DNA of 64,000 nt, taken from positions 1 to 64,000 of the forward strand of contig JACDHS010000004.1 of the NCBI GenBank assembly GCA_013820875.1. Reading direction: 5' to 3'. This stretch comes from Verrucomicrobiota bacterium. Lineage in GTDB: Bacteria; Verrucomicrobiota; Verrucomicrobiia; Limisphaerales; JACDHS01. Below the pieces are notes generated by a model. It was not told where the DNA came from and did not search any database. It saw nothing but the letters and a program-made list of their open reading frames with translations. The translations under genes were made by a program, and so were the position numbers. Positions 1-64,000 of the stretch are shown here, piece by piece; positions within the stretch are counted from its first letter, which is position 1; each line of letters begins with the position of its first letter.

Positions 1-63
1 GCTAATGACCGCTAATAAGAGAGGGATTGCGAGAAAGACCGCTTGAAAGTCGAACCACCTGTT

Positions 64-128
64 GAGTGAAGTCTTTGTTTCGCATAACCACTTCTCCATT
101 AGCGACTATCAGCGAAGATTAGCGGTTA
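64..128 (+). repeat. Dispersed intergenic repeat, copy 1 (tttgtttcgc...cagcgaagattagcggttaa)
   Basis: Matches the reverse complement of 63477-63540 over about 65 bp with scattered mismatches; the terminal motif recurs at 23742-23762. Confidence 0.7.
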
Positions 129-190
129 AACTGCCGTTTTTAGGTTAATAGATGGTGGGTTTAAGCGTGGCTCGCACACCGGTCAAAAAC

Positions 191-270
191 TTCATTCGGG
201 CAAATTGTCGAAAAATAAGGGTTTTTCCGCTTTGGGTCGCCCTGAACGTGGACAACACAGTGTGTTGGCC
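191..270 (-). repeat. Solitary copy of the terminal unit of the 20.7-21.2 kb tandem array
   Basis: ttcattcgggcaaattgtcgaaaaataagg...acgtggacaacacagtgtgttggcc aligns closely, with few mismatches, to the reverse complement of about 21127-21206. Confidence 0.8.
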
Positions 271-390
271 TCTCTGAAAGTCTTGAAATCGCTGTATAAC
301 CGTTGGACTCACAGATTTTTTGCCCTGTAGAAAAGAGAAAGCCGCCAAATGGCGGCTTTTCGTGAAAACTTAAATAGAAGCTAAAAGCGA

Positions 391-801
391 TTAGTGGCAA
401 CCACAACCAGCGCCACAGGAACCTGCGTCAAAATCGTCCTTTTTGGGGACGCGACCGAGTTCAAAGGTCTTGCCGACGTATGAACCAACGGTTTCCTGGA
501 TCTTATGCACTTCATGCTGCGCATCGAGGAAGCTGCGGATCACTGGGTTCGCGAGGACGAGATCGCGTTCTTTTTCGAAATCAGCGACTTCAGCCGGGGA
601 GAGAGTCACGCCCTCGTGTTGCTTGTGATGCAGAAATTCGCCTTTTTCGTTTAAGGCATCGAATTGCGCCTTGGCGCTTTCGTTGCTCGTGAATTGATCA
701 ATGCGGCTCTGAATGCTTTGAAACTCGGGTTGCTTCAAAATGGTTTCGCAGAGTTCTTTGGTTTTCTGGACGATCACGCCTTCTTCGAGATTTGTTTCCA
801 T
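391..801 (-). CDS. YlbF/YmcA-family protein with C-terminal Cys-rich tail (CGAGCGCH)
   Basis: METNLEEGVIVQKTKELCETILKQPEF... resembles the YlbF/YmcA family; internal ATG preferred over the longer ORF. Confidence 0.7.
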   Translation of the reverse strand: METNLEEGVIVQKTKELCETILKQPEFQSIQSRIDQFTSNESAKAQFDALNEKGEFLHHKQHEGVTLSPAEVADFEKERDLVLANPVIRSFLDAQHEVHKIQETVGSYVGKTFELGRVPKKDDFDAGSCGAGCGCH

Positions 802-1016
802 ATTTTTCTTGTTTGCGACGCCAAATAGAACACAGGTTTTCGGCAAGTTCAAATCCTTCGCAGTTTAATTTTGGTGCGGAACTGCTCCCGCCTTAGACAC
901 TAGCGAATGTATCAGGGAAACACTGCACAACCTTTCAGTGCCCACCCGATATTCTCATTATGCGCTGGTTTTGAGAGGCTTAGCTCAACCGCGACTCACC
1001 AGAAGGTCGCATTTTT

Positions 1017-2981
1017 ATGAATACTGCCCGCTTTTATTGCGACCGTCGTTCGCCGCGTATTACGGCGTTTTCCCTGCTTTTATCCATGCTGCTCGTGCCC
1101 GCGGCAACGTCTCATGGGCAGATCGGAACCAATCAACAAATCCAGGCCGAACTCAAAAAACTGAGCCTGGAGGAATTAATGCAAGTTGAAGTGTCTTCAG
1201 TTTCCCGGCGACCGGAAGCACTGAACGAAGTTCCTTCCGCAATTCAGGTGATTACGGGTTCAGAGATTCGCCGTTCTGGAGCACGCAGCATTCCTGAAGC
1301 GTTGCGGATCGCCTCCAACCTTCACGTGGCGCAGGTGGATTCACGTCAGTGGGCCATCAGTGCGCGCGGGTTCAACGCCAGTGTCGCGAACAAATTGCTC
1401 GTGATGATTGATGGGCGCAGCGTTTACACGCCGCTGTTCTCCGGCGTTTTCTGGGATGTGCAGGATACGTTGTTGGAAGACATCGATCGAATTGAAGTTG
1501 TCAGCGGTCCGGGGGCGACTTTATGGGGAGCGAACGCAGTCAATGGCGTCATTAATATTGTCACCAAGAGCGCCAAAGATCCAAGCGCCCAGGGAACACT
1601 TCTCACTGCGGGCGGCGGCACTGAAGAGCGTGGGCTGGCGGGCATTCGTCACGGCGGAAAGCTGGCGGAGAATGTTTACTACCGTGTTTATGGGAAATAT
1701 TTTAACCGCGACAGCGCTGTTCGCGCGAATGGGACCGACAACAAGGATGATTGGCAGTTCGGCCAAGGGGGTTTCCGCATTGATTGGGATGCAACAACGG
1801 AAAGCCTGCTGACATTTCAAGGCGACTTGTACGGAGGCGACATCAACCAGGCTATCAATGACAACATCACGGTAGGCGGCGGCAACTTCTTGAGCCGCTG
1901 GAACCGCACCATTTCCGAAGATTCTGATCTGCAAGTGCAGTTTTACTATGACCGAACCTACCGCCGGATACCGGGGACGTTCGCAGAGGATCTTGATACT
2001 TATGACCTCGATTTTCAGCATCGCTTCCACTGGATGGAGCGAAATGAAATTGTGTGGGGTCTGGGTTATCGTTTGATTGTGGATGATGTTGATAACATCG
2101 CCCTGGCTTTTCTGCCGGAGGAATTGACGCGACACGTTTTCAGCGCATTTGTGCAGGATAAAATTGAGATTGTGGAAGATAAACTGTTCTTCACGCTCGG
2201 CACCAAAATCGAACACAACGATTACACAGGTGTAGAGATTCAACCCAGCGCGCGTGCCGCATGGCTGCCATTGACCAACCAGACGGTTTGGGCGGCTGTC
2301 TCACGCGCCGTGCGCACGCCGTCACGGATTGACCGGCATCTTTTTGCACCGTCCCAACCTCCATTCCTGATTGCGGGCGGACCAGGTTTTGATTCGGAAG
2401 AAGTCATCGCCTACGAAGTGGGTTACAGGTTTCAACCAATGCAACGATTGTCTGTTTCCATCGCAACGTTTTTCAATGAGTACGACCGTTTGCGCAGCGT
2501 CACACCGGGTCCACCGTTGATGATTGAAAACGGACTCGAAGGGGAGACTTACGGTGTGGAACTGGATGCTACTTACAGGGTAACCGAAGCATGGCGGCTG
2601 CGATTTGGATATACGTTTCTAAAAGAAGATATTCGGGTGAAACCCGGGTTCGTGGATGTCAATTTAGGGCGCGCTGAAACATCTGATCCGCGGCATCAGT
2701 TTTCGATTCGTTCGTTGCTCGATTTGCCAAAAAACTTCGAATTGGATTTGGCAGCCCGTTACGTGGATCGGCTTCATAATATTTCAGGAGGACAGATTGG
2801 CACCGTGCCGGGTTATGCTGAACTGGACGCCCGGCTGGGCTGGCGGCCAAGGAAAGACCTGGAGTTCTCCATAGTCGGACAGAACCTTCTCCATGACCGG
2901 CATCCGGAATTTGGTTTTTCCCGGCCCACGCGACCGGAAATTGAACGTAGTGTTTACGGAAAGGTGACATGGCGTTTCTAA
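1017..2981 (+). CDS. TonB-dependent outer-membrane receptor
   Basis: Plug motif (EVPSAIQVITGSEIRRSGARSIPEALR), beta-barrel pattern, C-terminal aromatic residue (WRF). Confidence 0.92.
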   Translation: MNTARFYCDRRSPRITAFSLLLSMLLVPAATSHGQIGTNQQIQAELKKLSLEELMQVEVSSVSRRPEALNEVPSAIQVITGSEIRRSGARSIPEALRIASNLHVAQVDSRQWAISARGFNASVANKLLVMIDGRSVYTPLFSGVFWDVQDTLLEDIDRIEVVSGPGATLWGANAVNGVINIVTKSAKDPSAQGTLLTAGGGTEERGLAGIRHGGKLAENVYYRVYGKYFNRDSAVRANGTDNKDDWQFGQGGFRIDWDATTESLLTFQGDLYGGDINQAINDNITVGGGNFLSRWNRTISEDSDLQVQFYYDRTYRRIPGTFAEDLDTYDLDFQHRFHWMERNEIVWGLGYRLIVDDVDNIALAFLPEELTRHVFSAFVQDKIEIVEDKLFFTLGTKIEHNDYTGVEIQPSARAAWLPLTNQTVWAAVSRAVRTPSRIDRHLFAPSQPPFLIAGGPGFDSEEVIAYEVGYRFQPMQRLSVSIATFFNEYDRLRSVTPGPPLMIENGLEGETYGVELDATYRVTEAWRLRFGYTFLKEDIRVKPGFVDVNLGRAETSDPRHQFSIRSLLDLPKNFELDLAARYVDRLHNISGGQIGTVPGYAELDARLGWRPRKDLEFSIVGQNLLHDRHPEFGFSRPTRPEIERSVYGKVTWRF

Positions 2982-3589
2982 CCACACGCCCGACATCGAC
3001 CGGAGCGTCGAAGCAAGTCCAGCCTGCGTCGCCGGACAGGCGCCGTTTTCTCCGAGGTCTCTTTGCCTTTTCGATACTTTACGCAGCAGCACCTGGCCAA
3101 CTCCAGGCGCAGGATCCTTCCTATCGGATCAAGGCGGTGTTTCTTTATAATTTTGCCCAGTTCGTTACCTGGCCGGAAAGCGCTTTCGCAGGGCCGGAGT
3201 CGCCGTTTGTGATTGGTGTGCTGGGCAGAGATCCGTTTGGCCGTATATTAGATGATACCGTGCGCAATGAAGTCGTTAATCGGCGCAAGCTAGAGGTCCG
3301 CCGCTACCGATCGGTCGGAGAAGTGCGGGAGTGCCAAATTTTGTTTATCAGCCCCTCGGAACAAGCCCAAATGCTGCGCGTGCTGAATGCGTTGGAGGAA
3401 AAGCCGATTTTGACCGTGGCAGAAACGGAATTCTTTACTCGCAATGGCGGCATGATCCGGTTCGTTACAGAACAGAATAAAATCCGCTTTCGCATTAACT
3501 CCGAAGCTGCCGAGCGAGCAGGGCTCACGATCAGTTCCAAACTCCTGCGTTTGGCCGAGATTGTCAGAACCGAAAGGAGCCGCCGATGA
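2969..3589 (+). CDS. YfiR family protein (DUF4154)
   Basis: YRIKAVFLYNFAQFVTWPESAF...FVIGVLGRDPFG signature; overlaps the upstream receptor gene. Confidence 0.88.
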   Translation: MAFLTTRPTSTGASKQVQPASPDRRRFLRGLFAFSILYAAAPGQLQAQDPSYRIKAVFLYNFAQFVTWPESAFAGPESPFVIGVLGRDPFGRILDDTVRNEVVNRRKLEVRRYRSVGEVRECQILFISPSEQAQMLRVLNALEEKPILTVAETEFFTRNGGMIRFVTEQNKIRFRINSEAAERAGLTISSKLLRLAEIVRTERSRR

Positions 3590-5436
3590 GATTCGAAGAT
3601 CTTCCGATCCGACGGAAGTTAATCTCGATCATCATGGCAATTAGCGGGGTGGTGCTGGGTCTGACGTGCGTGTCGTTTGTAGCTTACGAACTGGTGACCT
3701 TTCGGCAGACGATGAAAGACAATCTTGCCACCCTCGCGGAGGTGGTCGCCCGCAACAGCACTGGAGCACTGGCTTTTCAAAACAAGGAGGATGCGGAGGA
3801 GGTTCTTTCCGCACTGGCCGCTGAAAGCCATGTCATGGTTGCCGCCCTTTACGACAAGGATGGCAATCTGTTTGCCTCCTATTTCAAGCGGGGCCACAAA
3901 GAAGATCTTCCCGCAAAGCCGCGGCGCATCGGCATCTTTTCAGACAGTGAGTCCATGATTCTGTTTCAACCGGTGCGCGCGGAAACGGAATTGGGCTTCC
4001 TTTACATGAAGTTGGACCTGAAAGCATTTTACGACCGGCTGAAGCTTTATGCCCTGATGGTGCTTATCATTGTGCTGATTTCCCTGTCTGTGGCTTTCGG
4101 CCTGTCCAATGCCTTGCAGCGCCGCATCTCGAATCCTCTTTCGGAACTGGCTGATTCAGCCCGCAAGGTTTCCGAACTGAAAAGCTACGGTGTGCGCGCC
4201 AAAAAATATGGCCGGGATGAACTGGGGCAATTGACCGATGCCTTCAACGAGATGCTTGAGCAGATCCAACAGCGTGACGCTGCCCTGTCTGAAAAGGAAG
4301 AACGTTTGCGCCTGGCTCTTGACGCCTCGCAGACCGGCATCTGGGATCGGAACCTCGTCACAGGCAGGGAAACCTGGGACTCGCACACGGAACGAATTTT
4401 CGGTTTGAAGCCGGGCGAATTCGATGGCACGCCCCAAATGGTTGAATCACTCATTCACTCCGAAGATCGCCCCACTCTCAACCGAACTCTCAAGGACGCA
4501 CTGGAAACGCGCGGGGATTTCGTGATCGAATTTCGTGTCATCTGGCCGGATGGTTCCATTCGCCACGTTGCAGCCCGGGGCAAAGCGATTTACAATAATC
4601 AAGGCGTGCCACAGCGCATTACCGGTGTCGCCCTGGATGTTACCACACGCAAAAATGCTGAGATGGCTTTGCGCGAAAGTGAAGAAAAATACAGAAAGCT
4701 GAGCGCCGAACTGGATGAACGAGTGAAAGCTCGCACGGCTGAATTGGAACTCACCAATAACGAACTGGAAGCGTTCACTTATTCCGTCTCCCACGATCTG
4801 CGGGCGCCACTTCGACATATGGCCGCCTACTCGCAACTTCTCCTGGAGGATCACGGCAAAAAACTCGATTCGGAAGCGGTTCGTTTCCTTTCCCGCATCC
4901 GCACAAGTGCGCGTAATATGGGCTATCTCGTGGATGACCTGCTGAACCTCGCACGCATCGGCCGACAGGATTTGAAACGGGAACCGACCTCCTTGAATAA
5001 GCTCGTGGATGAGGCTCTCACCACCCTCAAGCCGGAGACGGAACAAAGGCAAATCGAGTGGAAGATTGCCCGGTTGCCTATCGCCAGGTGCGACCCTGGC
5101 CTGATGAAGCAGGTGTTTGTTAATATCCTTTCCAATGCGGTGAAGTACTCACGCCCAAGAGAAACGGCGGTCATTGAAGTGGGACAAACGCAGATCGACA
5201 ACGAGACTGTGATTTTTATCCGCGACAACGGTGTCGGTTTCAATATGGAGTATTCAAACAAGTTGTTTGGCGTGTTTGAACGGTTGCATCGGCAGGATGA
5301 GTTTGAGGGCACTGGTGTCGGGTTGGCAACTGTGGCTCGCATCGTTGGAAAGCACAACGGACGCATCTGGGCCGAGGCCGAGGAGAACAAAGGGGCCACG
5401 TTTTATTTTACAATCGCCGGAATTAAGAAAGGTTAA
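3586..5436 (+). CDS. Membrane sensor histidine kinase (periplasmic sensor, HAMP, PAS, HisKA, HATPase)
   Basis: TM segments, HAMP-like region, PAS domain, SHDLRAPLRHM H-box, DNGVGFN and GTGVGLA boxes. Confidence 0.93.
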   Translation: MRFEDLPIRRKLISIIMAISGVVLGLTCVSFVAYELVTFRQTMKDNLATLAEVVARNSTGALAFQNKEDAEEVLSALAAESHVMVAALYDKDGNLFASYFKRGHKEDLPAKPRRIGIFSDSESMILFQPVRAETELGFLYMKLDLKAFYDRLKLYALMVLIIVLISLSVAFGLSNALQRRISNPLSELADSARKVSELKSYGVRAKKYGRDELGQLTDAFNEMLEQIQQRDAALSEKEERLRLALDASQTGIWDRNLVTGRETWDSHTERIFGLKPGEFDGTPQMVESLIHSEDRPTLNRTLKDALETRGDFVIEFRVIWPDGSIRHVAARGKAIYNNQGVPQRITGVALDVTTRKNAEMALRESEEKYRKLSAELDERVKARTAELELTNNELEAFTYSVSHDLRAPLRHMAAYSQLLLEDHGKKLDSEAVRFLSRIRTSARNMGYLVDDLLNLARIGRQDLKREPTSLNKLVDEALTTLKPETEQRQIEWKIARLPIARCDPGLMKQVFVNILSNAVKYSRPRETAVIEVGQTQIDNETVIFIRDNGVGFNMEYSNKLFGVFERLHRQDEFEGTGVGLATVARIVGKHNGRIWAEAEENKGATFYFTIAGIKKG

Positions 5437-5440
5437 AATT

Positions 5441-5878
5441 ATGAGTCATGAAGCCATTGATATTCTGCTGGTAGAAGACAATCCTGATGACGTGGAACTG
5501 GCCTTGCTCGCATTGCGCCGCAACAATCTGGCCAACCAGATCCACATCGCCAGGGATGGCGCCGAAGCGCTCGACTTCCTGTTCTGTCGCGGAGCGTTCA
5601 GCAGTCGCGCCCCCGATCGTCCGCCAAGGGTTGTCTTATTGGATCTTAAACTTCCAAAGATTGACGGCATGGAAGTCCTCCGAGCCATCAAAGCCGATCC
5701 GCGCACCCAAACCGTTCCAGTGGTCGTAATGACTTCGTCGCGGGAACAACGTGATATGGTGGAAGGTTACAAACTGGGCGTAAACAGCTATATCCAAAAG
5801 CCGATTGATTTCACGCAGTTCCGGGACATTGTCAAAAATCTGGGTTTCTATTGGCTGGTTATCAACCAGGTGCCGTGA
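5441..5878 (+). CDS. Response regulator receiver protein (Rcp1/CheY-like)
   Basis: MSHEAIDILLVEDNPDDVELA...LLDLKLPKIDG...VVMTSS...KP; ATG at 5441, 4 bp after the kinase stop, preferred to the ORF start at 5231. Confidence 0.93.
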   Translation: MSHEAIDILLVEDNPDDVELALLALRRNNLANQIHIARDGAEALDFLFCRGAFSSRAPDRPPRVVLLDLKLPKIDGMEVLRAIKADPRTQTVPVVVMTSSREQRDMVEGYKLGVNSYIQKPIDFTQFRDIVKNLGFYWLVINQVP

Positions 5879-5914
5879 CGCCGTATTCAGTATTCAATAT
5901 TCAGTGTTCGGTAT

Positions 5915-7402
5915 TCAGATTCCGATATTCAACACTTTGACGGCGGCTTTGGTGAGCTGAATGGCTGGTTCAGGATTCACGCCGAGGTAAAGCATCCCCG
6001 CCATACAAACACCCAGGGACAAACGGGTAGGAATGGAAATGGCGATGGGTGAAAGATCGTTCGGATCCCTGGACCAATAGATCGCCCGGATCACACCGAA
6101 ATAATAATAGAGCGACATCACCACACCGGCGATTGCGACTCCAACGAGCACATAATACGCAGTGTTGCTTGCGCCTTGTTCGACTACAGCTTTCAACAAG
6201 AGAAACTTTCCGAAGAATCCAGCCAGAGGTGGTATGCCAGCCAGCGAAACCATGGCCAGAGTCAATGCGGCAGCTAGAAACGGCGACCGCCGCCCCAGGC
6301 CCGCGAGCACAGTAATATCATCGGAGTCCTGTTGCCGAGTGACCAACACGATCACGGTGAAAGCAGCGATTACGGTGAACAAATAACCTGCCAGGTAATA
6401 AAGCACGGCTGAGGAACCTGTCCTGGTAAGGGCCGCGAAACCGAGTAACAGGTAGCCGGCGTTTGCAATGCTGGAATAACCCATCAGACGTTTGAGGTTG
6501 CGTTGGGGAATCGCGCACAGATTGCCGTAGAGAATGGTAATCGCGGCAATGCCGATCAACAGGTTCGTCCATTCCAACGCCACTTGCGGCACGGCAATAA
6601 ACAAAACCCGGAGCAACAGAACAATTCCCGCGGCTTTCGAACCCACCGCCAGAAAGGCAGTCGCTGGCGCGGGTGAACCCTGGTAAACATCCGGAGCCCA
6701 GACCTGCATGGGAAATGCCGCAAGCTTGAAAGCCAACCCGACGAAGATAAAAAATAATCCCGCGAGGAAGAGTGGTTGCGTGCCCAATACTGGATTCGTG
6801 CTCAGCAAACTATGGAGTTCAGAAAAGTTGGTGGTCCCGCTGATCCCAAAAACAAAGGCCAGCCCAAAAACAAAAAACGCAGTCGAAACAGCGCCAAGAA
6901 TCAAATACTTGATACCAGCTTCAAGTGAGCTGATGCGATTGCGTTGAAAGCTGTTCAGGATGTAAAAAGTGATCGTGATCAGTTCGAGCGCGACAAACAC
7001 GAGCACGAAATCATTGGCCGAAGAAGCGAACAGCATTCCAGCCAGAGCCATCAGGATAAGGGAGTAAAACTCCGCAATGCCGGTCTTGATGCGATCCGCA
7101 AATTCCGCAGCCATGATGATAACGAAGAGCGCCGCCAGAATAAAAAACTGTTTAAAGAAGGTTGCCAGGCCGTCCACCACGAACATTTTTCCGAAAGCGT
7201 AATCCGCCAATATCTCGGTTCCTCCAGAGGGAAACAGCTCTTTACGCGCAAAAATGCTGAAGATGAAAATGAGGAGCAAACCTGCGGCAGCAGCGTAACC
7301 GAGCTTGCGCTTGTGTTGTGCCGGGGTCCACAAATCACCGAGCAAAACGCCCAAAGCGAGAATCACAACCGCAATTTCCAAACTGATAAGCGAAAAGTTC
7401 AT
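5915..7402 (-). CDS. nuoN: NADH-quinone oxidoreductase subunit N
   Basis: Proton-antiporter-like membrane subunit; last gene of the collinear nuo operon. Confidence 0.95.
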   Translation of the reverse strand: MNFSLISLEIAVVILALGVLLGDLWTPAQHKRKLGYAAAAGLLLIFIFSIFARKELFPSGGTEILADYAFGKMFVVDGLATFFKQFFILAALFVIIMAAEFADRIKTGIAEFYSLILMALAGMLFASSANDFVLVFVALELITITFYILNSFQRNRISSLEAGIKYLILGAVSTAFFVFGLAFVFGISGTTNFSELHSLLSTNPVLGTQPLFLAGLFFIFVGLAFKLAAFPMQVWAPDVYQGSPAPATAFLAVGSKAAGIVLLLRVLFIAVPQVALEWTNLLIGIAAITILYGNLCAIPQRNLKRLMGYSSIANAGYLLLGFAALTRTGSSAVLYYLAGYLFTVIAAFTVIVLVTRQQDSDDITVLAGLGRRSPFLAAALTLAMVSLAGIPPLAGFFGKFLLLKAVVEQGASNTAYYVLVGVAIAGVVMSLYYYFGVIRAIYWSRDPNDLSPIAISIPTRLSLGVCMAGMLYLGVNPEPAIQLTKAAVKVLNIGI

Positions 7403-7404
7403 TG

Positions 7405-8991
7405 TCAGGGTTTCTCAACGGCAACTTGCGCAGTGGCGCTTTCCTGGATTGGTTTGCCGAAGGCAGTATCCAAGAGGACATCCACGCTGGGCTTAATTTT
7501 GTCAGTCAATAACCGGGGAGCAAAACCGAACAACAACAGGGCGCCCACCAACAGGACATAAGGCAGCTTGGGCCACCACGCAAAACCATGAATGGATCGA
7601 CTACCCGCATCTTTTACATTGGCGAATTCAGCGGACACTGGTCCGTGCAGAATGTTGCGAACCGCGCGCAGCATATAAAGGGCGCCGATTACGAGGGCGC
7701 CCCAGACGGCTGCAACCACAATCCAATTGATTGCCGCGCCGGACGTGTGAAATGCCCCCTTCCAGGAACCAAATAGCACCATCATTTCACCGGCAAAATT
7801 TGCGAACCCAGGGAGACCGCATCCAGCCATTGCCGCCATAACGAGCGTTGCGCCCACAAATGGCATCGGACGAAGCAAGCCGCTCATTTTGTTCATGTCG
7901 AGCGTGTTGGTTTGCTCGCGGATATAACCACTCAGAGCAAAGCTTAAGGCGGCAAGAAAACCGTGCGCCACCATCACCACGACAGTGCCGGTGATGCCGA
8001 TCAGACTCAAACTGGCAATGCCAAGGAAACAAAAGCCCATGTGCGCAACACTGGAATTTCCAATTAGCATGTTCAAATCGCGCTGGCGCATCGCCACCCA
8101 ACCGACGTAAACAATGTTACCGAGACACAGGACCGCGATGATATGCAACCAGCTCTGGGCAGCTTCGGGCATGAGCGGCAAGGCAATCCGGATCAAACCA
8201 TAGAGACCAAATTTCTTTAAGACACCTGCATGAAGCATTGCGGTGGCTGTCGGCGCTGAACCGTACCCCAATGGCGCCCATGTGTGGAACGGCCAGAGCG
8301 ACACAAGAATTCCAAACCCGAACAAGAGCAGCGGGAAGATGAGATTTTGCGCATTCACGTTCATCGGGTTCTTGCTGAAGTAATTGGTGAGTTCAGCAAT
8401 GTTGAACGTGCGACTGTCTGGTGGCAGTTGAAGGTAAAGCGCGATCAAGCCAACAAGCGCCAAAAGCGCGCCAAGGCTCAGGTAAATGGTAATCTGGAAC
8501 GTGGCGTAATTCTTGTTCTCTCCGCGCCCCCACAATCCAATCATGATGAACGTCGGCACGAGCGCGAGTTCGTGGAAAAAGTAAAAGAAGAACAAATCGT
8601 AAGACGCAAAAGCACCCAGGATTCCGCCAGTCATCACCAGCAGCAGAACGTAAAATTCTTTTTCGTACTTATTGATTTCCCGCGAAACTGCCGCTGCCGC
8701 AAAGGCAACAATGGCTCCCATCAAGATCAAGCCGACGTTCAACCCATCAACGGCAACATGATAGTTGATTCCAAGAGAACCGATCCATTCGACTTTATGC
8801 TGCAACTGCCGGCCGGGGAAGCCAGTGGTAAAATCGAAGAAAAACATTTTCAGCGCGAACAATGCTGAAATCGCGGTTGCCAGTAGCGCCAAATTCCGAA
8901 TTACGAAACGGAAATTGCGGGGAATGAACAACAGAATCAGCGCCGCAAGAAGCGGGCAGCAGATAATGTAAGTTAAAATATATTTCGTCAT
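7405..8991 (-). CDS. nuoM: NADH-quinone oxidoreductase subunit M
   Basis: MTKYILTYIICCPLLAALILLF...; the ORF extends to 9144 but internal ATG at 8991 fits better. Confidence 0.95.
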   Translation of the reverse strand: MTKYILTYIICCPLLAALILLFIPRNFRFVIRNLALLATAISALFALKMFFFDFTTGFPGRQLQHKVEWIGSLGINYHVAVDGLNVGLILMGAIVAFAAAAVSREINKYEKEFYVLLLVMTGGILGAFASYDLFFFYFFHELALVPTFIMIGLWGRGENKNYATFQITIYLSLGALLALVGLIALYLQLPPDSRTFNIAELTNYFSKNPMNVNAQNLIFPLLLFGFGILVSLWPFHTWAPLGYGSAPTATAMLHAGVLKKFGLYGLIRIALPLMPEAAQSWLHIIAVLCLGNIVYVGWVAMRQRDLNMLIGNSSVAHMGFCFLGIASLSLIGITGTVVVMVAHGFLAALSFALSGYIREQTNTLDMNKMSGLLRPMPFVGATLVMAAMAGCGLPGFANFAGEMMVLFGSWKGAFHTSGAAINWIVVAAVWGALVIGALYMLRAVRNILHGPVSAEFANVKDAGSRSIHGFAWWPKLPYVLLVGALLLFGFAPRLLTDKIKPSVDVLLDTAFGKPIQESATAQVAVEKP

Positions 8992-10877
8992 CGAAACAGC
9001 ACGTAAAAGAGAACCACCGCCACGCCAGCAACGATCAGGAACGCGTAGGTCTGTAGATTGCCGGTCTGCACGAGGCGCAATGCGCGTCCGAAAAGCTCGG
9101 TTGTGCCATGCGTCCCGCGCACAAGAAGTCCGGCGATGATCCACCGATCAATTGCATCCGCCAGTTTAGCCACGGCTTCATGAGTCATGAAAATGAGAGC
9201 GGAATAGATCTCATCAAAATAGAATCGGCCGCGCATGGCGCGGGAAAGTGCGCCAAGCTTCCCTGGCAAGGGATCGCGTTGGGCGCCGGCATAGAATTTG
9301 TAGGCCACAGTAAAGCCAACAACGACCGCGAAAATCCCGAACAAAGCCGCCACTGGAGCATGCACGATTGGCGCAATGAACTCAGCGTACCAGGGAAAAT
9401 GGTGTTCACTTCCCGGAAAGACTTTTGCTTTTGCCACGTAATGATTAACGCCAATCAATCCGCCAACCACCGAAAGCACAGTGAGAAACTGCAACGGGAC
9501 TGTCATCACTTTCGGCGATTCATGCGCGTGTTCCGCAGATTCCGATTTCGGGTGTCCAAGGAAAGCCACGAAGAATAACCGGAACATATAGAACGTGGTT
9601 AGCACGGAGACGATCACACCGATTACAAACAGTCCGATGTTTGCGTCATAAGCAGCGGAAAGGACGAAATCTTTGCTGTAAAACCCGCTGAATGGCGGAA
9701 CCCCGGAAAGCGCGAGAGTGCCGATCAGGAAAGTCCAGAACGTGACAGGCATTTTCTTTTTTAACCCGCCCATCTTCCAGATGTCTTGTTCGTGGTGCAG
9801 CGCATGAATGACTGAGCCAGCCCCGAGGAACAGGAGCGCTTTGAAAAACGCGTGCGTCGTCAAATGAAACATCCCTGCGACCGGCTGGTGCGCACCAACA
9901 GCCATCACCATCAGACCAAGTTGCGAAAGCGTTGAGTAGGCGAGAATACGTTTAATGTCGTTTTGCTGCACGGCAATCAATGCGGCCAGCAATGCCGTCA
10001 ATCCACCGACCCAGCCAATCACTTCAAGTGCGAACGAATCGGAAAGGTTGAGCAAAAAGTAAACACGGCAAAGCATGTAAACGCCGGCGGCAACCATCGT
10101 TGCGGCGTGGATCAGAGCGGAGACCGGTGTCGGGCCTTCCATGGCGTCCGGCAACCAGACGTGCAATGGAAATTGCGCCGATTTGCCGACTGCGCCGCAG
10201 AAAAGCAGCAAGCCTACAACCGTCGCCAGACCACCAAGAGCGGCTGGATTATTGACGATTACCTCCTGGAGAACTGTGAAATTCAAACTGCCGAGCAGCG
10301 ACCACACCATGATGATTCCCAGGAGAAAGCCAAAATCACCCAATCGATTCGTAATAAATGCTTTCTTTGCCGCGTCGGCTGCGGGCGGGCGTTCGTACCA
10401 AAAACCAATCAGGAGATAACTGGAAACACCAACGAGTTCCCAAAAGATGAACATCTGGAGAAAATTGTTGCTCAAGACAATCCCGAGCATTGAAAACGTA
10501 AAGAGACTCAAGCTCGCGAAGTAGCGGGAAACCGCACGGTCTTCGTGCATGTAACCCCAGGAATAAATGTGAATCGCACTCCCCACACCGGTCACGATCA
10601 GCAGCATCAATTTACTCAGCGGATCGATAGTAATCCCGAAATCCACGATGAAGTTCCCCACCGAAAGCCAGTCCATACTGAGCTTTGGCGAGGTTACGGT
10701 GTCTGTGCCGGTTGCAACAAACAGGATCAGGCTAAGAATAAAGCTGATAACGATGGCGCCAATGGAAATGCCGGCGCTCAATCCGCGGTTTCGCTTCGTA
10801 AAAAACGTAATCACCAAAGCCGATACCAACGGCACAAACAAAATGAACCAGGGAAAGTTAAGCAAAACGTCGTTCAT
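8988..10877 (-). CDS. nuoL: NADH-quinone oxidoreductase subunit L
   Basis: [42 protein letters not shown]-type NuoL sequence; 4-bp overlap with nuoM. Confidence 0.95.
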   Translation of the reverse strand: [629 protein letters not shown]

Positions 10878-10998
10878 TCGAGAAAATGGCAAATTGAGAT
10901 TTCAGAAGCGCCACATGCGGAACCAGAAGCCCCGGCCGGGAGCGACAAAGCTTCAGATTTGAGATGTTCAGAGTTCATTTTGCAATTCCCAGGTTCTG

Positions 10999-11304
10999 CT
11001 ACAGCTTCATGGTGGTCAGGTCTTCAACATGCGCACTCTGCTTCTTACGATAGAGCGCAACAATCAGCGCCAGCCCGACAGCCACTTCTGCTGCCGCCAC
11101 TGTAATGATGAAAAACACAATGACCTGTCCATCCATTTTGTTGTTGTAGCGAGAGAACGCAACAAGGGCGAGGTTCGCTGCATTCAACATCAATTCCAAA
11201 GACATGTAGATGATGAGCAGATTGCGCCGCACGATCACGCCCCACAAACCAAGGCAAAACAGAATCGTGCTAACGATCAGATAATGTTCAAGTCCGACGT
11301 TCAT
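10999..11304 (-). CDS. nuoK: NADH-quinone oxidoreductase subunit K
   Basis: MNVGLEHYLIVSTILFCLGLWGVIVRRNLLIIYMSLELMLNAANLALVAFSR; start set at the internal ATG. Confidence 0.95.
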   Translation of the reverse strand: MNVGLEHYLIVSTILFCLGLWGVIVRRNLLIIYMSLELMLNAANLALVAFSRYNNKMDGQVIVFFIITVAAAEVAVGLALIVALYRKKQSAHVEDLTTMKL

Positions 11305-11312
11305 ATTGGAAA

Positions 11313-11406
11313 CCGAACGGAACATTGGAGTAGTGGAGTAATGGAGTGGCGGAAGGTGCGCTCCCGCGCCACTCCAATACTCCAGCACTCCAATGCTCCG
11401 TTCCGC
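11313..11406. repeat. Imperfect inverted-repeat hairpin element (GGAGTAATGGAG type) in the nuoK-nuoJ gap
   Basis: Left arm gaacggaacattggagtagtggagtaatggagtggcg pairs with right arm cgccactccaatactccagcactccaatgctccgttcc with few mismatches. Confidence 0.8.
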
Positions 11407-11410
11407 TTTC

Positions 11411-11920
11411 TCACTTCAAATCCTTTTTGCTGAGCAATATTACTCCCACCATCGCCACCAGCAGCAGCAGCGACAAAATTTCAAACGGCAAAACGTAATC
11501 TGTAAAAAGCTTTCTCCCCAGGGCCACTGTTGAACCTTGCAATGTTAGCTCCGTCGGCGGGAGCGTTTTGGCATAACTTAGAATGGAGCGCCCGATCAAA
11601 AAGGCGATGGCTCCCACAGCAATTGTCCCGAGGCCAGCGCCAATGGTTTTGACTTTCCTGCGCTCTTCTTCTTTTAAATCGAGCAACATGATGACGAACA
11701 GGAAGAGAACAATGACGGCACCCGCATAGACCAGGATTTGTACCGCCGCGAGAAAGAAGGCGTTCAGCAAAATGAAAAGTCCCGCCATGAAAACAATCGT
11801 CAGGACGAGAAACATGGCGCTGGTCACCGGGTTGCGGCTGAAAGGATTGGCGACCACCATGACACCGCAGGCAACTGTCAGAAACGCTAGTATGTAGAAG
11901 AAAATGTCGGCAGCGCTCAT
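11411..11920 (-). CDS. nuoJ: NADH-quinone oxidoreductase subunit J
   Basis: Membrane subunit (AVQILVYAGAVIVLFLFVIMLLDLK). Confidence 0.95.
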   Translation of the reverse strand: MSAADIFFYILAFLTVACGVMVVANPFSRNPVTSAMFLVLTIVFMAGLFILLNAFFLAAVQILVYAGAVIVLFLFVIMLLDLKEEERRKVKTIGAGLGTIAVGAIAFLIGRSILSYAKTLPPTELTLQGSTVALGRKLFTDYVLPFEILSLLLLVAMVGVILLSKKDLK

Positions 11921-12447
11921 TTATTTTTCCACTTCCAGATCTTGTCCTGGTGCACACCGCCCAGTGAAAGCAGTTTTTCTTTGTTGTAGATGAGTTCTTC
12001 GCGACTTTCCGCATTCAACGAATAATCGTTTTGCAGGAAGATGGCTTCCTCCGGGCAGACTTCCTGGCAGAAGCCACAGAAGATGCAGCGCAGCATGTTG
12101 ATCTCGAACTCCTGCGGCGCCTTTTCCACGTTGCCAACCTCGGGAGATCCTTGCGGACCAGGCGGCGTGATCTTGATGGCTTTCGGCGGACAAACAAATT
12201 CGCAAAGCTGGCAGGAAACACATTTGGTGCGGCCTTCCGGATCCCTGACGAGATACGGAGCACCACGGTAACCCTCACCCACAACCCATTTCTTTTCTGG
12301 ATAATATCCGCCTGAGAGCTCTTTGCCTGCGGTGTGGCCTTTGAAAAGGGTATTTGCAAAATGCCGCCAGGTGACTTTAAACCCGCCAGCAAGCGCCGGG
12401 AGATAAAGCCGTTCCAACAGACTTAATTTTTTGCGTTGTACAATCAT
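11917..12447 (-). CDS. nuoI: NADH-quinone oxidoreductase subunit I (2x[4Fe-4S])
   Basis: CVSCQLCEFVCPPKAI and CIFCGFCQEVCPEEAI ferredoxin motifs; start at MIVQRKK. Confidence 0.94.
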   Translation of the reverse strand: MIVQRKKLSLLERLYLPALAGGFKVTWRHFANTLFKGHTAGKELSGGYYPEKKWVVGEGYRGAPYLVRDPEGRTKCVSCQLCEFVCPPKAIKITPPGPQGSPEVGNVEKAPQEFEINMLRCIFCGFCQEVCPEEAIFLQNDYSLNAESREELIYNKEKLLSLGGVHQDKIWKWKNK

Positions 12448-12467
12448 CTTCTTCTTTGCGGCCACAC

Positions 12468-13637
12468 TTACGGACCAACTACCACTGGAGGGCGATACAC
12501 CAGCATCAAAATCACGGCAACAATCAAAACGTTTGCCAGCGCCATCGGAATAAATCTTTTCCAACCCAAATTCATGAGTTGATCATAACGGAACCGGGGA
12601 AACATCCAGCGCACCCAGATAAAGAGCACCAGCAGCATCACCGTCTTCGTCAGGAAAATCAAAATGTGCGCGATTCCCATCCCAATGGTTGTAGCGGGTT
12701 GATCAGCAATCCAAGGCAGTGACCATCCACCGAGGAAAAGCGTCACCATCAGACCGCATCCAGCGATAATCGCCGCGTATTCACCCATGAAAAAGAGGGC
12801 GAACTTCATGGAGCTGTATTCGGTGTTGTAACCAGCGACCAGTTCAGTTTCGGATTCCGGCAAGTCGAACGGCAGCCGATTTGTTTCAGCAAAAGCCGAT
12901 ACCATGAAAATGAAAAAGGAGAGCAACGCAAAGGGCCACACGAGATAGCTTAAAAGGGTTTGTTCCTGCGCAAATGGCGGGAAAATAAACCAACCGTGCT
13001 GGGCCTGGTACGAAACGATTTCGCCCAGGTTGAGCTTGCCAACAACCAGGAAAATCGGAACAACCGACATACCCATGGCGATTTCGTAGGAAATCATTTG
13101 GGCGCTGGAACGGATGCTGCCGAGAAAAGGGTATTTGGAATTCGCCGAATAGCCCGCCAGCACAATTCCGTAAACTCCAAGGGAGACGACTCCGAACGTA
13201 AAAAGAATACCGATGTCCAGATCGGCGATAACCATTTTCTGAGTGTTCAGATTAGAACCGAAAGGAATGATCGCGATGGCAAGTAACGCCGGGATGAAAG
13301 TGATCGCCGGTGCGATCCAGTAATACGCCTTCCGCACATAATCGGGAGTGAAATCTTCTTTGAGAAAGGACTTCACACCGTCGGCCAATGGTTGCCAGAT
13401 CCCGAGACGCGTGAGGAAAGGACCCAACACGGGAATGGAACCGATCAACGGCAACGACACCCGATTTGGTCCCTGGCGATCCTGGATGAATGCAGAAATT
13501 TTCCGTTCTGCCAAAACAGCGTATGCCACCATCGTCATGACCACGCCGAACACGATAGCAATTTTCACGAAGCTCCAGAGGGCGAATTGCCCCGTGGAAC
13601 CTAAGCTGTCGTAAAATCCTGTTAGTGCGCTGATCAT
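12468..13637 (-). CDS. nuoH: NADH-quinone oxidoreductase subunit H
   Basis: ERKISAFIQDRQGPNRV and SAFAETNRLPFDLPESETELVAGYNTEYSSMKFA signatures. Confidence 0.96.
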   Translation of the reverse strand: MISALTGFYDSLGSTGQFALWSFVKIAIVFGVVMTMVAYAVLAERKISAFIQDRQGPNRVSLPLIGSIPVLGPFLTRLGIWQPLADGVKSFLKEDFTPDYVRKAYYWIAPAITFIPALLAIAIIPFGSNLNTQKMVIADLDIGILFTFGVVSLGVYGIVLAGYSANSKYPFLGSIRSSAQMISYEIAMGMSVVPIFLVVGKLNLGEIVSYQAQHGWFIFPPFAQEQTLLSYLVWPFALLSFFIFMVSAFAETNRLPFDLPESETELVAGYNTEYSSMKFALFFMGEYAAIIAGCGLMVTLFLGGWSLPWIADQPATTIGMGIAHILIFLTKTVMLLVLFIWVRWMFPRFRYDQLMNLGWKRFIPMALANVLIVAVILMLVYRPPVVVGP

Positions 13638-13638
13638 G

Positions 13639-15351
13639 TTAAATTTGAACCGTCACTCCGGCATCTCCCAGTCCCGCCCATGTGACGCCATGGAATGCCG
13701 GAACTTCTTTGGCCATTTCATTAAAAAGACCTTCGATACTGACAAACCCATTTTGGCCAGTGACGTTGATAACCAATTCGTGCAGGAATTCCCATTCCGG
13801 GCGAGCATCGCCTTTGGGCTGCAACGCTTGCATGAATCGTTGCACGCGACCTTTCACATTCACAAAGCTGCCGCGTTTCTCGACATGTGCGCAACCGGGC
13901 AAAAAGTAGTGAGCCGCAGCCGTCGTGGCACTCGGCAAGATGTCCGAAACAATCAGGTGCTCCAACTGGCTAAGCAACTCGGCAGTGATGCCGTGTTTCG
14001 TCACATCTTCTCCGAACACGATTAAAGTCTTGATGCTGCCGCCACGGATGCCATCGGCAATCTTCGGCAGACTCGATCCCATCTTCTCTGGAGCGATTCC
14101 GATTAACCGTGAACCGGTGCTGTTTGGATTGCGATCCGGGTCCAGCAACAACCGATCCCCTTCGCCAACGCGCGGAACAGAATCGGTGATCGCATTAAAC
14201 TTGGCCGCCAATTTCTTGAGGAGATAAAGCTCTTCATTCGTCTGGCGTGCAGAAGCAACGATGGCGACTGAACCCGCCGCAGCTCGGAGCAGAATTTCAG
14301 AGATGTACTGAATCGCATTCGCCCAAGTTTGAACTTTGAGCTTCGAACCTTGTACTTGCGTAAGCCGGTCTTCGCGATTGATCCACTTATAATTTAACCG
14401 GCCGTAATCGCACATCCAGGTGGAGTTGACCGCATCGTTCTCACGCGGTTCATAGCGATACATCACATTCTCGCGCGAACCGATGATGGTGTTGCAACCG
14501 GTGCCGCAACTCGTGCAAAGGCTCTTGGTTTCTTTGAGGAACCAGACCCGCATCTTGAATCGGAAATCTTTTGATGTCAGCGCACCCACCGGACAAATGT
14601 CGACGGTGTTCAACGTGTAATTGTTCTCGAACTTCGTGCCGGGATAGGAGGCGATCGTGTTATAGCTGCCGCGATTCACGATGCCCAGCTTGTCATCACC
14701 GACGATGTCCTTGGTGAAACGAATGCAACGCGTGCAGAGAATGCAACGTTCATCGTCCAGCATGATACGCGGGCCGAGATCAACCTGCTTGGGCTTGTGG
14801 ACTTTCTCTTCCACAAAGCGGCTGGCTGATTTGCCGTAATCAACCGAATACTCCTGCAGCTTGCATTCACCGGCCTGATCGCAGATGGGACAATCCAGCG
14901 GATGATTGATCAGCAGCGATTCCAAAATGCCTTCGCGCATCTGTTTCGTCGCCTCGGAACTCGGATACAGTTCCATTCCCGGAGAAATCGGACTCGCACA
15001 AGCAATCGCGCCACGCGGAGAGCTTGGTTCGTAAGGCAGAACCGACTTGATAATTTTCGGTGTGCCGTCCGGATTAAGAACAGGCTTTCTGTCAGGCCCC
15101 ATTGCTGGCGTGCCGAATTCCACGAGGCACATGCGGCAGTTGCCCGCTATCGGCAACTTCGGATGATAACAATAATGCGGCACATCGATGCCGGCGACCT
15201 GGCAGGCCTGCAGCATGGTCGTCGGCTGCAACTTGCCCTGCCAATCAGGCGTCATCTTCGGGACATCAAACTCCCGCCCGTCCACCTTGATCTTAACCGT
15301 TTCGATCGGTGGCGGCGTAGGTTTTGTTTCAGTTGTCGCTTGAGTCGACAT
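13639..15351 (-). CDS. nuoG: NADH-quinone oxidoreductase subunit G
   Basis: N-terminal [2Fe-2S], His/Cys Fe-S motifs (CPICDQAGECKLQEYS, CILCTRCIRF), partial molybdopterin-like region. Confidence 0.94.
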   Translation of the reverse strand: MSTQATTETKPTPPPIETVKIKVDGREFDVPKMTPDWQGKLQPTTMLQACQVAGIDVPHYCYHPKLPIAGNCRMCLVEFGTPAMGPDRKPVLNPDGTPKIIKSVLPYEPSSPRGAIACASPISPGMELYPSSEATKQMREGILESLLINHPLDCPICDQAGECKLQEYSVDYGKSASRFVEEKVHKPKQVDLGPRIMLDDERCILCTRCIRFTKDIVGDDKLGIVNRGSYNTIASYPGTKFENNYTLNTVDICPVGALTSKDFRFKMRVWFLKETKSLCTSCGTGCNTIIGSRENVMYRYEPRENDAVNSTWMCDYGRLNYKWINREDRLTQVQGSKLKVQTWANAIQYISEILLRAAAGSVAIVASARQTNEELYLLKKLAAKFNAITDSVPRVGEGDRLLLDPDRNPNSTGSRLIGIAPEKMGSSLPKIADGIRGGSIKTLIVFGEDVTKHGITAELLSQLEHLIVSDILPSATTAAAHYFLPGCAHVEKRGSFVNVKGRVQRFMQALQPKGDARPEWEFLHELVINVTGQNGFVSIEGLFNEMAKEVPAFHGVTWAGLGDAGVTVQI

Positions 15352-15352
15352 T

Positions 15353-15613
15353 TTAAATCTTTCCAGCGTGCAAATCGGCAATCGGGAAAATCATTTCGTA
15401 ATCGCCCCACATCAGATTGCCGTAATGCAGGTGAAAGTTTTTGAATTTGTTAAGCCTTCGAAAGGCTGTGATCTCCGGATTTTTTGCTTTGCCAAGAAAA
15501 GGACCGAAATCCATAACACGCCTCGTTCCATCGTTAAAATCGAGAGAAATTCGATAATCACCGAGGTATGTAGCTTCAGTTATTTCCAAATACGCTGTCA
15601 TTGGCGCTTTCAT
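15353..15613 (-). CDS. DUF2442-like protein
   Basis: EATYLGDYRISLDFNDGTRRVMDFGPFLG...F..F.LHYGNLMWGDYEMIFPIADLHAGKI matches the DUF2442 pattern. Confidence 0.8.
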   Translation of the reverse strand: MKAPMTAYLEITEATYLGDYRISLDFNDGTRRVMDFGPFLGKAKNPEITAFRRLNKFKNFHLHYGNLMWGDYEMIFPIADLHAGKI

Positions 15614-15703
15614 TTCAGTTTCCTCGTAATCACTTGCGGTTTGTGATGGATGTGTTTCACAAAGTAATCAATCCAAACCAAAATATTCATAAAGCTTTGG
15701 CAT
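15613..15703 (-). pseudogene. Possible decayed DUF4160-like partner of the DUF2442 gene
   Basis: ATG at 15703 encodes MPKLYEYFGLD then a stop; another frame continues FVKHIHHKPQVITRKLK up to the DUF2442 start. Confidence 0.4.
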
Positions 15704-15709
15704 TGTCGT

Positions 15710-17104
15710 CTATTTTGGACCAGCACCAGCATTCCTTGCTTCATCCGCAGCCCCCTTAGCCTCAAATTCATCTTTGAACTTCTTAACAAAACTCAGCACC
15801 GGCCAGGAACAGGCTTCGCCGAAGGCGCAAATCGTTCGACCCTGAATATTCTGCGCAATGTTCACCAGGTAATCAGCATCCTGTTTGCGACCATGTCCGT
15901 GCGTCATGCGGTGTAATGCTTTGCTCATCCAGAGCGAACCTTCGCGGCACGGGGTGCATTGACCGCAACTTTCGTGCGCGTAAAATTCGCCCAGGTTGGC
16001 GAGCACCTCGACAACGTCCACCGAATCATCCATTACGATGATTGCGCTGGAACCGGACATACTGCCCGCCGCCTGCAACGAATCGAAATCGTAAGGCAAG
16101 TCGAGCATGTCCGTCTCGACTTCGGTCATTGTGCCGTCGGCGTTCTTCTTCTTGAGTTTAAACTTCTCGCCTGCTTTAAAAACTTTCGCGGAGGAACCGC
16201 CGGGAATAACTGCCTTCAACTTCCGACCGTCCAGCAGTCCGCCACCAAAATTGGAATGATAGATCAGTTCGCCAATCGTTACCTTCCCGACTTCAATCTC
16301 GTAATAGCCCGGCTTCTTCACCTGGCCGCTCAAGCTCACGATACGAGTACCGGTATTATTCGGAGTGCCCAGTTTGGAATAGGCCGCGCCCCCCATATCG
16401 ATGATGTGTTTCACGTGACAGAGTGTTTCCACGTTGTTCACGATTGTCGGGCTCATGTAGAGACCGAGAATGGCTGGAAAATAGGGAGGCTTGATGCGTG
16501 GGTAAGCGCGTTTTCCTTCGAGCGATTCGATCAGACCCGTCTCTTCGCCGCAGATATAAGCACCTGCGCCGCGATGAACGTAGATTTCAAGATCGTAACC
16601 CGTGCCTAAAATGTTTTTACCCAGGAAATTCTTCGCGCGGGCTTCTGCCAACGCCTGATTCAACAACTTTGCACCCGCCGGAAACTCGCCCCGGATATAG
16701 AGATAAGCGAGCTTCACGTCATTGGCGAAGCAGGAGATGATCATCCCCTCAATCAATTGATGGGGATCTTTATGAATGATCTGGCGATCCTTAAAAGTGC
16801 CCGGCTCGGATTCGTCCGCGTTGCAGATCAGGTAGATGGGCTTGCCACTCTTACGATCCACGAAGCTCCACTTCATCCCGGCGGAAAAACCGGCGCCACC
16901 ACGACCGCGCAGTCCGGATGCTTTGACATCATCACGAATCTGCTCCTGTGCGGACTGCTTCTTGCCGTCTGGCAAATCCTTCGGCTGCAGCGCAATCGCC
17001 TTCTTGAGCGATTCGTAGCCGCCATGGCGCAAATAACATTCCAAGTCGGGTGTGTAACCCGGCTGATCAATGTTTTTTAATATGAGCCGATATTGTTCGG
17101 GCAT
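15710..17104 (-). CDS. nuoF: NADH-quinone oxidoreductase subunit F
   Basis: RGRGGAGFSAGMKW, ICNADESEPGTFKDR, ESCGQCTPCREG motifs. Confidence 0.96.
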   Translation of the reverse strand: MPEQYRLILKNIDQPGYTPDLECYLRHGGYESLKKAIALQPKDLPDGKKQSAQEQIRDDVKASGLRGRGGAGFSAGMKWSFVDRKSGKPIYLICNADESEPGTFKDRQIIHKDPHQLIEGMIISCFANDVKLAYLYIRGEFPAGAKLLNQALAEARAKNFLGKNILGTGYDLEIYVHRGAGAYICGEETGLIESLEGKRAYPRIKPPYFPAILGLYMSPTIVNNVETLCHVKHIIDMGGAAYSKLGTPNNTGTRIVSLSGQVKKPGYYEIEVGKVTIGELIYHSNFGGGLLDGRKLKAVIPGGSSAKVFKAGEKFKLKKKNADGTMTEVETDMLDLPYDFDSLQAAGSMSGSSAIIVMDDSVDVVEVLANLGEFYAHESCGQCTPCREGSLWMSKALHRMTHGHGRKQDADYLVNIAQNIQGRTICAFGEACSWPVLSFVKKFKDEFEAKGAADEARNAGAGPK

Positions 17105-17244
17105 CTCGATTTACGATCTGCGATTTACGATTGACGGCTTTGCCGCCTTCTCGAACGCCGCAGACCAGGCGTTTACTTTTTTCCAATCAAAACGCGTGCC
17201 GCGCTTGACTCAAAAATCTAATGTTCTACTTTCTGCTCTCTGTC

Positions 17245-17318
17245 TGCCCGATAGTGTAACGGTAGCACAAGTGACTCTGAATCACTTTGTCATGGTTCAA
17301 ATCCATGTCGGGCAGCCA
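17245..17318 (+). tRNA. tRNA-Gln (anticodon CTG), CCA encoded
   Basis: Acceptor TGCCCGA/TCGGGCA, anticodon arm AGTGA-CTCTGAA-TCACT, T-arm with TTCAAATC, discriminator G plus CCA. Confidence 0.92.
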
Positions 17319-17321
17319 ACT

Positions 17322-17807
17322 TCACTTACACTTTCCTACAATTTCATCCGCTTTCCCGTGCGAAACCGCTTCGTAAAAATCTTCGTTGCACATCATCACC
17401 GGACCAGTCCCACAACTCGCCAGGCATTCGACAAACTCGACGGAAAACTTCCCATCCTTGCTCGTCTGCACCCCATGCGCTTTCGGATCCAGCGCAAACT
17501 TCTCGCAAAAATGTTTGTGCAGCTTGCCCGAACCAGCCAACGCGCAGCTCAAGGTGCGGCACACTTTGATCTGATACTTACCCGCAGGTTCCTGACGGAA
17601 CATCGGATAAAACGTCACCAACTCGTAAACATTGATCGGCTGCAACTCCAGCTTGTCGGCGATCCATTCCGTTGCTTCTTTCGAGATGTAACCGAAATGT
17701 TCCTGGATCGCATGCAGGAACATCAGCGACGCACTCCGTTTTTCCGGGTAATGCGTCACGAGTTCGTTTAACTCGGCTTCGAGTGCTGCTGGAACTGTAA
17801 AACTCAT
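17322..17807 (-). CDS. nuoE: NADH-quinone oxidoreductase subunit E
   Basis: VYELVTFYPMFRQEPAGKYQIKVCRTLSCALAG...CLASCGTGPVMMCNEDFYE; start at MSFTVP. Confidence 0.95.
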   Translation of the reverse strand: MSFTVPAALEAELNELVTHYPEKRSASLMFLHAIQEHFGYISKEATEWIADKLELQPINVYELVTFYPMFRQEPAGKYQIKVCRTLSCALAGSGKLHKHFCEKFALDPKAHGVQTSKDGKFSVEFVECLASCGTGPVMMCNEDFYEAVSHGKADEIVGKCK

Positions 17808-17811
17808 TTGG

Positions 17812-17893
17812 AACAAATGGACTGCTGGAGTAATGAATTGATGGAGTGCTGAGAATACACCACTCCAACTCCCCAATTCTCCAATACTCCGTT
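17812..17893. repeat. Second GGAGTAATGGAG-type imperfect inverted repeat, in the nuoE-nuoD gap
   Basis: ggactgctggagtaatgaattgatggagtg ... cactccaactccccaattctccaatactccg, reverse-complementary with mismatches. Confidence 0.65.
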
Positions 17894-17904
17894 AGATTTT
17901 CCGT

Positions 17905-19200
17905 TCATCGATCACACTCTCCCATCACGAAATCGAGTGAACCCAAAATCGCCACGGTATCGCTCATCATATGGCCGGGGAGCAGATGCGGCAGAATGCT
18001 TAGATTCACAAACGATGGAGCACGAATCTTCATCCGGTTCGGCGTCCCGCCACCTTTGCTGTTGATATAAAAACCAAGCTCACCCTTCGGATTCTCGTGA
18101 CCAAAATAAACTTCGCCTTCCGGCGCGTTCACACCCTGGGTAACGAGGATGAATTGATGAATCAATTCTTCCATGCTCGTCAGCACTTTATCTTTGGGCG
18201 GCAAAACAACTTTTCCATCCGCGACGTTGACCGGTTCTTTCGACTTGTTATCCGCGCCTCCGGGCATCTTATCCAACGCCTGCAGAATGATCCGCACGCT
18301 CTGCCGCATTTCTTCCATGCGAACAAGGTAACGATCATAACAATCACCCACTGAACCAATCGGAATCTCAAAATCGAACTCTTTATAGCAGAGATAAGGC
18401 TTCGCTTTGCGCAGATCGAATTCCACGCCACTACCGCGCAGGTTCGGACCGGTCAGACCATAATCAATCGCATCTTCCTTCGAGATGACCCCGACATCCT
18501 TCGTGCGATCCACCCAGATTTTATTACGGGTCAATAGCGTTTCCGACTCATCAAAATTCACGACGACTTCTTTGCAGAACTTCCGCACCGCATCACACCA
18601 GCCCACAGGAGTGTCGCGTGAGACACCGCCGATACGTGTATAGGTCGTCGTAAACCGCGCCCCTGTGAGCGCTTCAGCCAAATTATAAACTTTCTCCCGT
18701 TGCGTGAACGTATGGAGAAACACCGTCAAGGCGCCGACATCCATCGCGTAAGCGCCCAGCCCAAGCAAATGCGAGGAAATCCGTGCCAATTCGCAGCAAA
18801 TCACACGTATATATTGGCAGCGCGGGGTAAGCGCCTGGTCAATGCCGAGCAATTTTTCAACTGCGAGAACGTAAGCGACGTTGTTTGCCAGCGGCGCCAG
18901 ATAATCCAGTCGATCCGTGTAAGGAATGAACTGGGTGTAGGTCATGTTCTCGGCGATTTTTTCATCGCCGCGATGCAAATAACCGACTTCAGGCGTGGCT
19001 TTCGTCACGATTTCGCCATCCATCTCCAAAACGATGCGCAACACCCCATGCGTCGCCGGATGCGACGGCCCCATGTTCAGCACCATTTTCTCGCCCTGCA
19101 TGTCTGGCAAATCAGCCGACGAAACGGCTGGATCCACATTGCTCTGCTGCACGGCAACGCGTCCTGCTGGATCTCTAAATTCGATCTCTTGAGTTGCCAT
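17905..19200 (-). CDS. nuoD: NADH-quinone oxidoreductase subunit D
   Basis: MGPSHPATHGVLRIVLEMDGE...GYLHRGDEKIAEN motifs. Confidence 0.96.
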   Translation of the reverse strand: MATQEIEFRDPAGRVAVQQSNVDPAVSSADLPDMQGEKMVLNMGPSHPATHGVLRIVLEMDGEIVTKATPEVGYLHRGDEKIAENMTYTQFIPYTDRLDYLAPLANNVAYVLAVEKLLGIDQALTPRCQYIRVICCELARISSHLLGLGAYAMDVGALTVFLHTFTQREKVYNLAEALTGARFTTTYTRIGGVSRDTPVGWCDAVRKFCKEVVVNFDESETLLTRNKIWVDRTKDVGVISKEDAIDYGLTGPNLRGSGVEFDLRKAKPYLCYKEFDFEIPIGSVGDCYDRYLVRMEEMRQSVRIILQALDKMPGGADNKSKEPVNVADGKVVLPPKDKVLTSMEELIHQFILVTQGVNAPEGEVYFGHENPKGELGFYINSKGGGTPNRMKIRAPSFVNLSILPHLLPGHMMSDTVAILGSLDFVMGECDR

Positions 19201-19202
19201 TT

Positions 19203-19874
19203 CTATTTCTTCTCAATCGGCCCAGGCCCATGGGAATGGCCGTGCAAATTCTTGATATCATCGCGACGTTCGACCCGATTGGTCGTCTCCAAAGAATCCG
19301 TTTCCGGAATACGGACGCGCGGCTCACGAGCAATCGTATCTTTGCCACCGGCGATGGTGACAAATGGACCACCTTCCAGCGGCGCGGCATTGGTAAAAGC
19401 CACATCCGGCATCTCGCTGGGCTTACCGGCCAACGGAAAATCTTTGCGCAAAGGAAAATAGGGATACCCTTCCCACATCAAAATACGGCGCAGATCAGGA
19501 TGACCGCGAAAACGGATACCCATCATGTCGTAAATCTCGCGCTCATGCCAATCAGCCGTGCGCCAGACTTTGGTCACCGTCGGCAACTCAGCTTTTTCTT
19601 CGCCAACATCCGTTTTCAACCGCAGATGCACGCCATCGGTGAAATTGGAAAAGTGATAAACAACCGTCCAGCGCGGATCATCGCCGTAATTATCGACGCT
19701 GCAGATGTCCACCAGGTAACTGAAGCCAAGATCGCGCTTTGCAAACTCGCAAACCTCCACGATGCGCTCAGCGTCGGCGAGAATCACGGTGATTTCACCG
19801 CGAAATTCGACTGGGACGGAGATCAATTCACCGAATTTCTCCCGCAGCTTATTGGCTTGTTCGAGGGCGCTCAC
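19203..19874 (-). CDS. nuoC: NADH-quinone oxidoreductase subunit C
   Basis: ADWHEREIYDMMGIRFRGHPDLRRILMWEGYPYFPLRKDFPL. Confidence 0.95.
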   Translation of the reverse strand: MSALEQANKLREKFGELISVPVEFRGEITVILADAERIVEVCEFAKRDLGFSYLVDICSVDNYGDDPRWTVVYHFSNFTDGVHLRLKTDVGEEKAELPTVTKVWRTADWHEREIYDMMGIRFRGHPDLRRILMWEGYPYFPLRKDFPLAGKPSEMPDVAFTNAAPLEGGPFVTIAGGKDTIAREPRVRIPETDSLETTNRVERRDDIKNLHGHSHGPGPIEKK

Positions 19875-19958
19875 TATTTAGTAACTAACTTTTGGCACGA
19901 CTTCCAAAATGCATTTTCCCACTTCGTGCTAATTCGTGAAATTGTGTTTAAGAAAAAT

Positions 19959-20522
19959 TTACGTCTTAATAAACTCCGGCTTGGGCGTCCGTGGCTTGGC
20001 CGTTTCCGCCACCAGTTCCCGGTGCGGCCTGGCATGCATGATCGGTTCTTTGGCCACTTTGCTTTGCAGACGAATCAGCGCATCCAACAACGCTTCGGGT
20101 CTTGGCGGGCAACCTGCCACATAAACATCCACCGGAATGATGTTATCCACCCCTTGAAGCACCGCATAACTGCGATACATCCCACCCGTCGAAGCACATG
20201 CCCCCATCGCAATCACCCATTTCGGCTCCGGCATCTGCTCGTAAATTCGACGCACAGCCATGGCCATCTTGTAAGTCACTGTGCCAGCCACAATCATGAC
20301 ATCCGATTGCCGGGGCGAAAAACGCATGACCTCAGAGCCGAATCGCGCAATATCGTAACGACTCGCGCCTGCGGCCATCAATTCGATCGCACAACAGGCC
20401 AAACCCATCGGCATTGGCCAGAGCGAATTCTTCCGAAACCAGTTCAATGCAGCGTCAAGGCGAGTGACGACGACGTCACCCTCGACCTTCGAATTGTAGC
20501 CGATTTCTGTGTTGGTTCTCAT
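19959..20522 (-). CDS. nuoB: NADH-quinone oxidoreductase subunit B
   Basis: [17 protein letters not shown]...[20 protein letters not shown]...[12 protein letters not shown]...[15 protein letters not shown]. Confidence 0.96.
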
Positions 20523-20751
20523 ACAGACGAAACTGGTTGCACAGCAACGGATTTACTAAACACGCGACTTTTTGGCTGCGCAAGAACATTGTGATTTTTT
20601 TCACAAAGTCGGAAAGCCGGGACTAAACACGGCAACTTAAACTGTTATTCGGGTTAAAAAAGGGGCCTTAGCAAACATTTCTGGTTTTTCAGGGGGTTTG
20701 ACCCAGGTCAAGATTGGCGCAAAGCCCTGATCAACTGAAATTCCCGTGGGT

Positions 20752-21206
20752 AACACAGTGTGCGGGCGTCGTTGCCGCAGTTTCCGAGTGGGCAACACAC
20801 TGTGCGGACGTCGTTTCCGCAGTTTCAAAATGGACAACACACTGTGCGGACGTCGTTTCCGCAGTTTCCGAGTGGACAACACACTGTGCGGTCGTCGTTC
20901 CTGGAGTTTTAAAATGGACAACACACTGTGCGGTCGTCGTTCCTGGAGTTTTAAAATGGACAACACACTGTGCGGACGTCGTTCCTGGAGTTTTAAAATG
21001 GACAACACAGTGTGCGGACGTCGTTCCTGGAGTTTCAAAGTGGGCAACACACTGTGCGGTCGTCATTCCTGGAGTTTCAAAGTGGGCAACACACTGTGCG
21101 GTCGTCATTCCTGGAGTTTCAAAGTGGACAACACACTGTGTTGCCCACGTTCCTGGCGACCTAAAGTGAAAAACCCCTTATTTTTCAACAATTCGCCCGA
21201 ATGAAG
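20752..21206. repeat. Tandem repeat array 1: 42-bp period, 10 unit motifs plus terminal cap
   Basis: The AACACA(C/G)TGTG motif begins at 20752, 20794, 20836, 20878, 20920, 20962, 21004, 21046, 21088 and 21130 (exactly 42 bp apart). Confidence 0.97.
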
Positions 21207-21594
21207 CTTTCTCACCTGTCCGCCAAACACGCGAAATCAATAGTACAGAGATCAAGTGTGAGGCATTACATCCGGATAGCTCGCCCTTCCTAAATCGCCA
21301 GGAATTGCGTAGCGAGCGCGATAAACTGTGAACAAATCGATATGAATACTTCGGTGGCTATCGTCTTGATCAATGGCTTTGCTATAAAACAATCCAGCAG
21401 GTCAGAAAAAACCTAAAATGGTGTGAAAAATGTCGATGCTGCGTCCGGATTGTTTCCGGCGGTGGACCGTCAGATAGCTGAAAGACCGATCACTATGTGC
21501 GGCGGAATTAAAACGTCTTTCCGCGTTCCTCCTGGTCAGGGGGGCATCTGAAATAAATTGAATTTTCGAAAAGTACATAAATCATACAAATAGA

Positions 21595-22226
21595 ATGAAA
21601 AAACTCCTGATTGTTGCCGGTGTCCTGTGCGCAGTGGGTGCTGCATTGGGGGTGGATGTCTTTCCGAAATATTCCAAGAGTTCCATAACGGCCCAGATTC
21701 CTACGAACACGGTTGGGTACATCAAAGACGCAGCTTTTGAGCTGGGAACAAACGTGGTTTATACGTTGAACGGTCAGATTTTTATCAACAGCGCCAACGG
21801 AAACATTCAGACCGTTGCCGAGGGATTCAGTGGGGCCACGGATAAAAGCACACCATGGAAAACTTTAACAGAGCTGTTGGCCGTTTATCAGCAGGGTGTC
21901 ACCTCGAATAAGGTGGCGGCGCTCTATACGCCCGATTCTCAGGAGTTCCTTGACGAGATTTTCACCGATGCAGAAGTAACCACCAGATTTAAGGAGTTTA
22001 GCTCTTCAATTACCAACATGCAGGTGCTGATGGGTTTTGACCTTTCGAATGGCTTTTATGCTATTACCTCCTTCGGATCCACGGGAAATCCGCCGGACAA
22101 AATGCCTTTTTTTTTGTCAAAACCAATGGTCAGTATCGTTTGTCCACTTATGACAGTGATGAAACAAACGTCTCGAACATTGGAGTGTTCCTAAACACCC
22201 ATTCGGTTACCAATCTCCTTCCATGA
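21595..22226 (+). CDS. Secreted hypothetical protein, frame interrupted at a T9 tract
   Basis: Signal peptide; uninterrupted ORF 21595-22194. One extra T at about 22107-22115 would give ...MPFFFVKTNGQYRLSTYDSDETNVSNIGVFLNTHSVTNLLP* ending at 22226. Confidence 0.6.
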
Positions 22227-22269
22227 CGAGTGGCAGAACGTTACTTGATGTGAGTATCCAGCTTAGACC

Positions 22270-23340
22270 ATGAGTCCTCGTGGTTTCTTTTTACTGATCC
22301 TGACGCTGTTCTCAACCGCTGTCGTTCTCTTCTTCCAGCTTAAAACCGATATTTGGACGAATTGGCTCCGCCAGTGCGTTTCTCGAAATTACTCGAACAC
22401 AGTGGGAGTGATTACGCATAGCGGAGTGACGGAACGGGATGTCGCACCTCCCGATTCCATTACCGTCAAAATAGGAAAGGAGAAAAGTGTTTATGCGGTT
22501 TCAGTTCGGTATCGTTATGAAGTTGGCGGCAGGGTGTTCGAGGGGGAACGCTTTCGTTACAACAGCTTCCCATCATCGGCAGCGGATGCCGTGTGGGCGA
22601 AGTCAGTAGTCGCGGATTATCCGATAGACTCGGAAGTGCAGGTTTATTACAACCCGGCAAATGCTGCTGATTCGGTAATCTCGCCTGGTTTAGCGGGGCG
22701 AGATGTGGTGCTGCTGATGTTTATGATTCCCTTCAACTGCATGATGTTTGGCCTATGGGTGATGTCTGTATCCTGGTTGCGACGAAACTTATTCAGTCCT
22801 GTAGCCGGCGGGGTCAAGGTGCGGCGCGAAGGTCAGGTGGTGAATGTTTGGCTTCCTCGGTTTATGCCGTCCCTGATCGTTCTGGGATTCGTTGGTCTTT
22901 CTTCTTTCCTATCGGTCTTTGCCCTGGGAACAAATCCCTCATTTTTGACTGCCCTGGTCGTGTGTGGTGCGATTTTCATTTCAGCCATTGCTCTTTACGC
23001 GTGGCTTTGGCGTAAAATTCATTTCGAGGACCAATATTTGATGATAGACCACGGGGCTCGGCGGATAAGATTACCGAAAGCTTTTGGTCGAAAAGAACGC
23101 CTGACGCTTCCCTTTGAAGATGTTGTGGATATTACGACAGAAGCGATTGCGCGTCGCAATCGAGGGAACATCACTTATACGTTTGCGCCGACATTGCACG
23201 CGAGAAATGTGCCAGGAGGACCATTTAAACTTGCGAATTGGCGTGAACGAAAGAGAGCTAACTCGTTCACCCGCTGGTTGGGTGAACAGCTTGGACTGAA
23301 TTCGTCGGGTGATTCTGGATCGCCCGAAAGGGACATCTGA
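22270..23340 (+). CDS. DUF3592-like membrane protein
   Basis: N-terminal TM; YRYEVGGRVFEGERFRYN...YPIDSEVQVYYNPANAADSVISPG is typical of DUF3592. Confidence 0.8.
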   Translation: MSPRGFFLLILTLFSTAVVLFFQLKTDIWTNWLRQCVSRNYSNTVGVITHSGVTERDVAPPDSITVKIGKEKSVYAVSVRYRYEVGGRVFEGERFRYNSFPSSAADAVWAKSVVADYPIDSEVQVYYNPANAADSVISPGLAGRDVVLLMFMIPFNCMMFGLWVMSVSWLRRNLFSPVAGGVKVRREGQVVNVWLPRFMPSLIVLGFVGLSSFLSVFALGTNPSFLTALVVCGAIFISAIALYAWLWRKIHFEDQYLMIDHGARRIRLPKAFGRKERLTLPFEDVVDITTEAIARRNRGNITYTFAPTLHARNVPGGPFKLANWRERKRANSFTRWLGEQLGLNSSGDSGSPERDI

Positions 23341-23782
23341 GATCGTTGGGAAAGCGCTCCGTCTCCCAGTCAACGATTCCGACGAGTCTTGATGCGATGT
23401 CGCGTGGATCGGTCACCTGCAGCACCGATGGACTTCCTATACGGGCACGGGGCGCAACATCTTTGGATCGAACGTTCTCTTTGGACACGGACGCCCTGGA
23501 GCCATCAAGTATGTGGATGCTGAATATCTGATGAGTTTTTCGCACCTCTGGGGGATTCCGAGAAAAAAGCATTTTACGAACTTTTTGTCTCGAATGACCA
23601 GAAGTCCATAGAGACAAAGGTGAATTTTTGAAGAACTCATTGAACGACGCTCTGAATGAGCGATGGGGCTGCCCGGCAACGCGCAGGGGTCTCCGCTGTG
23701 AACAACGGCGGCGAAAACGGGCCCCTCGGATTAGGCGTTTGTTAGCGCAGATTAGCGGTTTAGTGATTTTTGAACTACCGGA

Positions 23783-25216
23783 TTACTTCTTTGAACCAGC
23801 TTTGCGGGCTCGCGCTATTGTCGATTCATACTCCGGGCGCTTTTGCCATTCAGGGAAGTAACGTTGATACTCGGGCAGTTCTGTCCAGAAGCGCGGTTCA
23901 GGGTCGGCGGGAATCACTTTGCCTTCCGGATAATCTTTTCCGGCCACGCTCGCTTCGACCGATTCATTCCACGCGAGCAATGCTTCGTGCAATCGCTTTG
24001 CAATTTTCGGTTGTTCGCTGGAAATATCCCGCGTCTCTTTCGGATCGGCTTGCAGGTCGAATAGTTGGAACTTTCCTTTCGCAGATTTTTCGATCAACAG
24101 CTTGTAATTATTATCGACAAGCGCTGCGCCGCCTTGAAAGCGGAAAGGAATCGGCTTGCTCCGTTTCTCAACCGCTGTCGCAAACAATGGTCGCAGACTT
24201 TCACCATCCACCGGCTGCACCATGGCCTCTTGCGGAAGCTTCGCGACATCCGCAACGGTCGGAAAAATATCCATCGTGCTGGCTGGGTAAAGAGTCGTTC
24301 GCGGCGACTTGATTGCCGCAGGCCATTCAATGATGCCGGGGACGCGAAGTCCGCCTTCAAACAGCGAACCTTTAAATCCTCGCAAGCCATTCACAGTATC
24401 AGGCTTGATGCTGCCGAGACCTCCGTTGTCGCTGCAAAACATCAGCAATGTGTTGTCGGCCAACGCGAGTTCGCGCAATCGCTTCCGCAACGTGCCGATG
24501 CTCCGATCCATTGCCACCAATTCGCCATAGTGATCTTGCGACTCCTCGGACAGCGCGGAGAAAGCAGCTTTGTCCTGGTCAGAAGCCCGGAAGGGTGAGT
24601 GCGGTGTTCCATACCAGATGACGGCGAACATCGGCTTGTCACTGCGATGATGGCGTTCGATGAACTTCAACGTTTCGCCGACGGCGATTTCCGAGGAGTC
24701 GCCTTTGAACTCTTCAATTTTTCCCTGGCGGCTCAAGAGCGGATTCAAATCGTAAAAATTCGATGTCGAGACCCATTCATCAAAACCGAACGCGCCGGGA
24801 TGGCGTTCATCGGAAGAGAGAATCGGCGCACCGGGTCCGCGTAATCCGTTGAGGTGCCATTTCCCAAAATGGCCGGTCACATAGCCCGCTTTGCGGAGTG
24901 CCTGGGCGATGGTCCTCTCCTGGAGTCGCAACGCGTAACCGTGACTGAGAACCCCGGTGCGATCATTGGAACGTCCCGTCAACACACTGGCGCGAGTCGG
25001 CGAGCAGACAGGCGCCCCGGCATAAAAGCGATCGAGACGAAGTCCGTTCGCGGCCATCGCATCGAGGTTCGGCGTCTTGAGGACGGGATGATTGTAATAA
25101 CCTGTTTGGCCCCATCCCATGTCATCGGCCATGACCAGGATGATGTTGGGGCGATCGGCGGCTTGCGTTATCAAAGCAACGAAGCAGGCAACGATGATCG
25201 AAAGGGCAGTCTTCAT
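23783..25216 (-). CDS. Arylsulfatase family protein
   Basis: [26 protein letters not shown] formylglycine motif; GKWHL; signal peptide. Confidence 0.95.
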
Positions 25217-25249
25217 TTCAGCGATGATTGGGAGACGGTTTTACAAAAA

Positions 25250-26791
25250 CTACTCGACAATGACAGGAGCCCAGAGTCCCTCCTTCAGTTCCGGTGTTTT
25301 TCCCGAAGATGGAAAAGAGTTTTTAACCGCCACACGCAGTTGCCTGGAGAGTTCGTCCATCGTCGAGGTATGAGCGGCTTTGTTGGCGAGATTGGTTAGT
25401 TCCTTCGGATCCGCATCGTGATCGTACAACTCGCGGCCTTGATTGCCTTCATCCCACTCGGTGTAGCGCCAGCGCGCGGTGCGGAGGCTGTAACCGGAGA
25501 ATCGATCGGGGCGAGTGCCTTCAGAAGCAATGACTGCCGATCGTTTGCCGCCCTGGTTGCGCACCACCTGGGTGAGCGCCCATCCGCGGCCTTTCACGGA
25601 AGGATCCTTGAGTATGGGGACGAGGCTTTGGCCTTGGAGGTTCGACGGCGCTTTTACTCCACAGAGTTCCGTCAACGTGGGATACAAATCAATCAGACCC
25701 ACCGGGGACGATGCCACTCCGCCTTTGGCAGTGACGCCGGGCGCGACAATGAACAGCGGCACACGCGCGCTTTCTTCGAAGAGGCTTTGTTTTTTCCACA
25801 AATTGTGTTCGCCCATGTGATAGCCATGGTCGCTGGTGAAAACGATGATCGTATTTTCCGACAGGCCGAGTCGGTCAAGGGCATCCACCACGCGACCAAC
25901 CTGCGCGTCCATAAAACTGATGCTGGCATAATACGCCTGCATGGCTTTGCGCCGAATATCATCGGGAAGATTCACTTCTTCCTTTCTTCGGCTGGCAAAG
26001 GCGGCTGGCGGGATGTCTGCCTCATCCTCTTTTCGACTTCGCACGACTGGCATCTCCGCCTCGGGATACCAATCGAAATAGGGCGTTTGGGGGGCGGTGT
26101 AAGGGGTGTGCGGGCGGAAGAATCCGACCGCCAAAAAGAATGGCCGGTCCTTCTGCCGGGCGCACCGCTCCAGCACCCATTCGGCTTCGGTGGCAAGTAT
26201 GCCGTCGGTGTGATGCAGATCACTTTTGGGTGAAGCATACCAGCTCAGTGCGCTGCCAAGATTGCCGGGAACCAGGGTGAACATGTGCGGTTGTTCCTCA
26301 AGGCGATCGACACCGGCTGGATTCAGTTCGAGTTCCCAGGAAGCTGGGTCGTCGTTGCCGTCTGTGCCGATGGAGCCCGGCACCCCGTAGTGGTAAAGTT
26401 TGCCCAACCGGGCGGCGAAATATCCCGCATGCCGAAAAGATTGCGAGAGGCTGACCTGGGAAGGAACGGTCTGACGAAAAATCTGCGCGTTGCCGAGGAT
26501 CCCGGAGCTATTGGGGTAGAGACCGGTGAGCATGGAGTTTCGACTTGGTCCGCACAGCGGGAAGTTGCAATAAGCGCGGTCGAAGCGCACGCCTCTCCCG
26601 GCGAGTTTGTCGAGGTTTGGCGTCTTCGCTCGTGGATCACCATAACAGCCGAGGAAATTGTTCAAGTCATCGGAGATGATAAAGAGAACGTTTTGTTTCT
26701 GCGGAGCGGCAGCCTGCGCCAGACTGGACATCGCGGCTAACACCAGGGAACCAAAAGAGACAACAACAAAGCGGAGGATGAATTTCGTCAT
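25250..26791 (-). CDS. Sulfatase (iduronate-2-sulfatase-like)
   Basis: KQNVLFIISDDLNNFLGCYGD, CGPSR motif, TSDHGYHMGEHNLWKK; signal peptide. Confidence 0.94.
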   Translation of the reverse strand: MTKFILRFVVVSFGSLVLAAMSSLAQAAAPQKQNVLFIISDDLNNFLGCYGDPRAKTPNLDKLAGRGVRFDRAYCNFPLCGPSRNSMLTGLYPNSSGILGNAQIFRQTVPSQVSLSQSFRHAGYFAARLGKLYHYGVPGSIGTDGNDDPASWELELNPAGVDRLEEQPHMFTLVPGNLGSALSWYASPKSDLHHTDGILATEAEWVLERCARQKDRPFFLAVGFFRPHTPYTAPQTPYFDWYPEAEMPVVRSRKEDEADIPPAAFASRRKEEVNLPDDIRRKAMQAYYASISFMDAQVGRVVDALDRLGLSENTIIVFTSDHGYHMGEHNLWKKQSLFEESARVPLFIVAPGVTAKGGVASSPVGLIDLYPTLTELCGVKAPSNLQGQSLVPILKDPSVKGRGWALTQVVRNQGGKRSAVIASEGTRPDRFSGYSLRTARWRYTEWDEGNQGRELYDHDADPKELTNLANKAAHTSTMDELSRQLRVAVKNSFPSSGKTPELKEGLWAPVIVE

Positions 26792-26816
26792 AGATTAAAA
26801 AGCGCGATGGATTTGT

Positions 26817-28610
26817 TCATTTAATGAGCGTCAGTGTCACGCGACGCAGGTCCATAACAGATTCTCCCGGAATCTCCAACGCGCGAAGCATCAGCGGGGC
26901 CTGCCCTTTGGTCAGCGCGATTTCGCCCAGTTTCAAGGTGCGGAACTCTTTCATTTGCGACTCACCAGGTGGGCGGGGAATCGTATCCTGATTCGTGTAA
27001 AGTGGGGGATCCCAACCGGGCGCCACTCTGCCAGCGAGGCGACTCTCTTTGAAACTCAGTTCGATGATCGATCCAGCATCCGCCAACGGGCAGGTGTAAT
27101 CCACAGTCACCTCGTAGCGGCCAGTCGTCGCGACATCCAGAAGCCAGGCCACGCTGTCGCCTTTGCTTGTCCAGTTTACAAAATAGGAGCAATTTGGCGC
27201 GCCGCTGCTTCGTTTCACATTACCGCCCGGTTCACCATCGCGCGCCGGGAGCATGGTGATTGGAAATTCCGGGTACCCGGCTGAGATGGGACGCGGATCG
27301 ACTGCATTTTTGCCTCTGGCCTTCATGATAGAACCGTCTGGGCTGCCAAACATCTCCCGCCGCCACGCCTTCACTGCGGCGCTCAAACTCGCGGCAATGT
27401 CGGGCTCCTTATCCGTCACCGGGGTTGCCTGGCCCGGATCAGCGACCATATCATAAAGCTGGCCAGCGGAATCCAATCGGTGCCGTTGCGTGCGCACGCT
27501 GATGTTATTACCCCACGTGGAGAAAATCATTCGATCAGGCCAGTCACCGCGTCGTTTCAAGAGCAGGGGGCTGAGATCCCGGCCATCAAGCGGTTTGTCG
27601 CCGACACGCCGAATGCCCGTCAACTTCGTCAGCGTTGGCAGCAGATCAATCGCGCCAGTGATCTGGGTAACGGTGTGGCCTTTAGGCAGTTTCGCCGGCC
27701 AGCGAATGAAGAATGGGGAACGGATGCCGCCTTCGTCAGTCTGGCCTTTCTTGCCTTTCATGCCGCCGTTCCAACGAAAGCTGTTCGGGCCATTATCGGA
27801 AAAATAAATGACGATGGTATTCTTCGTCAGCTTCAACTCCTGGAGCTTGTTGAGGACACGGCCCACGTTCCAGTCCTGGTTCTCCATCATTGCGAGAGCG
27901 CAACGAGTTTCATCAGGCGCCTCCTTGCCGGGATCGGTGGCGTGCTGGGTAATGGACTTGTTCTTGAACCGTTGCCAATCCTTTTCCGGCGCGGCCCACG
28001 GCGAGTGCGGTGTAGTGAACGGCACGTAACAGAGAAAGGGGCGCGTTTTGTTTTGCTCAATGAATCGCAGTGCGCGATCCGTGCAGACATCAACGATGTA
28101 ACCTTCGGTGCGGACCATGCGCCCGTTGTCCTCGAGAGGCGCATCGAAGTATTCACCCCAGTGACCTGAGGTGTGGCCGAAGTATTCGTCAAAACCCCGC
28201 GCCATCGGATGATATGGCCACTGGCTTCCATTGTGCCATTTACCAAAAGCGCCAGTGGCATAGCCTGCGGCCTTGAACGCATCAGCGACGGTCTTCTCAT
28301 CCAGGTCCAGCCGTTCTTGTCCGGTGGAAACGCCACGCACACCGCCGCGTGGATGGTAACGTCCCGTGAGGAACTCCGCGCGCGTCGGCGAACAGACCGG
28401 GGAAACGTAAAATCGATCGAGCGTCACCCCAGCTTTGGCGATGGAATCAATGTTGGGCGTGGCAACCTGCCTGTTGCCATTGACGCTGTAATCACCCCAA
28501 CCAGCATCGTCGGCGAGGAAGATCACGACATTCGGCGGCGTAGCCCCGGAGATAGTTGTTACAAACAGGATCCAGACCAATAGTGAACAAGCGGGGAAGA
28601 TATTTCTCAT
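26817..28610 (-). CDS. Arylsulfatase A-like sulfatase with extra C-terminal domain
   Basis: PPNVVIFLADDAGWGDYSVNGN, CSPTR motif, FGKWHNG; C-terminal beta-rich extension of about 130 aa. Confidence 0.94.
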   Translation of the reverse strand: MRNIFPACSLLVWILFVTTISGATPPNVVIFLADDAGWGDYSVNGNRQVATPNIDSIAKAGVTLDRFYVSPVCSPTRAEFLTGRYHPRGGVRGVSTGQERLDLDEKTVADAFKAAGYATGAFGKWHNGSQWPYHPMARGFDEYFGHTSGHWGEYFDAPLEDNGRMVRTEGYIVDVCTDRALRFIEQNKTRPFLCYVPFTTPHSPWAAPEKDWQRFKNKSITQHATDPGKEAPDETRCALAMMENQDWNVGRVLNKLQELKLTKNTIVIYFSDNGPNSFRWNGGMKGKKGQTDEGGIRSPFFIRWPAKLPKGHTVTQITGAIDLLPTLTKLTGIRRVGDKPLDGRDLSPLLLKRRGDWPDRMIFSTWGNNISVRTQRHRLDSAGQLYDMVADPGQATPVTDKEPDIAASLSAAVKAWRREMFGSPDGSIMKARGKNAVDPRPISAGYPEFPITMLPARDGEPGGNVKRSSGAPNCSYFVNWTSKGDSVAWLLDVATTGRYEVTVDYTCPLADAGSIIELSFKESRLAGRVAPGWDPPLYTNQDTIPRPPGESQMKEFRTLKLGEIALTKGQAPLMLRALEIPGESVMDLRRVTLTLIK

Positions 28611-28785
28611 GCTTTATGTAACGCCGATGCCGCTGGATGCAGGTGGGCGAGTGAATGTTAAGAGTATCTGTGGTTTAGAAAAGTTACACTCAAGGTATCC
28701 AGTCAGCCGAACTGTTTACCCAAACACACGAAAACATCAGGGCAAACCAAACCTTTTCCGCCGCGGATTTCACCCGTTGAAATGT

Positions 28786-31023
28786 TCATCTTACTTTTGT
28801 TTTAAGCTTCTCAACCCGCGCCTGTGAATTGTAATCAGGCACGCCGCCCATTTTTTCGTAAACACCGCGTTTGATGAGGACATTGCCTTCGGGCCAGTGG
28901 ACTTGCAGGTTGCCGCGCGCGATCTGGGAGAGAAACACGCGACCTTCGAGGCGGCCCATTTCGTTGACGAGTGCAATGGGATCGTTCTGCTGGACGCCGA
29001 GGCGGGTGGCATCCTCTACGCTCATAAAAATCGCATCGCGCGGCGCGCCAGTGAGTGGATCCACCTCGTCGTAGATGAGGGTGTTGAACTGCTTGCCGCG
29101 GCGGGTGCTGATTTCAAATACACCTGATGCGCGAGCGAGATCGGGTAGCGGCACCGGGCGAAAATGGGCTTTGCCATCCTCGGTTGGAAACTTCCATCCG
29201 GCGCACAGGTGCGCCCCTCCGTATTGAACTGCATCACCCGTTTTTTCAAGGTGCTGAATGCCGTTATAGAATGGAACGATTTCGGCGATCTCTTCGCGCA
29301 TTCGCCAACCGTTTTCGCAACGGAGCAAATGCGCTTTCTCGGGGTGCACGGTGGCAGCGATGTCGCGCAGGATTTTCCACTCTGCTTTGGCTTCGCCCAC
29401 TTGCCGCGGAATCTCCGGGCTGAACGCAATGCGACGTTCGGTGGTTGTTTCAATGCCGCCATCGTCTTGTTCGTAGCGGGTTTTGGCGGGAAGCAAAATG
29501 ACTTCCTCTTTCGCCGCGATAAACATTTGGTCGGTCAGAATGATGTCTTGATGAACGCGCATGGGCAGGTTTGCCATCGCTTTGGCGACGTAATCGGGAT
29601 CGGGCAAGGTGCGAAGGAAATTGCCGCCCAGGCAGTAGAGGAGATCGAGATCGCCCCGGGCGCTCGCATCCACCATTTCGGTGGTCGGCATGCCGGGCCA
29701 GTCTGGAATTGGAAAACCATATTGAGTCGAAAGCGCCTCCGCGTTTGCGGCATTGATCGGTTTGACGCCTGGAAAAGTCGTGGCGTAAGCGCCCATTTCG
29801 GCGCCGCCCTGCACGCTGGAATGTCCGCGAATCGGCATCAAACCGCATTTATCGCGGCCGACATATCCCTTCATTAATCCGAGATTCAACACCATGGAAA
29901 CGGCATCGCCACCGTAGGAGTGCTGGGTGATGCCCATGCTCCAGATGAGCACGGCATTTTTGGCATCGCGGATCAGTTCGGCAAATTCCTGCATGGAACT
30001 ACGCGGCAATCCGGATTGTTTTTCCAATGTGGCCCAGTCGAGACAAGCGGCTGCTGTCTTCAACTCTTCCAATCCTTCCGTCCAGGGTTGAGTAAACGTT
30101 TTGTCCTCCCATCCATTCTCCAAAAGAATCTTTATCACCCCGTAGATGAAGGCGATGTCGCCGCCTTGCGAGACCGGGAACCAGTAATCCATGATATCGG
30201 TGCCGAACATCGCGCTACCAGCCGTGGAAGGAACCCAATAGCGTTCCATGCCCGGTTCGCGATATGGATTCACCATGACCACTTTGGTCCCGAGCTTTTT
30301 GGCTTCGTGAAAATACTTTGTTGTAACCGGTTGATCATTTGCGGGATTCGCGCCGAACAAAATGATCAGGTCGGTCCCGTACCAATCTTTGTAGGAGCAG
30401 GTGGAAGCGGCGACGCCGACTGCATGTTTCATCGCACCCGTGCTGGGTGAATGGCAGAGGCGAGCCGCGTTATCTACGTTGTTTGTGCCAAGGAAGCGCG
30501 CAGCTTTTTGCGCCATGTAATAAACTTCATTGGTCACTCCACGCGAAGTAACGAACAATGCCCAGCGTTTGGGATCAGTGGCTTTGATTTTTTTCGCAAT
30601 ACGAGAGTTGGCTTCTTCCCAGGAAATGCGGCGAAAACCTTTTTCGTTTTTCTCGCGCAACATCGGGTAAGGCAGACGGCCGAGTTCGCGCAGTTGAGCG
30701 TTATCGAGTGCCTGCAGTTTGGAGATATCCGCGAGTAAAGAAACGTCCAGTTCGGAAACGGTGTTGAGTCGAAGCAGGTTCAACCGGGTCATGCAAAGGT
30801 GCGTCCCTTTGATGGTCCAATCATGCAACCCCGCCACACCAAGCGCGCAGCCATCGCACACACCACGTGTGATGACTTTCCAGGCATAAGGAAGATTGTC
30901 CCGATTTTTCCAAATGATCTTCACCATGTCCCGAAAGTGTTTCGGCTTGGTCTGACCGAGCCCGAACGGGACAGCGGATTTTAACTTGTCAGAGAAACTT
31001 TTTTTGATCCGATGATTGGACAT
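28786..31023 (-). CDS. Molybdopterin-dependent oxidoreductase (FdhF/YdeP-like alpha subunit)
   Basis: CDGCALG...HLC; RRISWEEANSRIA; LIILFGANPANDQP; GLMPIRGHSSVQGGAEMG. Confidence 0.88.
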   Translation of the reverse strand: MSNHRIKKSFSDKLKSAVPFGLGQTKPKHFRDMVKIIWKNRDNLPYAWKVITRGVCDGCALGVAGLHDWTIKGTHLCMTRLNLLRLNTVSELDVSLLADISKLQALDNAQLRELGRLPYPMLREKNEKGFRRISWEEANSRIAKKIKATDPKRWALFVTSRGVTNEVYYMAQKAARFLGTNNVDNAARLCHSPSTGAMKHAVGVAASTCSYKDWYGTDLIILFGANPANDQPVTTKYFHEAKKLGTKVVMVNPYREPGMERYWVPSTAGSAMFGTDIMDYWFPVSQGGDIAFIYGVIKILLENGWEDKTFTQPWTEGLEELKTAAACLDWATLEKQSGLPRSSMQEFAELIRDAKNAVLIWSMGITQHSYGGDAVSMVLNLGLMKGYVGRDKCGLMPIRGHSSVQGGAEMGAYATTFPGVKPINAANAEALSTQYGFPIPDWPGMPTTEMVDASARGDLDLLYCLGGNFLRTLPDPDYVAKAMANLPMRVHQDIILTDQMFIAAKEEVILLPAKTRYEQDDGGIETTTERRIAFSPEIPRQVGEAKAEWKILRDIAATVHPEKAHLLRCENGWRMREEIAEIVPFYNGIQHLEKTGDAVQYGGAHLCAGWKFPTEDGKAHFRPVPLPDLARASGVFEISTRRGKQFNTLIYDEVDPLTGAPRDAIFMSVEDATRLGVQQNDPIALVNEMGRLEGRVFLSQIARGNLQVHWPEGNVLIKRGVYEKMGGVPDYNSQARVEKLKTKVR

Positions 31024-31040
31024 GGCGTGGAAAACTGCGA

Positions 31041-31910
31041 CTACACTCCTATGGGATGCCAGGCCGTTTTATACTCCACAGTGTCGAGAATCCAGTAGGG
31101 ATCCTCTGCTTTTTCACTGAGCCATTCTTTGGCGTTTAGATTTCGTGCTGCGTAGCGTTTTAGATTGAAAGCAGAGCCGGCTTGAAGTTCTGCACCGATC
31201 TCGGAAACACCTGTTCCATCCACAATCGCATTAATATCCATGTGGCTTGCGAGATGGGTGAGTAATTCAGAACGTTTGCCGCTCAAAACATTGATCACTC
31301 CGCCCGGCAAATCGCTCGTGGCGAGAATTTCAGAAAAGGTCAGCGCGGGGAGCGGGTATTTATCGGACGAAATCACAATGGCGGAATTGCCGCTCAAAAC
31401 GACGGGTGCCACCAGCGAGACAAGAGCGATTAGGCTTGGTTCATCTGGCGCCAGCACGGCCACGACACCCATCGGCTCGGGAGTGGTGAAATTAAAGTGA
31501 GAAGAAGCGACCGGATTCACGCTGCCGAAGATTGGCTGATATTTATCGGTCCATCCCGCGTAATGAACGAGGCGATCGATTGAAGCTGTGACTTCTGCCT
31601 GGGCCTGGTTGCGTTTGGCACCGGTGGATCGTTCGATCTCCGCTACCAATTCTGCGGACCGGCTTTCCAACATTTCCGCGGCGCGATACAGAATTTGTCC
31701 ACGGAGATAAGCTGTTTTCTTCGCCCACCCATCGAAAGCATTGCGAGCGGCCACAGTGGCGTCGCGGAGATCTTTGCGGGATGCCCAGGAGACGTTATCG
31801 AGCGGTTCCCCTTTTGCGGAGTTCGTCGGCAGGACCCGACCGCTTTCGCTCCGCACAAAACTGCCGCCGATGTAGAGCTTGTAAGTTTTTTTTACGCCGA
31901 GACGATTCAT
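31041..31910 (-). CDS. Short aldehyde dehydrogenase-family protein lacking the catalytic region
   Basis: YIGGSFVRSESGRVLPTNSAKGE...PEPMGVVAVLAPDEPSLIALVSLVAPVVLSGNS; no ELGGK or GQxC motif before the C-terminus. Confidence 0.82.
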   Translation of the reverse strand: MNRLGVKKTYKLYIGGSFVRSESGRVLPTNSAKGEPLDNVSWASRKDLRDATVAARNAFDGWAKKTAYLRGQILYRAAEMLESRSAELVAEIERSTGAKRNQAQAEVTASIDRLVHYAGWTDKYQPIFGSVNPVASSHFNFTTPEPMGVVAVLAPDEPSLIALVSLVAPVVLSGNSAIVISSDKYPLPALTFSEILATSDLPGGVINVLSGKRSELLTHLASHMDINAIVDGTGVSEIGAELQAGSAFNLKRYAARNLNAKEWLSEKAEDPYWILDTVEYKTAWHPIGV

Positions 31911-32076
31911 AAGAAAGCGGAGTTCGATAATTCCGCTGTTGGTGCGGAATATAGGAGCTGGATGTTTAGAGAACAACGGAATTTCCAAGGCCTCATGGAG
32001 AGGAAGCATTGGAAGGAATCTAAACACAATGGCCGCTCGCAAGACTGCCAGCGAGACGCTGCCAGCACATGGGTCC

Positions 32077-32535
32077 CTATCGAATTTCTGCAATCGCCTG
32101 GCGGCAATACCATTTCACGGCATTGGACATGACTGGCTGCAGATGTTCGAGTTCCTCGGAGGAACACCACCGGATGTCGTGATGCTCTTCAACAGCGCAT
32201 TGGGCTGCGCTGGAATTCTTCGGGCGCGCCCAGTAAATCATGCCGATATGTTCGTGGGTGTCGCTGATACGATGTATATCGAGAAAACGCGGAGCGATCA
32301 AAGCGCGCGTGCCTGTCTCGGTGGTTGGCGGGCGTTCGCCAATCAGCTCGACTTCAAAACCACATTCTTCGCGGGCTTCACGCAGCGCCGCCATCTCGGG
32401 ATCTTCATCTAATTCGATGTGTCCACCAAGTGGCAGCCATTTATCGAGTTTGCGATGGTGAATCAGAAGAATCTTGCCGCCATGAACGACAAAGATGGCG
32501 ACGGTGAAATCTATTTTCTCATGAATATGGGGCAT
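32077..32535 (-). CDS. NUDIX hydrolase
   Basis: Nudix box GHIELDEDPEMAALREAREECGF. Confidence 0.92.
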   Translation of the reverse strand: MPHIHEKIDFTVAIFVVHGGKILLIHHRKLDKWLPLGGHIELDEDPEMAALREAREECGFEVELIGERPPTTETGTRALIAPRFLDIHRISDTHEHIGMIYWARPKNSSAAQCAVEEHHDIRWCSSEELEHLQPVMSNAVKWYCRQAIAEIR

Positions 32536-32554
32536 GTTTTTAATGGGAATTTAA

Positions 32555-32628
32555 CCACGGATGAACACGGATCGATACGGATTCGGAAAAGCACTTTTTC
32601 ATCCGTGCCGATCTGTGGATAATTTCCA
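32555..32628. repeat. Inverted-repeat hairpin (CCACGGATGAACACGGATCG ... catccgtgccgatctgtgg)
   Basis: Arms are reverse-complementary with several mismatches; lies between the nudix and GNAT genes. Confidence 0.65.
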
Positions 32629-33165
32629 ATCCCGCTCGAGCATTGCGTAAACCACGTGGTCAACGAAATGGCCATAAAGCCGTTCGGCATCGCGGAGTAC
32701 GCCTTCCGATTTGAATCCCAGCCGTTCAGGAATCGCACGGCTTTTCACATTGTTCGTGGCACAACGGATCTCGACCCTGTTCATCTTCAGTTCAGTAAAA
32801 GCGTAATCAATTAGAGCCCGGCAGCTTCTTGTCATGATCCCTTTCCCTTGCAGATCCGCGCGGAGCCAGTAGCCCATTGCGGTTGAGCGATTCGCAAAGT
32901 CGAAACGATGAAAGCTGATCAATCCGGCAAGGTTTCCTTCAAACCAGATGCAGCAATGCAGGGCTTCCTTCTTTTCACCCTGCTCCCGGCAACTCTCAAC
33001 GAACTTCAAAGTATCGCCGGCCGCTTTTGTCATATCGAGCCAGGGCAACCATTCTCGAAGGTAAGCGCGATTCGAATCGGTTAACGCAAATTGTTGTTCG
33101 GCATCCGTGCTTTGCACTGCCTTGAGCAGGAGATCGGGAGCAACCTGGAGTGAAAACGTGTTCAA
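32599..33165 (-). CDS. GNAT family N-acetyltransferase (RimJ/RimL-like)
   Basis: GYWLRADLQGKGIMTRSCRALIDYAFTELKMNRVEIRCATNNVKSRAIPERLGF; probable TTG start at 33165 overlapping rnc. Confidence 0.85.
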   Translation of the reverse strand: MNTFSLQVAPDLLLKAVQSTDAEQQFALTDSNRAYLREWLPWLDMTKAAGDTLKFVESCREQGEKKEALHCCIWFEGNLAGLISFHRFDFANRSTAMGYWLRADLQGKGIMTRSCRALIDYAFTELKMNRVEIRCATNNVKSRAIPERLGFKSEGVLRDAERLYGHFVDHVVYAMLERDWKLSTDRHG

Positions 33166-33857
33166 ACCGTTCTTTCCCGTAGGATGTTCAAGGCGGCGAG
33201 AGCGGCTTCGCTTTCCGCAGCTTTCTTGCTCTTGCCGGAGCCGCGGCCGAGTTCGACGCCGCAGTGAAGGACGACACATTCGAACACCCGATCATGATCC
33301 GGACCACTGGAGGAGATCATTTCATACTCCGGCGCTTCCGGTGAATTGGACTGGAGCAATTCCTGCAATTCGCCCTTGGGATTGTCGAGATTGGGGATAT
33401 CGCTGACCTCACCAAAGCTCCCCTGGAAGGCGCGCAAGATAAATTCGCTTGCGGCATCAAACCCGCCATCGAGAAAGATCGCGCCGATAACAGCTTCAAA
33501 GGCATCGGCCAAAGCAGACTCGCGCGCACGGCCCCCGCTGCTTTCTTCTCCACGACTGAGAATCAGAAATTCACCGAGATCAATGGCGCGCCCTTGTTCA
33601 GCGAGCGCTTTGCCGTTCACCATTTGAGCGCGTGCCTTGGTGAGCGGGCCCTCGTTGAAATCCGGGAATTTCAAATACAACTCGCGCGTCAGGACCAGGC
33701 CAAGAACGGAGTCGCCGAGGAATTCCAGGCGTTGATTGTGTTCGATACTGGGCCCCTGTTCGTGTGCGACCGATGGATGCGTGATGGCAAGGCGCAACAG
33801 GTCAATGTTATGGAACTTGTAACCCAACCGGGTTTGCAATGTTTGAAGATCAGCCAC
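33162..33857 (-). CDS. rnc: Ribonuclease III
   Basis: NQRLEFLGDSVLGLVL; ALADAFEAVIGAIFLDGG; C-terminal dsRNA-binding domain. Confidence 0.96.
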   Translation of the reverse strand: MADLQTLQTRLGYKFHNIDLLRLAITHPSVAHEQGPSIEHNQRLEFLGDSVLGLVLTRELYLKFPDFNEGPLTKARAQMVNGKALAEQGRAIDLGEFLILSRGEESSGGRARESALADAFEAVIGAIFLDGGFDAASEFILRAFQGSFGEVSDIPNLDNPKGELQELLQSNSPEAPEYEMISSSGPDHDRVFECVVLHCGVELGRGSGKSKKAAESEAALAALNILRERTV

Positions 33858-33865
33858 AGGACTTT

Positions 33866-34531
33866 TTAAATTTTCGCAGGTTCAACCGATTTTTCCGCCG
33901 AGGGAACTTCTGAAGTGGGCGATTCATCCGGCGACGGTACGCTTTCGGGAGCAGAACCTTCCGGATCTGCGTTTTCCTCCGGGGCGATTCCCACGACATT
34001 AGCTGCTTCTTTCGGGGGAGGATTCAATCCGTATTCCAGAAGATTGGAAACATCCCTTTGCACTTCTTCGAGTTGATTCAACTGAAGATCCGGGTCGGCG
34101 ATCGTGAAGAGATCGCCGCTCTTCGGATGTTCGTAAATGAAGATGCGTCGCCCATCGCGCTTGATCTGCTCTTTAACTTTGAGCAGGCGTTTGCGTTCCA
34201 GCATGACGGCGAGAATGAAACAGGCGGCGGCATGTGAAGGATCATTCTGCTCGATCAGCTTGCGCAGCAATGTTTCGGCGCTCTCTTTCTGGATCGCTTC
34301 TGGCGGGGCTGCGGGCGGAACTTCATAAACACCTTGCCAGCGGGAAATCAGGTTGATCTCAGGGGTGACCGTTTCAGCAAATCTGGTTTTCCAACAGGGT
34401 TCACAGACATCGAGGCGCTTCAGTTCGTGTTTCTCATCGAAAAGGAGCGTAAAATAAGGCTGTTTGTCCGCGAACTTTTGTTCGCAGGTCTGGCACCCGT
34501 GAGCGCGTGACTGAATGTTCCAATCGTTCAT
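33866..34531 (-). CDS. Hypothetical protein with N-terminal CxxC...CxxC putative zinc site
   Basis: HGCQTCEQKF...LDVCEPCWKTRF; acidic Pro-rich C-terminus. Confidence 0.75.
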   Translation of the reverse strand: MNDWNIQSRAHGCQTCEQKFADKQPYFTLLFDEKHELKRLDVCEPCWKTRFAETVTPEINLISRWQGVYEVPPAAPPEAIQKESAETLLRKLIEQNDPSHAAACFILAVMLERKRLLKVKEQIKRDGRRIFIYEHPKSGDLFTIADPDLQLNQLEEVQRDVSNLLEYGLNPPPKEAANVVGIAPEENADPEGSAPESVPSPDESPTSEVPSAEKSVEPAKI

Positions 34532-34644
34532 GCCGTCTGTTCAGAGTCGCAATCGTAATTCGAAAACAAGAACCAGATTAAGATTACGACGGAAAAGAGT
34601 AGGAACAGCCATTCTGCGAAAACAAGTTCAAGTTTTGACAAAAA

Positions 34645-35883
34645 ATGAAACAACACCTTAGCTGGTCACACATGAAGCCGTCTCGCCTATTCTTGTTCGC
34701 CACACTTTTCCTCTTCCTGGCACAGCCGTTGTTTGCGGCTGAGTTGCCGAAAGTAGGCCTGCGCGTCGCCTACCCGGAGGTGAAACTTAAACGCCCCCTC
34801 TGGCTTTGTGAAGCCCCGGACAAAACCAAAAGAATCTTCGTCGCGCAACAGGATGGCAAGGTGCTCATTCTGCCTGCCGATCGAACCGGGACGAACACCA
34901 TAACCTTTCTCGATCTGACCGATCGTAAACCCTGGGAAAAAAATGAAGAGGGGCTGCTCGGCTTTGCGTTTCACCCGAAGTTCGCGAAGAACGGAAAGTT
35001 TTACCTCTATTACTCACAACAAAAACCGCAGCGCAGCGTGGTGAGTGAATTTCGTGTGTCGAAAGGAAATCCCAACGAAGCCGATAAAGCCAGTGAACGG
35101 ATCGTGATGGAAATACCGCAGCCGGACTGGAATCACAACGGCGGGCAGATCAGTTTCGGTCCGGATGGCTACCTCTACATCGCGCTCGGCGATGGTGGTG
35201 GGCATAATGATAAATATGGGAACAGCCAGAAGACCGACACCCTGCTGGCGAAAATGTTGCGTATTGATGTGGATTCCCGGACCGACGATCTGCAATACGG
35301 CATTCCGCGGAGCAACCCCTTTGTTAAGGATAAAGCATTTCGTCCTGAGACCTGGGCGTGGGGATTGCGCAATCCATGGCGCTTCAGCTTCGATAAGAAA
35401 ACGGGTGAACTTTATTGCGCTGATGTCGGGCAGAACAAATGGGAGGAGATCAATATTATCAAGAAAGGTGGGAATTACGGATGGAACTTCCGCGAAGGGT
35501 TTGAAGAATTTGGGACCAACGCACCGCCTGCGAACGCAAAGTTCCTCGATCCAATTCTCGAATACCCGCACTTCGCGACGCAGACCACCAATCATACGGT
35601 TGGCCTGAGTGTGACGGGAGGATATGTCTATCGTGGGAAGAAGATTCCTGAATTGCGCGGCGTTTATCTTTATGCCGATTTCGTGATGGGAACCATTTGG
35701 GGGTTGCGCTACGAGAAAGGCGAAGTCACCACCCATGGAGTGCTTGTTCCCATGCAGAAAGGATTGAATCCGCCCCGTCAGATTGCCAGCTTCGGTGAAG
35801 ACAATTCCGGTGAAGTTTACGTCCTGGCCTACGACCACCGCATCTACGAATTCGAATCGCTGCAAAAGGTTTCCGCCAAATAG
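34645..35883 (+). CDS. PQQ-dependent sugar dehydrogenase-like protein (soluble aldose dehydrogenase family)
   Basis: LLGFAFHPKFAKNGKFYLYYS; WNHNGGQISFGPDGYLYIALGDGG; WGLRNPWRFSFD; signal peptide. Confidence 0.92.
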   Translation: MKQHLSWSHMKPSRLFLFATLFLFLAQPLFAAELPKVGLRVAYPEVKLKRPLWLCEAPDKTKRIFVAQQDGKVLILPADRTGTNTITFLDLTDRKPWEKNEEGLLGFAFHPKFAKNGKFYLYYSQQKPQRSVVSEFRVSKGNPNEADKASERIVMEIPQPDWNHNGGQISFGPDGYLYIALGDGGGHNDKYGNSQKTDTLLAKMLRIDVDSRTDDLQYGIPRSNPFVKDKAFRPETWAWGLRNPWRFSFDKKTGELYCADVGQNKWEEINIIKKGGNYGWNFREGFEEFGTNAPPANAKFLDPILEYPHFATQTTNHTVGLSVTGGYVYRGKKIPELRGVYLYADFVMGTIWGLRYEKGEVTTHGVLVPMQKGLNPPRQIASFGEDNSGEVYVLAYDHRIYEFESLQKVSAK

Positions 35884-35904
35884 TTGCCGCGCTCCGCCTG
35901 CCTT
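35884..35904. repeat. Partial core of the IR element family (ttgccgcgctccgcctgcc)
   Basis: Matches the 3' half of the 36421-36490 core (ttgcgccgcgctccgtctgcc); directly abuts the stop of the preceding gene. Confidence 0.55.
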
Positions 35905-36137
35905 CTCACCTACTTTCAATCACCCCCTCCCTTCTCTCCGGGCGCATTTCGATACTGCGACGGATCCCCCGAGCGGGTGTAAAAGGGCTGAGTTATCACA
36001 AGCGAAGCAGCGTGTCGATTTGCTACGTTTGAGACCCGAAGAGAAAATTGGCCCTTTTCCAGCCGAATATCCCACCAAAATACTCAAAAGTAGAGAAAAT
36101 GGGCTGTTTATCCATTTTTTCGTTCTGTTTTAGAACC

Positions 36138-36410
36138 CTGGTTGGCCAACTTGCCGTCAAAACAGAACAAAAAAGTAGCAGGGTTGGCCAACCAGGTATC
36201 CAAAACAGAACGAAAAAGTAGGTGGGTTGGCCAACCAGGTGTCCAAAACGGAACAAAAAAGTAGCAGGGTTGGCCAACCAGGTGTCCAAAACAGAACGAA
36301 AAAGTAGGTGGGTTGGCCAACCAGGTGTCTAAAACGGAACGAAAAAGTAGGTGGGTTGGCCAACGAGGTGTCTAAAACAGGACGAAAAAGTAGCGTGGTT
36401 GGCCCCTTCC
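36138..36410. repeat. Tandem repeat array 2: 43-bp period, 7 unit motifs, GTTGGCCAAC palindrome
   Basis: Unit starts at 36138, 36181, 36224, 36267, 36310, 36353, 36396 (43 bp apart). Confidence 0.97.
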
Positions 36411-36420
36411 CTCGCAGCAT

Positions 36421-36490
36421 TAAAAGTGGGTGAGATTGACTAGGAAACGGAGCGGTTGCGCCGCGCTCCGTCTGCCACCACCCACTTTTA
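36421..36490. repeat. Nested inverted-repeat element A
   Basis: Perfect 12-bp outer arms TAAAAGTGGGTG/CACCCACTTTTA around inner hairpin ACGGAGCG-GTTGCGC-(CG)CGCTCCGT. Confidence 0.85.
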
Positions 36491-36623
36491 TTCGCACCCC
36501 TCCCTGCCCTCCCTGACTTTAGGGTCTTTGCCTGTTGACACACTATACATTTTTTGTTTAGTAATAGTGCATTCCCTGTAGTTCTGTGTCCGAACGTCCT
36601 TGTCCCTTAACCTTATTAAACCT

Positions 36624-38012
36624 ATGAAGTATACTAAAACTAAACTCTTGGCATTGCTGGTGACGACTGTCGCCGCAACGAGTCTGCAAGCGCAGACCAC
36701 GCCTGCACCACAACCCAACATCTGTAACCGTGCCTGTTGGAGCGCCCGCTCTTCAAGCTGCAGCACATCGCTCGGCTCCCTGACCCGCGCCATCATCCAT
36801 CACACCGCTGGACCCAGCGATTACACGACCAATTACGAGACTGGAAAGTCCAGAATGCGTTCCAATCAGAACTATCACATGGATAGCAACGGTTGGTGCG
36901 ATATCGGTTATCACTTTTTGGTGAACGCAGCCGGCCATATCTACGAAGGCCGTGTCGGTTCAATCGGTTCAAGCGGCGGTTGGAAAAAGGGTGCCCATGA
37001 TGGTTGCAATTCCAACAGCATGGGCTTCACTGCGCTGGGTTACTTCCACACTCCTTACAATCATGCCTTTACGCAAGCGTTGCAGGATGGTCTCGCGGCT
37101 GTAATTGCCTGGAGAATGCCAAGCGGTTGGGCTGCGCATGGCAGCGGCACCTATTGCGGAAATTCTGTCGGCACCCTGGATGGCCATTACAAGGTTAAAG
37201 CCACGGCCTGCCCTGGAACGAACATTATCAATGGACTCGGAAATCTTCGTAACAATGTTGCGAACCGCAGAACATCCGAAGTCAATAATGCGGCTGTTGT
37301 TTCCATGAGTTTCCCAAGCTCCGTAGTCAAGGGGTCAAGCTTCTCCGCAACGGTAACCATGAACAATAACGGCACTACCCATTGGGTCGTTGACAATGGC
37401 TACAGGCTCGGTTCGCAGAACCCACAAGACAACACTCGCTGGGGACTTAGCCGTGTTAACGTGGTTGGGACGGTCAGCCCAGGTTATAATTCAGCCTTCA
37501 CCTTTAATTGCACCGCGCCAACCACCGCTGGCACCTATCCGTTTGACTGGAAGATGGTGCGGGATGGCGTCCAATGGTTTGGCGCCACCGCAGTCGGAAC
37601 GATTATCGTGGAAGAGCCAAGTAACGCCGTCATCGTTGATAACCAGGCCGCGACTTATGTTGGATCCTGGGCAACTGCCAGCTCAGCCACCGATAAGTAC
37701 GGCGCTGATTATCGCTATCGCTCCACCGCAGCGGTAAGCGAGCCTGCTATCTTCACCGCCAACCTCACTTCTGGCAGTCGCAATGTATATGCCTGGTGGA
37801 CGCAAGGTTCAAACCGCTCCGCAACGGCTCCTTACATTGTCTATCACTCGGGTGGAACCACCACCGTCCAAAAGAATCAGCAGGTCAACGGCGGTTCCTG
37901 GCAATTGCTGGGTAACTGGACCTTCAATTCTGGTAACAACGATGTCAGGCTCTCCTGCTGGACGACCACCGGCTATGTTGTCATAGCTGACGCCGTCAAA
38001 TGGGGTGACTAA
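36624..38012 (+). CDS. N-acetylmuramoyl-L-alanine amidase (PGRP-like), probable golvesin-like C-terminal domain
   Basis: IIHHTAGPSDYTTNYETGKSRMRSNQNYHMDSNGWCDIGYHFLVNAAGHIYEGR; Ig-like middle; YRYRST...VYAWWTQGSNRS C-terminus. Confidence 0.9.
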   Translation: MKYTKTKLLALLVTTVAATSLQAQTTPAPQPNICNRACWSARSSSCSTSLGSLTRAIIHHTAGPSDYTTNYETGKSRMRSNQNYHMDSNGWCDIGYHFLVNAAGHIYEGRVGSIGSSGGWKKGAHDGCNSNSMGFTALGYFHTPYNHAFTQALQDGLAAVIAWRMPSGWAAHGSGTYCGNSVGTLDGHYKVKATACPGTNIINGLGNLRNNVANRRTSEVNNAAVVSMSFPSSVVKGSSFSATVTMNNNGTTHWVVDNGYRLGSQNPQDNTRWGLSRVNVVGTVSPGYNSAFTFNCTAPTTAGTYPFDWKMVRDGVQWFGATAVGTIIVEEPSNAVIVDNQAATYVGSWATASSATDKYGADYRYRSTAAVSEPAIFTANLTSGSRNVYAWWTQGSNRSATAPYIVYHSGGTTTVQKNQQVNGGSWQLLGNWTFNSGNNDVRLSCWTTTGYVVIADAVKWGD

Positions 38013-38032
38013 ACCGTTTTTAAATTAATCCG

Positions 38033-38066
38033 AAAGCCGGAAGAGTTTTCTCTTCCGGCTTTTTTG
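38033..38066 (+). terminator. Rho-independent terminator of the amidase gene
   Basis: AAAGCCGGAAGAG-TTTT-CTCTTCCGGCTTTTTT hairpin plus T-run, just after the stop codon. Confidence 0.92.
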
Positions 38067-38124
38067 TTTGGTGCGATGGACATAATGCGGTAAAAAATAG
38101 GCATCCCATTGCTCATTTTGCGCC

Positions 38125-39264
38125 ATGCCCAAGACTTTGCCCGAAATTGCCCAGTTGCCGATCTCTACCATTACGACGCTGGAGTGGGACGTTATTGTCG
38201 TGGGAGCAGGGCCTGCGGGTGGAGCCGCTGCGGCATCGCTTGCTTCCAAAGGTGTCAGGGTGCTGTTGGTTGATCGCAGTAAATTTCCGCGGGAGAAAGT
38301 TTGTGGAGACGCTCTTGTTCCAGAGGCTATGGATGCTTTGGAACGGATCGGCCTCAAAGAGACAGTGTGCGCTCACTCCATCACGTTGCCCGGCTATACC
38401 CTCGTGAGTCCATCTGGGGCGGCGGTGAATTTAAACAGTCCTGTGACCCTCCTGCAACGGAGAGCGCTGGACACCCTGATTTCTGCCAGGGCCATTGCCA
38501 ATGGAGCTGTCTTCGCCCAGGGAAAATTCCAGAATGCCGAAGCTCGGCTCGACGGTGATGTGGATTGCACGCTCAGTGACATGCGGTTCCGTTGCCGGAT
38601 TTTGATTGTTGCCCCTGGAGCGGACCTAAGCTCTTTAAGATCTTTGGGATTCTCAATCCAGTTCAACAAACCCGAAGGAGTGGCAATCCGGCGTTACTAC
38701 CGCAGTTCCGGCGGGCCGGAACGCCCCTACTTTTTTTTAAAAGAAGCTTTTCTGCCTGGCTACGCATGGATTTTTCCGTTGGGGGACGATTACTACAACG
38801 TGGGATGCGGCACGTTCCTTACCCAATCAAAGAAGATGAACGCTTCTCTGATGAATGCCTTCGAGCAGTTCCTGGAAGACGATCCGGTGGCCCGGAAACT
38901 TGTTCTGCAATCGTCGGAAGCAACCCCTCTGCGCGGAGCTTCGTTGCGTTGCGGAATGCCGACCATTGAACATGCGCTGCAAGGAAGAATAATGCTGGCG
39001 GGAGAGGCGATAGGAACAACCATTACAGGGTGGGGTGAAGGGGTGAGCAAAGCCATGGAAACAGGACTGCTTGCTGCAGAGGTCGCCCAATCAGCCCTGG
39101 CAGGAAACGATTTCGGCAAACTCGCGGATTATCCAAAAAGATTGGCAAAAGAGATAAAGCCGGAAATCGACCGCCATTCGAGAGTAACCTCTTTTTTCAA
39201 CCGCCGTTGGACGGCAAACCTCCTGGTGAATGCAGCCAGGGCCATCCCAGGGAATTGGCTGTAG
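38125..39264 (+). CDS. FAD-dependent oxidoreductase, geranylgeranyl reductase-like
   Basis: DVIVVGAGPAGGAAAASLASKGVRVLLVDRSKFPREKVCGDALVPEAMDALERIGL; AGEAIGTTITGWGEGVSKAMETG. Confidence 0.9.
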   Translation: MPKTLPEIAQLPISTITTLEWDVIVVGAGPAGGAAAASLASKGVRVLLVDRSKFPREKVCGDALVPEAMDALERIGLKETVCAHSITLPGYTLVSPSGAAVNLNSPVTLLQRRALDTLISARAIANGAVFAQGKFQNAEARLDGDVDCTLSDMRFRCRILIVAPGADLSSLRSLGFSIQFNKPEGVAIRRYYRSSGGPERPYFFLKEAFLPGYAWIFPLGDDYYNVGCGTFLTQSKKMNASLMNAFEQFLEDDPVARKLVLQSSEATPLRGASLRCGMPTIEHALQGRIMLAGEAIGTTITGWGEGVSKAMETGLLAAEVAQSALAGNDFGKLADYPKRLAKEIKPEIDRHSRVTSFFNRRWTANLLVNAARAIPGNWL

Positions 39265-39267
39265 CCT

Positions 39268-40338
39268 TTAATCCGGGCGGTTCAATTCCCCATAGGCAGT
39301 GCCCGTGACGGGAGCGCCATTGAAGGTTCCTGCTGCTTTCATGCTCCCTTCCCAGAGCACCTGGGGCTCGACGAATTGCAGATCGTTTTCGGAGGTAAGC
39401 GTCAACACGGTATTTTTTAGGCTGGGAATCTTTAGTTCAACTACTTTTTGCCACTTTCCACCTGAGGCATCTTCATAATATTCCCTGGTTACCAGTTCGC
39501 TGGGAAGTTTGTGAAACTGATTGTTATTGGCATCGATGTAGCCGCAATGGGAGCCAATCAATTCCTTATCCTTGTAGATGTTGAACAGCATCAGGTCCAC
39601 GCCGTTATCCAAATTCACGCCAAACCATTTCCACTGGCTAAAATCTTTTTCCCAATCCCATTTGCCCCATTGATGGTTCAACCATCCGGTACCGGTGACG
39701 TTCACCGGATTGTTTCCTGTGCTGAGCGATCCGCTGATAGTTAGATCTGTCAAAGAGTAAGTATGAGAAACGCCATTCTTGCCCATCGCAATAAACCCTT
39801 CTCCGCCAGTGAGGAACGGATTTTTGTTTGCTTTAATCGTGAGCGCCACGGTCATGCCTTCGAAATCATAGGAAAAATTATAACGGAAGGGAGCGTCTGC
39901 CTGCTTCCACTTCAAGGACAAGGAAGTGACGGAATGAACATTTTCCGTATAATTAAGCGATTCGTAATAGTCTTTGGTCAGAACTTTGTCCGCGGCTTTG
40001 TCATAGAGCGAAACAAGGTGCCTGCCGGTGCTGAGAGCACAAAAAAAGAACGCGTATTTCTTGCCTGAAGTATCGGCCAACTGCGTGCTCAGATGCCACC
40101 ACTCGATAGGGTGCTCGTAATGCGCGCCTTCGTCTCGAGGAAATTCGATCGGGCGAGGTTTATCGGTGGCGGGGGATGTGCCGGAGGTCACTTGGTTTGT
40201 GGTGCTGGCGTGTTCCACCGTCTTTGCCTCCTTTCCGCAGGATGCCAGTAGCAATGGAAGAACCAATGCGGGAAATAATGACTTTAGAAGCTTGAGTGAC
40301 CGCCTCTTCATGTGTCTTTGTTTGTTGGATTGCTTCAT
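39268..40338 (-). CDS. Lipoprotein, CrtC/AttH-like (carotenoid 1,2-hydratase / lipocalin-like family)
   Basis: Lipobox LLLASC; PIEFPRDEGAHYEHPIEWWHLSTQL; GTGWLNHQWGKWDW; GVNLDNGVDLMLF. Confidence 0.85.
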   Translation of the reverse strand: MKQSNKQRHMKRRSLKLLKSLFPALVLPLLLASCGKEAKTVEHASTTNQVTSGTSPATDKPRPIEFPRDEGAHYEHPIEWWHLSTQLADTSGKKYAFFFCALSTGRHLVSLYDKAADKVLTKDYYESLNYTENVHSVTSLSLKWKQADAPFRYNFSYDFEGMTVALTIKANKNPFLTGGEGFIAMGKNGVSHTYSLTDLTISGSLSTGNNPVNVTGTGWLNHQWGKWDWEKDFSQWKWFGVNLDNGVDLMLFNIYKDKELIGSHCGYIDANNNQFHKLPSELVTREYYEDASGGKWQKVVELKIPSLKNTVLTLTSENDLQFVEPQVLWEGSMKAAGTFNGAPVTGTAYGELNRPD

Positions 40339-40341
40339 AAT

Positions 40342-41205
40342 TTAAGCTTTGCCGATCAGAATGCCGAGCATGCCCATGCCATACATTCCACAAATCATTT
40401 TGGCGCGAAACCGGAGTTGGCCATACATCTCGCTGCTGTTGGTGCGCTTATAGAAAGCCACCAGGGACAAAAGCAGCAGCAACAGGTTGAACACAGACCA
40501 CCCGGCAAACACCGGCGAAATTACGGTCTGCCATGCCAACAGTATGGAATAAGCGATAAGGCATCCAAGCGATGCAACCGCCAGCAGCATCGTTCTCCGT
40601 TCTCCATGAACCAGGGCCAGGGTGGGAAAACCCTTGATGCGGTCGGCTTCCATATGCGCCAGAACATGAATGAGTTCAAGGGGAAGGTACAGACCAAAAA
40701 TGAAGAGCCCCATCAAGGCTTCTCCGCCTGACACATGATTGTCGAGACTCGAACCCGCCAAAAAGAATAACCCGAATCCCAGTGAGTTAAGGAACAATCG
40801 CCAAAACAGTCTTCGCTTTAAAACAAACGGCGGCGCGGAATGAAGCCAGACCGTCACCGCAAGCAAAGAAACGATTGCGAACGTGGTGAACGAAATCATC
40901 CAGGCGACACCGAGCGAAAAGATCAGAAAGGCATAGATACATCGCATCATCTCGCGAGTAGTTGTTTCATCCCCGGCGACCTTCTCTTTGATCTCATCGA
41001 AAAATTCGTTCAATGAATAGCCGTAAGCAAGACAGAGGCAGGAGAGGACGAGACTGGCTCCAATGAACGACCAGCTTCTGCCCAGGAAATCATCGGCAAA
41101 GAATGCTCCCAGCAAAAAGACGCCGTTTTGGACGGACCAGTCTTTGATGCGCAATAGCTGCACGCCGTATCTGAGTTTTTGCGGCATTGGGATGGCAGAG
41201 TTCAT
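40342..41205 (-). CDS. UbiA-like prenyltransferase family membrane protein
   Basis: Multiple TMs; NEFFDEIKEK and EADRIKGFPTLALVHGERR resemble UbiA Asp-rich motifs. Confidence 0.72.
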   Translation of the reverse strand: MNSAIPMPQKLRYGVQLLRIKDWSVQNGVFLLGAFFADDFLGRSWSFIGASLVLSCLCLAYGYSLNEFFDEIKEKVAGDETTTREMMRCIYAFLIFSLGVAWMISFTTFAIVSLLAVTVWLHSAPPFVLKRRLFWRLFLNSLGFGLFFLAGSSLDNHVSGGEALMGLFIFGLYLPLELIHVLAHMEADRIKGFPTLALVHGERRTMLLAVASLGCLIAYSILLAWQTVISPVFAGWSVFNLLLLLLSLVAFYKRTNSSEMYGQLRFRAKMICGMYGMGMLGILIGKA

Positions 41206-41226
41206 TGGAAAATCTTCGATCAGGAC

Positions 41227-43476
41227 TTAATTACTTCGAAACGGCTGCCCGGACAGATACAGGCTGAGGCGGGAACGCATTTGAGAGGACAATTGTTCCT
41301 CATTCAGGGCTTGGGCGAGCGACGCTGCCTCTTCCACTGTTTTAATGGCTTCCGGAAATCGGCCAGCTTCAGCGTACGCAGCAGCAAGCAGATCCAAAAA
41401 TCTTGGATTATTTCCACCTCCAATGGCACAAGCGCGTTCCGCCAAAACGACAGCTTCGCGGCCATTGCGAAGGTTTGCGTTATAATCTGTCGCCAGAGCC
41501 CATGCCAGGTTGGCAATCACAGGCACCGTATCTGGTTGCATTGCAAGAATCTGCCGCCACTGCTCGATCGCCGCGGCTTTGTTGTTCAGTTGTGCCTGAA
41601 CTTCTGCGAGGCCAAAGCGGGCGTCGATATACTTCGGACTCAAGTGAACAGCTTCCTTGTAATGAACCAAAGCAGCATCCAGTTTTCCTTCGCTGAACAG
41701 AAGTTGTCCCAGCTTGGTGTGGGCGAAGCTATCCGCTGGCACCCGGCGGATTCTCTCTTGAAATGTTTCGATTGCCTTCGTGGTTTGGCCTGTCTCGACC
41801 AGCAATTGCATGAAGTTGGCAAAAAATATTGCATCGCCCGGAGCGAGCTGAACGGCGCGATGAAAAGAAGAAATGGCTTCATTGGTTCTACCCAGCGTAA
41901 TCAAGGCCACCCCGAGATTGTTATGTGCTTTAAAATCGCCGGCATCCACCTTGATCGCTTCGAAATAGTGGCCGATGGATTCCTCAGTTTTGCCCAAAGC
42001 AAACAACGCTCTGCCCACGTTCACATGCACCATGCTGAGGTTGTCGCGCCGTTTCAAAGCTTCTCGGAAATGTTGCAATGCTTCGTTATATTCTCCGCGC
42101 TCGAAAAGAATCCCGGCCAGATTGTTGTGAGCTGCCCATGAAGCAGGATTTCTCTCGATGTTATCTCTCCAGAGTGCTTCCGGATTCGCCATCCTGCTCT
42201 GGTGTGTCCATGAAAGCGCAGCCAAAGGGACAGCTAAAACCATAAAGACGATTGCCGGCACAAACCTGTGCTGCTGTTTCGACATCACGCGGTTCAACCC
42301 ATGGCAACCACCAGCCACGACCAGGGCAATTGTGCCGGGTAGAGCAAGATACTGAAAATGATCTGCCACAGGCGCCATCACCAAAAACGCCATGTTGATC
42401 ACTCCAATGGTGGGCCCAAGAGCCAACACAAAATAGCCAAGTCCAAACAAACAAGCGCGTCCCCATGTTTGGCGGTATTTCCAAAAGAGGAAAAACATAC
42501 CGACGATGGCCAGCGCCGGGAGATACGCCACGGGAGAAGTGACACTCACAACCCAGCGCGGATAATGCATCGTCAAACCGACGGGCAGGATGTCTTTGCC
42601 AAGGTAGAACCAAAAAGCGCGCCCTGCCGTCAAGGTGCGGATCAGCAGGTTGTCCTCCGTCGAAAGCACCCCGAATTTGGGGGCGTAATAGTGGTGCGCC
42701 ACTAATGTTGCTATTCCCGCAGCCAGGGCAAACCCGAAGAAAGGAGCCACACGAATGAGCGTTGCCCGTTCGATTTTTCCACGTTGCCACCAGGCGCATA
42801 ACAACAGCACGACCGGCAAAATGACCACTGAGGACTTGCTTAAAAGGCCAAAAAGGAAAAATACGAATGACAGCCAGTAAAAACCTCCTAACTGAACCTT
42901 CGCCGGGAACGAAGAACGAGACGCTACTTGATGGGACGGTTCTGATCGCAGGTAGAACAACAAACTGAGCAGGTAGAAGAACATGGATAATGTATTCTTC
43001 CTCTCCGCCAACCAGGTCACAGACGCTATGCAGACCGGATGCATCGCAAAAAGGGCCGCAATGACCCACGAACCCGGCACGCCAAGTCGCAGCAGGATTC
43101 TCCATAACAACACTGCATTTAGCGCCTGGAGAACGACATTGGTTGCATGCTGTATTTCTTTCATCGCACCATGCACCTGCCATTCGATCCAGAACGTCGT
43201 CGCCGTCAGTGGAACAAAGTCTCCAAAGCGTGTGCTGAACCAAATGTCACGCAGCCCGCGCCATCCTTCCTTCAACAACGGGTTCGCGGCGATGACGTCA
43301 TCGTCCCAGATGAAACCTGCTTTGTAGGTGGGAATATAAACCAGGAAAGTGAGCAGCAGCAGGGCCAGGACGCCTGTCCATGTCTCGCGTCGCGAGAGAA
43401 AGTGCGACGGCGTTTTCGCCACAGGCAAAGAAATTGGTTTGGAAGTTTTTCGATGCATTCTCAGGGGTGCAGCCAT
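41227..43476 (-). CDS. Membrane glycosyltransferase-like (PMT-like) protein with C-terminal TPR repeats
   Basis: N-terminal multi-TM region (GFIWDDDVIAANPLLKEGWRGL...), C-terminal TPRs (AHNNLAGILFERGEYNEALQHFREAL). Confidence 0.88.
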   Translation of the reverse strand: MAAPLRMHRKTSKPISLPVAKTPSHFLSRRETWTGVLALLLLTFLVYIPTYKAGFIWDDDVIAANPLLKEGWRGLRDIWFSTRFGDFVPLTATTFWIEWQVHGAMKEIQHATNVVLQALNAVLLWRILLRLGVPGSWVIAALFAMHPVCIASVTWLAERKNTLSMFFYLLSLLFYLRSEPSHQVASRSSFPAKVQLGGFYWLSFVFFLFGLLSKSSVVILPVVLLLCAWWQRGKIERATLIRVAPFFGFALAAGIATLVAHHYYAPKFGVLSTEDNLLIRTLTAGRAFWFYLGKDILPVGLTMHYPRWVVSVTSPVAYLPALAIVGMFFLFWKYRQTWGRACLFGLGYFVLALGPTIGVINMAFLVMAPVADHFQYLALPGTIALVVAGGCHGLNRVMSKQQHRFVPAIVFMVLAVPLAALSWTHQSRMANPEALWRDNIERNPASWAAHNNLAGILFERGEYNEALQHFREALKRRDNLSMVHVNVGRALFALGKTEESIGHYFEAIKVDAGDFKAHNNLGVALITLGRTNEAISSFHRAVQLAPGDAIFFANFMQLLVETGQTTKAIETFQERIRRVPADSFAHTKLGQLLFSEGKLDAALVHYKEAVHLSPKYIDARFGLAEVQAQLNNKAAAIEQWRQILAMQPDTVPVIANLAWALATDYNANLRNGREAVVLAERACAIGGGNNPRFLDLLAAAYAEAGRFPEAIKTVEEAASLAQALNEEQLSSQMRSRLSLYLSGQPFRSN

Positions 43477-43623
43477 TATGCAGGGAAAGCCCTATCATAT
43501 GCAATCTTCTATGCCGTTCGTCGTAAGTATCCAGCTCGGAAGCGTTGTTGTGGGCGAAGCATCAGCCGCAACGCGTGAGATTGTTTGTGCATTTATCGGA
43601 AGCTCTAAAGCGCTGCATCCCAT

Positions 43624-43727
43624 CTTATGACCGCTCCGGCGGATGCTTCCCACAAACCCAACAGAGATAGGACGCGGTTACGCCGCGCTCCGTCCCAAAC
43701 GACCATCCGCCCGGCTTCGGTCATAAG
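43624..43727. repeat. Nested inverted-repeat element B, overlapping the 3' end of the GT9 gene
   Basis: CTTATGACCG/CGGTCATAAG perfect outer arms extended by GGATG/CATCC; core gcggttacgccgcgctccgtc shared with element A except one base. Confidence 0.85.
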
Positions 43728-44925
43728 CGCAGCAGACCTCTTCGAATACCTGATCCACTGTGATCTGTTGCATGCAAAGGTTGTTGGTGCAACGGGTTTG
43801 CCGATTGTTGTAGGCATTCACACAAGGACTGCACGCGATGCCAGCCCAGACAGGAGTGTTGCGCGGAGTCGGCGCAGCAAACAGTCGGGGGGTCTCCGGT
43901 CCGAAAAGAGTTACAACCTGGATCGCAGTCAGCGCGGCAAAGTGAGCAGGCCCACTGTCATTGGTGACCAAAACCCTCGCCAGCGAATAGGCAATGAGCA
44001 ATTGACGCAGGGTAGTTTTTCCGGCCAATGAAAAACAGCGGGCGGAGCCTACATCCTTCACGAGAGCTTCCGCTGCTTCGACTTCGTTCGGGGCACCCGT
44101 GAAACCAACGTATGCGCCTGGATACTTCAGCAGCAGTCGCCTGGCGAGCTGGACATAGCGTTGCATCTCCCAGCGACGCAGCGGAAGCAGATCGCTGGCG
44201 TTCGGATTTAACAACAGGATCGGCGGGAGTTCGCCTTGACCTGTTTCACTGGCCAACAACTCGCGAACCACTTCAATTTCCAAAGGTGCGGCAACAAACC
44301 TCGGCAATTCTTCGCCCAACGGCGGCGGGGGCACTGGCAACGTTGGCAATTGTTCCCGCGGGTGACGAAGCGCTTCGACCAGCAATTGGAACATTTGCGC
44401 CGTGTGAAGGTACGGATTGTAAAGCAACCGGTGTGTGAACAGGTCACCGCGATAAGGCCCCGCTCCAAAAAACGCATGAAACCCAACGCGCAGTTTGGCG
44501 CCAGTCAAAAGCGTGAACGCGGCGGACCCGCGAGCAAAAAATTCCATGTCGATCGCAGCATCGAGTTTCAGCTTTTGCAGACGGACCAGCGCTTTGCCGG
44601 CGGAACGTGTCAAAACAGCGGGGCTGCTGTAGGTAATGGGAACGACATTTTCTTCTGGAATAAGACCGAGAGCATCCAAAATGAACCGGTTGTCATCGAA
44701 GCAGGCGACATAAACATTTTCACGTCCGACCATTTCCGTTGCCACGCGAATCGCTGAATAGGCGAGAACCGTGGAGCCCTGCTCCGCGAGTTTCACAAAC
44801 AAGATCCGGCGCAGAGGTGGAGGAGAAAACGTTTTCCGACCAAATAATTTTCGAAAAACCGTTAAGCCAAAGCACAGCGGCACGCCAATATAGCGGTCAA
44901 TCTTCTGGAGTGCGGCGACTTTCAT
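43678..44925 (-). CDS. Glycosyltransferase family 9 (heptosyltransferase-like)
   Basis: RILFVKLAEQGSTVLAYSAI; LVTNDSGPAHFAALTAIQVVTLFGPETP; CxxC-rich SPCVNAYNNRQTRCTNNLCM. Confidence 0.92.
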   Translation of the reverse strand: MKVAALQKIDRYIGVPLCFGLTVFRKLFGRKTFSPPPLRRILFVKLAEQGSTVLAYSAIRVATEMVGRENVYVACFDDNRFILDALGLIPEENVVPITYSSPAVLTRSAGKALVRLQKLKLDAAIDMEFFARGSAAFTLLTGAKLRVGFHAFFGAGPYRGDLFTHRLLYNPYLHTAQMFQLLVEALRHPREQLPTLPVPPPPLGEELPRFVAAPLEIEVVRELLASETGQGELPPILLLNPNASDLLPLRRWEMQRYVQLARRLLLKYPGAYVGFTGAPNEVEAAEALVKDVGSARCFSLAGKTTLRQLLIAYSLARVLVTNDSGPAHFAALTAIQVVTLFGPETPRLFAAPTPRNTPVWAGIACSPCVNAYNNRQTRCTNNLCMQQITVDQVFEEVCCAYDRSRADGRLGRSAA

Positions 44926-45133
44926 GGGTGAAAAGCCAGATTATAGGAAAACCCGTAGGCATCAAAGTTTTTCGTGACCCGCCCAGGCAGAGGGGGTGAT
45001 TTTAGAACGGTTGGAATGGGCGCGCTTGAGCGCAAACGGAGCGCTTCGTTCAGCTCCACCAGGTTTGCGTTCGCCTCGCCCGTGAGCAGCAAGCGATAAA
45101 ACGACATCGGGAGGGTAAAACTTTGATATCGCG

Positions 45134-45277
45134 GTTCCAACCAGCGGCGCGCACGGAGTGCGACGCCCTACCTTTTGAATTTGCGACAGACGAGCTGTAA
45201 ACTGTGGGATTGACGATAAATGCGGAAAGGTAGGGCGCGTCACTCCTGTGCTCGCCGTTCATAGGTAATGTTGGAAC
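45134..45277. repeat. MITE-like inverted-repeat element
   Basis: gttccaac...gcacggagtgcgacgccctacc and ggtagggcgcgtcactcctgtgc...gttggaac form imperfect arms around about 55 bp. Confidence 0.75.
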
Positions 45278-45384
45278 GACTGGATTCCCTGTAACAACGG
45301 CGACGAAACCTGCCCCGACCCGTAAAACCCTCCCATTCTTACGTTTACAAAGACCAAAACCGGAAAAATCACCAGTTTTCCCAC

Positions 45385-45753
45385 GTAACCGAGACCAAAT
45401 CCGTTCGGATCGGGTCTCGGTTAGCGTAACCGAGAGGCAATCCGTTCGGATCGGGACTCGGTTAGCGTAACCGAGAGGCAATCCGTTCGGATCGGGACTC
45501 GGTTAGCGTAACCGAGAGGCAATCCGTCCGGATCGGGTCTCGGTTAGCGTAACCGAGAGGCAATCCGTCCGGATCGGGTCTCGGTTAGCGTAACCGAGAG
45601 GCAATCCGTTCGGATCGGGTCTCGGTTAGCGTAACCGAGAGGCAATCCGCCCGGATCGGGTCTCGGTTAGCGTAACCGAGAGGCAATCCGCCCGGATCGG
45701 GTCTCGGTTAGCGTAACCGAGGGGCAATCCGTTCGGATCGGGTCTCGGTAATC
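45385..45753. repeat. Tandem repeat array 3: 41-bp period, 9 units, each hairpin-forming
   Basis: gtaaccgag starts at 45385, 45426, 45467, 45508, 45549, 45590, 45631, 45672, 45713; unit folds AACCGAGA...ATCCG-NN-CGGAT...TCTCGGTT. Confidence 0.98.
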
Positions 45754-46106
45754 TTCGTCGGGAGGCATTTAGTTGGTCGCGAGGATGTCGTCGCCCGACG
45801 GAAGCAAGATACTGGACGTCTGTTTCGCATTGAGTGAACTCAATGCCTCGCGCAAAACTTCGCAGTGCAGAACCCCGAACCATTTTTCCTCTGACCCTCG
45901 GTCGAAAAGCGCTTCTAAACAATTTTACTCGGCCAAAAGTCTGTTGAAATCCCGGGCTTAATCACATCGATGAGACCGACCGACCGAGTTCGGCTTGATG
46001 TGACGTCAGCAAATGGTTTGACTCATCGTGAGCAAAAGCACCGATAGCGTAGATAGCATCAGGGCAGCTTGAGAGAAAAACGCTGGACGGTTCAAAATCA
46101 TTCCGT

Positions 46107-46403
46107 ATGAAAAATACATTATTCGCATTATTCGCAGCACTGGCCCTGGTTGGTTGCAGTGAAGAAAAACAAGCAATCGATAACAGTGCTGAAACCACTA
46201 AAGAAGCTCTCGAACAACAGCAGGAAGCTGTGAACGAAGCGGCAGGCGCAGCCAAGGATCAGGCTGAATACAACGCCGACATCGAGAAAGCTCGGGTCGA
46301 GGCGCAACGAGAAGCCAGCGAGGCACAACTGAAAGCAGATAAAGCGAAAGTTGACGCGCAGGCTGATTACGAAAAGTCCAAAGTGGATGCAACGAATCCA
46401 TAA
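46107..46403 (+). CDS. Small coiled-coil lipoprotein
   Basis: Lipobox LALVGC; Ala/Lys/Glu heptad-like sequence. Confidence 0.8.
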   Translation: MKNTLFALFAALALVGCSEEKQAIDNSAETTKEALEQQQEAVNEAAGAAKDQAEYNADIEKARVEAQREASEAQLKADKAKVDAQADYEKSKVDATNP

Positions 46404-47022
46404 CGCGCTTCTCAAAGCGGCTCAGGTTCATCGCGAGCCGCTGCTCAGTTCTGGATCAAACGGCTATTGGCTTTCGCTTACGGAACCAAGCGAATAGCCG
46501 GTATGCCGCTCGATCACGAAGATTCATAATCAAAAGAGCCACCTGGTCGCCACACCTGCTCAGGTATCGCCCCGAAGCGCTTTTCAGAATTGCCTCTTAT
46601 AGACCTCCCATTTTTCTGAACGAATTTGAGGCATGGAAAATATTGGGTATTGGATGTTGGGAGCGGGCGTTCTGCTGCTGGTGGTGGCGCTGATATTAAA
46701 GCGCTCAAGGGCTTGATTGCAGTAGTAGTCGCGCTGACACGCTAACAGAGCGCAGGCGTCAGTTCACTCCGGCGGACAGATGCCCTCGTTCTTTTTTTTC
46801 AAGGGAGGAATTGCCCGCGAAGCAATCGGGGAGAATTGAGAAATGAAAATTGGGGTGACGCCGGGCGCGTTAGAGCGGTCGTAGTTGAATTTTGCAATTC
46901 GCAATTCCCTCAATGCCGTTACTCAACTTTCTTGGTGTTTCGTCACAATCCTTCCCACTTTCTTGGGGACAAAAAACAGAAAAACCTTCCCTGCCTGCGA
47001 TTTTTCCTGACAATCCGCGGCG

Positions 47023-48315
47023 ATGAAACTTCTCGTCATTGGCTCCGGCGGACGCGAGCACGCTTTGGTTTGGAAATTGGCTCAATCACAGCATGCCACA
47101 AAAATGTGGTGCGCTCCCGGCAATCCCGGGATCGCCCTGGAACGCCTCGCTAAAAATCAAAGCGCAGTGGAGTGCGTCCATATCGGCGCGGAGAATCTCC
47201 CCGGCTTGCTGGCTTTCGCGCTGGAAAACAAACCCGACCTGACCGTGGTCGGTCCCGACAATCCGCTCGCGCTCGGCATCGTGGATTCATTCCAGGAAAA
47301 CGGTCTGCGCATCTGGGGCCCGAACAAACGCGCGGCGCAGTTCGAATATTCGAAAGTGTTTTCGCAGGAGTTCATGGAGAAATATGGAATTCCAACAGCC
47401 CGGGCCGGGACTTTTTCAGATCCCATGCTGGCGAAAGAATTCGCGGCATCGCTGGAGGGACGTTGCGCTGTGAAAGCCGATGGTCTCGCCCTGGGAAAAG
47501 GTGTCGTGGTCTGCACGAATGTCGCTGCTGCCGATGCCGCCATAGATGATATGCTGCTGAACAAAGCGTTCGGAGCGGCAGGCGCAACGATTGTTATCCA
47601 GGAATTTCTCGAAGGAATGGAAATCTCGTTGCACGCTCTCTGTGACGGCAAAACCGCCAAGCTGTTTCCTACGTCACAGGATCACAAACGCATTTTTGAA
47701 GACGACCAGGGCCCGAACACCGGCGGGATGGGCGCTTATTCGCCGACACCTTTTTTAAATGAAACAGAATTGGCGGAAGTCGGCCGGCAGGTTTTGTATC
47801 CATGGCTCAAAGGGTGCGCGGCGGAAGGCATCGATTTTCGTGGCATTCTTTACCCGGGAATCATGCTGACCAAAAGCGGCCCCAAAGTAATCGAATTCAA
47901 CGCCCGGTTCGGCGACCCGGAAGCGCAGATATACCTGACGCGCCTTGAGAATGATCTGGTGGAAGTTCTGAACGCGAGTGTGGATGGCACATTGGACCAG
48001 GTTGATCTGCGCTGGAAACCGGGCGCGGCCGTTTGTGTGGTAATGGCGTCTGGCGGCTACCCGGCGAGTTCTACAAAGGGGAAAGTGATTTCGGGGTTGG
48101 AGGAGTCCGCGCGTTTACCAAACACTAAAATATTCCACGCCGGGACCGCGAGTGTGGATGGGAACATTGTGACGAACGGCGGGCGCGTTCTCGGTGTCAC
48201 ATCGTGGGCCGAAGATTTGGCGAAAGCGCGTGATGCAGCCTATGCAGCAGTCGCAAAAATTGAATTCGACGGGGCACAGTTTAGACGCGATATTGCCGCC
48301 AAAGCTTTAGCGTAA
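47023..48315 (+). CDS. purD: Phosphoribosylamine-glycine ligase
   Basis: MKLLVIGSGGREHALVWKL; GPDNPLALGIVD; DHKRIFEDDQGPNTGGMGAYSPTP; FNARFGDPEAQ. Confidence 0.97.
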   Translation: MKLLVIGSGGREHALVWKLAQSQHATKMWCAPGNPGIALERLAKNQSAVECVHIGAENLPGLLAFALENKPDLTVVGPDNPLALGIVDSFQENGLRIWGPNKRAAQFEYSKVFSQEFMEKYGIPTARAGTFSDPMLAKEFAASLEGRCAVKADGLALGKGVVVCTNVAAADAAIDDMLLNKAFGAAGATIVIQEFLEGMEISLHALCDGKTAKLFPTSQDHKRIFEDDQGPNTGGMGAYSPTPFLNETELAEVGRQVLYPWLKGCAAEGIDFRGILYPGIMLTKSGPKVIEFNARFGDPEAQIYLTRLENDLVEVLNASVDGTLDQVDLRWKPGAAVCVVMASGGYPASSTKGKVISGLEESARLPNTKIFHAGTASVDGNIVTNGGRVLGVTSWAEDLAKARDAAYAAVAKIEFDGAQFRRDIAAKALA

Positions 48316-48333
48316 GCTTTCATTCTAAAATCA

Positions 48334-49407
48334 ATGAACATCGTTTTCCTCCGCCGACTCCAAAAGCAGATTTTTATCTTGTCCCTCACGTTCGCCGCGA
48401 CCTTTTGTGCGTTGGCGCAGGCAAATCAAACTCCCTCTTTCGAGGCTGTTTACAAACTGTTGCAAGAAAATGTGACTGGCCTCAGCAGTGAAGAACTGAA
48501 CGCCGCCGTCTTGCGCGGTCTGCTGTCGGAATTGGAGGGACAGGTCTCACTCGTGACCAATGCTGCTGCAGAAGTATCGGCAGGCAGCAACCTGGTGAGC
48601 AAGACTGCGATCTTTGAAAAATCATTCGCTTACCTTCGCATTGCCCGGATTGAAAGCGGGTTGAGCGAGAAAATTGCCGAACAATACAAACAACTCACCG
48701 GCACCAATAAATTCAAGGGAGTGATTCTTGACCTGCGTTTTGCAGCGGGCGACGACTACTCCGCCGCTGCGAAGACGGCCGATCTGTTTATCAGCACTGA
48801 GCAGCCGCTCATCCATTGGGGAGAAAATTCACTCTCTGCGAGCGCGAAGACCATGGCGATTTCCGTTCCGTGCGCCATCCTGATCAACAGCCGCACTCGT
48901 GGAGCAGCCGAAGCCCTGGCGGCTGCGCTCCGTGAGACGAGAGTGGGATTGTTGATCGGCGCCAATACCGCCGGGCAGGCGAGTGTGTTTAAAGAATTTC
49001 CTTTCGCCGACGGACAGGTGCTCCGCATCGCCTCTTCACCGGTGAAAGTTGGAAAAAACAAGGTGCTGGATGCCAACGGATTGAAACCCGACATTCAATT
49101 GGAGATCAGCCTCGCCAACGAGCGAGCGTATTTGCAGGATCCATATCAAATTATATCCCGCCCCGTTGACCAGGTCAGCCTGACCTTGAATACCAACGAG
49201 ACGCCATCCATAGAACCGAACCGGCCGCGTATCAACGAAGCCGAACTGGTTCGTCGCAAACGGGAAGGCCTGAGCACCGACGAAGAATTCCTCGATCAAC
49301 AACCGGGGAATGCCGTTGAAATCCGAGTCATTCGAGATCCCGCGCTGGCCCGCGCGCTTGATTTGTTAAAGGGACTGGCGCTGATCAAAGCCAACAGGGG
49401 GATTTAG
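48334..49407 (+). CDS. S41 peptidase-like protein (C-terminal processing protease fold)
   Basis: FKGVILDLRFAAGDDYSAAAKTADLF; VPCAILINSRTRGAAEALAAALRETRVGLLIGANTAGQASVF. Confidence 0.75.
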   Translation: MNIVFLRRLQKQIFILSLTFAATFCALAQANQTPSFEAVYKLLQENVTGLSSEELNAAVLRGLLSELEGQVSLVTNAAAEVSAGSNLVSKTAIFEKSFAYLRIARIESGLSEKIAEQYKQLTGTNKFKGVILDLRFAAGDDYSAAAKTADLFISTEQPLIHWGENSLSASAKTMAISVPCAILINSRTRGAAEALAAALRETRVGLLIGANTAGQASVFKEFPFADGQVLRIASSPVKVGKNKVLDANGLKPDIQLEISLANERAYLQDPYQIISRPVDQVSLTLNTNETPSIEPNRPRINEAELVRRKREGLSTDEEFLDQQPGNAVEIRVIRDPALARALDLLKGLALIKANRGI

Positions 49408-49411
49408 AGAA

Positions 49412-50941
49412 TTACGGCGAGGCAATAATGTTCGTTGGGATCTGTACTAGATTTGTGGAGTTCGCCAGCATGACGACGATTGAATCCAGGGCGGCTTTAT
49501 TCTCCATTTCGGATTGATTGCAGTTATTCAGCATCATCGAAAAGATCAGTCGTTCTCCACTGGCATTGGTGAGATAGCCCGATAGGGCGGCAACCTTTGG
49601 GAGAGTTCCCGTCTTGGCGCGAAGATTCTTTGCAGCGCTGGTGTTTGCAAAGCGACTCATCAGGGTGCCATCCACTGCAGCAAGCGGAAGGCTGTTGATG
49701 AAGGTGTTCGAATACTTGTGTTCAGCCATATACTTAAGCAAGGCCACATTGGCGTTCGCTGTCACCAGTCCGTCTCGAGACAAACCGGCGCCATCCTCCA
49801 GCAACACTTCTTCAGGATTGATATTAGCTTGTATCAAGAAGCTCTCGAGCATCTTTAGCCCAGCTTTTTCGGTGTTAAGGTGTGGGTTCTCTGTGTATTT
49901 GGATCCCACTTGCAGAAGCAGCAATTGCGCATAAAGCCCCTGGGAGTTTTTTAGGGTCTTGTTAATGATCTCTGAAAGTGGACGCGAATTCACTGAGCAA
50001 ATTTCCACCATTTGCGAGTAATCCACAGGGCGATCCTGGCGTTCCAGCCAATTCACCGAACGAGTTCTGCCGCTAACTGTGATTCCCTTTTCAACAAGCC
50101 GTTTTTTAAGTTGTTCCGCAAAGAGCGCCGCTGGATCGGGCATTGCCACCGCTTCGGTGGCGCCCTTTGTATTTTGAACCGAAAGACTGCCGGAGAAATA
50201 AATATTTGTGTCGCCAGGTGCACGGTAAAATCGGATTCCAGATCCGTCAGAACTGGTTGTCCTGGTGCGATTGATTATTCGGACAAGCGCTGTTTCCGGC
50301 TGGCCAACGAAAGTGCAGGGATCTCCAACGCGACTGCCAGGTTTGATTGTGTAACGAATCACATTATCATCAATCGAGAGTGCGGAAGCCGCCGCCCCAT
50401 AGTGATACTGCAAATCTTCCCATTTCCAACCTGATCCGATACCCGAACCCCGGAAGAAACTCTCATCGGCCACAATGTCCCCATTGATGCGTTTGACGCC
50501 ACTTGCAGCAATCGCATCCACCAACGATTTCAAAGATCGCGCGTAAGCACCGTAGTTGAACCGTTGTGAAAATGTAGGATCGCCACGCCCATAAACGATT
50601 ACATCTCCTGCGACGATGCCCGAGGAGTCAGCTTTGGTATTCGCGTAAACAGAAGTTCTAATTCGGTAGTCCGGGCTCAGTTGATCCAAGGCAAGAGCTG
50701 TAACATATAACTTCGCGTTCGAGGCAGGTTTTAAGAAATTCGCGGCGTTGTGCTCGAATATCGTGTTTGAATCACCGTGTTGCACCTTGAGCCCCCAAAT
50801 AGATTGCAAAAAATGATGCTCCGCAATCTGCATTTTAATGCCCACTGCTGGAGACGAAGGGTTAAGGAGCGGAGCGGAAGATTGGCTGAGCGCCTGTGCT
50901 ACCGGTATGATGATTGAGCAAAAAACAAAAAGTCGATTCAT
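49412..50941 (-). CDS. dacB: D-alanyl-D-alanine carboxypeptidase/endopeptidase (PBP4, S13)
   Basis: FLKPASNAKLYVTALALDQL (SxxK), SRPLSEIINKTLKNSQGLYAQLLL (SxN-like), LRAKTGTL (KTG). Confidence 0.93.
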   Translation of the reverse strand: MNRLFVFCSIIIPVAQALSQSSAPLLNPSSPAVGIKMQIAEHHFLQSIWGLKVQHGDSNTIFEHNAANFLKPASNAKLYVTALALDQLSPDYRIRTSVYANTKADSSGIVAGDVIVYGRGDPTFSQRFNYGAYARSLKSLVDAIAASGVKRINGDIVADESFFRGSGIGSGWKWEDLQYHYGAAASALSIDDNVIRYTIKPGSRVGDPCTFVGQPETALVRIINRTRTTSSDGSGIRFYRAPGDTNIYFSGSLSVQNTKGATEAVAMPDPAALFAEQLKKRLVEKGITVSGRTRSVNWLERQDRPVDYSQMVEICSVNSRPLSEIINKTLKNSQGLYAQLLLLQVGSKYTENPHLNTEKAGLKMLESFLIQANINPEEVLLEDGAGLSRDGLVTANANVALLKYMAEHKYSNTFINSLPLAAVDGTLMSRFANTSAAKNLRAKTGTLPKVAALSGYLTNASGERLIFSMMLNNCNQSEMENKAALDSIVVMLANSTNLVQIPTNIIASP

Positions 50942-51027
50942 CGGAATAAATGGTGTGCAATTTTTACATTATCCTTTCGTCACCATCAACACAGTACGCG
51001 ATCTTCGTAAGAATTGCGGTTCGCTCG

Positions 51028-51378
51028 TCAGTGTCCAAAAATTTCGAATTCAAACTGCGGATTACAAAGATATTGGGTTTTGGCGAAGACTTCAGGAGAA
51101 AGACCGTGCGCTTTTTTAAATTCTCGAGAAAAGTGGTTGCTCTTTTTAAATCCCAGAGAAAAGGCAACCTCCTTCACCATCCTGTCTCCATTTAGCAAGT
51201 GCTTAGCATCATCAAGACGTAAGTGATTAAGCCATTCCTGTAGTTTAAGTCCAAAGACATCTCGAAAATGGCGCTGCAACTGACGTTGTGATATCCCGCA
51301 CGCCTGGGCTAACTTCGCAGAAGAGTACCTCCCACACCTCGCCAGGCACGGCCAGCTATATATCTTGTATGACCACAT
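51028..51378 (-). CDS. AraC-family HTH domain protein (short, possibly partial)
   Basis: SSAKLAQACGISQRQLQRHFRDVFGLKLQEWLNHLRLDDAKHLL...VKEVAFSLGFKKSNHFSREFKKAHGLSP. Confidence 0.82.
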   Translation of the reverse strand: MWSYKIYSWPCLARCGRYSSAKLAQACGISQRQLQRHFRDVFGLKLQEWLNHLRLDDAKHLLNGDRMVKEVAFSLGFKKSNHFSREFKKAHGLSPEVFAKTQYLCNPQFEFEIFGH

Positions 51379-52064
51379 CGCAACTTCGCTCTTGTTCTAG
51401 TGTGGGTGGGGTAAAGCACCATAATTAGCATCAGGTAGTAGGGTCAAGTGTATTTCTTCAACTAGAAGTTTCCCTTTTAGGATTGAGTTGCCTCAAAAGC
51501 TACGGTCAGGGGTGCTGAAAAGCCTCTCAAATCAGCACGCAGCAAAAACTTCGTTGCCTGCGGTTGAATCAAATGACCCCGCAAAGGATAAAGAAGAACA
51601 GGAATAGCTTCATTTCGAAAAAAACGGAAAAGCCATAAAAAACCGACTTCGCTCGTGAAACAGACCCATTCCCATATTTCCGTCAACGATAGTTTGTCGC
51701 GCATAGATACTTCAATTCTCTTGAGAACGGTGACGCACTCACTAGGGTGTGCATCTAGATACCAATGCGTGAAACAACTAATACTATTGCGGCATTCACC
51801 GGCACGTTGGTCAAACCGGTTCTGACGGCAGCATGCTATAATAGTATGATAACTAACTTCTTAACCAGAAGCTTCAGTGCCGCCAATGTTGGCTTAATAA
51901 AGGCAGCAGGCATTCCGCTTTCTCTTTGTGGTGCGGCGAACCGCAGAAGCGAATGGTATCTAAGAATTTACTCAGACAACAAATGGGAAGAGTTGGGGAC
52001 TCTGGTGAGTTCTTGACTGGCTGGTAAGCCTATTTTCCATTTGAGTGTTGAGTAGAGAAAAACA

Positions 52065-52316
52065 ATGAAAAAACTGATACAACTCGTAATGGGTGGACTA
52101 CTGGCATTGGCTTTGCTGGTCGGTCCTGCCAATGCAGCTACATCCTGCTCCGACGGAAAAGCATCGTGGACCTGTGAGAGTGGCACCGTTTGCTGCTCTT
52201 ACACATCTTGGACATGCGGTCTGATCAAAGTAGGCCCGATCTGGATACCGTGGTGCACCTCAGAGCGGATCAATACTTGTGTTCCGAGCGGATCGCCCTG
52301 CCCGATTCCATCATAA
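52065..52316 (+). CDS. Secreted 8-cysteine small peptide (83-aa precursor)
   Basis: Signal peptide MKKLIQLVMGGLLALALLVGPANA then ATSCSDGKASWTCESGTVCCSYTSWTCGLIKVGPIWIPWCTSERINTCVPSGSPCPIPS. Confidence 0.75.
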   Translation: MKKLIQLVMGGLLALALLVGPANAATSCSDGKASWTCESGTVCCSYTSWTCGLIKVGPIWIPWCTSERINTCVPSGSPCPIPS

Positions 52317-52355
52317 GCTTCTTTTAAAAGAGAAGATCAGAGGTGGTTTTCTATT

Positions 52356-53321
52356 ATGGAAAACCACCTCAATAAAGTAAACTATATGAAGAAGTCTCAA
52401 AACAATCGTCGTTGGCTGTTTCTCGGTATTTTCCTGCCCCTAATTATTTTTGCAATAATCGCCTCAATCAGCATCAAGAAATCCAAACTGGGTGCGGAAC
52501 AGGCGTTCAATTCCCCAGAAGCGGCTAAGGTTCGTCAAATATTGACCAATTGGAATAGTGGCGACTTTCATCCGATTACCACGCGGGAGGAAATCAAAGC
52601 TGAACTGTCGGAGCGTTTGACCCCAATATCCGACTTCTCTGCCCTTGAGAATACGCAAAGATTAGCGCTCCTCGATTCACTCGGCAGCTTTTTTCTTGCA
52701 TACCATTCTTCGGATTTAACGGACTTTTTCGCCTTTCGCATTCCGGCCTCAGCTCAATCTGGACAAAGCTATGTTGCGAATCTTGGAGAGATTAACAAGT
52801 ACAAGCGATTTCTACCGTCATCCGATGTAATCGATAAAGAGCTAAAAAAGGCGGGCAATGCGAATTCTGCTGCTGAGCTTGGATATGATCTCTCCAAGCC
52901 GCTTTTTGTAATCGAAACCTATCGGGGATTTATAGATACAGCGTCTCGCAAAAAGCAGGGGAGCACTACTCCCTGTGTTACTTGCTTGACTGCCGTAAAT
53001 TTTGACACCCTACATTTTCGGTCGGAAGTAGTGACAAGTGTAGAAGCGTTATCTCTGCAGCAAGTGGTAAGTGGAATGGACTCCATTGGTATGGTCCAGC
53101 CATTGCCCGATATTTCATTTCAACCATCCGCCCGTGACGTGATACGGGACACCGGATCAGTTAGATATGCATCCATGGTAGTCACTGTGCAGGCCGAACG
53201 ATTTGGCATCAAGGCATTTCCAGTGGCGGTACTTTGGTATTGGGCACCCTCGCTAGGCACATGGCTTCCAGAGGAAATGCTCCTTTTGTCCAGGTTGAAC
53301 GCTGCAGATATAATGTTTTGA
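52356..53321 (+). CDS. Single-TM anchored hypothetical protein with CVTC motif
   Basis: RRWLFLGIFLPLIIFAIIASI TM; GSTTPCVTCLTAVNFDTLHF; alternative start at 52386. Confidence 0.72.
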   Translation: MENHLNKVNYMKKSQNNRRWLFLGIFLPLIIFAIIASISIKKSKLGAEQAFNSPEAAKVRQILTNWNSGDFHPITTREEIKAELSERLTPISDFSALENTQRLALLDSLGSFFLAYHSSDLTDFFAFRIPASAQSGQSYVANLGEINKYKRFLPSSDVIDKELKKAGNANSAAELGYDLSKPLFVIETYRGFIDTASRKKQGSTTPCVTCLTAVNFDTLHFRSEVVTSVEALSLQQVVSGMDSIGMVQPLPDISFQPSARDVIRDTGSVRYASMVVTVQAERFGIKAFPVAVLWYWAPSLGTWLPEEMLLLSRLNAADIMF

Positions 53322-53334
53322 GACGCAACAAGTT

Positions 53335-53808
53335 GTGAAGATTAAAATGACTTTTACAATTGCAATGCGGGCATTTATTGTTTTTGCTGTGTTACTGCTC
53401 TCTTTCACTTCGTTGATGAAACTGAACGATGCAATATTTAGTTCCAGCCCGGAGATAAGAAGCCCGGATCCGGTAATATCTTTCCTTCGACAGAAAGAAC
53501 TTTACCTGCTTGTTGGTCTGCTCGAATTGGGAGTAATTCTGTATTGCTGCAGCAAGAAAAATATATGGAATAAATGTTTAATTATATTAAGTTTGTCCAA
53601 CTGCTTCGTCATTTACCGATTTGCTCTTTATTCCATGGATAAGCTTCACTGTTCTTGCGCGGGAATATGGGCGCAAAGCAATTCTCTAGTACAGAAATCA
53701 ACGATGGTTGCGTTAATACTATTGCTTATTGGTTCAGCGGCTGGAGTATTTTTCTGCCGCCCTAAAAAATCTGACGCTCAAATGCTTAGCGAACGATTAG
53801 AATTGTGA
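53335..53808 (+). CDS. MauE/DoxX-like membrane protein
   Basis: GTG start; four hydrophobic segments; LKLNDAIFSS...FLRQKELYLLVGLLELGVIL; CSCAGIW. Confidence 0.55.
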   Translation: MKIKMTFTIAMRAFIVFAVLLLSFTSLMKLNDAIFSSSPEIRSPDPVISFLRQKELYLLVGLLELGVILYCCSKKNIWNKCLIILSLSNCFVIYRFALYSMDKLHCSCAGIWAQSNSLVQKSTMVALILLLIGSAAGVFFCRPKKSDAQMLSERLEL

Positions 53809-53869
53809 GTAGCAGACTCAACTCATGAAGGCATCTCTACATTGTCATTTGCAGTAACCTCGTAGGACA

Positions 53870-56002
53870 ATGATTACACTGAAATCTATTCGAGGCGCCT
53901 TCTGCCTGGCATTAGGTTTGGCCCTGGCTATATTTTTTGAGAAACAAGGCCTCAAAGCAGACCATTTTATCACAATTTGGGCTCATCGTTTCTCTCAGGC
54001 GTTCGAAGACCCAGATACCCAGTGGCTGTTTGTAGTTTTTTGCGTTTCTTATTTCGTAGTCTTGTCCGCCCTTTTTCGCCCTTCGCAAAAGTCTGCTATT
54101 TTGGGTTGGACGCTAGGAGAACTATGGATTGCAGGGCTCCTTCTCGGGGTGCTTATTCCTTATGCCAGTAATTATTCAAATGCCTCGCAATCTACTGACG
54201 CTTTGATTGTTGTCGCAGGGTTGTGCATTGGCCGCGCCACCATCGTGGTTGCACAATTGATCACTCGGTCGGGTTATGCATCCATGCAAGCAATCGTTCT
54301 TGCTCTGCTTATGGTCTTTTTGGTAGCCGCCTGTCTTGGACATGGCCAGAGTGGCGATGTTTATCATTACCAAGGACAGCCCCGTTGGACCGGTCCCTGG
54401 CGGAACCCAAACACGTGCGGATTACTTATGGGCGTTGGATTTGCTCTTTCATTGGGGCTTTTGCTTAGGGGACGCAGACCGAAAAGTGCTGTTCTGGAAG
54501 AGCGACTGGAAACGATTGTTATATTAGCCGCAATTGTGATATTTGGCATTTGCCTCACGATCACATTCAGTCGTGGGGCTTGGGTTGGAACCTTTTGCGC
54601 AGTCATATATCTCTGCATTAAGCGATTAAGCTCCTCTACGATATCAATCGTTCCGGGTAGAGAGCGAATGCATAGAAATGGGCTGATATGCTGTATACTC
54701 GTTGTTGGAATTGGTGTGGCGGGTTGGAGCGGAACACGTTTGCTCACTCCAGACTCGCGGTTGGAGAAACGGCTCCAATCGTTTACTAACATCAACGATT
54801 TTTCTTGGCGCAATCGTGTTAGCACCTGGGTGGGAATGCTTCAGATGATTAGTGATCGTCCTGTTTCGGGTTTTGGATGGAAAGAAATGGAGGGTAGCTA
54901 TATCGATTATTACAGGCCTGTCGGTTTAAACGATGGACTTGCCGTACGGGTAAACAATTACCTTGGGGCTGCCGCCTCTGCGGGGATAGCGCTCCTTGCT
55001 TGTTTGGTGGGGTATATCTGCATTTCTTGGCCCGGAAATCGGCACCCCAGTGATCTCAAGGTAAAGAGTGGAACGTTCTGGGGCCGGGAGGATTGGCTTT
55101 TAGTGGTGGTTCAGGCCGGAGCCATTGTGTTTGTTGTAGGGTTTTGGTTTGACGGAGGGCTTTTTCAAATGGCCACGGCGGTTCCGTTTTGGTTGTTGCT
55201 TCAGATGCACGCGCTTAGATCTAAAGGCGTCGGCGAAAAGGAAATTGGAGGGAAGGATTCTCGCCCGAGTGCTGGAATTGTGGCGGAATTGTCGGATTCA
55301 GCAAAGGCATTGAAAAACTACTATATGCGGTGGCCTAAGACTCTGCGAGTTGTAATAACAATACCGGCAGTTCTAATCGGCATTTGCTTGATCTTACCTC
55401 CCCTGCAAATCCTTTTTGCGCGTTTCCATTCGCCTGCCAAGACAGTTGCGGTTCACGGAACTAACATTTCTGCAAGGGCTCATCTATCCGAGGTTTCCTC
55501 GGATTTTCTTACTTGTGTATGGGTTTCTGAGGATCGCAGGTTTTTCACGCATAGCGGTTTTGATTGGGAGGAAATCAGAAATGCAAGAGAAGAAGCAAAA
55601 CGCACCGGCAAGCCACCGCGAGGGGCTTCGACCATAACTCAACAATGTGCTCGTTCTTTGTACTTATGGCAGGGGCGGTCTTGGATACGAAAAGGATTGG
55701 AAGCTTATTACAGTATTTGGATGGAATTATTGCTTTCGAAGGTGCGAATTTTGGAGTTGTACGTCAATGTGATTGAGTTGGGGGATGGAATCTATGGAAT
55801 TGAAGCGGCGTCACAACATTATTATGGAGTATCTTCCGCTGAACTCACTCGAGAGCAGGCGGCGATGTTGGTGGCAATTATGCCAAATCCCAAGCAATGG
55901 GATCCGCTGAACCCTAACGAGCGTGTGCAGCGTCGTCAGGCTATGATTTTGCAGCGCACGGAACACGCGAAGTTTCCGCTCAGCCTGGAGGAGAAAAGAT
56001 AA
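53870..56002 (+). CDS. Fusion: O-antigen ligase/polymerase-like membrane domain + GT51 peptidoglycan glycosyltransferase
   Basis: N-terminus: GPWRNPNTCGLLMGVGFALSLGLLL, TFSRGAWVG, SDRPVSGFGW. C-terminus: EDRRFFTHSGFDW, GASTITQQCARSLYL, RKGLEAYYSIWMELLLSKVRILELYVN. Confidence 0.9.
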   Translation: MITLKSIRGAFCLALGLALAIFFEKQGLKADHFITIWAHRFSQAFEDPDTQWLFVVFCVSYFVVLSALFRPSQKSAILGWTLGELWIAGLLLGVLIPYASNYSNASQSTDALIVVAGLCIGRATIVVAQLITRSGYASMQAIVLALLMVFLVAACLGHGQSGDVYHYQGQPRWTGPWRNPNTCGLLMGVGFALSLGLLLRGRRPKSAVLEERLETIVILAAIVIFGICLTITFSRGAWVGTFCAVIYLCIKRLSSSTISIVPGRERMHRNGLICCILVVGIGVAGWSGTRLLTPDSRLEKRLQSFTNINDFSWRNRVSTWVGMLQMISDRPVSGFGWKEMEGSYIDYYRPVGLNDGLAVRVNNYLGAAASAGIALLACLVGYICISWPGNRHPSDLKVKSGTFWGREDWLLVVVQAGAIVFVVGFWFDGGLFQMATAVPFWLLLQMHALRSKGVGEKEIGGKDSRPSAGIVAELSDSAKALKNYYMRWPKTLRVVITIPAVLIGICLILPPLQILFARFHSPAKTVAVHGTNISARAHLSEVSSDFLTCVWVSEDRRFFTHSGFDWEEIRNAREEAKRTGKPPRGASTITQQCARSLYLWQGRSWIRKGLEAYYSIWMELLLSKVRILELYVNVIELGDGIYGIEAASQHYYGVSSAELTREQAAMLVAIMPNPKQWDPLNPNERVQRRQAMILQRTEHAKFPLSLEEKR

Positions 56003-56003
56003 T

Positions 56004-57368
56004 ATGGATCAGCTTTCACAAGGTCAGATTGAATTTGTTCGAAAGGAGAGAGTTTTCAAACGCGGGATGTCGTTGATCATCATTAATACGATACTCATTC
56101 TACTGGCATTGTTGCTGTCGGGATGCAGTCAGCAGGAAGGACGCGTTTTGAATGGTGATGATAATACCCCAATTGTGGGAGCAACCATTTATCATAATGG
56201 ACAGGTCGCCCAGTCAGACAATGAGGGGCGTTTTAAATTGAACAGGCCTGACCTGAATAAGCCTCTGCTGGTTAAGGCTGTTGGTTTTCGCCGAATATCT
56301 GTTCCATTGAAACGATACATTCGTCCCAACGCACGCCTGGAGAGCTTTCAGGCCAAGGCCGTTTACTTGTCTCACGCAGGTGTCGGTGCGGCCCATTTGC
56401 GTAATCCTGTGTTGGACCTGATAGCTGAAACAGATGTGAATGCGGTGGTGGTGGATGTCAAAGGGCAACGAGGATTATTTAGTTTCTCCTGGGAAATCCC
56501 AATAGGTCACCAAATCGGTGCCTTTTCAAAAATCACCATCGAAGATCCGGATGCATTTATTCACCAAATGCGCGAAAAGAACATTTACGTGATCGGACGT
56601 GTGTGCGTGTTCAAAGACGAGGCATTGGCCAACAACAAGTCGGAATGGGCCGCTATAGATCCGAAGAGCAACAAGCCATTTCGGGATACTGACAAAATTC
56701 CGTGGATGGATCCGTTCCGCAAAGAAGTTTGGGAATACAACCTGGCCATCGCGAAGGCTGCGGCTGAAGTAGGCTTCGATGAGATTCAATTTGATTATCT
56801 CCGTTTTCCCACTGCCCCCGTTAAGTATTCAAAAGAGAACACGAAAGAAGCTCGTGAAGGCGTCATAAAGGAATTTCTGGCAAAAGCACAAAAAGAACTG
56901 CAACCATATAATGTCTATCTCTCTGTAGCCACTTCTGGGATTTCCCTCTGGAAGCAGGGTGATGCCGATATTGGACAGGATCTTGCGATTATTGCGCCAT
57001 TAGTCGATTACATTTCGCCATATATTTTCCCCTCCGACTTACCCGCCGGAGCATTAAATCTGAAAACGAACGCTGCTGCGGTTCCGGGAGAAGCTGTCAC
57101 CGCCGCTTTGGAGATGGGAATTCAACGCATCGGCAATCAGCCGGAAAAAATTCGGCCTTGGCTGCAAAGCTTCAAAGACTATTCGCGTTTACGTCGAGAG
57201 TTTAAGGAGGAGGAAATTGCAGAGGAAATTGCAGCCTGTGCTGATGCCGGCACCGCTGGTTGGATATTCTTCAATCCTGAAAACAAATATCCTTATGTTT
57301 CTGGAGCCCTGGAGAAGGCGAAGCAGCATGTTTCGGGTAAAAACAAAATCGCCCAGGTCCAACCATGA
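56004..57368 (+). CDS. Lipoprotein: carboxypeptidase-regulatory-like domain + DUF4015 putative glycoside hydrolase (paralog 1)
   Basis: Lipobox LLLSGC; VGATIYHNGQVAQSDNEGRFKL; VNAVVVDVKGQRG; IYVIGRVCVFKDEALA; GFDEIQFDYLRFP. Confidence 0.88.
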   Translation: MDQLSQGQIEFVRKERVFKRGMSLIIINTILILLALLLSGCSQQEGRVLNGDDNTPIVGATIYHNGQVAQSDNEGRFKLNRPDLNKPLLVKAVGFRRISVPLKRYIRPNARLESFQAKAVYLSHAGVGAAHLRNPVLDLIAETDVNAVVVDVKGQRGLFSFSWEIPIGHQIGAFSKITIEDPDAFIHQMREKNIYVIGRVCVFKDEALANNKSEWAAIDPKSNKPFRDTDKIPWMDPFRKEVWEYNLAIAKAAAEVGFDEIQFDYLRFPTAPVKYSKENTKEAREGVIKEFLAKAQKELQPYNVYLSVATSGISLWKQGDADIGQDLAIIAPLVDYISPYIFPSDLPAGALNLKTNAAAVPGEAVTAALEMGIQRIGNQPEKIRPWLQSFKDYSRLRREFKEEEIAEEIAACADAGTAGWIFFNPENKYPYVSGALEKAKQHVSGKNKIAQVQP

Positions 57369-58702
57369 TTCATCGATTTCTCAAAACAGTTTTCTGGGGG
57401 ATAGTGGCTGTCAACCTGTTGACAGGATGCAGCCAGCACTCAGGAGTAGTGCTCGATGATTCCTCGCAAAAACCAATTGCTGGGGCGACTATCTTCCACA
57501 ACGGGAAAATGACGCTTTCAGGAGCGGACGGCGAGTTTGTCTTGAAACGGGTAAATTGGGAAAAGCCGGTTCTGGTCAAGGCATCTGGATTTCGCCGAAC
57601 ACAAACGAACCTGGCGCGTGAGGAACCGGTTCGCATCTCACTCGAGCCATTTGATGCAAAAGGAGTTTACCTGTCTTATTATGGTGTGCGGTCTGACACA
57701 GTGCGTGGGCGTGTTTTGCAGTTGATCGAAAACACGAGCATCAATGCAGTCGTCATTGATGTTAAGCCTGACGAAGGGACTCTCAGTTTTCAATGGAGCA
57801 TTCCGTTAGCGGAAAAGATCGGATCCATGTCGCGTCCCACAATTGATGATCCGGAAGAATTCATTGCGGAATTACATGCAAAGGGAATTTACGTCATCGG
57901 GCGCATTTCAGTTTTTAAAGATAACCTTCTCGCCAGCAAACGACCTGAGTGGACGATTCAAAGTGTGAAGACAGGGTCGCCGTATGCGGAACGAGACAAA
58001 ATGGCGTGGATGGATCCGTTTCGGACTGAGGTTTGGGATTATAACATCTCTGTTGCAAAAGCGGCTGCTGAGGCGGGCTTTGATGAAGTGCAATTTGATT
58101 ACGTTCGCTTTCCGGTGAACACAGGGCCAACGGTGGCGACCTATCGAAAAGAGTACAGTGCAGTAAACCGTGGAGAGGCGATTGTCGGCTTCCTTAAGAA
58201 AGCTTATCAGGAATTGCTTCCTTACAACGTCTTTGTCGCAGCCGATGTGTTTGGTATCACTTGTTGGTATGACGATGAAAGCGGCATCGGACAGCCCCTT
58301 AGAGAAATGTCTAAATGGGCCGATTATGTGTGTCCAATGGTGTATCCTTCCGGGTTTACAACGGGTTTTATGAATACTGACGAAAAGCCAGTAGCAATCC
58401 CTCGTGAAGTTATCTTGTGGTCCATGCAGAAAGCGCTTCCGATCGTTAATGGACAGCACAAAAAGCTTCGCCCGTGGCTTCAGAATTTCAAGGATTATGC
58501 ATACGACCGGCGTCAATTCACAGACCGCGAGATAGCGTTACAGATTTTTGCGTCTGACGAGGCCAACACGAGCGGTTGGTTACTCTGGGACGCAGGAAAT
58601 AAATACAATCACACGGCCGAGGCGTTGCAGCTTTTAGAAACTGGAAGCGTTTCTAATTTGCTAAACAAGCCACTAATCGCGGAACAAAAGGTATCTCAAT
58701 GA
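57365..58702 (+). CDS. Lipoprotein: carboxypeptidase-regulatory-like domain + DUF4015 putative glycoside hydrolase (paralog 2)
   Basis: VNLLTGC lipobox; same architecture as paralog 1; ATGA overlap with the upstream gene. Confidence 0.88.
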   Translation: MIHRFLKTVFWGIVAVNLLTGCSQHSGVVLDDSSQKPIAGATIFHNGKMTLSGADGEFVLKRVNWEKPVLVKASGFRRTQTNLAREEPVRISLEPFDAKGVYLSYYGVRSDTVRGRVLQLIENTSINAVVIDVKPDEGTLSFQWSIPLAEKIGSMSRPTIDDPEEFIAELHAKGIYVIGRISVFKDNLLASKRPEWTIQSVKTGSPYAERDKMAWMDPFRTEVWDYNISVAKAAAEAGFDEVQFDYVRFPVNTGPTVATYRKEYSAVNRGEAIVGFLKKAYQELLPYNVFVAADVFGITCWYDDESGIGQPLREMSKWADYVCPMVYPSGFTTGFMNTDEKPVAIPREVILWSMQKALPIVNGQHKKLRPWLQNFKDYAYDRRQFTDREIALQIFASDEANTSGWLLWDAGNKYNHTAEALQLLETGSVSNLLNKPLIAEQKVSQ

Positions 58703-59508
58703 AAAAGCGTCTAAGACCAGAACTGGCAATGACATTGATAGAACTGCTGGTCGTGATCGCAATTATTGCAATCCTGGCTGGATTGCTTCTGCCAGCTTTG
58801 GCTAAGAGTAAAGCAAAAGCTCAACAAGCCTCTTGCCTGGGAAATCTGCGCCAGCTAACCATGGCGTGGAAGATGTATGCCGACGAGAATGACGGAAGGT
58901 TCGTGCCGGTCTTTTACTTTCAAGCAGGAAAAATCAATTCCAACGCCTGGGTCCGGGGCAGCATGGACGATGATATATCCACCTATCCGCCGGTCGAACC
59001 GGGCATTTTGGATTCCACCAACGTAAATGGATTGCGGTTTGGTGGACTTTACAAATATCTAAATTCTCCGCGGGTTTATCGATGCCCAGCCGATAAAAGT
59101 GAAACGAATCGCGTTCAAAAAGTGAGGAGTTATTCGATCAACGGTTGGATGGGAGGCACTTATGTTGCCGGTCAAAGCAACTATTGGGTTTTTAAGAAGG
59201 AAGCCGATCTTGTCAATCCGTCGCCCTCCGCTGCCTGGGTGTTTTTGGATGAGCATGAGCGCAGCATTAACGACGGCTGGTTTGCTGTAGATATGAAGGG
59301 GAGTCGAGGTCTGCTGGACGCTCCAGCGGCTCGGCATAATTTCGGCTACGGCATCACTTTTGCCGACGGGCATTCAGAGATTTGGAAACTGGAAGATGGA
59401 CGCAGCCGCAATTGGGAATCACTGCCGATTAGTAATCGTCCGCGCAACCCTGATTGGGAAAAGTTAAGTGCAGCAACCACCAGCTTAAAGGAAGCGCCCG
59501 CAAATTAA
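58699..59508 (+). CDS. Type II secretion/type IV pseudopilin-like protein
   Basis: MTLIELLVVIAIIAILAGLLLPALAKSKAKAQQASCLGNLRQL; C-terminal RHNFGYGITFADGHSEIWK. Confidence 0.92.
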   Translation: MKKRLRPELAMTLIELLVVIAIIAILAGLLLPALAKSKAKAQQASCLGNLRQLTMAWKMYADENDGRFVPVFYFQAGKINSNAWVRGSMDDDISTYPPVEPGILDSTNVNGLRFGGLYKYLNSPRVYRCPADKSETNRVQKVRSYSINGWMGGTYVAGQSNYWVFKKEADLVNPSPSAAWVFLDEHERSINDGWFAVDMKGSRGLLDAPAARHNFGYGITFADGHSEIWKLEDGRSRNWESLPISNRPRNPDWEKLSAATTSLKEAPAN

Positions 59509-61121
59509 TTTCTTCTGTATCCGTGAACGAGATTTCCCAGGATGAAGTAAAAAGTGGTTCCACTCCAGCAGAAGGCCGACCTCGCAAGCTGCTGTTCTCT
59601 TCTGTCCACTTCATTGAAACCAAGAGCTTATGGATACCAGGTCTCCTGGTGCTCCTGTTTTTTGGGGCGCTTTTTTGGGCGAAAGCCAAAGATCCTTACA
59701 AACGAATCTGGTTCACACTCAAACCGGAAAACTGCCCGAAAGCCAAGGCTGTGGCGGTTCTTTCGAAACCGATTCGTCCAGTTCCCATAGTGATCTTCGC
59801 ACATGATCGGGGGGAGACACTGTTGAGCAGCGGTGTGGAACTGCGCCAGATGGCTGAAATGGGCATGGCCACCATCAACTTTGAGTATGATCAAAACAGC
59901 CGGGAAAACTTTAATGCCCAGTTCCTTCAACTTCATCGCTTTCTTCAAAGGCAGTCGTGGGCCAGAACGAATGATGTAGCCTGGATCGGCGCTGGGCTTG
60001 GAGCAGAATGGATGCTTCAGTTCGCGCTCGAGAACCAGACGCTTCAACCGCAGATGATGATTCAATTGGGAGGAAAGTGGTTTCCCGATTTAGGTGCCGC
60101 AACTACCCAATCCAATTTCCTCAAATCGCGGGTTTCGTTGTTTCACGGCGAAAATGACAATCTCGTCTCGGAGACCGAAGTGACGCGCCTGCGGGATTTT
60201 TTCGTGACGAACGGGGTCACTGCTGACTTGCGGATTGTGCGAGGGCAACAACATGATTTCGAACCAGACCGAACATTGTTCTTCCGGGTGCTTGGTGAGC
60301 ATTGCTTACAAGTGCTTGGTGGCGGCAATGCATTGGGAACATATCGTTCCATTGCATTATGGGATAAAAATGCAAAACCACTTCTGCTCTATTGGATTCC
60401 GGCAATCGCCTGGATTGGACTCTGGATTTATGTGAAGCGACGAAACCGCTCCCCTGCGCCCGGCGTTCCCTTGGCCTGGTGGGAGAACGGGTTGCGTTTC
60501 CTCGCAGTATTTCTCATGGTCCTGGCGTTGGGACGAAGTGCCATTCATCTACTCACGCCTCGATTCCAAGTTAGTCCATGGACTTTGTCGATCGCTGAAA
60601 AGTTCCTGATAATTCCAAAATGGAGGGAGGATTTCGATGCTGTAAAGCATCAATCCTACTGGTCGGACGAGCGTCTCAAAACTCTGCTAACCCACGTTGA
60701 ATTATCGAATTACAATCGCGAGTTAATCAATTGGAGAGTGGATGATCCAATCTATCGCGAATTCGTTTTGTCGCCGATCATTACCGGGGATGACAAAGAA
60801 CTGAATTGGCGTCGTTCACTCTGGGAAAGTTTTTATCCGCGCATTCGAAAGGAAAATTCCATTTTCTCTGCGGCGCGAATCATCGTCCGCCACCTGCGAG
60901 AACGTGTGACTATCTCGGGGGAGCAATATGATTATGGGATTGAAGGGATCTGGCTCAACCAGATTACCGATGCAACGGGATTTGAAATGATCTACGTGGC
61001 TGCAATGCGCTCGGCAGGAATTGCGGCGCGCCTGAACACGGCAGGACGCGCCGAATTTTGGGACGATGTCTCCTGGCAACTCGCGCCACGGCCTGCGATT
61101 GAGCAGTTGGATAAACTGTAA
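59454..61121 (+). CDS. Alpha/beta-hydrolase-like domain + TM segments + C-terminal degenerate transglutaminase-like domain
   Basis: IVIFAHDRGETLLSSG...WIGAGLGAEWMLQFAL; TM segments; RSAGIAARLNTAGRAEFWDDVSWQLAPRP. GTG at 59523 is a possible alternative start. Confidence 0.65.
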   Translation: MGKVKCSNHQLKGSARKLISSVSVNEISQDEVKSGSTPAEGRPRKLLFSSVHFIETKSLWIPGLLVLLFFGALFWAKAKDPYKRIWFTLKPENCPKAKAVAVLSKPIRPVPIVIFAHDRGETLLSSGVELRQMAEMGMATINFEYDQNSRENFNAQFLQLHRFLQRQSWARTNDVAWIGAGLGAEWMLQFALENQTLQPQMMIQLGGKWFPDLGAATTQSNFLKSRVSLFHGENDNLVSETEVTRLRDFFVTNGVTADLRIVRGQQHDFEPDRTLFFRVLGEHCLQVLGGGNALGTYRSIALWDKNAKPLLLYWIPAIAWIGLWIYVKRRNRSPAPGVPLAWWENGLRFLAVFLMVLALGRSAIHLLTPRFQVSPWTLSIAEKFLIIPKWREDFDAVKHQSYWSDERLKTLLTHVELSNYNRELINWRVDDPIYREFVLSPIITGDDKELNWRRSLWESFYPRIRKENSIFSAARIIVRHLRERVTISGEQYDYGIEGIWLNQITDATGFEMIYVAAMRSAGIAARLNTAGRAEFWDDVSWQLAPRPAIEQLDKL

Positions 61122-61136
61122 TCGGGTGTTCTTGAA

Positions 61137-62321
61137 ATGAAAAAGATACTCAGAGAAGCCTTTGTAATTCTGATTATTGGAATCCTTGGAAGTTCTGCCA
61201 CTCTTCTTGCACGCGAGCCTTTCGTTCCAGGCAAACTCGAAGAAATTGACACCACGATCAATGAAGCCATAGCCAAAAGGAAACTTCCAGGAGCCGTTTT
61301 CTGGCTGGAATCCGATGGGCAATCCTATCAGCGGGTGTATGGGCACCGAATGGTTGCTCCTATCAAGGAGGATCTCGCCGAGGATACCATTTTCGATGCA
61401 GCATCCCTTACGAAAGTCATCGCTACCACGCCAGCCATCATGGTGCTGGTACAGCGCGGCTCGGTGAAACTGGATGAACCTGTTAAAACTTATCTCCAGG
61501 AGTTCCAGGGAGATGGGCGCGACTCTATCACCGTGCGACACCTTCTGGCGCATACGTCTGGGCTGACTCCCGGATTCGATCCCAAGCTTGTCTGGGAAGG
61601 TTACGCGGGAGCGATCCAGATGGCTTGCCTCGAGCGGCCAGGTTCATCGCCCGGCACAAAGATTCGCTATAGCGATGTGAATTTCATTCTCCTGGGCGAA
61701 ATCGTTCAACGTGTCAGTCAAATGCAATTGAACCATTTTGTTATCCGGGAGATTTACCGTCCACTGCAGATGTGGGACACCGGTTACCTTCCTTCCGCAA
61801 AAAAGAGGGCACTGGTTGCGCCGACCGAAAGAGGTTTGCACCAGGGGATCGTACACGATCCAACCGCCCGAAAAATGGGGGGAGTTGCTGGTCATGCCGG
61901 CGTTTTTACCACTGCCACCAATCTAGCGCGATTTGCCCGTATGCTATTGAATGATGGCGAGCTGTCCGGCGTGCGTATTTTCAAGCCGGAAACAGTCCAA
62001 CTCATGATCCAGACGCATACACCCGATTCGCTGACACAAAAGAGAGGTTTAGGATGGGATATTGATACCGGCTTCAGCCATCCTCGCGGCGCCTTGTTCC
62101 CGATTGGATCCTATGGTCATACTGGTTTTACAGGCACTTCTATTTGGATAGATCCTTTCTCGAAAACTTTTTGGATTCTTTTGTCGAGCCGACTTCATCC
62201 CAATGGTTCCGGAAACATCATGACGCTGCAACGCGAGCTCGGCACTCTCTCCGCAGAAGCAATCACCCATTTTGATTTTCAACATTTGAAACCGGTCAAT
62301 CACTCAGTGGCAACCGATTGA
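61137..62321 (+). CDS. Serine hydrolase, class C beta-lactamase family
   Basis: FDAASLTKVIATTPAIM (SxxK), YSDVNFILLGEIV (YxN), GHTGFTGTSIWIDP. Confidence 0.93.
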   Translation: MKKILREAFVILIIGILGSSATLLAREPFVPGKLEEIDTTINEAIAKRKLPGAVFWLESDGQSYQRVYGHRMVAPIKEDLAEDTIFDAASLTKVIATTPAIMVLVQRGSVKLDEPVKTYLQEFQGDGRDSITVRHLLAHTSGLTPGFDPKLVWEGYAGAIQMACLERPGSSPGTKIRYSDVNFILLGEIVQRVSQMQLNHFVIREIYRPLQMWDTGYLPSAKKRALVAPTERGLHQGIVHDPTARKMGGVAGHAGVFTTATNLARFARMLLNDGELSGVRIFKPETVQLMIQTHTPDSLTQKRGLGWDIDTGFSHPRGALFPIGSYGHTGFTGTSIWIDPFSKTFWILLSSRLHPNGSGNIMTLQRELGTLSAEAITHFDFQHLKPVNHSVATD

Positions 62322-62415
62322 TCGGTTCCCTTCCTGGGCAGGACTCGGCTTGACTTGGATCACACGCGGAAAAAATTTCTCTAGGCTCTGTGCGCCGCTG
62401 TGGCAGATTCGGTGC

Positions 62416-63459
62416 ATGTTGACGAAGGAAAGCATCACAGAGGCGCTGAAGACTGTTAAATATCCGGGTTACTCCCGCGACATTGTTTCATTTGGACTAA
62501 TCAAAAATGTGGCGTTGCACGAAGGTGACGTGGTCGTTTCCCTCCAGCTTTCCACCCCCAGCAATGATGTCGCCGCACAATTGAAGCGCGAAGCGGAATT
62601 AGCCCTGCAGAATCTTCCGGGAATCAAGACGGCAAAAGTGGATGTCATGATGCCGAGCGCGCAACAAGTCGCCGCTGCCACCAATACGATGGCAGGGCAA
62701 GCGAAGGTTCCAGGTGTCAAACGAATCGTCGCCATTGCCTCGGGCAAAGGTGGCGTCGGTAAATCAACCGTTTCAGTGAACCTGGCCTGCGCGTTGCAAC
62801 AGCTCGGGGCCAAGGTGGGTTTGCTCGATTGCGATATCTACGGGCCGAGTATTCCGCTCATGATGGGGGTTCACGAAAAACCGCAGGTCACGGACGATGA
62901 ACGCCTGATCCCGCCGCAGAATTACGGGGTCAAGCTGATGAGCATGGGCTTCCTGGTGGAAGGTGATCAACCGGTCATCTGGCGTGGGCCAATGATTGTA
63001 AAGACGATCCAACAATTTTTGTTTGTCGTTGATTGGGGTGATCTCGACTACCTCCTCGTCGATTTGCCGCCCGGCACCGGCGATGCCCAACTGACGCTAT
63101 GCCAGACGGTGCCGCTCGACGGTGGCGTCATTGTGACCACCCCGCAGGAAGCTTCGCTCGGCGTCGTGCGCAAGGGCGTCGCCATGTTTGAAAAGGTGAA
63201 TGTGCCGATTCTTGGGATTGTGGAGAATATGAGTTACTTCACCACGCCTAATGGTGAACGGGTCGAAATCTTCGGCCACGGCGGCGGACGCTACGAAGCG
63301 GCCCGCAAAGAAGTTAATTTCCTCGGCGAAGTTCCCATCTTTACCGAAATCCGCATCGGCGGCGATGAAGGACGCCCGATCACGGTAAAAGATCCAAAGA
63401 GCGCCCCGGCGCAATGCTTCATGAAGGTAGCTGAGGAACTGCGGAAAATTCTTGGGTAA
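62416..63459 (+). CDS. Mrp/NBP35 family P-loop ATPase (iron-sulfur carrier)
   Basis: IVAIASGKGGVGKSTVSVNLACALQ; MLLVDLPPGTGDAQLT-like; start at MLTKESI. Confidence 0.94.
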   Translation: MLTKESITEALKTVKYPGYSRDIVSFGLIKNVALHEGDVVVSLQLSTPSNDVAAQLKREAELALQNLPGIKTAKVDVMMPSAQQVAAATNTMAGQAKVPGVKRIVAIASGKGGVGKSTVSVNLACALQQLGAKVGLLDCDIYGPSIPLMMGVHEKPQVTDDERLIPPQNYGVKLMSMGFLVEGDQPVIWRGPMIVKTIQQFLFVVDWGDLDYLLVDLPPGTGDAQLTLCQTVPLDGGVIVTTPQEASLGVVRKGVAMFEKVNVPILGIVENMSYFTTPNGERVEIFGHGGGRYEAARKEVNFLGEVPIFTEIRIGGDEGRPITVKDPKSAPAQCFMKVAEELRKILG

Positions 63460-63476
63460 TCCGGCAGTTGCTTGCT

Positions 63477-63540
63477 TAACCGCTGATCTTCGCTAATAGG
63501 CCCCAATGGGAGTAGCGGAGCGAAACAAAGGATTTCACCC
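63477..63540 (-). repeat. Dispersed intergenic repeat, copy 2
   Basis: Reverse complement tgaaatcctttgtttcgc...attagcgaagatcagcggttaa aligns to 64-128. Confidence 0.7.
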
Positions 63541-63658
63541 AACAAACGGTGCCCCCTTTTCTTCCATTCCCACTGCCGAGAAACCGGTTTAAGATCCCGG
63601 CACTGACGCCTTGCCTCAAGTGACTTCAAAAGGAAAAGCTGAGTTTGGGCGCAAAATG

Positions 63659-64000
63659 ACGAAAAAAGGGATTTTTGACACCCAACACACCTTGCTGAGG
63701 GTCAAAAAAGCCTTTTTACGACCTCCGCAAGGTTTGCGGACAGTCAAAAATCCCTTTTTTGACACCCAGCAACCTTTGCTGACTCCCCAAAAACCCTTTT
63801 TCGACACCCAACACACCTTGTTGAAGGTCAAAAATCCCTTTTTGCGACCTTCGCAAGGTTTGCGGACAGTCAAAAAACCCTTTTTGAGGAGTGCGCAAGG
63901 TGTGTTGACAGTCAAAAATCCGTTTTTTGGCGGCCAACACACCTTGCTGACTCCCAAAAATCCCTTTTTTGCCGGTCCGCAGACCCTCCACGGGAAGCCT
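63659..64000. repeat. Tandem repeat array 4: 42-bp period, about 8 units, may continue past the window
   Basis: gtcaaaaa/ccccaaaaa motif at 63659, 63701, 63743, 63785, 63827, 63869, 63911, 63953 (42 bp apart). Confidence 0.95.

Follow-up and report, generated by a model that had tools for sequence, protein, structure and literature searches.

O-antigen ligase (WaaL) binds undecaprenyl pyrophosphate through two arginines, and a histidine (His-313 or its equivalent) has been proposed to activate the acceptor (PMC10920833; see also PMC10449877). The position of this histidine is taken by an aspartate in SEDS proteins and usually by an aspartate or a glutamate in related polymerases (PMC10920833). 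In PglS, His324 serves as the catalytic base (PMC12800693).

The gene analysed here lies in the window, by which we mean the whole 64,000-nt stretch of the verrucomicrobial contig JACDHS010000004.1, and joins a membrane domain of the Wzy_C family to a peptidoglycan glycosyltransferase of family GT51. If the fusion is real, it unites a WaaL-type GT-C domain and a GT51 in one chain, a combination that we did not find in the other genomes and papers searched. A search of the literature yielded no description of a Wzy_C–GT51 fusion or of the gene cassette that surrounds it. Our preferred reading, to which we give slightly better than an even chance, is that two cassette genes have truly fused in this lineage, tethering the one GT51 polymerase found in the genome to a WaaL-like membrane partner.

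The fusion gene and its mtgA half

The gene and its parts are located in the window as follows.

53870–56002, plus strand: Wzy_C–GT51 fusion gene, ATG start, single open frame, 710 aa
53870–55225, plus strand: membrane domain of the Wzy_C subfamily, residues 1–452, about 12 predicted helices, WaaL-like fold
54527–55006, plus strand: PF04932 match, residues 220–379
55226–55336, plus strand: linker, residues 453–489, net positive, predicted to be cytoplasmic, coding in the fused frame
55337–55417, plus strand: predicted transmembrane helix of the MtgA part, residues 490–516
55475–55960, plus strand: GT51 peptidoglycan glycosyltransferase domain, residues 536–697, motifs intact

A preliminary description had placed an O-antigen-ligase-like domain and a GT51 domain in a single polypeptide, and the open reading frame together with the Pfam and NCBIfam scores bears this out. 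PF04932 (Wzy_C) matched residues 220–379 with 39.6 bits (cut-off 31.7) and PF00912 (Transgly, GT51) residues 536–697 with 163.8 bits (cut-off 27), so that both families proposed in that description score above their Pfam cut-offs, including the O-antigen ligase family on which its reading of the N-terminal domain depended. The C-terminus matched TIGR02070 (monofunctional transglycosylase, MtgA equivalog) with 190.5 bits (cut-off 182.65). A match of the Wzy part to TIGR00947, which would make it an IctB-type transporter, reached 30.5 bits against a cut-off of 366 and was rejected as generic Wzy_C similarity. The motifs NPNTCG and FSRGAWVG are present in the protein, as are the GT51 motifs EDRRFFTHSGFDW, GASTITQQ, RKGLE and SKVRILELYVN. 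All of the catalytic GT51 motifs (ED..F..H.G, GASTITQQ, RK..E and K..ILE.Y.N) are there and are invariant or conserved with relatives, and the Pfam search gave no match to the transpeptidase domain (PF00905) in the fusion protein, in agreement with the earlier claim of an intact GT51 that lacks a transpeptidase.

Among solved structures, the GT51 domains of PBP1A and of monofunctional glycosyltransferases come nearest in sequence. A tree built from 98 GT51 proteins clusters that of the window with those of the genomes G092, G266, G072, G001 and SKYG129 (support 99/85), and this clade nests in a verrucomicrobial mtgA clade (100/96). Thus, the fusion is the mtgA of the order with an extra domain in front. 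Of 320 genomes of the order, 5 were found to have a GT51 protein of the mtgA type; in four of these it is accompanied by Cys-rich, MauE-like, Wzy or X52-like genes (see below), and the fifth has DUF4015 and prepilin-like neighbours in common with the window. The window GT51 is the sole PF00912 match found in its genome, and a real fusion would therefore carry the only GT51 there. The genome also encodes two SEDS genes (PF01098: C81 and C136) and two class B penicillin-binding protein (PBP) genes, all of them separate, suggesting that its main wall polymerases are distinct from the fusion.

The surrounding cassette and the distribution of the fusion

The cassette genes of the window, nearly all of which overlap or are closely spaced, are listed below.

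51028–51378, minus strand: AraC-type HTH protein, 116 aa, divergent, with homologues at other cassette loci
52065–52316, plus strand: small secreted Cys-rich protein, 83 aa, signal-peptide-like N-terminus, 8 Cys
52356–53321, plus strand: X52, membrane-anchored protein of unknown family
53335–53808, plus strand: MauE-like membrane protein with a CxC motif; its Pfam MauE match is sub-threshold (20.2 bits, cut-off 27)
56004–57368, plus strand: DUF4015 putative glycoside hydrolase, starting 1 bp past the fusion
57365–58702, plus strand: second DUF4015 protein
58699–59508, plus strand: prepilin-type N-methylation protein, with counterparts of 62–70% identity downstream of GT51 in three other loci
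59454–61121, plus strand: alpha/beta-hydrolase and transglutaminase-like membrane protein, usually adjoining or fused with a Wzy_C protein

Across the order, the genes that recur around this Wzy subfamily encode an AraC-type protein, a secreted membrane protein of 350–450 aa, a small Cys-rich protein, MauE, Wzy and the hydrolase, and OpgC is sometimes part of such loci elsewhere in the order. The cassette was seen at 51028–61121 of the window and at L040, L047, L049, L051, L055, L056 and L192, its members varying by locus. It is apparently an undescribed conserved cassette of this verrucomicrobial order. Complete Cys-rich secreted ORFs, as called by a crude detector working without a formal signal-peptide tool, were found in the 5 kb upstream of Wzy at 12 of 31 loci on the same strand and at 3 of 31 on the opposite strand. 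The CxC motif is retained in nearly all MauE homologues. MauE helps disulfide formation in methylamine dehydrogenase, a role that would suit a Cys-rich client. X52 has relatives at the Wzy locus L054 and through these beside a GT51 (L042); compared with the 269-aa protein beside the GT51 of G072 it gave no direct match, the two being connected only via the L054 proteins.

Several further observations concern enzymes of the region. The transglutaminase-like domain of the protein encoded at 59454–61121 and its relatives has an aligned motif without Cys in 13 of 13 sequences. Two GT51-linked clusters have the hydrolase gene (the window and SKW90), and both lack its GxSxG serine, which is present in most clusters without GT51. 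A D-Ala-D-Ala carboxypeptidase of family S13 is encoded near the cassette, on the opposite strand (49412–50941, minus strand).

Fusions among cassette members are recurrent. At no fewer than ten loci a single ORF encodes both Wzy and the hydrolase/transglutaminase-like protein; such ORFs measure about 800–1090 aa at L046, L047, L048, L057, L177 and L187. In G266 the MauE-like protein is joined to GT51 in a 400-aa ORF (L041:5670–6872, minus strand); this mtgA gene has thus fused a second time within the cassette, with another partner. At the same locus, a signal-peptide-like ORF of roughly 30 aa with two Cys (L041:6917–7084, minus strand) occupies the Cys-rich slot, with the secreted membrane protein on one side and MauE-GT51 on the other. 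In SKYG129 the GT51 gene overlaps a MauE gene and comes after a Cys-rich gene, and in G072 it is preceded by an X52-like gene and a Cys-rich ORF. Such varied fusions and neighbour combinations are a classic sign that genes act together, and in their company the fusion in the window is easier to believe than if it stood alone. They also turn a physical complex of the cassette proteins into a testable idea and, if the fusion is real, would connect mtgA with a particular envelope pathway of Verrucomicrobiota.

We searched for the Wzy_C–GT51 fusion itself in genome samples of the order, the class and the phylum, which overlap with one another. Among the matches listed for 320 genomes of the order, both halves were seen in one frame in the window only. 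The fusion was not found among the matches listed in a GT51 alignment search of 384 class genomes, nor among those listed in a full-protein search of 388 phylum genomes. A full-protein scan of genome contigs found no relative; its place was taken by an alignment-based GTDB-wide scan, in the best 80 loci of which the fusion was again not found. The plasmid collection gave only mtgA-like and other partial matches, none spanning 80% of the protein. Long frames ahead of GT51 (L063/L146, L064/L150 and L152) were rejected as fusions; their N-termini are without a Pfam match and rich in Arg, Ala and Gly, which is typical of unused frames in GC-rich DNA. The preliminary description had proposed looking for the fusion in relatives. 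What we found there is adjacency of the two genes: in SKW90 (Verrucomicrobiia, G092) a gap of 26 bp separates the stop of a 508-aa Wzy gene from the start of the 258-aa GT51 gene that follows. The fusion itself was seen in none, and in the same-family genome G001 the GT51, split over two contig ends, has its own start and no Wzy part.

This distribution would also be expected of a real but recent and idle fusion, in which a lost stop joined two neighbouring operon genes and the halves work as before. The genes are separate in relatives, the fusion was found in none of the other genomes searched, the GT51 part retains its own transmembrane helix, and the length of the linker is close to that of the SKW90 intergenic gap plus a GT51 N-terminus. 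However, the cassette shows recurrent fusions with different partners, suggesting that proximity is favoured, and we consider an idle fusion unlikely, while allowing it a serious share of the probability.

The junction between the two halves

The fusion is probably a real in-frame one, seen in one draft assembly only. This assembly consists of 239 contigs and is 99% complete with 2.2% contamination. We scored the linker region (55230–55328, residues ∼453–489) with codon usage trained on the genes of the window itself. The fused frame reached +12.3 bits over 33 codons and the other frames −14.2 and −0.5, to be read against 8.8 ± 4.4 for known coding sequence and −13.5 ± 12 for intergenic DNA. 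A separate GT51 gene with the linker as its N-terminus would be expected to give the same coding signal.

A rather improbable alternative is that a one-base error in sequencing or assembly deleted the stop of the Wzy-like gene and merged it with mtgA. The source is a single draft genome, SKW90 keeps adjacent but separate Wzy and GT51 genes, and frame 2 has the stops TAG and TAA exactly where related Wzy proteins end, which leaves room for an uncorrected single-base error. On the other hand, one frame carries a continuous coding signal through the linker, the frame does not change within the aligned ends of either domain, and the completeness and low contamination of the assembly also count against such an error.

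The Wzy_C half and the proposed function

The N-terminal half belongs to an order-restricted, divergent Wzy_C subfamily with a WaaL-like fold. All 15 members match PF04932 at E ≤ 0.001, and a sample of 387 other genomes from across the phylum gave no member of the subfamily at E ≤ 1e-40. A mixed alignment of Wzy and GT51 proteins (A2) put Wzy C-termini onto GT51 and was left out of the analysis. As a search of the PDB with the Wzy sequence profile gave no match, we turned to fold comparison. An AlphaFold2 model with a mean pLDDT of 64, rising to 80–90 across many membrane helices, matched a single PDB entry below E 0.001, WaaL 7TPG (3.3e-5; TM 0.53 on target), with RodA second and weaker. In the full-length model the GT51 part, which was without alignment, is poorly predicted, and so is its placement relative to the Wzy part.

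R235 (in SRGAW) and R316 (in WRNR) are invariant in the subfamily; a distant alignment makes them the putative equivalents of R191 and R265 of WaaL. In none of the 15 members does the column of the acceptor-activating histidine hold His; the residue there is V, M, T, L or S (V361 in the window). Of the six further Wzy_C proteins that the genome encodes, five keep this histidine. D363 is nearly invariant in the subfamily and is replaced by N only in the window. The N-terminal half therefore resembles O-antigen ligase in its fold and fails its defining catalytic feature, and with the histidine absent throughout the subfamily the label "O-antigen ligase" cannot be assumed.

This bears directly on the functional part of the preliminary description, according to which a surface glycan is attached to nascent peptidoglycan, the Wzy_C part transferring an undecaprenyl-linked glycan onto the strand that GT51 is polymerising. 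By homology both domains would use polyprenyl-pyrophosphate sugars on the periplasmic side, and the conserved arginines and the WaaL-like fold are in accordance with such a transfer. However, besides the lost histidine and the exchange at D363, no genes for glycan repeat units or glycan assembly were seen in the neighbourhood of the fusion. Moreover, relatives have the genes separate and the fusion was found in no other genome searched, so a coupling of ligation to polymerisation is not conserved. The direct attachment is thus unsupported, and we regard this reading as very unlikely. We hold out no more hope for a scheme in which GT51 polymerises lipid II and the Wzy_C half, by a chemistry that does not use His, moves the strand or an undecaprenyl-linked glycan onto an acceptor such as the Cys-rich protein; if true, wall and surface would be joined covalently in a way not seen before. 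The least probable reading, that the Wzy_C part is a PglL/PglS-like O-oligosaccharyltransferase glycosylating the Cys-rich protein of the cassette with GT51 as an accessory, can appeal to the common GT-C family of these enzymes (PMC12800693) and to the strand bias of the upstream Cys-rich ORFs, but the residue class missing from the subfamily is that of the catalytic base of PglS.

Taken as a tether, the fusion could work as follows. The Wzy part, by analogy with WaaL, would end in the cytoplasm, and the helix at residues 490–516 after the positive linker would then put GT51 in the periplasm, the usual MtgA arrangement. The GT51 half is predicted from homology to polymerise lipid II into uncross-linked glycan strands, and the main wall synthesis would be done by the separate SEDS and class B PBP proteins. 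The conserved arginines of the WaaL-like domain may bind undecaprenyl-pyrophosphate carriers. Lacking the catalytic histidine, the domain is more probably a transferase of altered chemistry or a docking part for the cassette than an O-antigen ligase. The fusion may hold the polymerase in the place where the cassette acts and where the secreted Cys-rich protein would mature, its oxidation probably being assisted by the MauE-like protein.

Compared with known systems, the fusion is closest in its C-terminal half to MtgA (GT51, TIGR02070), with which it shares intact GT51 motifs, one preceding transmembrane helix, the lack of a transpeptidase, a score above the NCBIfam equivalog cut-off and a place inside the verrucomicrobial mtgA clade. 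Unlike MtgA, it has an extra multi-pass membrane domain of ∼450 residues ahead of the helix. Class A penicillin-binding proteins likewise hold a GT51 in a membrane-anchored two-domain protein, but there the partner is a transpeptidase and here it is Wzy_C. SEDS proteins of the RodA/FtsW type (GT119) give a weaker structural match (8tj3, 6pl5) and also place a GT-C enzyme beside another wall enzyme, whereas the fusion is without a PF01098 match and its genome has its own RodA and FtsW. With WaaL (GT121, PF04932) it has in common a Wzy_C score above cut-off, about 12 helices, the putatively equivalent SRGAW and WRNR arginines and the best PDB match, 7TPG; it departs from WaaL in that the whole subfamily is without the proposed acceptor-activating histidine and in that the fusion, joined to GT51, sits in a Cys-rich/MauE cassette.
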